A program made the translations under genes and the position numbers. A stretch of 64,000 nucleotides of DNA from Copromyces sp. CBS 386.78. Lineage: Eukaryota; Ascomycota; Sordariomycetes; Sordariales; Sordariaceae. The notes below the pieces were generated by a model. It was not told the DNA's origin. It did no database searches and was given only the letters and a program-made list of their open reading frames with translations. Positions 1 through 64,000 of this stretch are shown here, piece by piece. Each line of letters starts with the position of its first letter. The first letter of the stretch is position 1. Location: the NCBI GenBank assembly GCA_030685235.1, contig MU839217.1, forward strand, positions 55,434-119,433. Reading direction: 5' to 3'.

Positions 1-2121
1 TAGAAGAAATAAAAGAGAAGAAGATTAAAATCGATTCCGGTTATAACCCTAAATTAAAAATAACGAACGAATTTATATATTATTACAAAATAAAAAGTAT
101 GTTAAAAACTCTCTATTAGTCTAATTTTCTACCCCTTTTTAATAATTATAAATAATTCAATTCTCATCCTTTTAAAGAATTCTTCAAAAAAATAAAGAAA
201 AAATACTTAAATAAATATAAGGATTTTAAATTTTAGAAGTAAATTAACGCCGAAGAACCTAAAAATAACGAAATATTCGGCTTAATATAAATATATATTT
301 ACAAATTCAATTAAAATAATTGTTTCTTTAAATATAAAGTATATTTAATTATATATAAAAATTAACAATTTAAAAATAGCGTACGAAAAACGTATGTAAT
401 AATTTTAATAATTAAATCGTTTTATATCCTAATAGCGATAGCGGCCTATTTCAATTTCGATTTAACTTAATACGACGTAAAGAATGTATTCGTAAATATA
501 CTACTTAATAAATTAATATATATAAAACCTCCCCTTAATTATATAAAGAAAGGCTAAGTACTCTAATTACTATAAGCGCTATATAATCTATAGAAATCTT
601 TTCTCCTCTAATAATAAGAATTTATTAGAACCCTAATAGCTATAAATATAAACCCGCTCCCTATAAAACCTAATATCCTCATTAAGAATAATATTTTCTT
701 ATTCTTTTATATTAATAATATTATTATTATTTATAAATATAAGGACTAGAAAATCGCTACCGCTAAAAGAATAATAATTACTATAAAAAAGAAATATTAA
801 TTAACTAATAAAAATCCGCTAAAATAATTCCTAAGTATCGAAATTATTCGAAACCGTAAAAAAAGGTTAATTTAGCTCTCTTATTATAAATATATTTAAA
901 AAATCGTTAATAAAATAAAATAAAGTAAAGAATTATATATAACCCTAATAATTAATAAAACATTATTCCCCTATTAAAATAATACTATACTATATAAAAT
1001 CGTCGCGTACTAAATAAAAATTAGTTTTATCCTCTATATCGCTGTTACGTTATAACTAAATATTGCTTTCCTAATTTTTAAATTCGTTTAATTTAATTCT
1101 AACCCCAATCCTACTTATTATATAATAGTAAATCGGGTAATCTTCTATCTTCTTATAATTTAAAATTTTATCCTTTAATTAAATAATAAAGACCGCTAAG
1201 ACTTTTATATTATAACTAACTCCTTATTTATAAATAACTTCTTTAATCGCAAGAATTTATAAGTATTTATAATATAATTACTAAATAGTATTATTAATTA
1301 ACGTACTAATAAGTAAAATACTATTACAATTTTATTAATAAAAATTAAATTACTATTTTTAAATTAAAATATTAAAGAAGCGATCTATACCCGCCGCCTA
1401 TTTAATAAACTTATATTAAATTTTCTAAATTAGGAAGGGACCCCTATAAAGTATAATAATAAGCAAACGATCCGTTTTATTATAAAGGAAGGAATATAGT
1501 TTATTATAAAGCTTAAATATATAACCGTATATAAATATTAGTTAAAGTAAATATAAGAGAAGAAACTAATTAATATAGTATACGTACTAATTAAAGAACA
1601 AATTGCTAACGAATTTATAAAGAGCTTCCTTCCCGCAATTTATTTAATTTCGTTAAAATAATTAAGATTCGTAAAATTATAACGGCTACCGATTCAACTA
1701 TAGGAGCTTAATAACGGAAATATCGTTATAGGGCGCCTTAAAAGTATAAAGGACTCTAGTAAGGAGGATACGGGTAATGAAATGGCGAGTATATTTATTA
1801 ATAATTCTTACGAATAACAATTTAAAAGCTATTATAATAAAAAATAATTAAGGATTATATTTAAGAATAATATTATTTCTAGTTAATTTTAGAAGGATTT
1901 TAAGGTATTTCTAAATAGATCTAATACGGTTTGTACGCTAGATCTAAGAGGGTATATTAGACGGCAGGGGATATGTATGTACATAGTCACGGGATTAAGG
2001 AGTAAATTAGTTGCGGGATTTATACCAGATGCCAGATATCGAGCCAGGTGCGGATCAGCACAACAGAACACACACAATACAGCCACGTTGAACCCCCTAC
2101 TTTTAGACCCATATTATCACA
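1..2121 (+). mobile_element. Ty1/copia element, 3' part, heavily RIP-mutated
   Basis: Degenerate pol of a copia-type LTR retrotransposon, entering from the left edge. At 468-530 the plus strand reads like the copia RT segment (YDVKNVF...KPP), with a glutamine codon now TAA. At 701-740 the RT catalytic block reads FFYINNI; the YVDD core (708-719) has become YINN through G-to-A changes. Near 1500-1650 faint RNase H/C-terminal motifs of copia pol remain, then a purine tract and the 3' LTR. The first ~518 bp are collinear with 61529-62046, a second copy of the same family. Base composition is extremely A+T and TpA rich, as expected of RIP. No frame is open, so it is dead. Confidence 0.85.
1955..2121 (+). 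repeat. 3' LTR of the left copia element (167 bp)
   Basis: This segment matches 50295-50464 along its whole length: GACGGCAGGGGATATG near the start and TTGAACCCCCTACTTTTAGA near the end. It begins TATTAG where the other copy begins TGTCAG, fitting RIP of a TG terminus, and ends TATCACA. A purine tract (TAAGAGGGTA) precedes it, as a polypurine primer should. It is clearly less mutated than the internal element next to it. Confidence 0.85.
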
Positions 2122-2721
2122 AAATTTTCGCGAATCAATGTGCATTCGCCAATCAATGTGCCAGACCCAATGCTGGCGCATTGGGTCTGGAGGCGTTTCG
2201 AGCCCAGACGAGTAGACATCCTCTTCAAATATTAACCGAACCATGGAAGTTCTGGGTAGCGAGCGCCTACCCACATATGCAAGGGTATGAGGGTATGAGT
2301 GAGCCATTAAATACTTTAGCCGGTCGACCACCTTCACCTCAGATAGGTAGGCACCTACTCGAGAGTCCAGATTCGTTAGGTGTATGATCCTTTGGGGGCT
2401 GTTCCTGGAGGATGTGTAGTATCTGCGGGCTGGGCCGTCTGACAGTAAATGGCGATGTGACATGACGCCCCTGAGAGACAGCTGTGGACTCGTGAATTGA
2501 ACAGGGCTGATGGATAATGACATGTGATTCCTTCCTTCCCATATATCTGTCCGCATGCCTCGCAATGGCCTGCCTACCTGTATCACCACCAAGTGAAGAG
2601 GTGCTCTTCTCCTCGACAGACGATTATATAAGCCGCGGGAACAACAACCACCTGAAGTTCAACCGCCCAACCGCCCAACCTCAGTGAAATCATACTTATC
2701 TTGACCAGCCAACAATATAAG
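2122..2721. other. Intergenic, one strong hairpin
   Basis: No convincing gene. The reading frames here overlap the LTR or are short. Contains a perfect 13-bp inverted repeat at 2161-2190 (listed separately). Confidence 0.6.
2161..2190. repeat. 13-bp perfect inverted repeat
   Basis: CCAGACCCAATGC, a 4-nt loop TGGC, then GCATTGGGTCTGG: a perfect stem about 40 bp beyond the LTR end. Just upstream is the imperfect direct repeat AATCAATGTGC. It could be a small element remnant or cruciform; no function can be assigned. Confidence 0.8.
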
Positions 2722-3756
2722 ATGGCTTCCACCTGTCCGTACGGGCCTTACTAAGCTCAACAACCTCAACCGCCAAAACCCGACGAGAAATTACCCCTCC
2801 TCCTCCCCTGTCCAACACTACCCACCTCCGCAGAATCCTTTGCTATCCTCTCCCCCATAGTCAGCACCCTTCTCCTCTGGTTCGGCGGCCCCTACGCTCT
2901 TCTCCTTTAGATTTCCCACCCCTCCGTTGCCTTTGGCTCCTGTAGGCACTCGCGCTTTGCCACCTCTTCCAAATCATCCTCAGAATTATCCTCAAAATGC
3001 TCCTCCTCAAACTTGGAAGTAACACTCTCCCGCCTTCGCCGCACGACGGCTTACATCCTCGCCGTTGCCATTGGCACTCCCGAGCAGAAAAGGGTAATAG
3101 TGGAGATGGTGAGGAAGCAACATGCCTTTGTACGCGGGACCGGAAAAACCGTCGAGGGCAACGAGCAGATCAAGTATGATGCAGCGGATGGGGAACTGCA
3201 GAAGTGGGTGGCCGCCACGTTGTTTATGGGGGTTTGTAAGGCTAGGGAGAGTTTTGGGTGGTCTTGGTCCTGGGGTTCAGGGGCAAGAAGACAAGACAAG
3301 CAAAGCGAGGAAGAAAGGTGGAAATTGTGCAAAGCGCACAGAGAATACGCGGTAGCGCTGAATATGCCGAGCGAGATGTGGCCTAGGTCCATGGAAGAGT
3401 TTGATGTGTATGTCGAGGAGATGATGTAGGAGAGGCTGGTGGTGACGGAGGAGGCGAGGAAGCTGGCGAGGATATTGTTGTGGGAGGTGGCGATGCCGTG
3501 GTGGATGAGTTGGGTGCTGCCGCTTGCGAGGGTGTTTATGGCATGTTGGCTGCCGTCGGGTTTAAGGGAGGGGTATGGATTGCCGGACCCGAAGGGGTGG
3601 TGGGTGTTGGGATGCTATGCTGTGCTCGTTTGGGCTGTTGCCTTGGTGGATTTGGTGACGCCCAGGGTGGTGAATGATGCGGCGTTTGAGTTGATGAGGA
3701 GGGATATGGAGAAAGCGGTGAAGAGAATACAGATGATGGGACGGTGGACGATCTGA
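2722..3756 (+). pseudogene. DUF2236 (MpaB/latex-clearing-like oxygenase) pseudogene with three RIP-type stops
   Basis: A single frame runs from ATG 2722 to TGA 3756, about 344 codons, interrupted by TAA 2752-2754, TAG 2908-2910 and TAG 3427-3429. Between the stops it reads as a DUF2236 protein: an LLL-stop-ISHPSVAFG segment where the family usually has LLLQIAHP, then HAFVRGTG, a Y-x-A-x-D segment and WVAATL, then MPWWMSWVLP and GLREGYGLP. DUF2236 proteins are predicted haem-binding oxygenases often tied to secondary metabolism or membranes. All three stops are what a CAA or CAG codon gives after CpA-to-TpA, the RIP signature, and the gene lies 600 bp from a RIP-mutated element. It has no intron and no compensating changes. 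Function is presumably lost unless stops are read through. Confidence 0.8.
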
Positions 3757-3989
3757 GGATCTGTGCCGTTAGTTCGTTAGGGAGGAAGATTTCGACGAGG
3801 TTCTAATACAATTCAGTTACTCTGGCTCACACTCTACCTTTTCGATTTCTAGGTGTGTAGCTATACTTTCACCCATCCAGCCAGGCATGCTCCATCGCTT
3901 ATCCAAGTCCCGACATTGTTGTGGTGTCTGGGTCCATAGCTTTCATATCCCTTCCGTCAATATCCTTCGGGCTCACCGGCTTGTAAAAG
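3757..3989. other. Convergent intergenic spacer
   Basis: Spacer between the 3' ends of the DUF2236 pseudogene and the convergent large gene. No feature recognised. Confidence 0.5.
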
Positions 3990-6569
3990 TCACTTCTTCG
4001 AAACAAACATCGACCCCATCCATCCATAGGCTCGGTTCAGCCTTCTGCCAATCCGCCTCGCCATCGTGAAGGTGAGCTTCCCCTTAGGATGCGGCTCGTG
4101 GAACTGAATGGCCCTCTCAACATCCAAGTTGGTCGGACGGAACTGCCAGACGGATCCATACAGCTTCTCAGCCATGAATCCAGTAGAGGTCATGGCATGC
4201 AGGAACTCGTTCCAGGGGATTTCGCCGGGGCTGGAGGTAATATTGGGGTTGTAGAACAGCGTACGGAAAACCTTGATGGATCTAGCATCAACGGCAAACG
4301 TAGGCTGTTTATCTTCGGTTACGTCGGGAGTGGGAGGTTTCTCGGTCACAGTAGGCTCAGAAGGCGAGCCTGTGGTTCCACGGGTCTTAACCTTGATTTT
4401 TGGAGACGGGGCTGGCTCGGATTCGGACGCTTTGAGGCCAAAGAAGAAAGAAGAGAATGGGATGATCAGGTCATCCACATTCGCAATAGCTGGTTTCGCC
4501 CCTTTGTCGTCTGCAGTTGGCGCGGGAGGCTCAACCCACTCCGGTGTGCGTTGAAGGCTGCGCGATTGAGTAAGGAGTGTTCTAACGAACGTGTTCTCCA
4601 GGTTATTTGCGTTCTTGTACATGATTCGGTCGACACCGTTCCAGAAGCGGTCAAGGTTGCTCTCTGCAAATCTCAGGGCTTCCACATTCGCCTTGGTGCG
4701 GCGCTTGTCCACAGGATAGAAAAAGTTTTTGGATGTTGGCTTACCCAGCCAGACAAGTGAGGTAAACAAGCCCTCCTTCTCACTAGTAGCCCTCAGGATA
4801 GCCGCCCAGGGCTTGCTAGTTTCGGAAAACGCAGCTTTGATGCTATCCTCATGGTCGATGTTCAGAGTCTCAAAGCTGCGGGCCCATGGTTGGTAGCAGT
4901 CAAGCTGTCTCATGCACTGGGTAATAATGGACAACTGTCCGATCAAGCCAGCAACGTAGGACGAAATCATCCGGCTAGCTTCCTTCTCTGTTTCCAGCAA
5001 GCGCTCCAATTCGTCCACGATAATGGGTTGTGAGGCCAGGAACAGATCCATGCCGTCCTCCCATAGCGTCCTCAAAAGCCACAATAAACGCTCTTCAACT
5101 GAGGTCATCTTGTGTCTGGGGTTGAGCGTGGCGGCCACCTTGTCATTCTCCAGATCCATTCCGGACTCCATGAAAGGTCGACCCGCAGAGGTTCTCAATG
5201 ACAGATGTCTCATAGGCGGCGATGACATGACTGTCTGTTTCAATTCGCCAAGGACACCCTTGGTAGCCTGAGAGAGGTAGAAACGGAATTTGAGCAGCGC
5301 CTTCAGATACTCCTTCGGCAAGTCATCCTTGACGGATATGCACTTTGCATATTTTTCCTGGAGAACCTGCAAGTCTTGTGCCTGGCGATGAAGCTCGTTG
5401 TATACCTCAACCTCCATGTACGCCTTACTAACAAGGCTGGACAAGATACGTGTCCAGAAGACCTCCTCGTTTTTGACAACGGGATGTTGCCGGCCTCTCC
5501 CGTCTTTGAGAGTCTCTATGCGATGTTCCTGCAACTCGAGGGCTTTGTCGACGAAATAGTTGGGATCCTCACGTAGGGACCACAAGTGATCCTCGCAGGC
5601 TGTTGCTTGAGCACCGAGAAGTGACTCGATCCGGCCAAAGTCGAGTTTGGCGGGTACTCGATAAGGGGCTTCGGCAGCTAAAACGGCAAGCGACTCGAAC
5701 CCGGTGGTCTCACTCTCTTCTTTCATGTGTGGCTCGGGCTGGAGAGAATATTTGCTGCTCAAAAGCTGGTCTTCGGGGATATCGTGAAGAATCTCGGTGC
5801 AGCATTTGACCAAGAAGGATAGAAGGCGATCCTGGACTTCTAAGACGAGCAGTCCTTCACCGGGCAGAAACTGCCTTTGACTCATGGCCAACTCGAAGTT
5901 GCTGGGGTGCTCGTCCCAAGACACGAGCTTGCCATAATCATCAGGGTGCTTCTCATCGACGCCGTTGAGGATCATGGTGTACTCGTTCAAGAAGATGGGG
6001 ACCACGGCCTTGGTGACGAAGGCGAACTTTGTGTTGGTGGCATCGATGCCGGCAAAGGTGCAGGGGTGATGGCGTCCGCGCGAGTTCAGCAGCAGTGGCA
6101 GTAGGCGTGAATGGGAAAGATCTTCTTGGTTGATGTACGGCCACACAAACCAGTCCCTGTACTTAGTACCCATCATGCGCTGTTGCTCAGACTCTTTCAG
6201 GAAGGCCTCAAAGTCAGGGCGATGCTTGGGGGCCATGTTGGGCCATGCCTTGAGGAGGATCTGGAGGCGTTGTGCCTTCTTCTTCTTGGCCCAGCGCTTT
6301 TGGATGGTGTCTTCATGTCGATCAAGAATATCGTGCAACTTGGCGTAGGAAGCAAATATGTTGTCACGCCTGCCTTTGGCGGTGCGGCGAACAGAATCCG
6401 GGGACTGGGCTTCGGGGATGGGAAGGCCGCCTAGGCCGCCGCCGCCCAGGGCCTTGAAGATGCTCGCGGGGTCATTGAAGTCGAGGTCGTCAAAGTTGAT
6501 ACTGGACCCGCCATGACGCCCGTCAGCGGGGGCAAAAGGGTCGAACTGATGAGTGGGACGGAAATCCAT
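3990..6569 (-). CDS. Conserved fungal protein of unknown function, 859 aa, HicA-like C-terminus
   Basis: One uninterrupted frame of 859 codons, no intron, with codon use typical of the island. The N-terminus (1-60) is glycine-rich and disordered. Residues ~65-120 are a basic, probably helical stretch rich in K and R. The middle is mostly helical with no motif I can name. Residues ~770-850 contain PWNEFLHAMTSTGF, a GS-x-W-x-F strand and H-x-PHP-x-x-K followed by a GRRLNRAYGW helix. That order resembles the HicA-like (dsRBD-fold) domain found at the C-terminus of many large fungal proteins. The position of the HicA catalytic histidine is serine here, so RNase activity should not be assumed. The start at 6569 is the only early ATG in frame. 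Function not recognised. Confidence 0.85.
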   Translation of the reverse strand: MDFRPTHQFDPFAPADGRHGGSSINFDDLDFNDPASIFKALGGGGLGGLPIPEAQSPDSVRRTAKGRRDNIFASYAKLHDILDRHEDTIQKRWAKKKKAQRLQILLKAWPNMAPKHRPDFEAFLKESEQQRMMGTKYRDWFVWPYINQEDLSHSRLLPLLLNSRGRHHPCTFAGIDATNTKFAFVTKAVVPIFLNEYTMILNGVDEKHPDDYGKLVSWDEHPSNFELAMSQRQFLPGEGLLVLEVQDRLLSFLVKCCTEILHDIPEDQLLSSKYSLQPEPHMKEESETTGFESLAVLAAEAPYRVPAKLDFGRIESLLGAQATACEDHLWSLREDPNYFVDKALELQEHRIETLKDGRGRQHPVVKNEEVFWTRILSSLVSKAYMEVEVYNELHRQAQDLQVLQEKYAKCISVKDDLPKEYLKALLKFRFYLSQATKGVLGELKQTVMSSPPMRHLSLRTSAGRPFMESGMDLENDKVAATLNPRHKMTSVEERLLWLLRTLWEDGMDLFLASQPIIVDELERLLETEKEASRMISSYVAGLIGQLSIITQCMRQLDCYQPWARSFETLNIDHEDSIKAAFSETSKPWAAILRATSEKEGLFTSLVWLGKPTSKNFFYPVDKRRTKANVEALRFAESNLDRFWNGVDRIMYKNANNLENTFVRTLLTQSRSLQRTPEWVEPPAPTADDKGAKPAIANVDDLIIPFSSFFFGLKASESEPAPSPKIKVKTRGTTGSPSEPTVTEKPPTPDVTEDKQPTFAVDARSIKVFRTLFYNPNITSSPGEIPWNEFLHAMTSTGFMAEKLYGSVWQFRPTNLDVERAIQFHEPHPKGKLTFTMARRIGRRLNRAYGWMGSMFVSKK

Positions 6570-7358
6570 GATTTAGCCCCGTCTCCTCCAAAGGTGAATG
6601 GCGTCGGGTGTAGGTGGTGAGGGGTCTTGGTCAAGGTGTGGTCAAATCATTAGACTAGAAGCGGCTTGGTCACGTCAAAGCAGCGTCTCCACCGAGAAAA
6701 CTCTGGGCTCTGACAGCTGTGAGCGCTGCAGCTGTCTCCACCATATCCATTATGGCAGGTGCCGACATCTGCAAGTAAAAGCACGGCGTTATGTCGGACT
6801 TGCCATTTGCAAATTCGTTTCAACTTGCTCAACATCGTCTGCTTTCTAAACAGGAAGCTGCGGCACAACATGCCATAATACATGTAACCTGTCTGGGTGG
6901 GCGACGACTGGGGTTTCAAAACGATTTTGACCGAGTTGAGAATCTCTCCCCGTTCAGTTTTCTTCTTCACCCAGGTTTAGAAACATCCCTTTTAGAAGGT
7001 CGGCGATCGCGCAACTGTTACCACCACTCTTTCTTTCTTTGACTCTCGTTTACCTGATTCTGGGGACATGAAGCAGCACAATGACCTCTCGCTTTCGCAA
7101 AATCGGTCTACGCTGCAGATACTTTGGTCTGTCTTCGCTCCAGCCGGCTGTCTTGTCGTTTGCAACTCAGGTTGTCTGCTTCCCCATCACCCACCACCAC
7201 CCAGGTCCACACCCTAGCAGCAACTCCCAACCCCTGTATTTGCTTCTTTCTTCTTCATCTACGGCCATCATGAGCGCCTCCTTTTCTTTCTCCCACGCCG
7301 TAGCGGTTGGCGAAAATATCAACCCTCATCTCTTCTCTCATCCCCCCGTCGATCGCCA
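6570..7358. other. Intergenic, probable promoter of the 859-aa gene
   Basis: About 790 bp, pyrimidine-rich on the plus strand near 7180-7350. It holds the 5' region of the minus-strand gene to the left and the 3' end of the TFIIA-like gene to the right. No gene or RNA recognised. Confidence 0.5.
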
Positions 7359-8237
7359 TCAACCTCCCCGTTTTTTATTCTTCCCATCCCCCGCCCCTTC
7401 CCCTCTCCCATCACAAGCAACAATCAACATCCTATCAACCTTGATGACCTCAGGTCCCCCTCCATCCCCTTTGCCCGCATTCTCTTTCTCTTGATCCTCT
7501 CCACCATCCACAGCCAGTGCTTCACCACCCTCACCCTTCCTCCTCTTTGCAACTCTCTCCTCCCCTTCACGACCGTCCTCACCATCAACCTCATCGCTTT
7601 TCCGCTTGCCACTCCCGTCACCCTTCGCAGCAGCGTTTTCCCTTCCAGCACCCCTCCCCTTTGCCGTTGTCGTCCTCCTCCTCCTCCTCTTCTCAGAACC
7701 AACAGCAATCTCCACATCCTCCACCCACAACTTCCAGATGTCGTCGACTAGCCTGTACTGTTTCAATTTGCCCTTCATCTTGATCGCCGACGATTTCTTG
7801 ACCACGTCATCGTGCGTAGCGAGCGTTTGGGTGATCATGCGGTCGAAGGTTGTGAGAAGGCGGTTGGTTAGTTTGTGGGTCAGAGGTGTGACATCCTGCT
7901 GTTGCTGCGGTTGTGGTTGTGGTTTCGGTTGTCTGGGTGGGGACGAGGAAGAGTAGGTACTGGTGCTGCTGCTGGCGCTGGTGCTTTTGCCAGTACTGGG
8001 TGACGTGGAAGAGGTGCTTGGGGTGGTGGTGATAGTGGTTAAGTCAAGGGGATTAGCTGCTTCACTACCGGCAGGTTCGTTGCCCAGGTTGATTGGGTTG
8101 TCCGGGGCAGCACCAGGGAGGAAGGGGAAGCGGCCGGCGTTGATGAGCTCGTTGATTGCCTCGATTAGTGTGCATCCGAGACTGCCATCGCGGTAAAGCG
8201 TGAGGTACTCTTTTGGAGTACTGGGCTCTGGAGGCAT
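7359..8237 (-). CDS. TFIIA gamma (small subunit, Toa2-like) with two low-complexity insertions, 292 aa
   Basis: Three separated blocks together make up the TFIIA small subunit fold. Residues 11-36 (YLTLYRDGSLGCTLIEAINE...) and 123-140 (LTNRLLTTFDRMITQTLA) match the helical bundle. Residues 151-179 (IKMKGKLKQYRLVDDIWKLW...) and 263-277 (EVIKVDRMLIVACDG) match the beta-barrel strands. The family normally has about 105-125 residues. Here ~80 residues rich in S, T, P and Q (41-120) split the helices, and ~80 charged residues with KR-rich runs (181-260) split the barrel. TFIIA stabilises TBP on the TATA box in the nucleus. This is probably a divergent paralog of the standard subunit. The start at 8237 gives the expected N-terminal helix. 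No intron is needed, although unspliced introns in the insertions cannot be excluded. Confidence 0.8.
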   Translation of the reverse strand: MPPEPSTPKEYLTLYRDGSLGCTLIEAINELINAGRFPFLPGAAPDNPINLGNEPAGSEAANPLDLTTITTTPSTSSTSPSTGKSTSASSSTSTYSSSSPPRQPKPQPQPQQQQDVTPLTHKLTNRLLTTFDRMITQTLATHDDVVKKSSAIKMKGKLKQYRLVDDIWKLWVEDVEIAVGSEKRRRRRTTTAKGRGAGRENAAAKGDGSGKRKSDEVDGEDGREGEERVAKRRKGEGGEALAVDGGEDQEKENAGKGDGGGPEVIKVDRMLIVACDGRGEGAGDGKNKKRGG

Positions 8238-8782
8238 ATTGGGTTATAGTTGGCTTGCGTGTTTGGTCTATTTGGCCTCTCCTGGCGTAATATTCTTGTT
8301 TACCAGGATAGTTGCTGACGATTGCATTCTCACAGATTTTGCCTTGCGGGCGGAGTTTATATACCTGAGATCCTCACGGAATTGGAAAAAGGCAATTGTG
8401 AAATCGTGAACAGGGCTGCTGGGTAACGTTGATATATATGAGGACCATGATCCATTGGATCGCCGACTATTGACCCATTGCTATTGTTGAACCGCCCTGT
8501 GACACAGCTGCAAAGGTTTTGCAGTCCACTGTCCAGGTTCCTTCGAACGAACTTTGATCGGTGCGATGACCGGGCCGCATTCACAGGTCCGGTGTCATTG
8601 CTAGCAGGAGAAGGGGGATGAGTGAATGTTACCGCGAAAGCTCGGTTTCTGTCTTGCGGCTGCCGTCCGCACCTCAGTAAGGTAACCCCGTATAGGACCT
8701 CAAAAGGTATCTTCCAACTGGCTCTGCCAGCCTCCTAGCCTGGGATCCTTGTCTTGTTGTCGAATGCACGGCACACTGCCGT
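8238..8782. other. Intergenic
   Basis: Promoter side of the TFIIA-like gene and 3' side of the P450. No feature recognised. Confidence 0.5.
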
Positions 8783-10853
8783 TTAGGCCACCATCTCTCC
8801 CAGTCCAAGATCCGTCCCGCTGACAGGAAACTTCACAACATCGTCGGACTCACGGTGAGCAATGCGAATCCAGAAGTTTTTCAGCAAGAAGAGACCCTGG
8901 AAGCACTTTGTCGTCAGTCCCTTATAAATCGGGCGAGACATGGCACTCCAAGCCAATTACGGAGCTGAATAGTGGTAAGAAGAGATCACTAGGGAGACTC
9001 ACCGGTTGAACCATATCCAAGGGCTTGAACCCGTCGACAATGGAAATATCGAACCTCTTGAAAATCTGCATTGCACGCAAAAACATCGTTAGCATGGGAT
9101 CGGCTCAGATATCCAGACCCAGCCCAATCCAGTCTGTCAATCCAACAACCCTTGAAGAAAGTCAATGCATGGAAACTTACCTCGACGAAAATCTTATTAA
9201 ACTCCATCAGCGCCACGTTCTTCCCCAAACACATCCACTTTCCATGACTAAACACCAAGTCGACAGTGCTGTTCATGAGCGCCAATTTTCGTGCGTCCGC
9301 CTCCAACCAGCGCTCCGGCCTCCATATATCCGCATCCGCACCCCAGATATCCTTCCGCCTGCAGATTGACATAATGGTATACCCGATCTCCGTTCCGCCA
9401 GGCAGAAAGCGCCCGGCAATGGTGTCTCCCTCGGGCGGCACGATCTTGGGAAGCGGCTGAGCGGCGGGCGGCGCCAGACGGAGCGACTCCTTGATGACGG
9501 CCTGGAGGTAGGGCATCTTGCGCCCCTCGGAGTCGCGGATGACGGCGTCAGGGTCGGCGATGGTGCCGTCGGCCAGATAGCGGTCGATTTCGGCCTGGAG
9601 ACGGCGGTAGGCGACGTTGTTGGAAATCAAGTGGAGGATCGCTACGCGGATGCAGGTAGCTGAGGTGTCGGCGCCTGCGGAGAGCTGGAGGACGGATTCG
9701 CCGATGGCTTGTTCCGGCTGGATGCCGTTGCGGATAAAGGAGGCGAGCATGTCGCGCTTTTGGGCCTTGGTTTTGTCGGCGGCGGGACCGAAGCGCTCCA
9801 TTACGACATCTCGCGCGATACTGGAAGGTAAGTAATGTTTGTTAGCATATAATATTTGTCTATTATTTTTCATTTTTCATGGCGTATGTCGACGAGGAAG
9901 AACCAACCGCACAACAGGACCTAGAGCCTTGTCTTCAGAGTAGAAGAAAGGTCTGAAAGGCCACTTGACCAACTGCATGGTGATGGAGGGAATCATGCTC
10001 AGGACGGGCGCCCGAGGGATGGCGTTTTCAATCGCCTCAACGTAACCCTTAACGTCCGCGTCCGCATCGCAGTTGCCGAACCCCTTTCCAAAGGCTAGCT
10101 CACTGATGACATCTGATGTGAAGTACTGAGCTGTTAACGCGAAGTCCATGGGGCGGAACTGTTTGCTGTTCGAAATGTACTTGGTTTCGATCAGCCTGAT
10201 GAAGGAGAGGAGAGCCTTGTCGACAGTGGCCTCCAGGGATTCGTTTTCCTTGCCCGAGTACTAATTTGAAATGGCAAGTCAGGTTCACGGTCCTTTTCTG
10301 TAAGTTTTTTAGGTAGAGTAGCGGGGTTGGAGCATACGCCGGGGGCCATCTTCCTACGCATCGCGGTGTGGAGGTTGTCATCAATGACGTTGACAACGCT
10401 GTCTCTGTCTGGGTCCAGACGGAGGGCTTGATACCACTTTGCTCTGGTATAGCGACCACGAACGGCTGTAATTCGGTAAACAATTTCAGGATCGTCAGTC
10501 AAGACCGTTCCTGGTCCAACGCGCACGAGTGTACCTGTAAGTATTGGCACCACCAGTTAGCTTTTCTTGCCTATGAAGAATCGGTTCTCCCTCGTCGGAT
10601 AGAGCGTGTAGCGATGGATAGACGTACCATATCTGTCATGATATTCCATCATAGCCGTGGGTTGCCTTAACTTCAAAGCATCGGAGAAGAAACCCCAGTT
10701 GCTGAGCCCAGCCCACCATGGCCCGGGGACGTGGGAAAGACGGCGCCATACAACGACGGTGTTGACAATGTAGGTAAGTGCCAGAACAACTAATGTACCA
10801 GCAACAAGTTCACGGCTGATGGGCAGCTCTTGAAGTGCTGTAAGGATCGCCAT
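8783..10853 (-). CDS. Cytochrome P450, pisatin demethylase (CYP57)-like, six exons, 530 aa
   Basis: Microsomal haem monooxygenase. Exons on the minus strand, read from splice signals: 10853-10628, 10534-10338, 10260-9908, 9820-9181, 9065-9003 and 8896-8783. Donors are gtacgt, gtatgc, gttggt, gtaagt and gtgagt, and the sum is exactly 531 codons. The N-terminus has a membrane anchor (~16-33) and a proline-rich hinge with HVPGPW. Later come the I-helix AGADTSA (~307-313), the ExxR motif ESLR (370-373), the PERW segment and the haem-ligand motif FSHGKWMCLG with Cys ~456. The KIVPPEGDTIAGRFLPGGTE segment and overall pattern resemble the pisatin-demethylase-like group. The substrate is unknown. It lies 7 kb from the RiPP-like genes, so a link is possible but unsupported. 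An in-frame TTG at 10862 is not needed as the start. Confidence 0.88.
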
Positions 10854-12183
10854 GATGACCAACGAATTTCTTGCAGGGTTGTCGAGAAGCTCTTGTTGAC
10901 GGAGTTTCAGATGCCAGAACTAGGCATCCGGCCCTATCTTATACCCAAACAAAACGTCTTTCTGCTAGACATGAAGATCCTTTCTCCCCGTCCATCCTCC
11001 TCTTGAGTGGGTTGCATTTCTTGAAGCAGAATCAAGTCTCCGAGTCTACTGTACACTCTGCATGGCTGTAACTTGTGAGCTTAGTACGTTGATTCTACAA
11101 GAAATAGGGGCCAGATAGGGGGCAACTCTGATTTTCTTGTGTGAAAAATAAAGTTCTTTGCCACTCCGGAAAACCACGCTAACAAGTTATATCCATGCAG
11201 ATGTGTACGGATTGTCCCCGGCGAACGTAACGGAAAAATTCCTCCTAATATGCTAGCAAGGCAATATCATATGATGAGGTAGTACTCATTGGCCATGATG
11301 GACGCGGATACCGGTATCTGGAGTTAAACCACGGATGCTACACGCCTCCTCACTGGCGGTACCATTTCTGAACCATTAGAGTCCTTCCTCATCAAGTATA
11401 TATAACCGTTCAATCTGCAGTTGGGTAGCTGTTGCATGGCTTTGTGTAACGAACGCGAGTGTCTGCCAGTTCTGCAACACCCATGTGGAGTTGACGATCC
11501 TGGGGCATCGTGAATTGAAGGGTGGTGGTCGCAACGTCGTGATAGAGATGGGCCCCGGGGACTAGAGATAGTGCACTGTGAAGGAGGCACGGCCCGGCAT
11601 GCATGGCCAGTGGTCTCTGCATTCATTCCTTTGCTCACTGGGGCTCCTTTCATGTCCTTCACTCCCAAATAGTTCGCCGAGTGACTTTTTGTCAGTGCCA
11701 TTGACTTACTCTACCTCCTCATCAACGGTTTCATGAGTCACAGCACAGAATTCAGAAATAGAAACCAGCGCATCTTGCACCCCAGAAAAGGTGCGGCCTG
11801 CCAGATATGTCCAGGGTAAGCGAGGGTGATGAAAAGCTCGGCATTCATTCTGAGCCATTGAGGCGCGCACGTGGCACAAGATCCTTAACATTTGCTGAAG
11901 GCGTCCTTTGAGGCTGAAGAGAGTTGTTGGCGGTATAAATTTCTTTGATTCCCCGGTGAATCGCCCAGAAAGATGCAGTGACGGTTCTTGCACAATCACA
12001 TCGGTGGTTCAGAAAGATATCGCGGAGAAAGGCTGGATAGGGACCACTACGCGCCGTTGAACAGCACAGTGCAGCCCCGCACCGCGACAAACACCACCAA
12101 GAAAGGATCACCACTTCCGGGCGGGGACGTTACTTGGGTTGCATTGAACGACAAATAAAGAGGGGGGAGTTCGTACGACAACG
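10854..12183. other. Intergenic, 1.3 kb, divergent promoters
   Basis: Lies between the divergently transcribed P450 and the chromate transporter. The reading frames present are short, overlap on both strands and show no recognisable motif. Confidence 0.5.
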
Positions 12184-13956
12184 ATGTCACCTCAACCACA
12201 AGAAGCTCTTGGCCTCACCGGTCGTGCGAGAGCGCTGGCATCGCGAAGCTGGCAGGTTTTCCGAGTCAACTGGCACTTGGGCTTCACTGCTTTCGGAGGG
12301 CCGCCGGTCCACTTTAGGATAGTGAGTACTGAAGTGTCGTGAACTTCACACACTTGTGTAGTGCAGGACCAACTTTGAAACCTCGGATGCTAATCATGGG
12401 GAAATAATAGTTCAATGACAAATTCGTGCAAAAGACAAGATGGATCGATGAGCAGGTGTTCCAAGAGCTCTTCAGCATCTCGCAGGCCCTCTCCGGGCCG
12501 GCGAGCACCAAGATGCTGTACTGTATCAACTTGATACAGGACGGATTCCTTGCCGCCGTGTTCAGCTTCCTGCTGTGGAGGTAGGTCACACCATCAAGAA
12601 TTGACTAGATCACCATGAATGACCATCTAACATGGCGCAACCAGTTTACCGGGTGCTATAGGCATGTACGCCCTCGCCGTCGGCGTCTCGAAGATCGACG
12701 AAACTCTGCCAAGACCGGTGTACGCATTGTTGTCGGGTCTCAACGCCGGAACGGTCGGTGTCATTGCGCTTGCTGCCGTTGAGCTGTCCGAAAAGGCGAT
12801 CACGGATCGGCTGACGAGAATCCTGGTCTTCTTGGGCGCTACCGCCGGCATGCTGTACAATGCGCTCTGGTACTTCCCGGTCTTGATGGTGGCCTCTGGC
12901 ATCGCGACACTTGTCCATGACCTGAGATGGATGCATCAACCGGTATCGGTGATCCTTGGTTTTGGTACGAATCTGAAGGGCAAGCTCATCAGGACATGGC
13001 CTTTTGGGAAACGGCCGGGATCGACTTCCAATGCAGGGAACGATGATGCCGCGCACCAAGGGCGAAGGAACAGTGCGGCTGACGAAGAAAGCATCGAAAT
13101 GTCGAGTGTGACAAAAGCGACGGCGACGGCGACGGCATCGAGCAGCTCCGGATCCCGGCCAAGGCCGGGCCAAGGGACGCAGCGGTCTGGCCTTCCGGTG
13201 ACCGAGCAAGAAGCTTCCGCGTCCTCCTCCGCCGAAAGCGAGCCACGGATTATCCCAAGCGAACTTCGACTCGACTTTTCCTGGAAGATTGGTACGGCAA
13301 TCGTCGCCGGCTTCTTCGCCACCTTCATTGCCGTTATGGTCACCCGCGGCGTGTTCCCAAATCCGCCGGGACTTCCCCTCTTGTATCACTTGTTCGCCAA
13401 TATGTATCTTGCCGGAACAATCATCTTTGGTGGTGGCCCTGTCGTCATTCCTTTGTTACGGGAATACGTCGTTGCCGAAGGTTGGGTGAATCCTCGCGAC
13501 TTTCTCATCGGACTTGCTCTGATCCAGGCCTTCCCAGGACCAAACTTCAACTTTGCCGTGTTCCTGGGAGCCTTAACTGCCATCGGAAGCGGCAATAACG
13601 CGGTAGCAGGTGCGGTCATTGCTTGGGTGGGCATCTTTAGCCCGGGTCTGATCTTGGTACACGGTACAATGGGAATTTGGAGTGCGGTGAGAAGCAAAAG
13701 ATGGGTAAAGGCTGTGCTCAGGGGCATAAACGCCAGCGCGGTTGGGCTGATCTATACTGCCGTCTATCGTATTTGGAATGTCGGCTATCTTGATGAGGGC
13801 TTCCAGTTTGGGAAGAGCTTGGGCGATGACCCGTGGTGGGTCGTGGTAACGGCGACGAGCTACGTCGGTGGGCGCTGGTTCAACCTCAAGGCGCCTGCGG
13901 CAATCATGCTTGGTGCGATCATGGGGCTGATCAGGTATGGTGTTGTGTCCGCTTGA
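12184..13956 (+). CDS. Chromate transporter (CHR family), three exons, 539 aa
   Basis: Plasma-membrane transporter of the CHR superfamily, related to Neurospora CHR-1, moving chromate and possibly sulfate. Exons 12184-12321, 12411-12580 and 12645-13956 join in frame (donors gtgagt and gtaggt; acceptors aataatag and aaccag). The first CHR domain starts with HLGFTAFGGPPVHF, continues FVQKTRWIDEQ and the signature QALSGPASTKM, then LLSGLNAGTVGVIALAAVEL. A hydrophilic, Ser/Arg-rich linker (~205-285) separates it from the second domain, which carries NMYLAGTIIFGGGPVVIPLL, GWVNPRDFLIGLALIQAFPG and the PGPNFNFAVFLGAL motif. This long two-domain layout is normal for fungal CHR proteins. The start at 12184 gives the expected short cytosolic N-terminus. 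Nothing appears broken. Confidence 0.92.
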
Positions 13957-14644
13957 GCGGTCTCTTGTCCTTGCAACAGCAGGCAACAGAAACGGGGAAC
14001 GATGGTCGGAGGGGCGCCGACGCGACACAGAGCTTCAAAAATGGATTGAGAAGGGTTTCCCGGTCGCTTAGCCTGCTGGAGAAAATGTCAGCCATGATGT
14101 GGTGAGAGCTTCGGCTAGATGGGGGCTTACCAAAATATCATCGGATAGTCGACGTCAAGTTGTTGTAACGGGAAGAGATGGCAACCGGCTGCGGCAAAGT
14201 GGGCTCGGTGGAATGGCCTGGCGGGATCCACATCTTCCTTGACGGGGGGCACCTGAATGGGCCCCGCCGCTGTTTGACGCTACAGTACGTACCGGCCTGG
14301 CCCGGCAAGCGCTGTAAGCCGGGTGTTTGTCGCGCTCGAATCGGCGGCCGGGGCCCGTGCGAGAGCAACACCAGGCGGGCTTGAGAGTTGAGCATCACCG
14401 GGCATCGGGCTTTTCTCTCCTCAAATTCTTCACCACGGCATCACTACTAACTCCTTTGAGCCAATGGGCTGTGGTGGTTTTCAGTGGCTTCAATATCATA
14501 TTTATAATACTGTTAATCAACCTAAAACTACCTATTGAAGTGAATTTACGCAGGATTGCTGGACTCGTAACCAAGGAAGCGCATCAGCATCACCCGTAAC
14601 GTGTATCTTAGCCCACCACCCAGCGTGCCCAGCCGAAGTGTTGC
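13957..14644. other. Intergenic, convergent
   Basis: 3' regions of the chromate transporter and the GFA-domain gene. Contains GGGCCCCG-type palindromes near 14260 and 14350 but no recognised gene. Confidence 0.45.
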
Positions 14645-15785
14645 TCAATCGTCAAGAACATAGCCCCCAGTCCCTTCATCAGTTATTTCCACCCGTTGCC
14701 CAATATCTTCCCAATCGACCCTCTCAAGCGTCCGCACGTTCAAGGGCTGCAAGCTCAGGTTCAGCTCAGCAAGTGCCTTCACCGCCTGATATCGCTCAGG
14801 GTTTTCCTTCTTGAGCCGCTCCAGTATTTCTGCAAGGTTGGGAGGCCCGTGGATTACCATAAAAACCATCACGCCGCAAGTTGAACAGTGTTGAATGGCG
14901 TTCCGCCCCTTGTTATACTTGTACTCAAAAGTCTCCTTGTACGCTTCCTCGGGGATGAAAACATATTCCTTCGTGGGATAGATCCCGACGAAACCATCCT
15001 GACATTGGGTAAGCGCAGTGGTTAGTAACTGTTGATGGCTGCGTATAGAGAAATGTGCTTCTTACCCTCACACACGAACTGCAGTTGTCCTCTTTGACTG
15101 GCCATGGCTTTTCCACTTTTCCTCCGGTCTTCTTCAGCTCAAACTGAACATTCCCGCAGTGGCAGCTACCATTGTACAGGACATCTCGACTCAAAGGCAA
15201 TGGCTCAAAGGGTCCTTCCTCTTCAAGATTGATTGTTTTGATATTTGAGCTGGGAAACTGGTTAGCAAATATTGACCTTTTGTATACAAGGAAGCAGTGA
15301 CTTCATACTCAAGGAAGAAGGTGTTGGCACCCTGAATAGCCCGCACATTGACCAACACCTGTCCCTTCAGAGGTCCATACAAATGCACGCCTACCAGTCC
15401 TGTGCCACAGACGCTACAGAACTTCAAGATGTTCAGTGTAAGCAACGCGCATTACTTCGATTCCAAACCACTCAAGACACTATCGGGCACTTACCTGGTC
15501 CCATACCAAAGGAGTTTGATACTTAGTCAAGTACCCATCATCTCGTATCCACTTCAATTCGCCCTCGGATGGCGTTGAAGGGCTAGGAATCCATATGTAC
15601 CCCTTCTTGGAACAGAGAGTGCAGGAGCATTTCACCGCTGCATCCTCGAGCCTTCGGCCATCAGGGAGCAAATACTCGAAGCGATACCGGCCGCAGTGGC
15701 AGTTGCCTCTGAGGACTGTGCCGGTTGTGTCTGTGATCGTCTCCGTCGGCGATGTAGAGCTCGGGGTCGGCGATGGACTGTTCAT
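14645..15785 (-). CDS. Double GFA-domain protein (glutathione-dependent formaldehyde-activating-like), four exons, 313 aa
   Basis: Exons on the minus strand: 15785-15495, 15421-15309, 15249-15066 and 14998-14645, total 314 codons. Two zinc-binding GFA (Mss4-like) domains lie in tandem. The first has GNCHCGRYRFEY (27-38), CSCTLCSKKG and FCSVCGTGL. The second has GSCHCGNVQFEL, NCSSC and HCSTCGVMVF. These paired CxC and CxxC motifs are the zinc ligands of the family. Fungal members with two copies are common, and their actual substrates are mostly untested, so the enzymatic name is only a family label. The acceptor of exon 2 (cttgaag) is the least certain junction. It was chosen because it restores the FCxxCG motif in frame. 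Confidence 0.82.
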
Positions 15786-16084
15786 GGTAAAAAGATGATG
15801 ATGGAAAGATGGCGAACAATCTCAAGTTTGAGTGGAAATTGTTATCTTCGAGCGCAGAATGTCGGTTGGTTCCAACATACATACACAGCCCTGGAAAACG
15901 TAATATGCAAGGCCAAGAAGGGAAGGTGAAACCATTAGAGGTAGTACCAACCCTTATCCGACCCCTCCCTGACTTTACCCGACCTAGCCCATGATTTCGA
16001 AGGAAGGTATCATTAGCACGCGACTGTCTAGAAACCTGTCACTATTCTATCTGAAGAACGTGCAAAGAAGGATGAGGGACTTAC
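15786..16084. other. Intergenic
   Basis: Short spacer upstream of the GFA gene and before the first small inverted-repeat element. No feature recognised. Confidence 0.4.
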
Positions 16085-16504
16085 TTAAGTTGTGTTCGGT
16101 CGCCCAGTATGCCAGTAACAGTAAGAAGTTTATATGGCAGTAAGCAACAGCATACTGCCGTGATTTTTGCGTTCGGCTGTTTTCTAGTAAAAATCTGCAA
16201 GTTGATGTAGGTCGCTGCACTTCCTCCAACTCCCCCAATGGCCTGCATCTGACCAATCAGAAGGCCAGAAATCATTGGAGATCTTACTGCTTTCTTCGCT
16301 TTCATACTGCGTAAGAACCCATGTTTATACCAGTATAAACACTGAAGATTAAATTTATACTGGCCCAACGAACACGAGACCGTTATAGGGAAGTTTGGAG
16401 GTGCATTACTGTTGCATTACTGTACAGCGATTTCGCTGTAGGCCATCAATAGTATATGCAACCTCTACGATATTGGTATACTGGGTCACCGAACACAACT
16501 TTAG
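16085..16504. mobile_element. Small TIR element (MITE-like), copy A
   Basis: About 420 bp bounded by inverted ends of about 30 bp: TTAAGTTGTGTTCGGTCGCC on the left, and a right end whose complement reads CTAAAGTTGTGTTCGGTGAC. The first ~235 bp are nearly identical to copy B starting at 16534. There is no coding capacity beyond short frames. An internal 12-bp inverted repeat (GTTGCATTACTG and a degenerate partner) flanks a 27-bp segment. Target duplication is not clear. Confidence 0.75.
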
Positions 16505-16533
16505 TATCACCGAGATCAACATTCTCGCGACGC

Positions 16534-16895
16534 TTAAGTTGCGTTCGGTCGCCCAATATGCCAATAACAGTAAGAAGTTTATATGGCAGTAAACAACAGC
16601 ATACTACCGTGATTTTTGCGTTCGGATGTTTTCCAGTAAAAATCTGCAAGTTGATGTAGGTCGCTGCACTTCCTCCAACTCCCCCAATGGCCTGCATCTG
16701 ACCAATCAGAAGGCCAGAAATCGTTGGAGATCTTACTGCTTTCTTCGCTTTCATACTGCTTCAAACCCCATGTTTATACCAGTATGAAAGCACTGCATTA
16801 CTGTTGCATTACTGTTGATGGCCTGCAGCGAAATCGCTGTACAGTAATGCAACCTCTACGATACTGGCATACTGGGCGACCGAACGCAACTTTAC
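16534..16895. mobile_element. Small TIR element (MITE-like), copy B
   Basis: About 360 bp, same orientation as copy A and only about 30 bp from it. Ends: TTAAGTTGCGTTCGGTCGCC and, inverted at the right, GGTAAAGTTGCGTTCGGTCG. Most differences from copy A over the shared half are transitions. Its 27-bp internal segment (16815-16841) is inverted relative to copy A and is flanked by perfect 12-bp inverted repeats. Confidence 0.75.
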
Positions 16896-17758
16896 CTAAG
16901 GTCCGGGTTGCATGCCGACTCGGAGCCGGTCTTATGAGCTACGCCATCCATGGATACATCGGGAAAAGCTTGTCTCGAACTGTTTGGGTTGTCTGTCTTT
17001 GCGCCGCTTACCTACCTACCTTACAGTATCTCCAACGCAGGTCGTAATCACTTCCTATCAAGGTCTAAGAAATCGCTTCACGAGACTTCTCACCGTTTTC
17101 CCCGCTCAAAACGGAGGAGGCTTACTGGAACCGCCCCGAGTACTGTGACCCCCTCGTGCTTTCGCTGCATCGGCACGGCAAGTGAATTGAACAAGGACGA
17201 CAACTCGTCATCCACAGAATCATGAGCATGCTTTGGGGGCTGTTTGGCCGGCGAGTTGCTCTCACCGAAGTCATCTGCCTGCCTGGTCCATGCAGAGCAA
17301 GAACCGTGCAGAGTCTCTAGGATCTCGATGGAGATGATGGAAGAGGGGAGATGGTTGATGACAGCGAGAGTTGCTTTGGAGAATGAGCTATGAGATGATT
17401 ACGAAGGAACGAACCCGAACATTCAACAAGAAGGTGTAGGGTTCAACCCCTGTTGTAGGCCGAGGGCAATACTTGCCCGAGCAACCGGGAATCTCCCCAA
17501 GTGAAGCGTAAGGTTTGCGGCCTGATCGAAATTTAGTCCACACTTGAAGCGCCCGAAGGCAGATTCGGGATTTAAGACCATCTGCTCCCCATTCAGTGAT
17601 GAAGAGAGTCCATCAGCATCCTTATCAGATACACCCTCCAATTTCGCCATCACTTTATAAGCCAAATCCTGATTCTCAAGGCCCTCTAGACTTTCTAGTC
17701 ACAACACTCCAACCGACTCTTCCCAAGATCAACCTAGCACACCTCATCAATTCCCACC
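16896..17758. promoter_or_regulatory. Upstream region of the RiPP-like precursor; TATA-like box
   Basis: No gene recognised. A TATA-like sequence (CTTTATAA, ~17653-17660) lies about 100 bp before the precursor ATG, and the CT-rich, CA-rich leader TTCCCACC precedes the start codon. Confidence 0.45.
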
Positions 17759-17956
17759 ATGAAGTTCTCCACCTCCTTCCTTCTCCTCCTCACCAGCGCC
17801 ACCGCTGCTCCCCTCGCCAACAAGCAAACTGGCGGCGACAACAACGCTCAAGGAGTCGTCACTTGGGCAGATGTGACCAAGCGCGATGGAGGTGATAACA
17901 GCGCCCAGGGAGTGGTGACTTGGGCGGATGTGACCAAGCGGGAGGAGGATGCTTGA
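17759..17956 (+). CDS. Secreted repeat precursor peptide, putative dikaritin-type RiPP precursor, 65 aa
   Basis: Residues 1-17 are a clear signal peptide (basic KF, a run of leucines, TSATAA). Two near-identical units follow: residues 25-42 and 44-61, each GGDN-N/S-AQGVVTWADVTKR and each ending in the Kex2 site KR (41-42, 60-61), then a short acidic tail EEDA. This is the architecture of UstA/PhomA-like precursors: signal peptide, repeated core, dibasic cleavage. The two units differ at nine synonymous sites but only two amino-acid sites, and AQGVVTWADVTKR is identical, so the product is under selection. The core has one Trp per unit and no Tyr or Phe. A UstYa-family gene lies 0.7 kb downstream and three more follow. 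A possible intron (gtaagc at 17995) would be in the 3' UTR. An alternative is a secreted peptide pheromone or other Kex2-processed repeat protein. Confidence 0.75.
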   Translation: MKFSTSFLLLLTSATAAPLANKQTGGDNNAQGVVTWADVTKRDGGDNSAQGVVTWADVTKREEDA

Positions 17957-18653
17957 GATCTACATTCCCATTCTTGCTGATTCTCTCTGTCTTGGTAAGC
18001 ATACACCCGGTCCTAGCTACAGCGTATGGGGCATCTTGTTAATTATAATTTAATTAGTGGACAAATACTGTGGCACGCCTGCAAGCCATCAAGGAGGACG
18101 ACTCTGGCGAGGGTGTTTAGAAACTGAGGAGAGGGAAGGTGGGGAAGGAGGGGGATGGTGGTGCTGGAGGAGGGTAAAAGGAGAAATAAACCCGTAAATT
18201 CCAGTCATTTACATTAGTGCAAATCATATTATCTTCCTACATTGAACTATCTGCAAATTAGTGAGAGCGAAACTACGTGTTTGTCCACAGCTACTGAACA
18301 ACTTTGCGTTTTGACATGTCGGCCATGATCTATTTCACCTGGCCCATTGTTCAATACCTAGGTGCCTAGACAATTAGGCGATTCCAAGAAAAAGTATCAC
18401 ATGGGATAACCAAAAACAGGGGTCGTGTGCATAATATTTTTCTTGGAACCACCAGGCAATTGATCGCTCAAGTACTGGCCATATAGGAAGATCTAATCGA
18501 GGCAGACAGTGGTATGTGTTTCGGGTTTCTCTTGTAAACTCAAGACTCTCCCTGATCACTTAACTACAGCTCAATGAAAAACACTCTGACACTCGTTGAT
18601 GTTGCATGGAAAAGATACTTTAGCAGACAGGAATTGATTTTCGTCACTGCCTA
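17957..18653. other. Intergenic, convergent
   Basis: 3' regions of the precursor (plus) and the first UstYa-like gene (minus). Contains a candidate 3'-UTR intron at about 17995-18058. No further gene seen. Confidence 0.45.
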
Positions 18654-19424
18654 CTACTCATTCCTATAGACCCTCTTGCCCCCCAATACCCTATACCACC
18701 CAAACCTTCCCACCTCCCCCCTTTCTCCCTCCTTCGGACAGCCAACATACTTCATATAAACCCCCAACTCCTTGATCCCCTCCCTCCCCTGCATCATCCA
18801 CATCTCACAATGATTAGTATGATGCGCATCGCCCACATACCCGTCCAAAACCGTCGTAATCCCGCCCTCTTCAACGGCGTTCAAAGCCGCCTGCCACGTC
18901 TTCTTCCAACTATACATGCAATGCAGAACCTGAAACTCCCACGAGACATAAACATACTCCCACTCACCCTCCATGACTTCCTCAAGCGGCATGGTGGAGT
19001 TGTGGTCCTCGTCCCGGTAGAACAGCCCCCGCTCTTCTCGGGATAGGAACTCAGAGGCGAGGTTGGCGTCGTGGCACCGGATGGGGACCCAGCCCATGAG
19101 GGTTGGGTCAAAGACGCAGTTGGATTGGAGGGCAGAGGTGGGGGAGAGGCCGCATTCTTCTAGATCTAGGGGTTGTTGGTTGGAAGGGGTTGAGGACTCG
19201 TCGGGTGAGGACTTCGATGCAGGGGAAAGGATTCGGGTGAGGGGAGTGATCAAGAAGACAAGAGGGATAATTAGGATAATAGTGGCGATGTAGAGTTTGG
19301 TTTTTGAGTGTGTTGGTATGGGCTCAGTGTTGAGTGATGCTTTGTCGTCGTCGAGCAAGATGGAGTGTTGGTCATCTTCAGACTCCTCGCCGTCTAAGGC
19401 GCGGTCGTAAGATGGACGAGACAT
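18654..19424 (-). CDS. UstYa-family (DUF3328-like) oxidase, divergent subtype, 256 aa
   Basis: Intronless. A cytosolic acidic N-terminus (1-42) is followed by one membrane segment (43-62, KLYIATIILIIPLVFLITPL) and a lumenal domain. Conserved parts are CVFDPTLMGWVP, the region around 161-175 (SWEFQVLHCMYSWKK) and 201-206 (HHTNHC). UstYa proteins carry two HxxHC motifs thought to bind metal for oxidative cyclisation of RiPP cores. Here the second (HTNHC, 202-206) is intact, but the first reads QVLHC (165-169), lacking the leading His. It shares the FxVLHC-x-x-x-x-KK and HTNHC pattern with the gene at 25131, so the two form one subtype distinct from the genes at 20392 and 23011. It is the nearest neighbour of the repeat precursor and converges on it, which suggests a role in its maturation (inference). 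Confidence 0.78.
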   Translation of the reverse strand: MSRPSYDRALDGEESEDDQHSILLDDDKASLNTEPIPTHSKTKLYIATIILIIPLVFLITPLTRILSPASKSSPDESSTPSNQQPLDLEECGLSPTSALQSNCVFDPTLMGWVPIRCHDANLASEFLSREERGLFYRDEDHNSTMPLEEVMEGEWEYVYVSWEFQVLHCMYSWKKTWQAALNAVEEGGITTVLDGYVGDAHHTNHCEMWMMQGREGIKELGVYMKYVGCPKEGERGEVGRFGWYRVLGGKRVYRNE

Positions 19425-20391
19425 GATAGAGGGGGGATCCGGAATGTTGTGTTGTGAGAAAGGAAGTAAAGCGCCGATTCATTCTCCCTGGGCTTCAGGA
19501 ACTTGCTGGGATGGTGCAGAGAGACAGGAGGTCCAAATATGCAGACTGGGTGGACAAAAACTCTGTGGTGCCGCTCTCTCTCTTCGCTCTTTCCCGGAAG
19601 GGTGCTCTGTCTCCGAATGAGTCCCGCAAGACCTACGATCGCATAATGTGCCCCGCCAAGGTAATGCAAGGAGTTGTACCCAGCAGTACCTTCCTTCCCA
19701 GTCGATGAAATGACAGCCTCTTCGTTTCTTCTTCCTGATTTGGTTTTTCCTTTTTTTTACCACATCTCGTATCCTTTGCTCGTTCACTACGATGTCGCAG
19801 TTTGGGTTTTCTTCTCAGGTCGTCCCTTCTACCAGGGTCGCCATGTCTGAAACCGAAAACCGTGTAAGACCATTGGCTCGCCGATCCCAAAACCGTGAGT
19901 AATCGCCTTTGTCAAGCCTGTTAGTGCATGGGTATTGTCAGCAGCACTATAGGTGCATTTGAGGGGTACTCACTAACAGTGACACCCCGCAACCCCTGAA
20001 GCTCACCGTTTTGCCCGAAAGTGCACCGTTCTGACAGTTCCACAATTGCAGGCAGCCGAATCCTCCGGGCAAACCTTCGGCTTCCATGATCACGGCAACA
20101 CCAGTTCCGTGAGTCGTACAGGATAATCTGACAAAGCGCTGACCAACACGATGTGCTTTGGGGTATCATCGTGACTGCCTCCTGGGAGCTGCCATGATCC
20201 CCGCCTGCGTTCGGGTCCGGCTCGAGGATGGTGAAGGAGAGCCGAATAGGTCCGATTACTCAGACCCAACCGCTCGATCAGTTCGTTTTTGTTTGCTTCC
20301 TGTCTCCCATATTCCAGGCTCGTTCGTCGCCCGGCCTGTTCGACCTCTTCGTTCTAACGACTTCTTACCCGTCTCGAGAAACACAAAAGAG
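19425..20391. other. Divergent promoter region between two UstYa-family genes
   Basis: About 970 bp. An ATG at 19791 opens about 34 codons ending at a good donor (gtgagt at 19893), but no convincing continuation was found, so no gene is called. The open frame from 20158 into the next gene looks like 5' leader. Confidence 0.45.
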
Positions 20392-21495
20392 ATGCTCTCC
20401 AAGTACGTACCGACTTCATGGCTACGAGACACCAATGTTCGCATTGCGTACAACACCCTTCGAGGGGCAGAGTCGGACGAGAAGCTCGACACAGAACGGT
20501 TGAACATCCTTAAGAGCGAAACGGATATCAGCGGAGCTCTGCGAGAGCAACTTCGGCGACTCAGACTGGCAGTCATGCTGCTGTCCAGTTCACTTGTTCT
20601 GGTAGTCCTTGGTTGGGCTCTCCGAGAGTTTACAGGGCCTCGAGATGTCAAAGTAGAGGCTCAGTTCACCGGTAAGTTCCAACCACAGTTACCACAAGAC
20701 CGCAGACGTAAAGAGCAGACCATGATAATTAGTCGGATTGCAGATTACGTCGTCAAAGATACGCCAGAAGTCTTCTCCCCAGCCATCAAAGCAACAGAGT
20801 GGAAAGAGGTTGTCTTCCACAACAATTTCGAAGACAAGACCCGCTGGCAGGGGCCGCCAAACGACGAAGTTGACAAGGCTTGGAAAGATCTGTACATCGA
20901 TATTGGTGTCATCAAGATCCCCAAAGAAGATGCCGAGAAGTTGCCCAACCAGACTCTGCCCATCCCGGGAGAAAAAAATGGGTACATCGTGGGGTTGGAA
21001 GTTTATCATCAGCTTCATTGCTTGGTATTCCACTTTCCCTAGCCGTAGCTCCCCTGAACTGCTCAATGACTGACCAATGTTCTGGTACCAGGACCTAATC
21101 AGGAAGCACTTCTACCCCGACCGCTACGGTGACGACAAAGATATGACGGAAGAGCAGCGCAAGGAGTACTGGATTCATCTCGGTGAGTTATGGGTTTCGG
21201 TAGAGACTTCGACCACATGACAGCCAAGCTGACCTCCAAACAAACAGAACACTGCATTGATAACCTCCGCCAGACTATCATGTGTTACTCCGACATTAGC
21301 ACCATCCCCTGGATGTACATGGAACGGGTGCACGCCAACTTCCCCTCGGCCAAGACGACTCACATCTGCCGTGACTTCGACAAGCTCACGGAGTGGATGC
21401 TGCACCCGGATAGGCATTTCCCACAGGAGGAATATCAGCTTCGGCTGAAGGCGTTGCAGGCCGGTGCACTTGCTGAGAGCGGGATGCATCCCTGA
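20392..21495 (+). CDS. UstYa-family (DUF3328) oxidase, both HxxHC motifs intact, four exons, 299 aa
   Basis: Exons 20392-20671, 20744-21024, 21092-21182 and 21248-21495 give 300 codons. The first intron is 72 bp with good gtaagt and ttgcag signals. It keeps frame if retained, so it is slightly uncertain. One membrane helix spans ~58-77 after a basic and acidic cytosolic head. The lumenal domain has SPAIKATEWKEVVF, then H182-Q-L-H-C186 at an exon end and H216-L-E-H-C220 followed by IDNLRQTIMCYSD, the canonical pair of UstYa motifs, and later THICRDFDKLTEWM. These are type II membrane proteins that catalyse oxidative macrocyclisation or hydroxylation in dikaritin and related pathways. A start at 20158 in the same frame is possible, but the shorter start gives the usual N-terminal length. 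Confidence 0.88.
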
Positions 21496-21780
21496 TGTCT
21501 TGTCTGTTGATACTGCTAGGATGAAATCAGATGGTAACTCGTGAAAAGATGCGAACGGATCGGTGATTCCAGCGAAAATTGATTTGTCACCAAGTATGAT
21601 GCATTGGATCTTGATCTAGCCCTCCTCGTCAAATCCACGGTGCACCCGTCCACATATAAAATACCTTGAGAATCCAAGACAAAATTTGAAGCACAATAAC
21701 AGCTACATCAGTTCCAAACCTTTCTACCACCAGAACCGCCCACAGCCGACCTGCCTCCACATAGTTTCAGTGATATCAAA

Positions 21781-21996
21781 ATGTGCACAAACCATATCTG
21801 GCACCGGGTGTGTAGGACATGCGAGAAGATAGTCTTCGTCGAGACTGAAGAGGAACCATGCGAACTAGTCAAAAACGATCCGAGCAAGTTCTGGGGCGAT
21901 TGCGAAACGTCTTTCAACAAGGTGTACACTGAGTACATTATCTTTTGCCATGTGTGCGAAGAAAAATATGGTGAGTTAGGTACACTGATTAGATAG
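21781..21996 (+). CDS. Small Cys-rich protein, 71 aa, unknown
   Basis: A short frame starting MCTNHIWHRVCRTCEK with paired cysteines (C-x7-C-x2-C near the start, C-x2-C near the end, two more between), suggesting a small metal-binding fold. No signal peptide. A donor-like gtgagt at 21970 may splice to an acceptor at 22014, which would end the protein one or two residues after EEKY; the unspliced frame ends at 21996. Support that it is real comes from a decayed paralog 0.5 kb downstream that keeps the segment EEVKNDPNKFW...C. It sits between two UstYa genes. Function not recognised. Confidence 0.5.
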   Translation: MCTNHIWHRVCRTCEKIVFVETEEEPCELVKNDPSKFWGDCETSFNKVYTEYIIFCHVCEEKYGELGTLIR

Positions 21997-22480
21997 CGAG
22001 GGCGGCATATCTCAGTTTGATCAAGCATGGGCGCTCGAGGTGGATATTGCAATCAATGCTTAAAGGAGGATATTCTGGAACAGATTTAAGCGATATAGAA
22101 AAAATATTTGGATGATAAATCGTTGAAATAAAAAGACGGGGTGGTGGATTTGAGAACCTGGAACAGCTCTATGCGTCATCACATATGGCGGGATCATGAG
22201 GTGTTAATCAACCTTCTTCGTTGACACATCTCCGCTGCATTGACTCATTAATCTCATTTATGGTAACTCTTGAGAAACCCTATATCTCGACAACTACCCA
22301 CAATAACAGCAAGCTATAACACCGATACTTTAACCTCGGAAGAAACCCTACCATCACTACTACCATACTACCACGGACGGTCTGCCCTCCAAAACTCCCA
22401 GCTATTCTGGATGTTCAGAAATCATGTTTTTTTCGGACTTTGTGTCTAACTAGGTTGCCGGAGGGTGGTTTTTTACGCAG
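21997..22480. other. Intergenic
   Basis: Spacer between the small Cys-rich gene and its relic. Nothing else recognised. Confidence 0.4.
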
Positions 22481-22602
22481 GCTCTGGAGGAATCTTGCGA
22501 AGAGGTGAAAAACGACCCGAACAAGTTCTGGAGCAATTGCAGAACCTCTGAGGACAAAGTAACTACGATAGGCCTAGTATAGAGTTGCACTCAGTGCGAA
22601 AA
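22481..22602 (+). pseudogene. Relic paralog of the 71-aa Cys-rich gene
   Basis: Translation gives a segment with ESCEEVKNDPNKFWSNC and SEDKV, then a TAG stop and SCTQCE. The gene at 21781 has the matching EEEPCELVKNDPSKFWGDC, SFNKV and FCHVCEE in the same order. No matching start is visible upstream and a stop interrupts it. It is a local duplicate that has decayed. Confidence 0.65.
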
Positions 22603-23010
22603 CAACTAGTTCTGAAAGCTGGGCATGAAACACTATCTGGAAAGAAAGTCGGCCATCTAGGTAGGGACGAGACGGGAGTGAGAAGATGCATGCATGTAGA
22701 AAGGTCAAAAGCGTATATGTGAGTTTGACGAAGATGGGAAATGTGGGTACATGGAACCATTATTTCATTGAGAATTGACATTGAATGTGGCCGTAGCGTC
22801 CATCCATTTGCTTCAGCACGAGAACGAGCATGAAGTGATTTGTACAATAAAGGTATCTACGCCGGGAATTGCATAGACGGGGACACTGCCCAAGTAGATG
22901 CAAAGCAATCAAAACTAGGCAGAAAAAAAAACCATTGTTCCAACCATTGACACAGATACCCGCCTACAGCTACGTTTTTGCTGAATATTTCCTGCCCTGA
23001 GCCTCCCCCG
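22603..23010. other. Intergenic
   Basis: No gene recognised; contains an A-run near 22922. Confidence 0.4.
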
Positions 23011-23988
23011 TCAAAAAACCGGCTTTACCGCCCCCTCCCCCTCATACCTATCCACCATCCACCTCCTCAAAGGCTCAATATCCCTACAAGTATGCTTCAC
23101 ATCCGAATCGACATAGTTCCTCCCAAGAGACGGATAGTACTTGGTCGGTATGGGCGTCATATCTCCCGAACACATGATGTACTGCCTGATCTGCTCGATG
23201 CAGTGGTCTTGATGGAGCCGGGCGGTTTCAGGGGAGGAGGTGCGACGGTGATGGTGAGAGGTTTCGGGAGGGTAGAATTGCGGGTTAAGTTCTTTGCGGA
23301 TGTTGTTCTGTTTTCCTTTTTGTCAATGATAATGGGTGAAGATGGACGTTGGGAAAGACGTACCAAACAATGAAGCGTATGAAAGACATCAAACCCAGCT
23401 ACGTATCCGCCTCGCTGCTTATCCCGGTACTGCTCAATGTCGTCTACATCCGGCCAAGAAGCGATTGCTTCCTCCTTGGTGATAAGGACGTAGCGACCGT
23501 AGGTGAGGTTGTCCCAGTTCCAGTCAATCTCGGGGTGCAGGGTGGGGTTGCCGACGTAGAGAATGGGATCCGGGTTGGGGACGTACATAGAGCCGTCTGA
23601 GTGGAAGGATGGGCTGCCTGTGAACCGGATCTGGGCAGCGTGAATGTGTTGTTTTGCTGTTACTATTCGCGTGTGAAGTTGGCTCTATTAGTTTCTGTTG
23701 GTGGGCTCCCAGTCATTGTTGTGTGAACATACCAAAGTCAGTGGCATAACCACCCTCAAATGTCCCCAGTGAGCTGCGTTGACAGTACTGGGGTTCGTGA
23801 GTTTGGTCTATGAACATTGCCAGAAGCAACGAGAGAGTGAAGAAGATGAGCGTGAGTGTCCATGGGACAGCAGGATGGAGGAGCCAGTCGACAAGACTTC
23901 GTCGACGACCAGATTGTAGTGGCCATGGTGAACCATCCTCGCTGTCGTTGTCAGGCACCGGATCGTACTTGTCGTATTTGGTGGCCAT
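23011..23988 (-). CDS. UstYa-family (DUF3328) oxidase, both HxxHC motifs intact, three exons, 281 aa
   Basis: Minus-strand exons 23988-23733, 23656-23364 and 23307-23011 give 282 codons (donors gtatgt and gtacgt; acceptors taacag and aaacag). The start MATKYDKYDPVP is preferred over an upstream ATG at 24039. A cytosolic head is followed by a membrane helix at ~42-60 and a lumenal domain with AQIRFTGSPSFHSDGSMYVP, DWNWDNLTYGRY, H178-T-L-H-C182 at the exon 2 end and H215-Q-D-H-C219 followed by IEQIRQYIMCSGDMTPIP, then KHTCRDIEPLRRWM. Between the two motifs is an unusual His/Arg/Ser-rich stretch (HHHRRTSS). The same subtype as the gene at 20392, it probably acts in the same RiPP-like pathway. 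Confidence 0.88.
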
Positions 23989-25130
23989 GATGGAAGAATA
24001 GTGTCTTGAGTAGCCTGGTTGTAAGAAGAACGAGGCCACTCTGCTGAGGGTATGCTATTGACAGTCAGACTCCAAAGGGAATATTGCCTGAGTTCCGCTG
24101 TCTTTGACTTGGGAGAAAAAGGTCAATACCCAAAACAGAGAGAACCAGAAAAGAGAGGTGGGCGAGACCATCCTCCCCTTCCCTTCCGAGCTCTGCCGCT
24201 CTGCTCAAGAACGGCAACGAACCGGAGATGATCATATCGGTTCTCCGCCGGTGAGGCTGCAAAATACCCTCGATGCCGCAACCCTTCCATGGATCACCAT
24301 CAATACGAAGCCGATGATCACTGTGACGATGATGGGACCTGCCTACCTGGGAATTTGGGAATCATCGTTCAGCTCACAAAGACTGTTGGGAGGCAGAGTT
24401 GAGGCGATTCAGAACTTCGGTTCGTGGTTTGTGTAACTGCAACGCCGCTATCATCGAAAAACGGAGCGAAAACGGTGCCGGTCTGCGGCGACAAGTGGAT
24501 CTCATTGAATCACTGAACAACACCGCATGCTTGCTAGGTGAAGTTGGTTCCAGTGTCGTATTCGATGATGGTAAGCTTTCGCGGGGACTGTTCCATCGTT
24601 CAGCTGTGCTTACGTGGAGAGGTAAAGCTTAGCAGCGAGCGTTTCACGATCCATCGCGATGCCAGTGTTTTGGTGTTACTCAGCATCTTGCTTTGACGAA
24701 ACATGTCCAATTGAAGGATCTTTGACCCGGTCAACCGTGCCCCATTTTCGGAGATAACGCGGAAACCTACTGGGGGAAGGAATGAGTGCGGCAGACTCTC
24801 TCCCGGATACCGTCAACGACGTCCACTCAGGTTGTTCCGGAAGAATATCCGGCAGAGAGTTTCCTGGGAAGGAAGGACCCATCGACCACTTCTCATAACA
24901 TTGGATCGGATGGATTCCACCTCCGCTGCATTCCCCTCCCTTTGCTTTCAGTTGTGACTTCCCTGAGTGTACGGAAAAGCTCTTCACGGGGTTCTTCAAA
25001 CCCCTCATCCTTCTTTCCTCACATTTCTGCCTCATCTCATTCCTTCTCATTTAATCTGGGAGCTACCTTGGCCTTCAAGCCGACGCTCCTCCCCTCACCA
25101 TTTTCCCTCCAGCCCCCAAGACAATACCTA
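23989..25130. other. Divergent promoter region between two UstYa-family genes
   Basis: About 1.1 kb. The frame open from 24786 runs into the next gene and seems to be 5' leader. No other gene recognised. Confidence 0.45.
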
Positions 25131-25943
25131 ATGTACCCCAAGATGTATCCCGCCAAACCTCCCTCCCTCGAACACAAGTCCTCCCTCGAAGAACCTTCGA
25201 GTTCCTCCTTCCGCCGCTCCAGCTCCGATGACGACTCGGCGGCCACCCTCCTCGCTACCCCAAGCAGGCCTCCAGTTTATCCCGCCGTCGCACCCTTCTC
25301 CTTTCCCTAGTCCTTTCATTTGCTCTCTTCTTGTCCATCACCACAATCTACACCACCCTAACCATCCATCATCTCTCCCTCTCTTTCCCCCTCGCCACCG
25401 ACTATGGCGACTGCGGCACCTCCGAAACCGTCGAAGAGGCCCGAGCCAAGGGCTGCGTATTCGACGCCATGTCCTGGATTTGGGTGCGGCCGGAATGCTA
25501 CGATGCCGAGTTGGTTGAGGACTTCTTCATGAACACCAATTACTCGTGGCATACGGAGCCGAAGCTGAAGCCTGACACAAAAGTACCTATGGACGTGATT
25601 AGGAGGGGGGATCATCCCAAGCTTTTTGTGCAGAAGGAGTACCATAGTGTGCATTGCGCTGTGAGTTTTGCTTTTATTTTCTTCGGGTACACGGCGAGGG
25701 GAAGAATGGGGAACTCAAGACAGAAGCGCTGACAAGTGGTGAAAACAGTACATGATGAAAAAGATGCACAAGGCCATTATCGAGCATCGGCCAATGGATA
25801 GCTACCTGACAGATTGGCATCATACTAACCATTGCGGCATGGTGATGCTGAACGATATCATGCATGGGGATGTGGAGTGCACGCCCGAGATGGTGTGTCC
25901 TACTTGGGTGAGGGCGACGTGGACGGCGTGTAGGCGGTTCTGA
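25131..25943 (+). pseudogene. UstYa-family gene, divergent subtype, apparent 1-bp frameshift
   Basis: ATG 25131 opens a Ser/Asp-rich cytosolic head (with SSSSFRRSSSDDDS) like that of the gene at 18654. The membrane helix and lumenal domain continue in another frame (2 nt offset) from about 25260: RRRTLLLSLVLSFALFLSI, then CGTSETVEEARAKGCVFD and SWIWVRPEC, HSVHC at the exon end (25660), and exon 2 from 25749 with KKMHKAI and HHTNHC. The frames would join if one base were restored in the C-run at 25258-25261. No GT-AG intron explains the shift. Both HxxHC motifs are intact, and the rest shows no decay. It is therefore either a recent frameshift, a sequencing or assembly error, or a gene with a start I have missed. 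Confidence 0.6.
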
Positions 25944-26408
25944 GCTAGTGAGTGATCCGGATGAGGCAAGGGGGACACTAGATTTCTGTTGGTTATGGCC
26001 AGTGTACATGTCTGGAGCGACGGGAAAAGTAAGAGGGAAATGAATCGTTGGATATGTATTTACTTACCAGTCCTCTTCTGAAGTTGATGTTGGCAGACAG
26101 TCCAGTTAAAATGCGAAGCTGACAATGAAACATACAAGAAACCACTAAGTAAAAGAGAGATGCGTTCTTAACTCATTGCTATTCATGCTATATCATGTCC
26201 TGTATCCCAGGATTCTGTCTGTCTCTCATGTAGATCTCCGAAAGGGCTCCCTACTACTTTGCAGGTATGTCGTGCCCCGGCCTGATGTTTTGCCCTGTTT
26301 TTCCAACCAATCGCCGCCGTTCCATATGTACAAGCTAAAGACAAAAGAAAAACCAATTGTTACATGACGAAGAAGTAGAGGAAAAGAAAATAGAGAGAAG
26401 CCAATGCT
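25944..26408. other. Intergenic, convergent
   Basis: 3' regions of the fourth UstYa-family gene and the dioxygenase. No feature recognised. Confidence 0.45.
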
Positions 26409-27701
26409 TTACTCGGCATCGACAGGAGCCTTGGGAGGGGTGTTGTTCACCTGGATACCACCACGCTTCTTCTCGTTGCTGTCGGGCATGGGAAGAGCCC
26501 AGCCGCCCTCGCTCTCGGGGGTAGAAAGCCAGAGACGGAGAAGGTGACGGCGGGGAGCAGGAGGGGCAAAGTCTATCAGGACGTGTTAGTATCCAAGTCA
26601 TTGATTCGAACGGAAAAAACAAAAAGAAAACTCACCCCTATAAGCAGTACGAGCATGCAACAGATGCGCGTTGCTCAAGAACTGGATATCGCCAACCTCA
26701 AGAACCATATGCAGCGCCAACCTCTGGCAAGTTTCCTCGAGAATCTGCATCGCCCGCAACTGCTCCTCGCTGAGCGCAGGGATCAAGCCCTTATCCGAGA
26801 AACGGGTGAGGGACTTGACGTAGTAAGGATCCCACTTGCAGTAAAGTCTGCCCTTGCCGCCATTCTCAATGTACACAATCGGCTGGCGGATCCATTCCTC
26901 CTGGCCCTCCGACACCTCGCCCTTGCGGTCAAAGTACCAGATGGGCTTAGTCAGGAGCTCAGCGACATCCGGGTGCTCCTTCTGGAGGGTGTTCCAGACG
27001 TTATGAACGGAAACAATATCGGACTCGCCACCTTCCTGCGCGCGGTGCACGCAAAGAAGGCCGACGATGTCGCCGTCGTCGGCGTGGAAGAACTGGCGCG
27101 CGGCGGTGCGGTAGATACGGACCGTGTGGAGCTGGGTCGGGTCATCACCGACGTCCTTGACGTGGCCGAGAACGTGACCACGGCCGTTCTGCGAGATGAA
27201 GTAGCCCAGGTAGGTGCCGAGGCCCATGTAGGCGACGGCGTTCTTCTCGGCGCCCCAGACGTCGGCGGGGAAGCGCTTGAAGAGGACGAAGCCCTTGCCG
27301 TTGAGCAGGTCGTCGCGGAGGTTCTGGAGGACCTTGCCGAGCTTGGGCAGGGGGAAATTCCCCTGCGAGATGCCGGTCAGGGAAGTGCCGGAGGCAATGA
27401 AGGCGTCGGCCGTGTCGGAGAGTTCCTGGACCTCTTCATCGGTGAAAGGGTGAACCCAGCGCTCGGGGTTGTTGACGAAGTCGTCGCGCTTCCAGACGGT
27501 GGGGCCCGAGATCTCCTTGGGGAACTCGGAGTAGGGCTTCAGGACGTCATAGAGGGGAGCGTGCTGGCCCGAGGTACGGATGCCGTCAGGGAAGATGTCC
27601 CGGGGGGCGTCTGTGTTGTGGTAGGCGTTCTTGTGCTTGAAGGCGGCAGGGGCAGAAGGCTCGGCGGACTGGGCCTCCTCGACGAGAACTCCGGGAGCCA
27701 T
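26409..27701 (-). CDS. TauD/TfdA-family Fe(II)/2-oxoglutarate dioxygenase, two exons, 409 aa
   Basis: Exons 27701-26636 and 26572-26409 join in frame (gtgagt and tgatag) to 410 codons. The double-stranded beta-helix core shows the iron ligands H206-A-D208 (FFHADDGD) and a distal His in LLHARTAY (~H349), with the 2-oxoglutarate-binding Arg provided by RRHLLRLWL across the splice site. Members of this fungal TauD-like group oxidise taurine-like or other small substrates in the cytosol; the actual substrate is not known here. It adjoins the UstYa genes but runs convergent to them, and it looks like a broadly conserved metabolic gene, so I do not place it in the RiPP locus with confidence. A full-length open frame on the opposite strand is an artefact of codon bias. 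Confidence 0.88.
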
Positions 27702-28909
27702 TGTGTCTGATGGGGATATTTGTGTGTGTGTGAGGGAGAGGAAAGGTGTGCTTTGAGTGAGTGAATGGCAAGTTCAAAGACGGGAGGAATGAGATGTCTT
27801 TGAAGGTTGATGGATGTGAGTGACCAATGAAGGCTGCAGATGCAATGCACTCAGAGGAAGGATGAGGGGGTATAACACATCAAATGAACGTTGGCAACCA
27901 TCTCGACCACCACCATCTTTATTGCGTGATCATTCGCCAGTCACTAGGCTAACCCAACCGAGTGGCCGGTTCTGGTACAGCGACCCCAAGCCATTGTGTA
28001 ACGATATCCCGAAAAGATTGCGTGCTTACAATGGTGAAATGACGTGGAGCTCCAACCCCGCAAATCTCCCCCCAAACATCTCGGGACCGTGATTGCCTTG
28101 CTCGCCATGAATCTTTACTGAAAGGAGGAAGGAAACACAGCTTCTAGACTTCAATCAGATGCCATTTCTTTGTTCATCCCATTTCTTAACCCCCTGTAAA
28201 GGGTAAAGGGGGTGGTGTAAGTGGTTGAGGGTTAGGGTTGGGTATGTGCCTTGGCGAGCATTCCGCCATCGACCCGATCTCCAACCATCATCGTACCGGC
28301 CCCCTCGTGGATGATGCCTTTCCCGGTTGACCGTTGTTGCCGATTGGACAACGGGATGACAGTCGAGCCGCGAAGAAGTTTCCGAGCTTTGGCCGTTGAT
28401 GCGACCTCGACGTCTGGCTAACCAGCAACGGACGACTTTTTCCACATCTTTGACGGCCCGGATGGCCACTAACGTAGGACGGTGATGCTCTTGCCCATTG
28501 TCGTGTTAGATCTGTGTTTTTTGATGGGGATGAGAGTCAAAAGGTAGCTCTTTGAAGGTCCGCCCTGAGCACGACATGTTAACAGCCTCCGAAACCGCTT
28601 TCTTGCGGATATCAATGTCCATCAGCACTAGGCAACTTTGGAGGCAGTTGTAGTCAGAGAATCACTTGGAATTATGTGTTCCATCAGATAAGGTCCTATA
28701 AGCTACGTACCTATGCTATTTTCTGTATCGATACCTCTTACATCCCGATGTTTGTCCTCCAATGCATGTAGCTTTTTGTGGCTCTTCTCATCTCGAATTG
28801 CTCAGGTCTTCCAGCAGGTGCTGATTACCATTCCTTCTTCCCAGCTAGAACCTGAGTTCTGACATATATTGCAACAGTGAGAATATCGCCGTCCCCTTCA
28901 ATACGAGGC
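27702..28909. other. Intergenic, 1.2 kb
   Basis: Promoter side of the dioxygenase, with a short GT microsatellite at ~27720-27732. No gene recognised. Confidence 0.5.
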
Positions 28910-30709
28910 CTAGTTATCGGATCCTTCCCCCTCGCGCTTGCAGCTATTCATGAGCGCCTGCACCTCTTCCATATCTTCGGGTGACAATGAGAGTTCCAAA
29001 GCACGCCGCTTCAACTTCTCGAGAAGTGCCAGCTCAGCAGTGACGAGCCCAGGTGCTTCACCAGTTGGATAGATGACCGCACCATCATCAGGGTAGTACG
29101 TTCCCTCTCCGTATTCGTCACCCAAACATATCGCCATCTCCGGATGGCTGGGTTGCCGGAAGTCGATTCCCATTCCTTTTTCAACAAGCGTCTCCCAGCG
29201 GTCCTCGAAATCGTGGCCACCATACACGATGAGTCCATCAGCACCCATGACTCGGTAAGATCCCTTGACATCCTCAGTCGTGACTAGGAAGTTGAAGTGC
29301 GCCTGGTAGGGTATGCAGCCAAAGCGGGAAGGTTCGAGGTTTGGCCACGCGGCTGCTGGTGTGGTATTGTTGTTGATGAACCTAAGCAGGCTTTCGGGGG
29401 CGATGTACTCAAAGACTCTAGTCCAGCGACCTCCGAAAAAATGATACTGCTGATCTCCCATCCTTCTGACATTCCGCATCATCCCCGTGACCGAGGTCAC
29501 TTCGAACCTGTCGAGATGCAGAGGCAGTCTGGCTAGACGCTTGACCGTGTTGAACTCCAGGCGACAGTCATCTAACTGAATGTCGCGAAGCGTATTGGCG
29601 TGACGCGCAATGAATTTTATAAGGCTCGCCTGGCTGAAGCTGACGCTCTCAAGGCGCAGACAGACGAGCTTCGGCAGGTAAAGTTCACCGCGGTTAGGAC
29701 CAGCCGCTTGTCCAACCAGCAGATCGAAGAAGTAATGGTCGCGGGCCTTCTTGGCGCAGGCCCATGAGGCTGGAAATCTCTGGGATGCTGTGAGTCGTAG
29801 GGTACGGAGATTCTGGGCGTTTGCGAGACAAGAAAGCAGTTTGTGTTGCATCTCGAGGTGGCGTTGACGGTGCTCCGGTTCCCCAACGGAGCTGTCGATT
29901 CTGCCAATGTTGAATACAAATTCGCCGAGATTCTCAGAAAGGCATGGTACGTGCATCAGTTGAAGGGGAACTTGGGGAGGCTTGAACATGAAGTAGGTAC
30001 TGCTCTGCCAGTGCAGCTGGAGCCACCTATTGTTGACCACGTTCTTTTGAGTTAGAGCCGGAAGAACGTAAAGTTCGGCTCCTTTCAAGAAGTTGCCGTT
30101 TGCTGGGGCATTCTCCCCAGAGCTGGGTTGCGGCCGACAGGCGCACGGCCAACGCTGGTCTCGGAAATCTCTGGACCGGGCCCGCGCGAGATCTCTTCCA
30201 CATCGAACCAAGTAGGTGTCGAAGTCGCAGGGAATGGTGACGAAAGTGCGGAGTTTGGGCATCCGCGCAATGGCCTCCAGAAACACCGGCACGAGTCCGT
30301 CGTGTACCTTGTACGGTTGTTCATTGCTGCTTCCACTTGGAACATCCAAGGGCGAGTATGAGTGCCAAAACAGACCGTTCTTATCGCAAAGACCCTTGTT
30401 CTCCCAGGGTGTCACGGAGGTAGGCGGGAAAGGCCACTGGTTCCTGTTCCCTTCCGCGATGGGGCAGTCCAGCTCGAGAAAGGTCAGATCCTGGACGTGC
30501 TGACTTAGCCTAGGACTATAAGCGACGCGCAGAAATTTGGCAAGATCATTGCCAATAGGTGAGACCATCACTTGGCGCCAGAGGTGGTGAGAAACGAGAG
30601 CCTCAAACACGCGGCAAGTTTGCCGAAGAGACAGGCGATCAGCGTTTCGTCTGAGTTGACCAACGACTAAAGAGAGGAGACTATTATCGAGAAGGAGAAT
30701 GTGAGACAT
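28910..30709 (-). CDS. F-box-like protein, ~599 aa
   Basis: One open frame with no intron. The start chosen at 30709 (MSHILLLDNSLLSLVVGQL) places an F-box-like helix pattern at once: LLSLVVGQLRRNADRLSLRQTCRVFEALVSHHLWRQV-type spacing at ~8-47, ending in the W common to fungal F-boxes. A longer in-frame start exists at 30787. The rest is a long helical/leucine-containing region without recognised repeats, although segments such as LPKLVCLRLESVSFSQASL and NTLRDIQLDDCRL look like degenerate leucine-rich repeats. F-box proteins recruit substrates to SCF ubiquitin ligases; the target is unknown. The 5' end lies inside a degenerate minisatellite. Confidence 0.75.
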   Translation of the reverse strand: MSHILLLDNSLLSLVVGQLRRNADRLSLRQTCRVFEALVSHHLWRQVMVSPIGNDLAKFLRVAYSPRLSQHVQDLTFLELDCPIAEGNRNQWPFPPTSVTPWENKGLCDKNGLFWHSYSPLDVPSGSSNEQPYKVHDGLVPVFLEAIARMPKLRTFVTIPCDFDTYLVRCGRDLARARSRDFRDQRWPCACRPQPSSGENAPANGNFLKGAELYVLPALTQKNVVNNRWLQLHWQSSTYFMFKPPQVPLQLMHVPCLSENLGEFVFNIGRIDSSVGEPEHRQRHLEMQHKLLSCLANAQNLRTLRLTASQRFPASWACAKKARDHYFFDLLVGQAAGPNRGELYLPKLVCLRLESVSFSQASLIKFIARHANTLRDIQLDDCRLEFNTVKRLARLPLHLDRFEVTSVTGMMRNVRRMGDQQYHFFGGRWTRVFEYIAPESLLRFINNNTTPAAAWPNLEPSRFGCIPYQAHFNFLVTTEDVKGSYRVMGADGLIVYGGHDFEDRWETLVEKGMGIDFRQPSHPEMAICLGDEYGEGTYYPDDGAVIYPTGEAPGLVTAELALLEKLKRRALELSLSPEDMEEVQALMNSCKREGEGSDN

Positions 30710-31130
30710 GGTGATTGTGGTCAAAGGAGCTCGTTGTCGAAGAGGAGCGCTTGAGACCTGGTGATGCGCGGCTTGACCAAAGATCAATAGAAGGAGATCA
30801 TTGGCTGAAAGGAATGGCTTGATAAATGGTGATTGTGGTTTGACAGACTGTATTCTGATGTGTGAGTTTAATTGACCCCAGATTAAAAAGAGGAGGGGTT
30901 GTTGAGAAAGGGCGCTCCGGTGTTCAAGGTGACTTGATCAAAGATCGAAAAGTGATCGTTGTCGAGAAAGATGGCGTCAGATATGGCGATGCGTGACTGA
31001 ACCAAAGATCGAAAGGAGGGGATTTTTGTCCAGAGAGAGTTGTGAGATGTGTCGATGGGCGACGTGGCTGAATATCAAACGGAGGAGATCGTGGTTGAGA
31101 AGGAAGGGGCAAGAAATGGGGAAGGGGGTC
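30681..31130. repeat. Degenerate ~67-bp minisatellite across the F-box gene 5' end
   Basis: Imperfect units recur at about 30681, 30732, 30799, 30899, 30957, 31024 and 31090. Each unit contains versions of CGTTGTCGAGAAAGA, a GTGATG-like box, and CAAAGATCGAAAGGAGGGGAT. The regular spacings are 67, 67 and 66 bp, with one longer and one shorter unit. The first units cover the translation start of the F-box-like gene. Confidence 0.7.
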
Positions 31131-31461
31131 TAACTAGGCACAGTCGGGTCTGATGTGCAAGTGGATGGAAAGCGCGTCCGAGTGACTGCGTAATTTTCGC
31201 GTTATATGCCTGTTTCTTTACACTGAAAAGGATTCGAGTACATTGTTGTATTGTGTGCACTTTACCTTCCAGGTCCCCATCCTCGTCATGAGTGCTCACA
31301 CGTAACCAAAACCATTCAATTAATTGTATTAGATATTAGTTGAGTTATTAAAAGTCGTGGCGAATCCTCCAACTGTGTTTGTAGGTATACAGAGCCCACT
31401 TCCCTGGACGACGCAGCATCGCCGTTCTCGGGGCGCGACACTGACGAGGATGTGATGGGGA
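31131..31461. other. Intergenic
   Basis: Spacer between the minisatellite and the 3' end of the mannosidase gene. Nothing recognised. Confidence 0.4.
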
Positions 31462-33303
31462 CTATGAAGGAACGAGACGTTTGAATGGATGCGCTTCTGT
31501 GTTGAAGACGTATTCATCAAGGCTGATAAGCTCCGGCTCGCTAAACATGAGATAGAAGTACTTGAGTGTCTCTCCAAGCCAGAAGCTCTCCATCGAATGG
31601 CTCATGGGCGGTTTGCCCTCCTTGACGGTAACGTCGAGCAGCGCAGAGTTGGCCAGTTCGGTCCTGGTGTTGGAGTCAATGGCCTGGAACATGGCCCAGG
31701 CTGAGTCTGGAAGGTCGCGACGACCCGTGATGCGGTAAAGGAGAAAGACACTCTCGATAGCCTCAGGGCGAAGGATATAGCGTGTGTCTGGAATCGACAC
31801 GAAACTTTTGGGTAGCCGTTTGTGATTGATGATCTTGTTTGCGTTATGCAAATCCCCCTCTTTGTCATCGGACAGTCCCCAACCAGCCGCGTCGACGACG
31901 GCCAATTTCCACTTTTCTTCATCCCATGGACAGTGATCAATCAAGTCACAGGGTAGCACGTGGAAGACTTCGGGCATTATACCCAAGGGCATGGATTTGT
32001 ACGCCCAAACGCACCCGTCCATGAGCTTCTCTCCCTTATGGACATGAGTGTCATTCTGGACGAGTTTACCTCCAAGGGCAAGCATGCCGCCGGTAAAACA
32101 AGCCAGATGCTGACCCTCTGGGCGCAGCTGTGTCACTCTCTTTCCATTTTCTGACCCGACGAGGACCATGCCCGTCATTAAAACGTCTTTCTGGTCAGGT
32201 ACCATAGGACGGAACAGGTTATAGCGGATGGCTGTATCCATAGATGCCTTGTACATGTCGGCATACATGGGAAGCAAGCCGCCGACAAGGGCATGGGTCT
32301 TTGGGAGGTATTCATAGAGGGAGTCGGCCATTGCACCTAGCGTGTACTGGTTGTGCCTGCCAAAGTCCTGCCGTCTGGCATCGACTACGACAGGCCACAT
32401 ACCGGGAAGATGTGTCTTTTGCTGTTGTTTCTGGAGAGCCTCCATAATATTTTGCACAGCATCAAACCACTTGGAATCACCCGTCAACATGGAGAGACGA
32501 ATGAACTCGAGAGAAAAGGATCCAATCTCGGCAAGGAGGACAGCATCGGGGGCGACCTGACGTTCTCCACGGGCGGCGTCATGGAAATTCCACCTCGTCT
32601 GGGGCATTCTGTTGGGAGTGTCAAAGGCCAGGTACAGGACCTCGCCCACTTCCTTGGCCTTTTCCAGCAACCTCTTGTCTCCGCTAAGGTCGTATGCCGC
32701 AAGGAAACCGCCAAGGTACCGGATATTGGTCTCGAAGACGTTGATTTCAGGTAGGGAGGTGGACTCGAAGCTGATGTTGGCAGCGGCAGCAACGGCCTCA
32801 TAGAACTCATCCTTCAAGCCCATGATCCATAGGGTGTCTAGGCTGTCGACCAGTGTTGCTCCCCATCCTCCAAAGGTATCCTTCCGGCCACCGTTAACTG
32901 GCTCCAGCTCGTCACTCATCCATGCCTTGGTGCGGTACGAGTTCCAGCAGCGACGGAAGGCATTTTTGACGGCAAATTGTCTCTCCAGGCGTACCTTTCG
33001 ATCATTGTCGGACTCGGGGCCGAATATGGTCTGTACTGTGGGGAGCTTCGAGGGGGTCCCTGTTGGAAGCTGTCTCATCTTGGTGACGGGATACTGGGGA
33101 GGTCTCTGCAGCCTATCCCGTATAGAGACGGGGGTTGGCGCAGGTCTTGCTCCATGGTCGATGTTGACAGCAGTGGAGGAACTCGAGGACGATGAGAATT
33201 TGAGCTTGGCGAGTTCGAGGTTGCGGTGCGAGGTAAAGAGGATGAAGCATGTGACACAAGCAATCAACAGTGACGCTCCCCACCGCCGAGCAAGTGGCGG
33301 CAT
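31462..33303 (-). CDS. Class I alpha-1,2-mannosidase (GH47), type II membrane protein, ~613 aa
   Basis: Intronless. Trims alpha-1,2-mannose from N-glycans in the ER or Golgi, or acts as an EDEM-like factor. The start at 33303 (MPPLARRWGA) gives a short cytosolic tail and a membrane anchor at ~8-24; a start at 33357 is also open. The catalytic (alpha/alpha)7 barrel shows family motifs in order: NAFRRCWNSYRTKAWMSDEL (~114-133), GGWGATLVDSLDTLWIMGL, EINVFETNIRYLGGFLAAY, SFSLEFIRLSMLTGD, LRPEAIESVFLLYRITG and the C-terminal ESFWLGETLKYFYLMFSEP followed by NTEAHPF, whose Thr binds calcium in characterised enzymes. A Ser-rich stem (37-44) follows the anchor. It appears intact. Confidence 0.93.
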   Translation of the reverse strand: MPPLARRWGASLLIACVTCFILFTSHRNLELAKLKFSSSSSSSTAVNIDHGARPAPTPVSIRDRLQRPPQYPVTKMRQLPTGTPSKLPTVQTIFGPESDNDRKVRLERQFAVKNAFRRCWNSYRTKAWMSDELEPVNGGRKDTFGGWGATLVDSLDTLWIMGLKDEFYEAVAAAANISFESTSLPEINVFETNIRYLGGFLAAYDLSGDKRLLEKAKEVGEVLYLAFDTPNRMPQTRWNFHDAARGERQVAPDAVLLAEIGSFSLEFIRLSMLTGDSKWFDAVQNIMEALQKQQQKTHLPGMWPVVVDARRQDFGRHNQYTLGAMADSLYEYLPKTHALVGGLLPMYADMYKASMDTAIRYNLFRPMVPDQKDVLMTGMVLVGSENGKRVTQLRPEGQHLACFTGGMLALGGKLVQNDTHVHKGEKLMDGCVWAYKSMPLGIMPEVFHVLPCDLIDHCPWDEEKWKLAVVDAAGWGLSDDKEGDLHNANKIINHKRLPKSFVSIPDTRYILRPEAIESVFLLYRITGRRDLPDSAWAMFQAIDSNTRTELANSALLDVTVKEGKPPMSHSMESFWLGETLKYFYLMFSEPELISLDEYVFNTEAHPFKRLVPS

Positions 33304-34260
33304 TGTGGGAGTGAAAATGGAATTTTGGAACCGATGGCGTGATGAGATTAAGTGCAAGATCCGGAATTTTGGAAATAGAGGAGTCCAAGTCAGATTTCAA
33401 ACCAAGGTCGACCTGTGCCTCGAACGAGATGCCGGTGTGACGGGAAAGTTGTTGCACCAACTCGTCACCGTCTGCATCTCGGCTTTCAGGGGACTTTCCT
33501 GCGTGCAAAGTGACGGTGACATACATGAAGTTCTTTGTCTCTTTGGGTAATTTACACTGTCGATACAATAAGTCGTGCCGGGGCAAGCACTGAATGTGGG
33601 GATACACAGGGACATGCCCCTGTCCGTAGCAGCCAAGAATAACGGCCCGAGATGTTAGCGTGGTCCATCTTCAGGGCACCCCGCAATTGCCGTAAGTTTC
33701 ATGTTTTTAATTTACCGGTACTCCTCCAGCCCGTCTTGCTGTGTGGAATTCCAACAAACATACAAGCTTCAAGTTCCTTTTTGCAAACAACAATTTTCCG
33801 ACCAACGGCCTCAAGAACATCATCACCGAATATACTCTCAACTAAGTCTACCAAACCCGACACGATCGCCAAAATGCACATTGCCCCTGATACACCCATG
33901 AATTCGTCATGACGACCATCCTTGCGCGGAATCTACGCCGTGCCATGACAAGACACAAGCCAGCGCGTCGGTGTCATGGCCTCGAGGAGCTGAGATCCTA
34001 CAGTCCTACCGCATTGGTCGAAAACGAGTCCAGCCCTGGTGCTCGGCAAAAGACTCCTGCGTAATGCCAACTACAGTCACGATGTGTCTCAAATGCGCAT
34101 ATAAGAGCTGACCATGCCCCTGACCCCGACTGTTCCATCCGAGGGTGGCCCTCTTCTCCGCTCTTCTCAGAGACTCCAACACTTCGACGACAGATAACAC
34201 CTGGTAATAGCGAAACTTACATCCAAGGCAACCAGCAGAAGAGAAACGGCGTTTCTCGAC
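33304..34260. other. Divergent intergenic region
   Basis: Promoters of the mannosidase (minus) and the HET gene (plus). The frames here are short and lack recognisable motifs. Confidence 0.5.
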
Positions 34261-36447
34261 ATGTCGAATCCTTGGGCATCTCTCCGCGATGCTACATCAT
34301 CTCTGCTCAAGGGCGCTGGCACGGCTGCCCAGGTAGCAACATACGTTGGCCGCTCCGTGAAGAGGCAGTTGACGGCATCCTCGCGGGGCGTCTGTTTGGT
34401 GTGCAACAATCTGCAACCATATCACCACGAGAACACTCGACAAGTCACCCTATCTACTGCCTCGAACTCCAGGCCCCAAACGACCATTACAATGCTGACT
34501 CTGGAGAACATTTCCACACGCGACCTACTTGACGCCCGCGAGCCAGATCCGATAACTGGGCTGCCCAAGCGCCAATGTCGCTACTGTCGGCTCCTGTGCG
34601 ACGTCTTCGACGCCTTCTTCATCGACGAGTACATGAGCTGGATTACCGAGACGTCAAACAAGATGCCCATATCCGTCGGGCTAATGATTTGTGAAGGCAA
34701 GCCTCTGGTTGTCAACTGCTGGGGATTCACATACGACCCCCACACTCTTTTTCCTCGCGTCGATCTAGAGTTGTATCCCGACCCGACCGCCGCTTTGGTT
34801 TCTAGCCCTACCTCCGGCAACATCCCAACCATGGGTCCTACCGGGCACCGAGCGGAAACGGTCGCCTCCGATACCTGCTTCGAGTTCATCAGAGAGTGCG
34901 TGGCACAGTGCTGTATTGAACATCAGAATTGCCAAAGCCAACCTATATACACCGGTTTTGTCCCAACTCGGCTTCTTTACATAGGGAAAGACGACAATGA
35001 CCTTCGCATTCGCACGGGGTTTCATACCGCAGAGAATATCAGATGGGCTGCTTTGAGCCATTGTTGGGGCGGTGGCGCCCCCTTCAAGCTTCTTCAGGGA
35101 AACCTTTTGACCCTACTGGAAAAGGTGGAGATATCCGACCTTCCTGCAACCTTCTGTGACGGAATCCGTGTTGCTCGTGAGTTGGGACTCCAACACATAT
35201 GGATAGACTCCCTATGCATTATTCAAGACAACAAGACGGACTGGGAGGTCGAAGCCTCGCGAATGGGAATGGTTTATAGCCAAGCCTTTGTGGTGATCTG
35301 TGGTGCTTCGTCCCCCAATCCTCAAACACCCTTCCTAGGCCCTCGTGAGCCAGAGTGGCTGCCAAAGCGATTCACCCTCCAGACTGAAGACGGCCCGGGC
35401 TTGCCTATCATGGCTCGACAACGCCATTTGCTCGCCGCCCCTTTAGAACAAGGTCTGCTGGAGCCACCATACACAGGCGCCTGGGCAACCCTAAAGCGTG
35501 TTGGCCCGCTGTACTCCCGAGGTTGGTGTTTCCAGGAGACATTCCTGGCTCAGCGCACACTTCATTTTTCCCCTGGAGCCATCATCTTCGAGTGCAAAAC
35601 ACATCGCCGCAGTGAGGATCAACTGCCACCTTACCCGTTACTTCTTCCTGGTACACTTGGCGAAGAACCACCGGACGCGGAGAAATGGCGCATGACTGTG
35701 AAAGCCTACACCCAACGTCAACTAACGTTCGCCTCTGACAAGCTACCTGCCATTGCCGGCGCAGCTAGCAAGACGCCGCAGGCTCAAAGGACGAAGTATC
35801 TGGCTGGTTTGTGGCTAGAAAGCCTTCTCCTCGACCTGCTTTGGCAAGTCATGCCGGGGGCCACGCACAAGGCCCTCACTTACCCAGACGAATCTGGCCG
35901 GGTTGTTCCCTCTTGGTCCTGGGCTTCGATGGATAGAGGCGTTACCTGGAACCCTCTCCAAAGGCCTGAGCTCCTTTCCGAACTGGTCACTGCGCATGTC
36001 GATGTGGACGGGCAAAATCCGTACGGCACGGTGGCTGGGGGGAAACTGACCATACGCGGCCGCGTGAAGCAATGCTTCGTGGAATCCTCGCGGCACAAGA
36101 ACGAGCAATGGGTCTACTATCGCCATCCACAAAAGAATACGACAAACAAGAAGGTGCATTTTCGTGCGGATGGACAACTGATGCCCCAAGTTGTTTCTTC
36201 AGTATCATCCAACGTCGCATGCATCCGTCGAGCAAGGGGAGAAGAGTGGGAAGATGAAGTACATGGGCAAGCCGTCTTTCTTTGCATTGGACGTACCCCT
36301 TGGTTGAACTACAATTATGTCGGACTCGTCCTGAGCTGGTCTGCTTCACCTGATTCCTCGGGATGTATGGAGAGAATTGGCAATATCACCAATGTTCCAA
36401 GCGACTGGTACGATAGTGGCGAATGGGCTACCGTCACCATTGTTTAG
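34261..36447 (+). CDS. HET-domain protein, 728 aa
   Basis: One intronless frame. A Cys pair region (CLVCNNL ~45-51, CRYCRLLC ~106-113) precedes the HET domain, which has its three classic blocks: RWAALSHCWGG (261-271), DLPATFCDGIRVARELGLQH (293-312) and IWIDSLCIIQD (313-323) with DWEVEASRMGMVYSQA. Later blocks GWCFQETFLAQRTLHF and SWSWASMD are also typical of this family. HET proteins mediate programmed cell death in vegetative incompatibility or pathogen-like recognition; many paralogs exist and most have no known partner. There is no NACHT/STAND or WD-repeat region here, so it is the short HET type. The start at 34261 follows a stop-rich leader. Confidence 0.93.
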   Translation: MSNPWASLRDATSSLLKGAGTAAQVATYVGRSVKRQLTASSRGVCLVCNNLQPYHHENTRQVTLSTASNSRPQTTITMLTLENISTRDLLDAREPDPITGLPKRQCRYCRLLCDVFDAFFIDEYMSWITETSNKMPISVGLMICEGKPLVVNCWGFTYDPHTLFPRVDLELYPDPTAALVSSPTSGNIPTMGPTGHRAETVASDTCFEFIRECVAQCCIEHQNCQSQPIYTGFVPTRLLYIGKDDNDLRIRTGFHTAENIRWAALSHCWGGGAPFKLLQGNLLTLLEKVEISDLPATFCDGIRVARELGLQHIWIDSLCIIQDNKTDWEVEASRMGMVYSQAFVVICGASSPNPQTPFLGPREPEWLPKRFTLQTEDGPGLPIMARQRHLLAAPLEQGLLEPPYTGAWATLKRVGPLYSRGWCFQETFLAQRTLHFSPGAIIFECKTHRRSEDQLPPYPLLLPGTLGEEPPDAEKWRMTVKAYTQRQLTFASDKLPAIAGAASKTPQAQRTKYLAGLWLESLLLDLLWQVMPGATHKALTYPDESGRVVPSWSWASMDRGVTWNPLQRPELLSELVTAHVDVDGQNPYGTVAGGKLTIRGRVKQCFVESSRHKNEQWVYYRHPQKNTTNKKVHFRADGQLMPQVVSSVSSNVACIRRARGEEWEDEVHGQAVFLCIGRTPWLNYNYVGLVLSWSASPDSSGCMERIGNITNVPSDWYDSGEWATVTIV

Positions 36448-37216
36448 ACTGCAATGACAAGAGAGTATCGCAATATGAAGGTTGAGATATGTGTTAGACG
36501 TATGTTCCCAAGTCGTTATGCTCAAAGCCTGTCGTAAACCATATGGATCCTGTCTGTAAACGTGGATGGTTTTGGGAATTGGGATTGGATATGAGATGAA
36601 GGGAAAGGAGGGACCATCAACAATCCAAACTGCAGCTGATCCACATCTGCTAGAAACTTATTCTAATTGATGGGCTTCAAGTCTTCACGCATACTCCTCG
36701 TCGACCCCTCAAGTTCCGGGGATAAGTGCGCGACCCGATACATCGGAGCTATCCGAACGCGCTAGCGCCTGCTGAAGTTGCCGGATCTTCGAAGGCGGGG
36801 CCACCCAAGATCTCGGCGCGATCTGTATGCGATGAACCCGACAAATCGGCACGGTCGACATCGCACACCATTTCGTATTCACAACGTCATACATCACGGT
36901 GTGCAGACTGCAGTGACACACATGACACAGTCGTTGCTCAGGAGACATCGGCTGACAATGATGTTGAATTCGGGAAGGACTGCTTGCCCGCTTGTGCTAC
37001 AAAACAGATGCGATTGACCTTTGCTTCCAGGGCCGTTCTCGTCTCACCTCAACTCTTCCACGAACAACAGATCGCATTCAGAACAATTCCACCGCGCATC
37101 ACGACAACAGAGGAATTATCAATACTTTCAACCAAAACATCACTTACATAATCTGAATCACCACCTCAATATCATCCCACCATCATTAGACTCCTCCAAA
37201 CCACCTACGCTCCGAA
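36448..37216. other. Intergenic, CA-rich leader of the next gene
   Basis: From ~37060 to 37216 the sequence is CA-rich and G-poor, like a fungal 5' UTR. The frames present are not recognisable proteins. Confidence 0.45.
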
Positions 37217-37651
37217 ATGGCCCCTCAAGTGAAGAAACCTCTCCGCCAAATCGCCGCCGAAAAGCTCTACGGCCCCAACGCCAACCCCTCCCAACTAGGC
37301 GACCCCATCTCCCTCAAGTCCGAGACCAACCAAGATTCTCCCCAAAACGTCGAATATAGCCCCGAAGGAGCTGAAGTCTCTCCTTCCAAGCAGTCATCGG
37401 CGAGTTCGAATGCGAATCACAATCGAACAAAGGCGTATGGCGTTCCGAGGAATGATCCCGCGGGGGGCGGGAAGGCGGCCACTTCATCAGGTGGTTGGGG
37501 AAATCCGAGGACTTCCTCGGGGAAAAGGATTCCTCTGGAGGGAGACCCGACGAGTATGGAACGGGAGATGGTGGTTGATGATGGGAGGACGGTGAGGGAG
37601 GAGGAGAATGGGCCTGTGGGCAGGGGGTGGAGGGGTAGTAGTAAGCTTTAA
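37217..37651 (+). CDS. Small conserved hydrophilic fungal protein, 144 aa
   Basis: Starts MAPQVKKPLRQIAAEKLYGP in good context after a CA-rich leader. The first ~35 residues (KPLRQIAAEKLYGPNANPS) look like the conserved core. The remainder is Ser, Asn and Gly-rich and probably disordered, ending GRGWRGSSKL. No membrane segment or signal peptide. I do not recognise a function. Confidence 0.65.
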   Translation: MAPQVKKPLRQIAAEKLYGPNANPSQLGDPISLKSETNQDSPQNVEYSPEGAEVSPSKQSSASSNANHNRTKAYGVPRNDPAGGGKAATSSGGWGNPRTSSGKRIPLEGDPTSMEREMVVDDGRTVREEENGPVGRGWRGSSKL

Positions 37652-37871
37652 TGGGTGGGAAGTTGGAAGGGTTGGGAGGATAATATATGATGATGATTGT
37701 GGGTGATGCGAATGGATGGGAATGGGAATGGGTAATTGAAGGTGGGTGGATGAGTGAAATGAGAAGGCGCGTTGCTCTTCGTGGAGGAGGGAGAGAAATT
37801 GTGTGCAGTGCAACTGATGGGTAGGACTTGATAAATACAACATGGGATGTTATTTAACATCAAATCACAAC

Positions 37872-37943
37872 GCCCGCATGGCTCAGTGGTAGAGCGCATC
37901 ACTAGTAATGATGAGGTCGTCAGTTCGATTCTGGCTGTGGGCA
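37872..37943 (+). tRNA. tRNA-Thr (anticodon AGU)
   Basis: A 72-nt cloverleaf without intron or encoded CCA. The acceptor stem GCCCGCA pairs with TGTGGGC, with discriminator A at 37943. D-arm GCTCAGTGGTAGAGC. Anticodon stem CATCA/TGATG holds the loop CTAGTAA, anticodon AGT. T-arm GTCAG-TTCGATT-CTGGC. A T-run (38 nt-scale, starting ~37955) downstream can serve as a Pol III terminator. The adenosine is expected to be edited to inosine to read ACU and ACC. Confidence 0.97.
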
Positions 37944-38690
37944 AATTCGCCTTTCTTTTTTCTTTTTCGTGGATTGTTTTTTGGTCCTTGGCATTGTTTC
38001 TCTGTTTCTCTTCCTTTTATTACCTTTTTCGCTTTACATAAAGTTTGTTGTGATCTTATCTGTGATATTATATCGTCAGTTTTATTTTTGACTTATCAAT
38101 CAGGGCATTAGGGAACGTGTGTGCAATAAATCGTACAACAACCGGGATACTAATGATGTTCTTTCCCCTCACACAACATAATTCGACATCAGCCATGAGG
38201 ATCACGAAAGGGAAACTGTATTTGTCATACAAGCACTGCCAACCTACCAACCAACTAGCTGATCAAAGATTACTATTTCCTTAACTCCCTTCAGATTTAA
38301 TGCATTTTTTCTGATCGCGAAATCGCGGGGATCTTCATTGTGTAAGCACAGAGTGACATTTCAAGCGCCGAAACGGCCAACCAATCTGACAAATCTGACA
38401 AATCTGACGCGGGGGGGGTTGAGAACCATCGAGTCCATCACACCGAATGGCATCCAGAACGGCCGACAAAGTGGTAGCTTGACATTGTGGCGACGAAGGG
38501 TATTGGGGAGTACATAAAGCGTATGAATCCCGCGGTTCTTGGTTTTAAGTCAAAAGCAAATTCACATCAGTCAGCTCTGTGTCAGTATACTCACTCATCG
38601 TGACTTCTCAACCCCTGGAGATATCCCTAAACAATATCACACTTGCCTTCACCATTCTCATCACTGCGGAACGAAACAATCACCATCACC
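37944..38690. other. Intergenic with a short tandem repeat
   Basis: T-rich Pol III termination region just after the tRNA. A 9-bp unit (AAATCTGAC) is repeated three times at 38382-38408, followed by a G-run. No gene recognised. Confidence 0.5.
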
Positions 38691-39518
38691 ATGTCCTCCT
38701 CCTCCGCCTCCGCAAAACCCGACCTCCCCACTGGCATCTCCCCCTGCTGCCTAACCGGCTTCCGCTGGTCCGGCACTCCCCAAGGAACCGTCCTCCCCTC
38801 CGCGCTCCCCGGCACCACCAACGCTGTGTACAAAACCGGCACAAACCCCAAGGTCGCCATCCTTTTGATCCACGACCTCTTCGGCTGGACTTTTCCCAAC
38901 GTCCGGCTGCTCGCCGACCACTACGCCGCCGAAGCCAACGCCACGGTGTTCGTCCCGGATTTCTTCGATGGCTTCGTCGTCCCGCCCGAGCTGCTGATCG
39001 AAGAGCGCTGGGCAGAGATCGATCTTAAGAAGTTCGCGAAGGAGAACGCGCGCGAGGTGCGCGAGCCCGAGATCTTTGCTTTCGCCAAGGCGTTGAAGAC
39101 TGCCGAAGGGGGCGGGTTTGAGAAGGTCGGCGCTGTGGGTTACTGTTACGGTGGGTGGGCGGTGTTTAGGTTGGCTGCTACTGAGCATGAGTCTCAGAAT
39201 GGGAAAAAGTTGGTGGATGCTGTGACGGCTGGTCATCCTACTTATTTGACCAAGGAGGATATCGAGGGCGTTTCAAGGAACGTGCCGGTGCAGGTGCTGG
39301 CGCCGGAGTTTGATCCGCCGTATACGGCGGAGTTGAAGCTGCATACGTTCGTGACGTTGCAGAAGCTGGGGGTGCCGTTTGAGTATTTGCATTTCCCGGG
39401 AGTGCATCATGCTTGTTTCGTTAGGGGTGATGAGAAAAAGGAGGGCGAGAGAGAGGCGATGGTTAGGGGAAAGAACGCGACGGTTGCGTTCTTCAAGCAG
39501 TGGCTGCATGGTAACTGA
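38691..39518 (+). CDS. Dienelactone hydrolase-family protein, 275 aa
   Basis: Alpha/beta hydrolase of the DLH family, cytosolic, hydrolysing dienelactones or related esters. The start at 38691 (MSSSSASAK) follows ACCATCACC and is preferred to an in-frame non-ATG codon upstream. The catalytic triad is visible: Cys152 in VGYCYGGWA, Asp208 in APEFDPPY, and His in PGVHHACFVR (239-240). An oxyanion/loop segment ILLIHDLFGWTFPN (57-70) and VFVPDFFDG (86-94) match the family. Full length and intact. Typical fungal members have 240-290 residues. Confidence 0.92.
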   Translation: MSSSSASAKPDLPTGISPCCLTGFRWSGTPQGTVLPSALPGTTNAVYKTGTNPKVAILLIHDLFGWTFPNVRLLADHYAAEANATVFVPDFFDGFVVPPELLIEERWAEIDLKKFAKENAREVREPEIFAFAKALKTAEGGGFEKVGAVGYCYGGWAVFRLAATEHESQNGKKLVDAVTAGHPTYLTKEDIEGVSRNVPVQVLAPEFDPPYTAELKLHTFVTLQKLGVPFEYLHFPGVHHACFVRGDEKKEGEREAMVRGKNATVAFFKQWLHGN

Positions 39519-40985
39519 GTTGTTGATGAAGCTGGATGGGATGGGCAAGATTTGGCATGGAGATATTATCCGACCTAAGGGTTCTCAAGCCTTGTGTTGA
39601 GCTGTTGAAGTCTTGGTTTCGGCACTGCAATCGTTTGTCGCAGTCGAGGTCCGGTGTGACAACTACATTTTCTGTTCTTGGGAGCGGTCCGGGCGCCGTG
39701 TAATGTCCCAAATTCAACATCCTCACCAACTAGCACCACTTCATCACCCAAATATGACACCAATGCCAACCCTTATCATCGTCGAGGAATATGCGACGAT
39801 GAGGGCGAGTTACTGTTCCCGTGAACAGAATCGCAAGCAAGTGTCGGCTGAAAGGGTCATGAGTCAGCAAATTGGGACGACATCGCCCACTTTCCACTTT
39901 CAACCACCAGCATCTTCGCTAAGGTGATCGAACCGTCGAGGTCTTGTCAGGACATTAACCGGTCACGAAGTTCAGCAACGGATTGAGATGCCAACCTCAT
40001 GGTGGCGATGGTCCGCTCATATATTAACGTGCCAAGACGTGGTAGAGGGGATGAAAAGCCTGCGAAATCGAGCCCATGCGTAATCTGTGCAAGTAGCAGC
40101 GAGTAAGTTTTCGATGCGTGAAGCCCGAAAGACTTCTTCTAACATGGCAACGGTAAGTCAAGGCATCGCGGATTGGTTGGTCTAACGCAGACAAACCGTC
40201 CAAGTTGAGCCAACAGCAGTATCTCGATGTCCATACTAGAGAATGGCGGGCCGATTGACTGATTTCAGGGCACAATATACGGGCTCTACTTCCCGCCTGA
40301 TAGGAGACATGGTAATCTTGGAGTTAATCAAACACTTCAAACCGGGAAAAAAGGATGTTGATATTTCCCGGCTCCGGGTTGCATTCGCCAATCAGGGGAT
40401 ACCCATCACTCGATGGCAACTTCCACTTCGCTCGATGCGGGGGGCTATCTTTTTGAGCGGATGAATTGTAGGAAGCAATGTTGAACAGAGCGCCTAGAAG
40501 TCAGAGTAGATTGCATAACAACCATGTTAACAGCCGGCAGTTGATGCAAAAACACCACCCCTCTCCATGGATGCATTATCGCCATCATCTGTAGTATCGT
40601 AGCCTTCAAGGGGCTTGGCCATTATAGCAAAATGGCAACGTGGCGGGAGAGGGACCCACAGCACTTTGTTGACTGTGAGCGATCGCCGTCGTCTATTCTA
40701 GAGTCCCGCTCAGTGGCCCGGCACATGGTACGGCTGCGGCTCGTAAGGAGTAAATGAAAAGAACCATGGGAAGAAAATGGAAGCAAATTGAGGCCGGCCG
40801 GATCCCGTAGGATAAAGCCTCGTGTTTCCCTTTAAACTAAAGGCGTTACCCGGTTTGACTGTTGTGTCCCGTCACCATCTTCCTTTCCAGGAGAGACCCC
40901 AAGCCAGAGCAGAGGTTGTTGACCTATAGCCTTTTCACCACGACATCAACAACACATTGACTGATCCAAACGACGAGGAGACAAG
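39519..40985. other. Intergenic, 1.5 kb
   Basis: No gene recognised. The last ~150 bp are the leader of the DUF1996 locus. Confidence 0.45.
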
Positions 40986-42197
40986 ATACACGGGAGTTCA
41001 CTTACCGCGCTCGCGCTTGTGGCGCCTTCGACGGCGTTGATCCGATTTGGCTGCTCACAGCTCACCGTCCAACGTGTCGATCCGCTCGTCAACCCCGGAA
41101 TTTCTCCCTCTCCTCATCTTCACCAGATCATCGGTGGCGTAAGTCTTCTCCCTTTCCCGCGATGACCTTGTTGCAGTGACTAACATCCGACCAAGAATGC
41201 TTTCAACCTCTCCATGGATCCCAAAGAAGACATCGGAGAGAAAGCCACATGCACAACCTGCCAGTTCTCAGAGGACTTCTCCAATTACTGGACTGCCGTG
41301 CTGTTTTTCCGTGCCAGGAACGGCTCATACCACCGGGTCCCACAGGTCCCCAACATTGGCTTCGAGGGATCCAACGGGGGCATGACCGTGTACTACATGC
41401 AGGACGGGCTGGGCAACTACCAGCAGACGTCCAAGGTAACCGCCTTCAAGCAAGGATTCCGCATGCTCATCGGCGAAGCTTCCTACAGGAGCAAGCAGCA
41501 GGCTACCCGGTTCCGGCAGATCACGTACACATGTCTCGAGGACCTTGGCACTCGCTTCCCCGAGTCCATGAACTTCCCAACCAAGCCGTGCCCGGCCGGC
41601 ATCATGGCCAACGTGATGTTCCCAACCTGCTGGGACGGCAAGAACCTCGATACGCCGGATCACATGAGCCACATGGCGTATCCGGAGTCCGGGACCTTTG
41701 AGAGCGGTGGGCCTTGCCCGGCTAGCCATCCCGTCCGGGTATCCCAGTTGATGTATGAGACCATCTGGGACACTAGCAAGTTTAACGACAAGGAGCTTTG
41801 GCCCGAGGATGGAACCCAGCCTTTCGTCTGGTCCATGGGCGATCAGTATGCTACCCTTACAAGATAGAAAGTAGGAGACGAAGTGATTGCTAACGACGAC
41901 AAACAGTACCGGTTTCGGATCCCACGGCGACTATGTCTTTGGCTGGAAGGGCGACTCCCTGCAGCGGGCCATGGACTCGGCGTGCTATGTCAACTGCCCG
42001 ACTCTAAGACCCAGAGCGTGTCGGCGATGAATAAGTGCAAGTTCAACGAGGTATTCGTGGATGAGCCAATCGACGGATGTAAGTCTGCAAAAGAGATGTT
42101 CTGAATCTTGATGAGTGACACCTGCTAATATGACCGACCTATCTCAGGGCTTGATTCCATTCCCGGAAACCCGATGGAGGGGATGGAGAAGAAGTAA
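40986..42197 (+). pseudogene. DUF1996 secreted protein pseudogene: lost start codon and frameshift
   Basis: DUF1996 proteins are secreted fungal proteins, some linked to cell-wall or WSC proteins, function unclear. Exons 40986-41138, 41196-41845, 41907-42078 and 42148-42197 fit good splice sites. The protein reads FGCSQLTVQRVDPLVNPG, HLHQIIGG, then FSNYWTAVLFFRARNGSYH, SNGGMTVYYMQDG, GHHGDY-like [19 protein letters not shown], and WLDSIPGNP near the end. Two defects: where the start is expected, just before a good signal peptide (HGSSLTALALVAPSTA), the codon is ATA (40986-40988) with an upstream in-frame stop; and exon 3 changes frame near 41998-42004 between CPTL and KTQSVS, one base short. 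The exon phases confirm that exactly one base is missing. An undetected upstream exon could rescue the start but not the frameshift. Confidence 0.75.
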
Positions 42198-44296
42198 ATG
42201 GAGAAATTGGTAAACCCAGACTCGGTAGACTGAGGGGAATGGATTGGCGTGATATCGATGCTAGACGTGATAAGACCAATGCTGTTTTGTGTTGCAGTAA
42301 CTTGGAGGTTGTTAATAAGATGTACAATCCACTTGTTTTTGGGCATTGCTGTTTCAAATGGCGACCATGTTGATGGAGTGATACTTTGCTGTGTCTTGCA
42401 GCAAAAGTCGCGATCCAAACAACAGAATGGGTTGAGGTTGGATGACCTAGGTTGGCTACAGTACCGAGCTGTGAGAGCTGTGAGGTACGGATTTTGGGCA
42501 TCGTCGGTGAGATGAATCTCAAAGGACCGACATACGGTCTAGACGATTCTGTCGTCATTGTATCTTGCTCACCTCCTTTTGTCGACCATCTTCCCGTTGT
42601 CTCTCCTGTCTCGCCACGTCGTACTTGGTGTGTAACCAGACAGCTCGCGAGAGGACCACAAGGCCGCTACCTCGGCTAGGTACCTCTACAGCCCCAGCCT
42701 AGGTCTGTGTATCGTGGCCGGTATCGTGGATGGCCAGATCACCCAGCCGCGGCCAGCAGAGTCGTATATGCGATAAAGGCGTCCATCCATTCTATTCGGG
42801 TTCCACGATGCTTCGGTGATTTATGTGGCACTGCCGCTTTGCTGCACGTAATAGCATGGGGGTGGAATGGCTGAGTGGCAGGTTCGTTTTCCCGGGAGGC
42901 CGACGGGAGGTTCGGTCGGAGACGGCCCAATGGCGGTTCCCGTGAGGTTGGGTAAGTACGGTTACCTCCAAAAAGAATTGACAAAAATAGGTGAGACTGG
43001 ATGACGGCGATGGTGATGGCTCCGGATGTTTGCATGGACACTTGGCGATGCCGACGGATAGACCGGCAGTTCCCAGCCGTCCACCATGACGGGACGTTGA
43101 AGTTGTGGTTGGGGGAAAGAAATGGAGGGCGGTGGCAGCGATGGACGACGATCTTCCTGGGCACTGTACAAGATTTGAGCGTCGATAGGGCAGAATTAGA
43201 TCAAGATGGCAGCCATTTACTGTACAGAGCTGGCTTCAGTTGCTACCCCGCTTTGCAAGCTTATAGGAGCACTGTTGGAGCACCCACTAACAAAATTCAC
43301 GGCGCCCAAGACAGGCACCCGTCTGTGTGTCTTACAGGTCTCGCAATTGGCTACAAATCTTGATCTGTTAATGGCAAAACCTCAGACAACGCAACCATTG
43401 AACTAGAAGGGGCAACATATCGATGGTGACATCCCACACCGATATGCGGAGTATACAAGCTATGCTCCGTACCAACCTGGGAATACGAGCCCCAATGGAG
43501 GCATCCCAGAGCAAAAAGGGAGAGGGACCGGATAAACACCGCATCTTTTTGGTGGCAGCTGTGTGACCTTCCCATCACCTCTTTATGCTTGTGGCCGGAC
43601 CAGGACACAACAGGAACGACAACACCTCGAACAACACTGAACATGTTAGGTAGCGATACTTTGGCTGGTACAAGCTCAACCCACGGTATACCATGGCACC
43701 ATTACCGAATCTACACCGACATCTGGCACGCCACGAGGAGGGGTCTCGGAGATCTGCAGCCCTAACTACCGTCGGTGATCTTTAACCCATCAAGACATTA
43801 TATCGACGGCCCAGACGGCCCAGCATGGTGGCTGGGCTGGAGTCGCTGAGGAAGCCTGGGATGGGACTTGGCCACGGAGAAGTCAAAGGAAACGCCAAAC
43901 GGCAGCACCGACGGCCGACCGCCTTTCCGGGTCTTTTCATTTTGTTTAACTCGTCTAACTGGTCCCAGGCGGAGCAAGATAACGTTACAGTTGCATATCG
44001 GAACACGAGACGCAAGATGACTTGGGTTCAGCTATCAATATCATTTGCTGACCATTGGCAAAAACCGGTGATAGTATCAAGCTGCTATACCAAAGCTATA
44101 AAGCGGCAGCTAAGGCACCCCACGACTCAGGGCTTGGACTAACAACACCACGCAAGTAAATAACGATCTGCGCCACAAGAAGCTGATCTCTCCTCTCCCT
44201 GGTATCTTTCTGTTTAATACTAATACATCCTCAACCTCACTCATTGGGAACTATCACACCTCAACCACCAACATACACTACCAACACATATCACCA
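42198..44296. other. Intergenic, 2.1 kb
   Basis: Long region with no recognisable gene or RNA. Scattered AGGTACCT/CCTAGG-type palindromes near 42670-42710. Reading frames on both strands are short and unrelated to known families. Confidence 0.45.
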
Positions 44297-44993
44297 ATGA
44301 TGCTCACAACAACCCTCACCACCGCCCTCGCGGCCCTCCTCCTTCCCCTCTCCCAGGCCTCCCCCATCGCCATCCGCCAAGAAACCACCACCACCACAAC
44401 TCCCCCATCAAACCCAGACCAACCCTCCTGCGCCACCACCTCCTTCGGGCACTTCTCCTGGGCCTTGTCATCCTTCGACTACCATGCCTCCTTCATCTTC
44501 ACCACACCCGCCCACCAAAACTCGTGGGGCTACGTCAACTTCAACCTGACCAACCCGGCCATCGGGTCGTCCGTCACAACCGTCTGCAGTGCCTCAAGCA
44601 ACCAGCTCTCCGACTTCTTTTACGGAACCGTGCAGTACACCTGCACTAATACCCCGGAAGGTGTGAAGAGTGACGTGGGCAAGACGACGTTTGATTTCAA
44701 TCGGCCGACGGGGGAGTTGAGGTTTAATCAGACGTGGACTTGTCGGGATCAGGATCCTAAGTATCCGTGAGTACACATCTTGGGATCGCGCATCGATTGG
44801 GATGTGATGACTAACATGACGATGTAGTACCACGTTCACTGGATATGCGGCTGTCAACCTCGAGTTGGATTGCTCTGAGTCAACGTGGGTGAACCAGAAC
44901 TGGACGCAGGGACAGATTTACTCGACGAGGGATGTGCGGTGCTCGCCTGTTGATTTGAGGGTTGATGCCAAGGAGATGACTGCTGTGGCTTAA
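44297..44993 (+). CDS. Small secreted Cys-containing protein (possibly AA1-like), two exons, 211 aa
   Basis: Exons 44297-44766 and 44828-44993 join in frame (gtgagt; gatgtag). A signal peptide (1-21, TTALAALLLPLSQAS) is followed by a Thr/Pro-rich spacer (29-45) and a domain of ~150 residues that looks beta-rich: WGYVNFNLTNPAIGSSVTTV, FYGTVQYTC, GELRFNQTWTC, FTGYAAVNLELDC. About seven cysteines suggest disulfides, and several N-x-S/T sites suggest glycosylation. The spacing resembles small secreted AA1-like (Alt a 1-related) proteins, but this is a tentative family guess. An extracellular location is well supported. Confidence 0.8.
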
Positions 44994-47131
44994 TCATCCG
45001 TTGAGGCGAAGGGGGGCATGAGTGACTCTGTTGTCTGTTAGTGTGCCGGTTGTGGGTGTGGTCGGCGCAGGTAATGAGCGTGTTTTACAGCATTCAGATG
45101 GCTTATGACAGATTATGAGGGCTATGATACGAAAGGGTATGTCTAATACATAGTGCTTAATGGTAACGCTTGGGAAGAAGCATCCAACATCATAAATCAT
45201 CACGAATTTCTGGTCTCCATCATCTTTAGCACCCCGGTTTCCAGCCCCTCTGGGATTCTCATGTCCTGGTGTACTAGAGTCTCCCTGTGAATAACATTGA
45301 CTCGTTCATATGTCCTGGGAGGTTGCCTGTTCCCTTTGCATAGACTCAGAATCATAAACTCCACTTTCAGAAGGTCCAACCGAGCACTATTACTCGAAAG
45401 TGGTATTCTTTTTTGGGAGGAGATGAGGGGATGTCTCGGGAAGGATTGCACAACCCATCTGCAACTCTACAGAGATCGTCTCCAATGGATTCTTTATCTA
45501 CAATGGTCCGGTGTGGTGCCATCAATGACGTGTAGGAGAAAGTCCGAGCAAGGTTGGTCCACACCCATGGGATGTCGACGTTTGCATCTGGATAGCTCGT
45601 TAAAGTGTGTCGCCGATACAAGTTCCGAGCATCTTCCAATTCTCTGTGCAGAGGTTCTTCACTGCCAATTAATTGCCTTTCAATGTCCACAGCCACACTC
45701 ACTCCAACCCATCTGCACACTCCAGCTCGAGCTTCTGAGCAACTTAGGTAGGTACTTACCTTAGTTAGACCAGGGGCATCCGGCTGTCAAAAACTTCCTA
45801 CATTTTGTTCACTCCCTTATACGCTCCTTCCTTCCGGATTGCTGTCAGCAGTCACCCATCTATTCCAGGTCCACTTTAACACCATCAGACGCCGCCTTCC
45901 ACAATACCATCGCTCAGCGGAAAAGTTCCATCACCGCGCCTTCCCATCATCATCATCACAACCATTACCAACCCATCCTTGGTCGGGTACCCACTACCCT
46001 TCAACCAGCAGCAGCCCTGCTGCCATACAACTCCTCCGCCGCACTCTTACTAACAGGTTTATTCCTAATTGCCTCCTGCGTTTCGCTCCCTCCCAACTTT
46101 TCAATCATCTTTTCGCTGTGTTCTTTGGATTTTTCGCTCGTATCTGCCCGATGATGTCATTACCGTTAGTTCCTTCCTTGCTAGAAACGGAAGTGACAGA
46201 ATTGTGGGAACCGGAAGTGGGTAGGAGGGAAGGAAATGACGGAAGGAAGGGGAGAGGTGGGGACTTGGGAGGAAGGGAGGAAGAGGAGGAAGAGAGCGAA
46301 GGAGGGCGAGTAAAAGAGGAGATACGAAAATGGAAGGAGATGAGAGGAGAGGAGAGGAAAGGAGGGAAAGAAGACGGGACGCACTCGGATTAGCAAGATT
46401 GGCTTTATGCCCTCTAATCTCGTTGGAAGTGTGTTCCTTCCCTTCGTTGAGCTCTCTCATGTCGTCGGACATGACGGATTTGGCGCCTTGGGAGGACATG
46501 GTGCCGGTTGTTTCTGCCATTTTTTTTTCCTCAGTGCGGATGTTGGATTGAGATTTGGTAGGTCGAGATTTTTCTTCTTTGGGTCTTGGTTCAAGGTATG
46601 GTCGGCTGTGACATCCTACCTCGTCGTCAGGTAGGTTCATCGCGACATGATATATATCTTCTCTTTCCAAACCCGTGATCGGATGACGTCTGTCGACACC
46701 TTTTGTCCCACTTGACGTCATTCTTGGCCCTTCTTGGCGTTCAAGATTTAGGTCACGGGTACCCAGCACCATCACACTTCTTTGGTGACAAAGTGATTGG
46801 TAAGGTTTGAAGCATAGCCAGCGGGATTCAGGAACAGGAATACCGGGGTCGGGCTGTGAGACCAAGGAACTAACGATTGAGTAAGGAGACATCAAACCCT
46901 AAAAACAAAAGCCAAAGACAGGTCAAAGAACGGGAGCAGCATATGAGCAGGTCGACTCAACTCAACTGGAATTAACAAGAAAGCCACATGGTATCATTGG
47001 TATAAACATCCTTCCTCATAAACAATCCTCACATCCATCCCTCCGTACATCAATATCGACATTTCCGCATTACAATTCCTCGACAAGCACGTCCAGGTTT
47101 AGTCTTAGATGCATCCATCACACGGCCACCC
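44994..47131. other. Intergenic, 2.1 kb, with a purine-rich tract
   Basis: No gene recognised. From ~46200 to 46380 the plus strand is almost all G and A (GGA/GAA repeats). It creates long open frames on both strands that look like composition artefacts. Confidence 0.5.
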
Positions 47132-48610
47132 TTAGACCTGCTTCTCAGGGTCCCTCCCGCTGATGCTTCCCGCAGTGCTGTTAGGAGCAGTCAACCCAGG
47201 AATGACGGTATCCAAGCTGCGAGTGACCTCAACATAGTCGTACGCGAACTCGCCGAGCTGGTCATCATCAAGACCAATCTCCTCCTGGTGCTCGTCGACA
47301 CGGAGCGAGAGGCCGGGGACGAGGTTGAGGAGGAAGAGGATGACGCAGGTCATGACGAAGGAGTAGGAGAAGCCGGCGACGGAGTCGGCGAGCTGGTAGG
47401 CGAGCTGGATGTAGTGGTGGTTGACCCACCCGCCGTCGATGACGGTGGCACCGTCCAGGGCGGCGATGTAGTCACTGTGATGAAAGTTAGTGGGGGTTTC
47501 TTAAGGAGAGATGGTGGGAAGAGGGGGAAGACATACGCAGCAAAGATACCAGTCAGCAAGTTACCGACGATACCGCCAACACCGTGCTCAGCAAACACAT
47601 CGAGTGCCTCATCGATACCAAGAACGAACTTGAGCTTGGTAGCAAAGTTGCAGCTGATACCACCGACAACACCAAAGATGAAAGCCGACCAGGGAGGGAC
47701 ATAACCCGCAGCAGGAGTAATGGCGACAAGACCAGCAATAGCACCAGAGCAGAAGCCGACGGTGCTCCACTTTCTCTCCAGACGGTAATCGAGCAAGACC
47801 CAGGTCAAGCCACCGACGCAAGCAGCGATGTGGGTGACGATGCAGGCCATGACGGCACGGAGGTTAGCGGCCAGGGCACTGCCGCCGTTGAAGCCGAACC
47901 AGCCGACCCAGAGGAACACGGTACCCAAAACGACGTGGGTGACGTTGTGGGGGCGGTATGGCAAGCCATTGATCCTGTTGTAGCCGTTGCGCTTGCCGAG
48001 CATGAGCGAGTAGGCGAGGGCGGCGGCGCCGGAGCTGATGTGCACAGGGGTGCCGCCGGCAAAGTCGAGACCGCCCATCTTAAATGACCAACCATTACCA
48101 TTCCACGTCCAGTACGCAATTGGATCGTATACAATGGTGGTCCAGATGAACATGAAGACCAGAGCGGGAAGCATACGGCCGCGATCAGCGCATGCGCCAA
48201 TAGCGAGAGCGGGACTAAAGGGGTCAAAGTGTTAGTGTGGGATAATAAGGAAGAAAATATTGAAGGATAAGGAATGGGAAGCATACGTAATGGCGGCGAA
48301 CATGCCCTGATAGAGACAGAAAAGAAGGTCGGGGATCTTGCTGACTTTCTTCGTGCAAGACCGCTGTAGAAGAAACCGACACCAGGAACCATGAGCAACA
48401 CGAGTGCTGTACATGTCATGATCCATCCAAATCTCCGGCCTGTCGTAAGTCACAGGTTAGCCACTGATGTTCCTCCCGAGCACTCCTTCATAAGATGGCA
48501 TGGTGATGTCGTACAGAGTAATAGCGGTTGAGGTCTTCGAGAAGGGGGTTGCCTCCATCGTTGGCGACACCGGTAACCCCCTCGTACGTCTCGACAGGGC
48601 CGGACGACAT
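47132..48610 (-). pseudogene. Ammonium permease (MEP/Amt family), 5' half decayed
   Basis: The C-terminal two thirds are intact: exons 48287 and downstream, 48214-47537 and 47474-47132 spell Amt helices with ALAIGACADRGRMLPALVFMF, IVYDPIAYWTWNGNGWSF, DFAGGTPVHISSGAAALAY, LWVGWFGFNGGSALAANLRA, VGFCSGAIAGLVAITPAAGYV and a regulatory tail ending DPEKQV. The 5' part is broken. From ATG 48610 (MSSGPVETYEGV) the frame shifts after GGNP, where a C-run seems one short, before a recognisable DLNRYYS. The GWIMTCTALVLLMVPGVGFF helix follows in another frame. After GLARRKSA the sequence jumps to KIPDLLFCLYQGMFAAIT, lacking ~55 residues including the second helix, at ~48337-48352. Ammonium uptake across the plasma membrane is the family role; this copy should be non-functional. 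Confidence 0.75.
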
Positions 48611-50294
48611 ATTGGAGGCTGATTCGATCCCAACACCGATCGGTAACTAGGTATGTCGCGGTGTGAGCCGGTTCGATATGTTGCGGTAGACCAGAGCACT
48701 TGTTGCTGAAACCGTACACGAACCAAGTTGTCGGCGCCGTGTAAGTGATGTCGATGAGTTGACTTGAGGTTGCAGAGAAGATGAGTCTTCGAGGAGAGGG
48801 ATCTGCAGGGTAAATAAACAGACCCAGGACCAAGGGCGAGGCCCCATGCACCTCTCTGCTGCAGTTATCAGTGTCGGTACCCCTTGATCCCCTGTTGATG
48901 GTGTCGATGTAGGGCTCCATTCCGATCTGCGAAACCTTCCCATCGCCGCCAAGACCTCAGCTTTGATGGATGGGTGGGCCACAGAGATAAGAAACCCGGA
49001 CGCCATGTTCGACGGTTCAACCCGTGGGATTCCGATCCATTTTTGGCCGATGTAAGCGGTCGTATGTCCTTGTGCCTTGTTCTCTGTGTTGCCCGACGAG
49101 TGTCGAAATAAAGAAAGAAATACTTGAGTGGAGAAGCAGAGATAGGGAAACACAGCATTCGCTGACGACTTCCTATGAATAGCATCCAATCCAAACAACA
49201 TCGGTGGACTGGAATAGCCGGCGGTGGATGTACAAGGAGGACCGCCAAATCTTACATCAAAAGGTAGCCCAGGGCCAATGACGGCCTGTCGGGCAAAAGA
49301 GAAAGCTCGGAGCAATGTAGCCGAATCTGTTCATGGTATCAAGTGGTTACACCGTTCCAACTTGATGAGATGAGAACAAACTTTGGCGATACCTTGTCGT
49401 AGCAGACGAAGTCATTGAAGCGTCGAAACCGTAAAACCGTGAAATATCCCTTTTCGTCGTTTTCTCTTGATCGATCTGACCTAGTGATGCAGGCAACCCT
49501 TTGGGTTACATGGTCATGCCGCAGTTCACCTAGGAGGCCTTTCCCTCGTGGAGAAACATGGAACTGGGAAGTTGATTCTATAATGCGGCTCAATCAAGAA
49601 ACACAGTAGTCCGGGGTACGTTGTCCCTTTGGTGATTTTCCATTATTTCCATTGGCGGGTAGCATCACATGGGAGACGTGCCTCGGTGGTGATGGGAGAA
49701 TCGGCTGCCGTCAGCAACTCCTTGCATTCCACAAGATCAGTTTGGAGGAAGAAACTGCCGTGTGATGGTGTCGTCTCTTGATCTGATGAATCTATCAACA
49801 GACGGAAGGGTCCAAAGGCGACGGACGGCATATCGAACGGCAGGCTTCCGCCCGTAGGATTCCGATGCCATATGTAGACAGCTGTCCATCTGGTTGGCAC
49901 CCGACAGATCGAACTGAATGCGGTCGTCGGTTATGTGTGGTGGACAGATTCGGATCAAGCAGCAAACGAAATGCTGATAAAGATGGAAACAGTTGAAGGC
50001 AACCAGTTGTCGTCGTCCGACGGGAATTACGAGAATGCATCCCGTCGCTCCCTGGTCCTTATCAGTTTGCCCTGTTATCAGGGACTCCACTTCAGCCTAA
50101 GGGGAGGGTCAGGGCGGGGTTGGGGCAGGGGCACTTAAGCGCGCCCTCCTGAAGGATCCACCTGATCTTTGTTGGTACTCCACCCGTATGCTTCAACAAC
50201 TACACTTCGGACATGTGCATCTTGTCGAATCCTTCAGGTTCCAATATTGATGCTGAAAACAGAGGCTTCTTCGCTTAAACAAAGCTATAAGTAG
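48611..50294. other. Intergenic up to the right-hand LTR
   Basis: 1.7 kb with no gene recognised. Base composition stays gene-like up to the LTR. Confidence 0.5.
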
Positions 50295-50464
50295 TGTCAG
50301 ACGGCAGGGGATATGCACGTGCACAGTCACGGGATTTCGGAGGAGCGGATCAGCTGCGGGATTTATACTAGATGCTAGATATCGAGCTAGGTGCAGATTA
50401 GTATAATAGAATATATAGAATATAGCTACGTTGAACCCCCTACTTTTAGACTTATATTATTACA
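50295..50464 (+). repeat. 5' LTR of the right copia element (170 bp)
   Basis: Begins TGTCAGACGGCAGGGGATATG and ends TTATATTATTACA; homologous over its full length to the left LTR. The first ~100 bp are little mutated and the second half carries many C-to-T and G-to-A changes. The base composition changes abruptly right after it. Confidence 0.85.
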
Positions 50465-51070
50465 ATTAAAAGTTTTATTAATTTAATTGTTTAAAGCTAT
50501 CGCTAGCGATTTAATAACCCGAAAATCGAAATAATAATATCTTCTACGATTAAATCTAATAATAGCGTTATATTTAACGTACTTAAGAATTAGCCCGCGT
50601 AGGAAGATGCTTTTATTTTTTAGGCCTAAGATTTCAGCCTCTGGAAATATATTGACCTAGCGAATTACGTGCCTTGGCTTATTAATTTAGAAGAATTTAA
50701 TATCGTTTATTATTAGGGTATACCCCCCGAGGGGGAAACCCTAGCCGAGCGTAGAACCCGGGAGCGAGAGCTTTTTAGCGTAGTACAAATTTACGGCTTC
50801 TTTTATAAGTACGATTATTATAATTATATAATTGAGAAATAGGATTAGCGTATTAAAATTAAGGCCTTTTCGGATTTGGGTATTAAAAAGATTACGCTAA
50901 ATTAATAAATAATTAAAACTGTTAGAAATTAATATTGTAAAACTAATTTTATTTAATATATTAAGTTATACGAATAGTATAATAACTTTTTTAAATCCGC
51001 TTTCTTTAACGATTGTAAGGTTAAGAAGTTTATTAGGGTTACTTTTTTTAACCTTTTTAAACCTCCCGCG

Positions 51071-51320
51071 TATCACGGGGCGAGATGGCACCGTAAGGGG
51101 TATGATGAGATATACGTTGTTGCATAAGGAGAAAGGAGGAGAGAAGGAAGTATACGCGGAGGTCTGGCTATATATGGGCGAGAGCCCTACAGACCAGACT
51201 ATGGGCACGTAAGGCTATACGTAACGATGACATATACGTAGCCAGAGCTCTAGGCTCTAGTCAGCACAGCATATATATAGTCAGTACAGCATAGTATATT
51301 ATAGATCTAACCCTATAATA
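51071..51320 (-). repeat. 3' LTR of the gypsy element (left copy)
   Basis: Begins TATCACGGGGCGAGATGG and ends CTAACCCTATAATA. Pairs with 58232-58481 with mostly transition differences. TATC..AATA is what a TGTC..AACA terminus becomes after RIP. Confidence 0.88.
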
Positions 51321-54300
51321 CTATCCCCCCTTAAAAAAAATTCGAAAAGCTGAAAATTTATATATACGTAAAATAATAGACTTAAGACCCCTCCTATAAC
51401 TTCTTATCTTCGTAGATATCTATTAATTTCCGAAATACCTTTCTAAACGTAAGGTATAAACCCTCCTCTATATCCTTCTACGTTCTATTTTTTATAATAG
51501 CGGCCGTTTCTTACTATATTAAGCGGTTAGAACGGCGCTATGGCGGTTCGGGGGCTATTGGTATTAGCGTTATTGTTGGTACTAGAATATTGGCGGCGAG
51601 TCGCTTAAGAACCTTTTAGACCTTTAGGGGAATTAGTTTATCCGGGTATTCGTAATAGAATTATTAAAAATAGTGCTTATAATCGATAACGTTACTAATA
51701 AATTCCTAAGTAGGGTTATTAATTTTCTACTTAACCTCGTATTTCTAATACCTATTATTACCTATTTACTAATAATCTATAAAACGTTTAAATATTTATT
51801 CTTCGTACTCCTCTTAATTATTAGTCTATATTATAACCCTATTTTCGTTAGCTTAGACGTCTATTGTAGTAGGCTAATTTAAAAAGCTTTAGCTGGACTA
51901 TAGTTGTACTATAGAAATGTAGAAAATTAGTAAATATTTTATATTAGAGGGTAGGGCGAGATAAATTATATATAATTCGGCGCGGACAATTTTAAAGGGT
52001 CCCTCCTAGCGGGGATATAATTTCGTATACGGATGTCCGTTAACGAAATTAACCGTATTGAGGAGAACTATATTACTAATATGGTATTTAATAGAATCGA
52101 TTTACTTTTTATTAGCGTTATCCTTATACTATTCCTATATATAACGAAATTATTAAATAGCGAAATCCTAGATTTATTAGAAGTAGTCCGCCAATTCGTC
52201 AGCCTTATAATATTTTTTAAATTGAATTAGGGAGAGATCTAGTAGTAGTAGGGTACGGGGCTTTATATTTATACGAAGGTAATATTTATAATTAGTAAAG
52301 AAGGGAGAGATACTTATCGAAGAAGAGATAGTATTATTACCGGCGAACTTTATTAATAGTAGCTACTTAATTTAGTCCGTCTATATTTAATTAATATAAA
52401 TTCTTAAGAATTATTTTATTTCTATATTAATATATTCGGTCTAGGTATTCGTTTAAGGGTAAAAAACGGAGGTAAATTTGCAAATTATAGATAGCCGCTT
52501 ATAGAGGGTAGATTAGAACCGTAAAATAAATTAAGTATTTCTATTGGAGAATATATTATTTAGAAGGTTATAAATTGAATAAATACAATTAATAAACCGG
52601 TCCACTAATTCTTCCACTTTTAAAATTATTATTAGGATATAGTATTATATTTTAATAAGTCGGTTAATAACGATAGTAACGTACTTAAAAGTTTAGCCTA
52701 AATAGGTATTTAGTAGTAACGGCGTAACGTAGTCGATTAAAATATTAGTCTACGGTGCGAGAGCGATTATAACCGGTTTAAAATAATTAATAGAACCTTT
52801 CTTTAAAGATTTAATTTTTATATAAAGTAAGTAACCCTTATAAAAAAAGCGTACGTTATTATATATTCCCTCTTAATAAAAATCGTGTTGTAAGAATTTG
52901 TACGTAGCGTTACGGCTTAGATAACCGGTGTCCGGGGAATTGTATTAGCGATTAATAAATTGGAATTAGAGATTTTTATCGTAAAGATTAACGATAATTT
53001 AATCGTATTATTTCGTAATACTATTAACGATATAATATTCCGAGAAGGCCTTATAAAAAACTTTCTTAATAGTAGTAGGCTATTAACGGGCTCTACTAGT
53101 AAAGGAGGAAATTAATTCCTATAAAAGAATAGAAGTTTCGTAGTTAGTACAAATAAAATCGTTAGTTAATTAGGTATTAAAGTCGTCGGGCCCTAATAAA
53201 TAAAGTGAAAAACCTGCTATTAAGTTATTAAATTCGAAATAACTATCTTCGAATTAAAATGGATTTAATAGTACCCGCTTGCGAATAGTTAAGTAGTTAT
53301 CCTCTTCGCTATTAGGGCAATCGTTAGGTTTATAGTTTAAAGCGTTTAGGCGAAGATTCTTAAAACCCGGTATATATTTAATTAGGAAATTAAATTGAGA
53401 TAAGAATTAAGACTAATGTATATACTACTAAATTAATTATTTATTAATCGTAAATATCTAGAGGTTCTTATAATCCGTAAAGATATCGAATAGTTATTAA
53501 ACTCCTTCTAATTCTAGCCTCTACTCTTCTAATATTTTAATAATCGCAAGTAACTCTTTATTATATATATTGTAATTATATTCTTAGGAATTATATTTGG
53601 TTAAAAAGTAGGCGATAGGATAAAGTATACTATTGTCTCCGTATTAAGAAAGGGTACTACCCGCGGCCTAATTAGAAGCGTTTATTTCGACTACGGTCTT
53701 CTTAGTCTAATCGTAGATTTTAAGTACGGGTTTACTAGTAAACGCCCGTTTAAAAGCCTCGAAAGCGGTTTAATAATAGTTATTCTAAGACTATTCAACG
53801 TCCTTTTTCGTAAGTTTGTAAAACGGAATAACTATTATTAAAAATTTTTTTATAAATTGTTAATAGAAATTTATAAAACTTAAAAAGGATTATAAAGACT
53901 TCTTTAATTCTAATATTTACTAATTTGTAATAGTTTTAACCTTTTTTAAATTTATTTTAATATTTCTAAGTATAATAATTAAATTTAAATATTTTATTTT
54001 TATTATATAAAATTCGTACTTATTAATATTAACGTTGAAGCCTACTTTTACTAACCTATTGAAAACGTCGTTAACGTACTACTCGTAATCTTTAATATTA
54101 TCGAAGTAAATAATTGCGTAAATATTGAAAATATTATATAGGATATTATTAATATAATTCTAAAATACACTTAGGGCGCTTTATAAACTAAAAGGAATAA
54201 TTAAGGATTTAAATAGGTTAAACCGAATTATAAAAGCAGTAAACTATTCGTATCCTTATTTAACGCGGATATAATTAAAAGTAGCGATTACATCGAATTT

Positions 54301-57300
54301 CGTAAAAATTTTAATATAGTAGATTACGTCTAAAATTTCTTTAATAAGCGGGAAGGGGTAACGGGATTTAAAGGTAACATTATTAACGTTATAATAATTT
54401 ATATAAATGCGGATTCCGCTTCCCGGTTTCTTAATAAGGAGTAAAAGTATTGAAGCCTCTAATTATAAAGGCCTAATAAATTTCTTTTAGAATATATTAT
54501 CGACTTATTTTTTAATAATATTAAATTCGTTAGGATTAAACGTACGCCCGTAGGAAACGGGAAGGGTTGCTCCTAGACGGAGTTTAATTTTTAAATCGTA
54601 TACCCTATAGGGAAGAAGAATATCTACTCCTTCTTATAGGAAGGTTTACATATAATATTAGTATTGTCGCGAGAATTTAATTTAAATTTCTACGACCGTT
54701 TTAAGAGGTTTGTTAACCTTTTTATAGAATTTAATTGCGTCCTTAGATATAATTTTATTAATAGCGATATTATTTGCTATAAAATATTTGTTAATTACTT
54801 TTTTATAACGAGGAAAATTATTGTTAATACCGTTAATTTTAATAGAGTTAGAAATTTTTATAGCCTTTAAAGCGGCTTCGTCTCCCTTCCCTACTAGGGC
54901 GTTAATCTAACGATAATATTTACTATTGAAAAAGTATTTGAAACGCTAGCCTTTACTTAGTAATATTTCTATTACTATATTTAGTATAAAATTATTATTT
55001 ATATTTTAGGGGTCTAGGATCCGTCTTTCCTTTTTTAATTATTCGTTTTCTTCGGTTAATTTACGGATATTTTCGTTTAAATTAGCCCGAATTGTACAGA
55101 TAATCGGGAATTTATAAATTTCCGCTAATTAATTAAAAGTAGTGGCTGGGAGTTCTTTAATATTATTAGGGTTAATAGGACTAGTTAGAATATTATAGAG
55201 CCGGACCGGGATTCGGTAGTTTACTATAAAGGTCGTTACGCCGCTAGCTTAATGGTAGGGTGCCGGGCGAAATATTAAAAGAGGTACTAGGGGTAAAGCT
55301 AATAGTATAATTATATTACCGCCTTTTACTTTCCCGAGTAGAATAGTGCCCAATCGGTTAGTAACTTTATATTTAAAATAGTAAAATCGTTAACGAACGG
55401 TTCATTTAATTATAATAGAAACGGATAACCGCCTAATAGCTATTACTTCGTTGTATTAGCCTTCGTTATATTAATTAAATTTGCTTTTATCTTCTATATC
55501 TTCTACTATTAAACTTTAGTACGAATACTAAATTAGTGGTCGTAAAGTCGTAAAGTAGCGGTTCGAAAACGGAATAGTACGGTTTAAGCCCCTAGGTAGG
55601 AAGTAGCTGTATTATTTATAAGTAGAGCTAAACTAAAGAGAATTATTAAATTAATTAATATTTAGAGTGTAATAAACGAGCTATAAGTAACTTAAAATAA
55701 TAGGGTTATTTTTAACCAAGTTGTAAATTAATAAATTAATAATTTTATAATAAATTCCCGCTTATATTATAAATTTAAAAAAGTAGGTAATATTGCCTTT
55801 AATTTAGCCGTCTACGAGGTATAATAGTTTAGGAACGGCGAGCGGAAGAAAAAGGAGACGGTAATAGTAAATGAAATAATAATTAATAAAATTAAGGGCG
55901 GTATATTTATTATTAACGAAAATAGTACAATATAATTTATACGGTCCGTAAGATAAATAAATAGAAAGATTTAATAAATTTAAGTATTTATAATAGTTAT
56001 TTATTAAAGATTTATTTATTTTAATAATATTTAATTGTATAAGGATAATCCTATTATCTCTTCTATATTCGTTAGATTCGTACTTCTAAATGCGATTTAA
56101 TTAGGAGGCTATATATTTCCTTAGCCCGAAATTAAATTGTTTTCGTTACTTATAATCGAACTAATAAAGCTGGGCTAGTAGGCGGGAATAGGGTTATAGT
56201 AGCCGGGAGCCGGAGTATTGGGGGTTAGAATTCTTATATTTATACCGAGGTTTATAGCGTTAATATAATATCCGTTACTATAGTTATATTAACCCTAGGC
56301 GGGCTATTACTAATTATTACCGTTATTATTACCGCCGCTATTATTATTATTACTATTATTATTACGGTTACCGTTACCTCCGTTATTAGAAGTGCCGTTA
56401 TTACTGCTATTATTATAATTATTACTACCGTTACTAATATTGCTAGCGTTGCCGCCGTAGCCTTTATAGTTATTACGGGGCTTAATTTCCTTTTTAAAGT
56501 TGACCCGAATATAATAATTAATTGAATAATAGCCGAGCTTTCTATAATAGGTATAAATACTTATCTTTATACGATATTTAAAAATATTAGCTTCGATTAT
56601 ATAAAATATTTAGATATTCGTTTTGGTTATAGCGTTAAAATCTATTACGTCGCTGCTTTAGTTAATAGTCGTTTTGGTCATAGAAGTGCTGGAATAGCCG
56701 GTAAGAGCGGAAGTATTAGTTGTATTAGTTTTATAAAATAGGTTAATTTGCTTTTCGTACTAATTTTTATCTTTTAATGCTTTAGCGGAGTTACGAACGG
56801 TATTAAATTATTTGTTAAATTTATTGTTAGCGGGCTAAGGACGTTAGTAGGAAAAGGCGAGGCGAATATAATTATTAATCTTCTAATGGAAGTAATAGAT
56901 CTTTATACTGTTATCGAACTTATATTTATCAACGAGTATAACGAATTTTTCTTTAAAATCGGTCTATTTTATATTTTTAGACATTTTAAGATTTTCGAAA
57001 GTACGGTAGGATTTTACGACGATATTAATATTATTATACTTCTTATTTAGTTCGTTAATTAATTCGAAGGCTATAGTTTACTTATAAGGCTTATTAAAGA
57101 TAGCTTTATTTAATTTAGTTTTAATAGTTTCGAATAGGACGCTTTCGATAGAGTAAGCGATAAAGGAAAATTTAAGGTATTCGTCGGCAAAAATCTTAAG
57201 CTTATTTATTTAAGCGAATTTTATATATATATATTAAATATAATACTTAGTAGTATATTTAATCGATAATCTTTTATTATTAAAGGCGGGAATAATAATA

Positions 57301-58231
57301 ATATATAATACCGACTTATAGCTATTATTATTCTTACTAATATTTATTATATTATTATCGTTATTGGGATTATTAAAAACGCTAGGAAATAAAGGGGTTA
57401 AATTAAGAGACGGCGGGGGAATTGGGCTAGTAAGCTAGGTATAAAGGTCGAAAAAGATTTTTTAGTAACGGTCCTTTTAGGATTGGAAAGCGGCTACGGA
57501 TGTCGTACGGAAATCGCTAAACTCCTTTTTAAGAGCGGCAATTTATTTGTAGAATAATTTAACTTAATTTTAGTAATCCTTTACGCTAGCCTAATCGGCG
57601 AGTAAGTATTAGGTATAGATAGTCGCGATATTACTTTCCTTGCGGGCGATTTTGTAATTGAAATTTCTAATACGAGTATATAAATAAATAATTTCCTTTC
57701 TGGCTATAATAAAGTCTTCTTCGAAGTTACGAACGTCGGCTTTGGTTACGATTACGTTATTATAGAGTAAGCGATAGAAAGCGGAGAAGAAAGTTTAAAA
57801 AATAGAAAAGTTGGCGAAATTATATATTTAAAAAATAGGGATTGAAATTTTAATCGCTTAATAATAGAAGCTTTCGAACGCTTAAACGAAAATTATTAAA
57901 TTGTTTTAATATTCTAAATTAGTAGTTACTACGATAGTATTAATAATTGTAATAACGATAAAGTTATCGGTTATTAATTAGGCTTTAGGGGTAATAGAAT
58001 TAAATATTAATCGTTAAATTTAATATGCTTTTAAATATAAAGGAGAAAAGAGAGTGCGAACGATTTTAATAATATTCGTTTTAATATTTACCTAATTTAA
58101 CGGCTAAGTTTATAATTCGAATCGGGAACGTATAAAGTCGAATTTTAATTACTAATTATTGCAATTGAAATGCGAGTAATCTTCCTCTTATTAAATAGGC
58201 GCGCGTAGCGTAATAGTTAGATATAATAAAT

Positions 58232-58481
58232 TATTACGGGGCGAAATAGTATTATAAGGGGTATAATGAGATATACGTTATTATATAAGGAGAAAGGAGG
58301 AGAGAAGGAAGTATGCGCGGAGGTCTGGCTATATATAGGCGAGAGCCCTACAGACTAGACTACGGGTACGTAAGGCTGCACGTAACGATAATATGTGCGT
58401 GGCTAGAGCTCTAGGCTCTGGTCGGCACAGCATATGTACAGTCAGTGCAGCACAGCACATCACAGGTCTAACCCTATAATA
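58232..58481 (-). repeat. 5' LTR of the gypsy element (right copy)
   Basis: Same length (250 bp) and order as the left copy: GGAGAAAGGAGGAGAGAAGG, GGCGAGAGCCCTACAGAC and GAGCTCTAGGCTCT. Its distal third retains more GC than the other copy. Confidence 0.88.
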
Positions 58482-60588
58482 CCGCGAAAAGAAATTATAA
58501 TTAGTTTAATTAAATTTTTTAATAGGAATCGGTTATAGCCCTCTATATTATATAGTAAATCTCCGGCGCTAACGAACCCGACTTTTAATTTCTAGAATTC
58601 TATAACGCAATTAAATCTTCTCTTTATAATAATTAGGTAAAAATTTATTAGCTTTAATATAATAAGAAGATTGAGGAGGACTCTAACTTCTAAATTTCTT
58701 TCCGAACTATAATTAAGGACTTTTATAAGGTAATAATAGCGAACGCTACTTAGGAAAAAGGTCGCGCCCCTCCGCTTAAAAATATAGCGTTCGTAGCTAC
58801 GTTAAGTAATAAGCCCGCTAAAGAGGACGCTCCTAATAATAATAAATAATTTAGCCTGGGGGTAGAAGGACAGGGAGAAGTTATAAAAATAATTGGTAGG
58901 AGATCTATTCTTAAAAAGAACGTTAATAAGAATAAGCGCGCTTTTACTTCTTCCTCGTCCCTACCTTCGTTAAAGAAACCCGGATTACCGTATAAACTTT
59001 ATAAATTTTATAATTATAAATTAGAATAATATTATTATATAAAGTTATAGATAGCCTTCGATAATTAGGTTAAATCCCTTACTATCTAAAAATAGGTAGA
59101 AGTAAATTTAAAAAAGGATAAGTACTTTAAAGAGGCCGTTAATTACTTTGAATAAATAAATAAAGATAATAAGAATTAATTCGGTTGCTAAATTAGTAAA
59201 AGTAGTTTTTTAATACTTATTACAGATTATTGTAGTACTATATACCTATTAAGTAATTTAGCGATCTTCGATTTAAGTACGATAATTTATATCTTTAATA
59301 AAATTAGTCGATTCGACGACTTAAATTTTATAAACCTTAGTAACTATATATAGGCTAGGGATAAATATATATTTATTAAAAGATATAATAGGGTTATACT
59401 AATAATTTAAAACGATAAAGGAAGTTACGATTCATATTTTATTAATATTATATTAGTACTAAGTATAGCTTATAATTTCGTTTTTTTAAGAAAATTCAAA
59501 GAGGAGTAGATCTTCTAGGACTATAAAAATAATTATTTATATTCTAGCTTTATAGACTCTTTAATTTATAATATCTATTTTTATTATAATTAATTTATAT
59601 CAAAGTATATCCCCTTGTAGAATAATAATTTTAACGAATCTTCTTTTACTATATAGTATTCTAATTATTTTAAGCGGAAGCCTTAAAAGGGAGATCCTCT
59701 CCGCTAGTATTTTCGATTTAATTACCTTAGCTTTAATATTTTCGCTAAATTTACTAAATAGGTATATAGCGTTCGGTTGAAGGGATTAGATCTAGTTTAC
59801 TGCGATTTATATGTAAAGGCTAAATTAAAGCGCTAAGTACGTAGGGAGGTTTAGAATTATTTCGAAGGATTCGGGTTATATTTCGCTATCGATTTCTTTT
59901 TATATAAGAAGGTAAAATTCGGTGGTATAGAATATTCGAGTTTAATAGTAATTATAAATTGATAGTTTAGGTTTATTTAAGTATATTATTTGGGTAATTA
60001 AGAAGTGGATTCTATTATTATTTATTTAGAATCCTTATTTATAGGTCTATAGATAAAATATTAGATAGTATTTTGTATTATTAAATATAATAACGAAATA
60101 ACGAATAGTAAGAAGATTACCGTTTAGTTTTTTAATAAAGGGATTAATATTAAGCTTTTAACGTTTTATACGTAAATTTAAAACGGCGGCGTAGAGCGTT
60201 TAGGGGGTATAATTAAAATTAAGGTGGTAATAATACGTTCGGGTACGAATTTGCCCTATAAATTATAATTAGAAATTATTAGAGTAATTACGTATTTATA
60301 TAACTTAATTTCTAAAGTTAAATATTATTAGAAATCCCCTAAGGAGAGATTTAAAACGTTTTATTAATTTAAAAATAATATTGTTCTACTAGTAAATCTA
60401 TTCCTAATTATTATATACTTTAAGGTCTATAATTATAAAGCCTTGGCCCTTTCTATAAAGGTAATAAAAGAGTAGAATAAAATTATAAAATTTAAAGACT
60501 GTATATAGATTAAGTATTTGGTAAGGTATTAATTAATTAATATTTACCGGATTTAGAACCTATATACGAATATTATTGTTATTATATA

Positions 60589-60983
60589 AGAGAAACTCTA
60601 TTTGCACCGTAGCCAAACTCTATTTGCACCGTAGTCCAAAACGAAAATTTAAAGTTACTCTACGAAAATAAGGGCCTATAGCCTCGAAGTAGGCTTAGAA
60701 TTTTGGTAATTTTCTACTCTATCTAACAGATTTCAAATTTGCTCCTAAATATTACCCCAGCCGTTAAATATACTAAGGGTTTTAAAAAGCCAAAAATATA
60801 CTTAGGAATTTCTTATATCTCTTAAAACAATTGGTGGGAGAGGCAGTCGGTAAGTTAGTAAATGAAGTATGATAGTGAAAAACATAAGGAATCTGAAAAT
60901 ACAATTTTTATTCTTAGAGCTTATTATTTGGCCAAGTTATACCTTATTAAAGTTTGGGACTACGGTGCAAATAGAGTTTCTCT
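60589..60983. mobile_element. 395-bp inverted-repeat element (MITE-like) in the copia
   Basis: Inverted ends AGAGAAACTCTATTTGCACC...GTAG on both sides, flanked by TATATA on the left and right (target duplication TA or TATATA). The left end carries its motif twice in tandem (AACTCTATTTGCACCGTAG at ~60594 and ~60615); the right end has one copy. No coding capacity. It interrupts the copia sequence and is AT-rich. Confidence 0.8.
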
Positions 60984-62046
60984 TATATAAAACGTCGTAT
61001 TTAATAAAAATAAAGTATTTTCTAATAACGTTAAAAAAATTTATAATACCTTTAATATTTCCTTTAAAGAATTAATTATATAATTAAAAAATTTCTATTA
61101 AATAAATATTGTGTAAATAAATTTCCTCTAATTTAATACTATTAAGGAGGGAGTTTTTAGCCTTATTGCTTAAGGCTTTCTAAACGAATCAAATATATTA
61201 GGGGAAGAGGATGAATTTAGGATACGAAATCCGTAGGCGGGTCTAGAGAAACTGTAAGGGTTTTTAGAGGAACCTTTATTAATATTGCTAGTATAAAGGT
61301 TATTAAATTTCTGGGATACGGTTTTAAATTTAAAAAATAAGGAAGAAAGGTATTTATTAACCTTTTTTAAAAGCCTAGCCGTATTTTTAGTAATTGACTT
61401 TTTTTAATTTAATAAAGATTTATAGTTAATTATAGATTAATATTTTATATGGGCTATATCTTTTATATCCGTACGGGGGAATAGATTAATAAGTATTTAG
61501 GGAGATAAAGTTATAAATTAAATTTTCTTAGAAGAAATAAGAGAGAGGGGGATCGAAGTCGACCCCGGTTACAACTTTAAATTAAAAATAATGAAGGAAT
61601 TTATATATTATTATAAAGTAAAAGGTATATTGAAAACCTTCTATCGGTTTAACTTTCTACCCCTTCTTAATAATTATAGATAATTTAATTCTTATCCTTT
61701 TAGAAAATTCTTTAAAGAAGTAGAAAAGGAATATTTGGATAAATATAGGGATTTTAAATTTTAGAAGTAGGTTAGCGCGGAAGAATTTGGAAATAACGAA
61801 ATATTCGGTTCGATATAGGTATATATTTATAAGTTCGATTAAAACGGTTGTTTCCTTAAATATAAAATATGTTTAGTTGTACGTAGAGATTAATAGTTTA
61901 AGGATAGCGTACGAGAAATATACGTAACGACTTTAGTAATTAAATTATTCTGTAATTTAATAGTAATAGCGGCCTATTTTAACTTCGATTTAATTTAATA
62001 TGATGTAAAGAATATATTTGTAAATATATTATTTAATAAATTAATA

Positions 62047-62268
62047 TATCACAGGATTAGCCTATGACATACCCACCCTATACCGACCCTTAAATGTGCT
62101 ATGCCCAAAGTCATGGCACGGTCACATATAGGGTCATATGCGCGCACGGACTGGCCTTCCAAGGCTCTCGCCTATATAGCCAGTCCTCCGTACACATCCT
62201 TCCTTTCCTCTCCTCCGTACAACAACGTATATCCTACCCTACCCCTAATAATACTTTACCCCGTAATA
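62047..62268 (+). repeat. 5' LTR of the third element (222 bp)
   Basis: Less RIP-mutated than its surroundings. Divergent homolog of the complement of the 250-bp gypsy LTR, about 30 bp shorter, with clear shared blocks in its second half. Confidence 0.65.
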
Positions 62269-63678
62269 GTTTATTATGCCTACTATCGGGCTGCGTACGT
62301 TTAAGGGAGATAGATTCAGATTACGTTTAGTACAGAAAAGATTATTTAAATCGTATCCGTAATCAATCGCTCCGCGATTAAAGACTCGACCCCTTACGAA
62401 TAGGGCAAGTAAAGATTCAATTGTAAACATTATAATTCGAGCTAGGTAATATAATATAAATATTAACCTTATCTCTTTCTCCCTCTTATACCTATTAATT
62501 AAAACGGTTTATTCTAATAATAACTGTATCCGTATTTAATTTAATAATTAATAATAGACTAATTACAAATTATTACCAATAACTTTATTATAATAACCGC
62601 TATTAATACCCTTTAAACTACCGACTCTAAAAATTAAGTAATTTACAATACCCTAGTTAAAGCACTTATAAACTTCGATAACAATCCTACTACTCGCACT
62701 CTATTATATTATACTGTAAACTACGCCCTTACGCTCGTATCGGTCCTAATATTCCGCGACGTCGCCCTCGCTTATAATTATTTTATTTATAATAATATAG
62801 TTAAAGCCCGCTTATACGTTTAGAAAGTTGAAGAGGACCTTACCGAATTTTACTAAGAGATTGATTATTTGAACGTTTGAAATATTAAATTCTAATAAGG
62901 GATTAACGAACTTAAATAATCCTTTAATAATTTTAAAATTAATACTTTTAAATCTTTTTAAAAATAAAGAGATAAATACGCTACAATTATTAATAAAGTC
63001 CGTATTTAATTTAAATAAATTTAAAAAATTAAAATATTATTTATTATATTGGTTACGGGCGCTAGTAGTAGCGGCTATAAGTTAGTATAATTATATATGT
63101 ATATTATTCCGTTCGATAGTAAAAGTATTATTCTATTAGAGAAAGCCGAAAAATACCGTTCCTAGCGTATAAAGGTTAAATTTTACTAAATTAACGAATT
63201 TACTTTTTTCGCTTTTAAATTTAAACGCTTTTTTTATATTGTTAAATACTTTAAAAGTCCTCCCTTTTCGGTTATTAAATTGCAATTAGTTAATATTTTC
63301 GAATATTCTACTAATAATACTAAATAGAAGTAGAAGACCGCTATAGACCTTTTTAAAGAATTTAATACTAAGTATAATAATTCCGATTTTACCGTTATTG
63401 TTCGTTGCGAATTCGACGATTGGAAAATGATTAAGGATATACGTTGGGCCGTTTTCGAAGATCGGTTTACTATCTTTATTAATTAGTATAATATAGATAA
63501 TTCTATAAAGGTATATTATTTTCGTAATAAAGTTAATAAAGTTGTCCGCAATATTATTGCCTACTAATACCCGCTCTCGGCTAATAATGATTATGCTAAG
63601 TAGTTCGAAATAATCTGTTCCCTAGCCTAGAGTTATAAAAATAACGTTTATTGCAAGAAGCTTGCTAACCTATTCTAT
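62047..63678 (+). mobile_element. Third LTR element (gypsy relative), 5' part, RIP-mutated
   Basis: A 222-bp LTR (62047-62268) starts TATCACAGG exactly where the copia homology stops and ends CCCCGTAATA. Read against the complement of the gypsy LTR at 51071 it shares GGCTCTCGCC-TATATAGCCAG, CCTCC, CAACAACGTATAT and the terminal CCCCGT, so it is a related LTR in the opposite orientation, the element running on the plus strand. The following ~1.4 kb is AT-rich decayed gag-like sequence with no open frame. It is then interrupted by another inverted-repeat motif at 63679. Confidence 0.65.
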
Positions 63679-63960
63679 AGAGAAACTCTATCTGCACGGG
63701 GTAAAAACTCTATCTGCACGGGGAAGAAAAAGTGACTTTCAATATTCTTTTTGGAGCACTAGATGGTATAAAAAGAAGACAAAAAGTATATTAAATTTTT
63801 CCTTATCTTTTTCTCTACCTGACAGTATCCTCCTAAATAACGTATATACCTAGTAGCCTGAGAAAACCTTAGGAAAAGAAGCAATTATAAATGAATATTT
63901 AGAGATATTAAAGAGAATGTCTTTTCGCACCGTAATGAATGTCTTCCGGCACCGTAGCCC
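63679..63960. mobile_element. Second inverted-repeat (MITE-like) element(s), incomplete
   Basis: Starts AGAGAAACTCTATCTGCACG with the motif AACTCTATCTGCACGGGG present twice in tandem (~63682 and ~63705), the same design as the left end of 60589-60983. Internal blocks (CTCTACCTGACAG, CCTCCTAAATA) also resemble that element. At 63911-63958 a further doubled motif follows (AATGTCTTTTCGCACCGTA then AATGTCTTCCGGCACCGTAG), perhaps the edge of another element running out of the window. Confidence 0.5.
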
Positions 63961-64000
63961 CACCCACTTACACCCTTCCCGCGCGCTAATGCACGCCAAA

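Follow-up and report, generated by a model that had tools for sequence, protein, structure and literature searches.

A probable dikaritin-like RiPP locus with a Trp-containing, Tyr-free repeat precursor in Copromyces sp. CBS 386.78

In the available part of a survey of 7878 Kex2-repeat proteins, 1758 (22%) have DUF3328 neighbours, and among the precursors so placed 65.6% contain Tyr and 20.5% contain Trp (PMC7329392). Trp repeats beside UstYa (DUF3328) genes are thus not unheard of. Few peptides made by UstYa proteins have been characterised, set against those 1758 precursors; a 2022 review, in its accessible text, counts five dikaritins (PMC10512285). In the known systems covered by the accessible parts of these sources, UstYa proteins are required for ether bonds to Tyr (PMC7329392) and for desaturation (PMC10512285). 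The original definition of dikaritins places a tyrosinase in the cluster; a later one, as given in the part of the source available, makes UstYa the class-defining enzyme (PMC12048977).

We analysed a window of 64,000 bases that makes up the final part of a contig of 119,433 bases (C139:55434-119433) in the 49.8-Mb genome of Copromyces sp. CBS 386.78. An earlier note, made from the sequence alone, had pointed to a small secreted repeat precursor close to several genes with HxxHC motifs. The features of this region (Table 1) indicate that it is probably a dikaritin-like RiPP locus.

Table 1. Features of the locus, with positions in the window
Feature	Position	Strand	Remarks
Kex2-repeat precursor, 65 aa	17759..17956	+	ORF reading; signal-peptide-like N terminus (by eye)
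Precursor repeat 1, GGDNNAQGVVTWADVTKR	17831..17884	+	
Precursor repeat 2, GGDNSAQGVVTWADVTKR	17888..17941	+	
Gene A, 256 aa, single exon	18654..19424	-	HHTNHC and degenerate FQVLHC; no Pfam family
Gene B, UstYa (PF11807), 299 aa, 4 exons	20392..21495	+	Two HxxHC motifs
Gene B exons	20392-20671, 20744-21024, 21092-21182, 21248-21495	+	
Small Cys-rich ORF, 71 aa	21781..21996	+	Between B and C
Gene C, UstYa (PF11807), about 3 exons	23011..23988	-	Two HxxHC motifs
Gene D	25131..25943	+	Frame break between 25259 and 25313; two HxxHC motifs; no Pfam family
Ordinary later intron of gene D	25661-25748	+	
TauD-family dioxygenase, main open frame	26598..27701	-	Taken as locus boundary

The precursor and repeat precursors elsewhere in the genome

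Direct reading of the ORF bore out the claim of a 65-residue, putatively secreted precursor with two KR-terminated repeats, its start being judged by eye to resemble a signal peptide. The protein consists of MKFSTSFLLLLTSATAAPLANKQT followed by GGDNNAQGVVTWADVTKR, D, GGDNSAQGVVTWADVTKR and EEDA. Its two KR-ended repeats are identical at 17 of 18 residues and contain no Tyr and one Trp, which is the only aromatic core residue. At the DNA level the repeats agree at 44 of 54 bases, with 10 of 18 codons changed and nine of the ten changes synonymous. The probability of at least nine synonymous changes in ten was 2.4e-5 by a simple site count (13.2 synonymous sites of 54), and in a simulation of 20,000 sets of ten changes the fraction with one residue change or none was 5e-5. 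Thus, the peptide has been kept by selection after duplication, and the repeats are under purifying selection with strong constraint.

Among 270 ATG-initiated ORFs of at least 40 aa in the window, the precursor alone passed a test for repeats followed by [KR]R; no ORF passed in 200 shuffled ORF sets. A second copy was not found in the same genome. A search of 5.77 billion proteins returned only the precursor itself, by a method that requires shared 5-residue words and annotated proteins and would miss unannotated small genes.

Matches to PF11807 numbered at least 16 at six places on five contigs of this genome, family counts here being lower bounds. Kex2-repeat precursors were found at three of the five other UstYa regions scanned (C121, C145 and C48), and none at C53 or at the upstream UstYa region of C139. 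The proposal that a Kex2-repeat precursor lies beside UstYa genes is therefore supported, with the same arrangement at three further loci. A looser scan gave 12 ORFs, of which four were taken as precursors and eight set aside as low-complexity or overlapping frames. In 14 control loci, a non-random set of 46,593 bases with overlaps counted twice, the scan gave only the alpha-pheromone gene, in four overlapping loci. A canonical precursor of alpha pheromone, carrying four QWC-type repeats, occupies C17:207814-208254, the only place where this pattern was found. We rejected the precursor of the present locus as an alpha pheromone: it lacks the QWC...GQSCW repeats that we take to be the Sordariomycete pattern, and the canonical gene sits at C17.

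The three further loci differ in content. C121:100000-129700 is a phomopsin-type locus with 15 EDYVIPID repeats, four UstYa matches, one gene related to A and D (A/D-type), and a tyrosinase match at C121:121635. Precursors of the EDYXI type, as at C121, are reported in Neurospora in the accessible part of another study (PMC6339444). At C145:91178-98299, seven AEPAYVWGSRGTNKR-type repeats are accompanied by four UstYa matches, which probably represent three genes; queries with A and D gave no relative there. C48:272542-277911 combines a precursor whose repeats (e.g. NDEAWTQIINPTTKR) have Trp as the only aromatic residue, UstYa and an A/D-type gene; the precursor pieces fall in more than one frame, owing to introns or decay. 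Counting the present locus, UstYa genes of this one genome are accompanied by four repeat precursors that differ in core type; in two of the four, Trp is the sole aromatic residue of the repeats.

UstYa genes and the A/D family

The earlier note had described four UstYa-family genes with HxxHC-type motifs, in two subtypes of equal number. All four genes were located and the counts (2 and 2) stood, but A retains one intact motif, and only B and C match PF11807 (181.8 and 124.5 bits; curated cut-off 25). A and D belong to another family, and sequence comparison does not link this second subtype to UstYa. Over 299 aa, gene B shares 93% identity with a protein of Neurospora tetraspora. The closest relative of C within the genome is a UstYa protein at C121:124486 (51% identity over its last part), and none of the 36 protein database matches listed to E 1e-8 had C as its best match.

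A Pfam scan of A and of D (the part after the frame break) gave no family at E 1, and among 11 members of the D family scanned, a single weak and unrelated match turned up in each of two. A and D were matched to each other at 99.9% in profile comparison, and in a tree of 23 rows, from which six short rows were left out, each occupied one side of a branch with support 95/96 (21 grouped rows). The positions of two paralogs from the same genome are unsure because of their very long branches. As judged by these comparisons, A and D are one family made of two sister groups. Aligned with the B family by hhalign, A and D reached probabilities of only 4.3% and 20.2%, which gives no sequence link to UstYa and does not support common descent. 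The sole tie of A and D to UstYa that we could discern is motif layout. In A, FQVLHC stands where the first motif would be, HHTNHC being the second. The first motif was degenerate in all four readable A proteins that share a contig with D (this genome, Echria, Rhypophila and Canariomyces) and kept in five of seven readable A-family proteins for which no D was seen on the contig (lost in P0003 and P0010), a pattern that is only suggestive, given the relatedness of the rows and the shortness of several contigs.

Within this genome, A and D queries at E 0.1 or better recovered themselves, each other and just two further places, C121:117232 and C48:272542, which lie 1.3 kb and 2.6 kb, respectively, from UstYa matches. 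All A/D-type matches found in the genome therefore sit at UstYa loci. Structure predictions were of moderate confidence for A (mean pLDDT 67.9) and for P0015, the N. tetraspora relative of B (mean pLDDT 65.4). In each of the two models, viewed singly, an N-terminal helix precedes the helices that are predicted to carry the motif stretches. A Foldseek search of the PDB yielded 66 matches for the P0015 model, none at E 0.001, and no matches for the A model; PDB sequence relatives of the B or D family were not found.

Linkage and surroundings of the locus

Oxidase-type genes of this locus share contigs in other fungi. A, B and D occur together on a 211,529-base contig of Rhypophila decipiens, A and D on contigs of Canariomyces notabilis (171,483 bases) and Echria macrotheca (2,064,662 bases), A and B on one of N. 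tetraspora (6,760,402 bases), and B and D on one of Podospora didyma (5,285,177 bases). Among the seven other named genomes with A, four thus have a B or D match on the same contig; in Pseudoneurospora, Lasiosphaeria and Diaporthe, the remaining three, no B or D was on the contig of A among the matches listed, and none of five further contigs with A matches recurred among the B and D matches listed. A matches were listed to E 1e-3 and B/D-type matches to E 1e-8. Contig sharing was read from identical contig base counts, and megabase contigs do not prove proximity; the two smaller contigs, of Rhypophila and Canariomyces, are the telling cases. The check proposed earlier, conserved synteny of precursor and oxidase genes, was accordingly answered in half: the oxidase genes share contigs elsewhere, and the protein search turned up no precursor relative.

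At least 11 tyrosinase matches were found in the genome, none of them on the contig of this locus, and a Pfam scan of 17 window ORFs gave no methyltransferase, no peptidase and one chromate transporter, 4 kb upstream. The earlier note had likewise seen no tyrosinase or methyltransferase inside the locus. TauD matches numbered at least 15, and only the one adjoining the locus shares a contig with UstYa; membership of the TauD gene in the locus is unsupported, since no other TauD match lies on a UstYa contig. A P450 at about 8992-10855 was left out, being 7 kb from the precursor and behind the chromate transporter. The Cys-rich ORF between B and C, of which a second, partial and degenerate copy lies at about 22472-22606, was rejected as a pathway component: its weak relatives lie on three other contigs, without UstYa matches.

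Upstream of the precursor, positions 16084-16894 look like a small mobile-element remnant, with a direct repeat of 256 bases (95%) and an inverted repeat of 44 bases. Positions 1-2000 of the window are very AT-rich, with a GC content of 22% compared with about 48-56% over the following 38 kb, and a further UstYa match lies at C139:46993, about 8 kb beyond this stretch.

Readings of the locus and comparison with known systems

As a dikaritin-like locus, the region would act as follows. The precursor would enter the secretory pathway and Kex2 would cut after its two KR sites and so release a pair of nearly identical peptides, each with GVVTWADVT at its end. The UstYa oxidases B and C would modify the core, with A and D as putative extra or partner enzymes. 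With Tyr absent from the repeat and no tyrosinase match on the contig, a Trp-centred cross-link or desaturation is the likeliest chemistry; such an oxidative step would involve Trp and neighbouring Val or Thr and proceed without tyrosinase. The earlier suggestion that the chemistry may differ from that of known systems is reasonable on the same grounds; the modified cyclic product that it proposed is putative. Our literature search found nothing on point on Trp-type UstYa products, and victorin and epichloecyclin came up only in reviews.

The state of gene D raises the possibility, to which we give rather less than an even chance, that the locus is a decaying remnant that once made a modified peptide and no longer works in this strain, a view compatible with a RiPP locus in the past. 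The reading frame of D changes between 25259 and 25313, where its relatives P0041 and P0044 code through, and in related fungi A is annotated as short proteins ending before motif 1 (N. tetraspora P0006, 167 aa; Pseudoneurospora P0004, 155 aa), while the annotated B is short and lacks HxxHC in N. crassa (P0035) and Sordaria (P0039). These short forms come from protein annotation, however, and either D is broken or the assembly or gene model is at fault: the break could reflect a mistake in the assembly or a genuine intron, and the public annotation, a 221-aa D (P0025), skips the stretch apparently via a short intron. Reading frames are uninterrupted in the precursor, A, B and C, and the constraint on the repeats is strong. 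On the dikaritin-like reading, too, D may be inactive in this strain, so that the pathway may be incomplete, and the locus is perhaps eroding in Sordariaceae.

Two other explanations detach the peptide from the enzymes, and we hold both to be improbable. Release of the repeats requires no modification, and 6120 of the 7878 Kex2-repeat genes surveyed have no DUF3328 neighbour, so the precursor could encode a secreted signalling peptide that stays unmodified and has no more than proximity in common with the oxidase genes; yet mating-factor and pheromone genes in the accessible part of that survey lack DUF3328 neighbours, with three exceptions (PMC7329392), and the canonical alpha-pheromone gene of this genome, with its four QWC-type repeats, lies elsewhere and is unlike the precursor. 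That A, B and D are linked in other genomes while the precursor was found only here would fit independent neighbours, an oxidase group with another substrate beside an unrelated new small secreted protein. Against such a coincidence stand the repeat precursors that accompany UstYa at three other loci of the genome, and it is common for a precursor to have no homolog (2560 of 7878 in the available part of the survey; PMC7329392). Collectively, we favour a dikaritin-like RiPP locus.

The main news of the locus is the A/D family. Should A and D be oxidases, a search with PF11807 only would undercount the enzymes in such pathways. A bolder proposal would make A and D sister groups of an undescribed HxxHC oxidase family that function together next to UstYa, A having become a non-catalytic partner, and the locus a tyrosinase-free, Trp-linked class of fungal RiPP; we rate this as unlikely. 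The open-licence UstYa literature, in the parts available, speaks only of DUF3328/UstYa, and we do not claim that the A/D family is absent from print.

Compared with described systems, the locus combines a repeat precursor with UstYa genes, as in the later definition of dikaritins. The tyrosinase of the original definition has no match on the contig; as to the methyltransferase and transporter or peptidase that it also lists, the 17 window ORFs scanned gave neither a methyltransferase nor a peptidase, and one chromate transporter outside the locus. The Tyr core of ustiloxin, phomopsin and asperipin is likewise absent from the repeats. To our knowledge, the asperipin-2a cluster, in which a repeat precursor also accompanies UstYa, has no tyrosinase, as here. 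That cluster differs in its Tyr-based core and single UstYa gene, as described in the accessible part of the survey (PMC7329392). Kex2-processed repeat proteins (KEPs) share the layout of signal peptide (by eye in our precursor) and KR-separated, Kex2-ended repeats, but their class is defined by layout alone and is silent on modification. The C48 locus is similar in its Trp-only aromatic repeats, its UstYa and its one A/D-type gene, and dissimilar in repeat sequence and in the spread of its precursor pieces across frames. Phomopsin- and ustiloxin-type dikaritin clusters resemble the present locus in having a secreted KR-repeat precursor and several UstYa genes, and the phomopsin-type C121 locus also in its one A/D-type gene and its UstYa relative of C. 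In contrast to C121, the present locus has no Tyr in its repeats and no tyrosinase match on its contig, two repeats rather than fifteen, and two A/D-type genes. Clusters of this kind are known; the Trp peptide, the mix of enzymes and the signs of decay are unusual.
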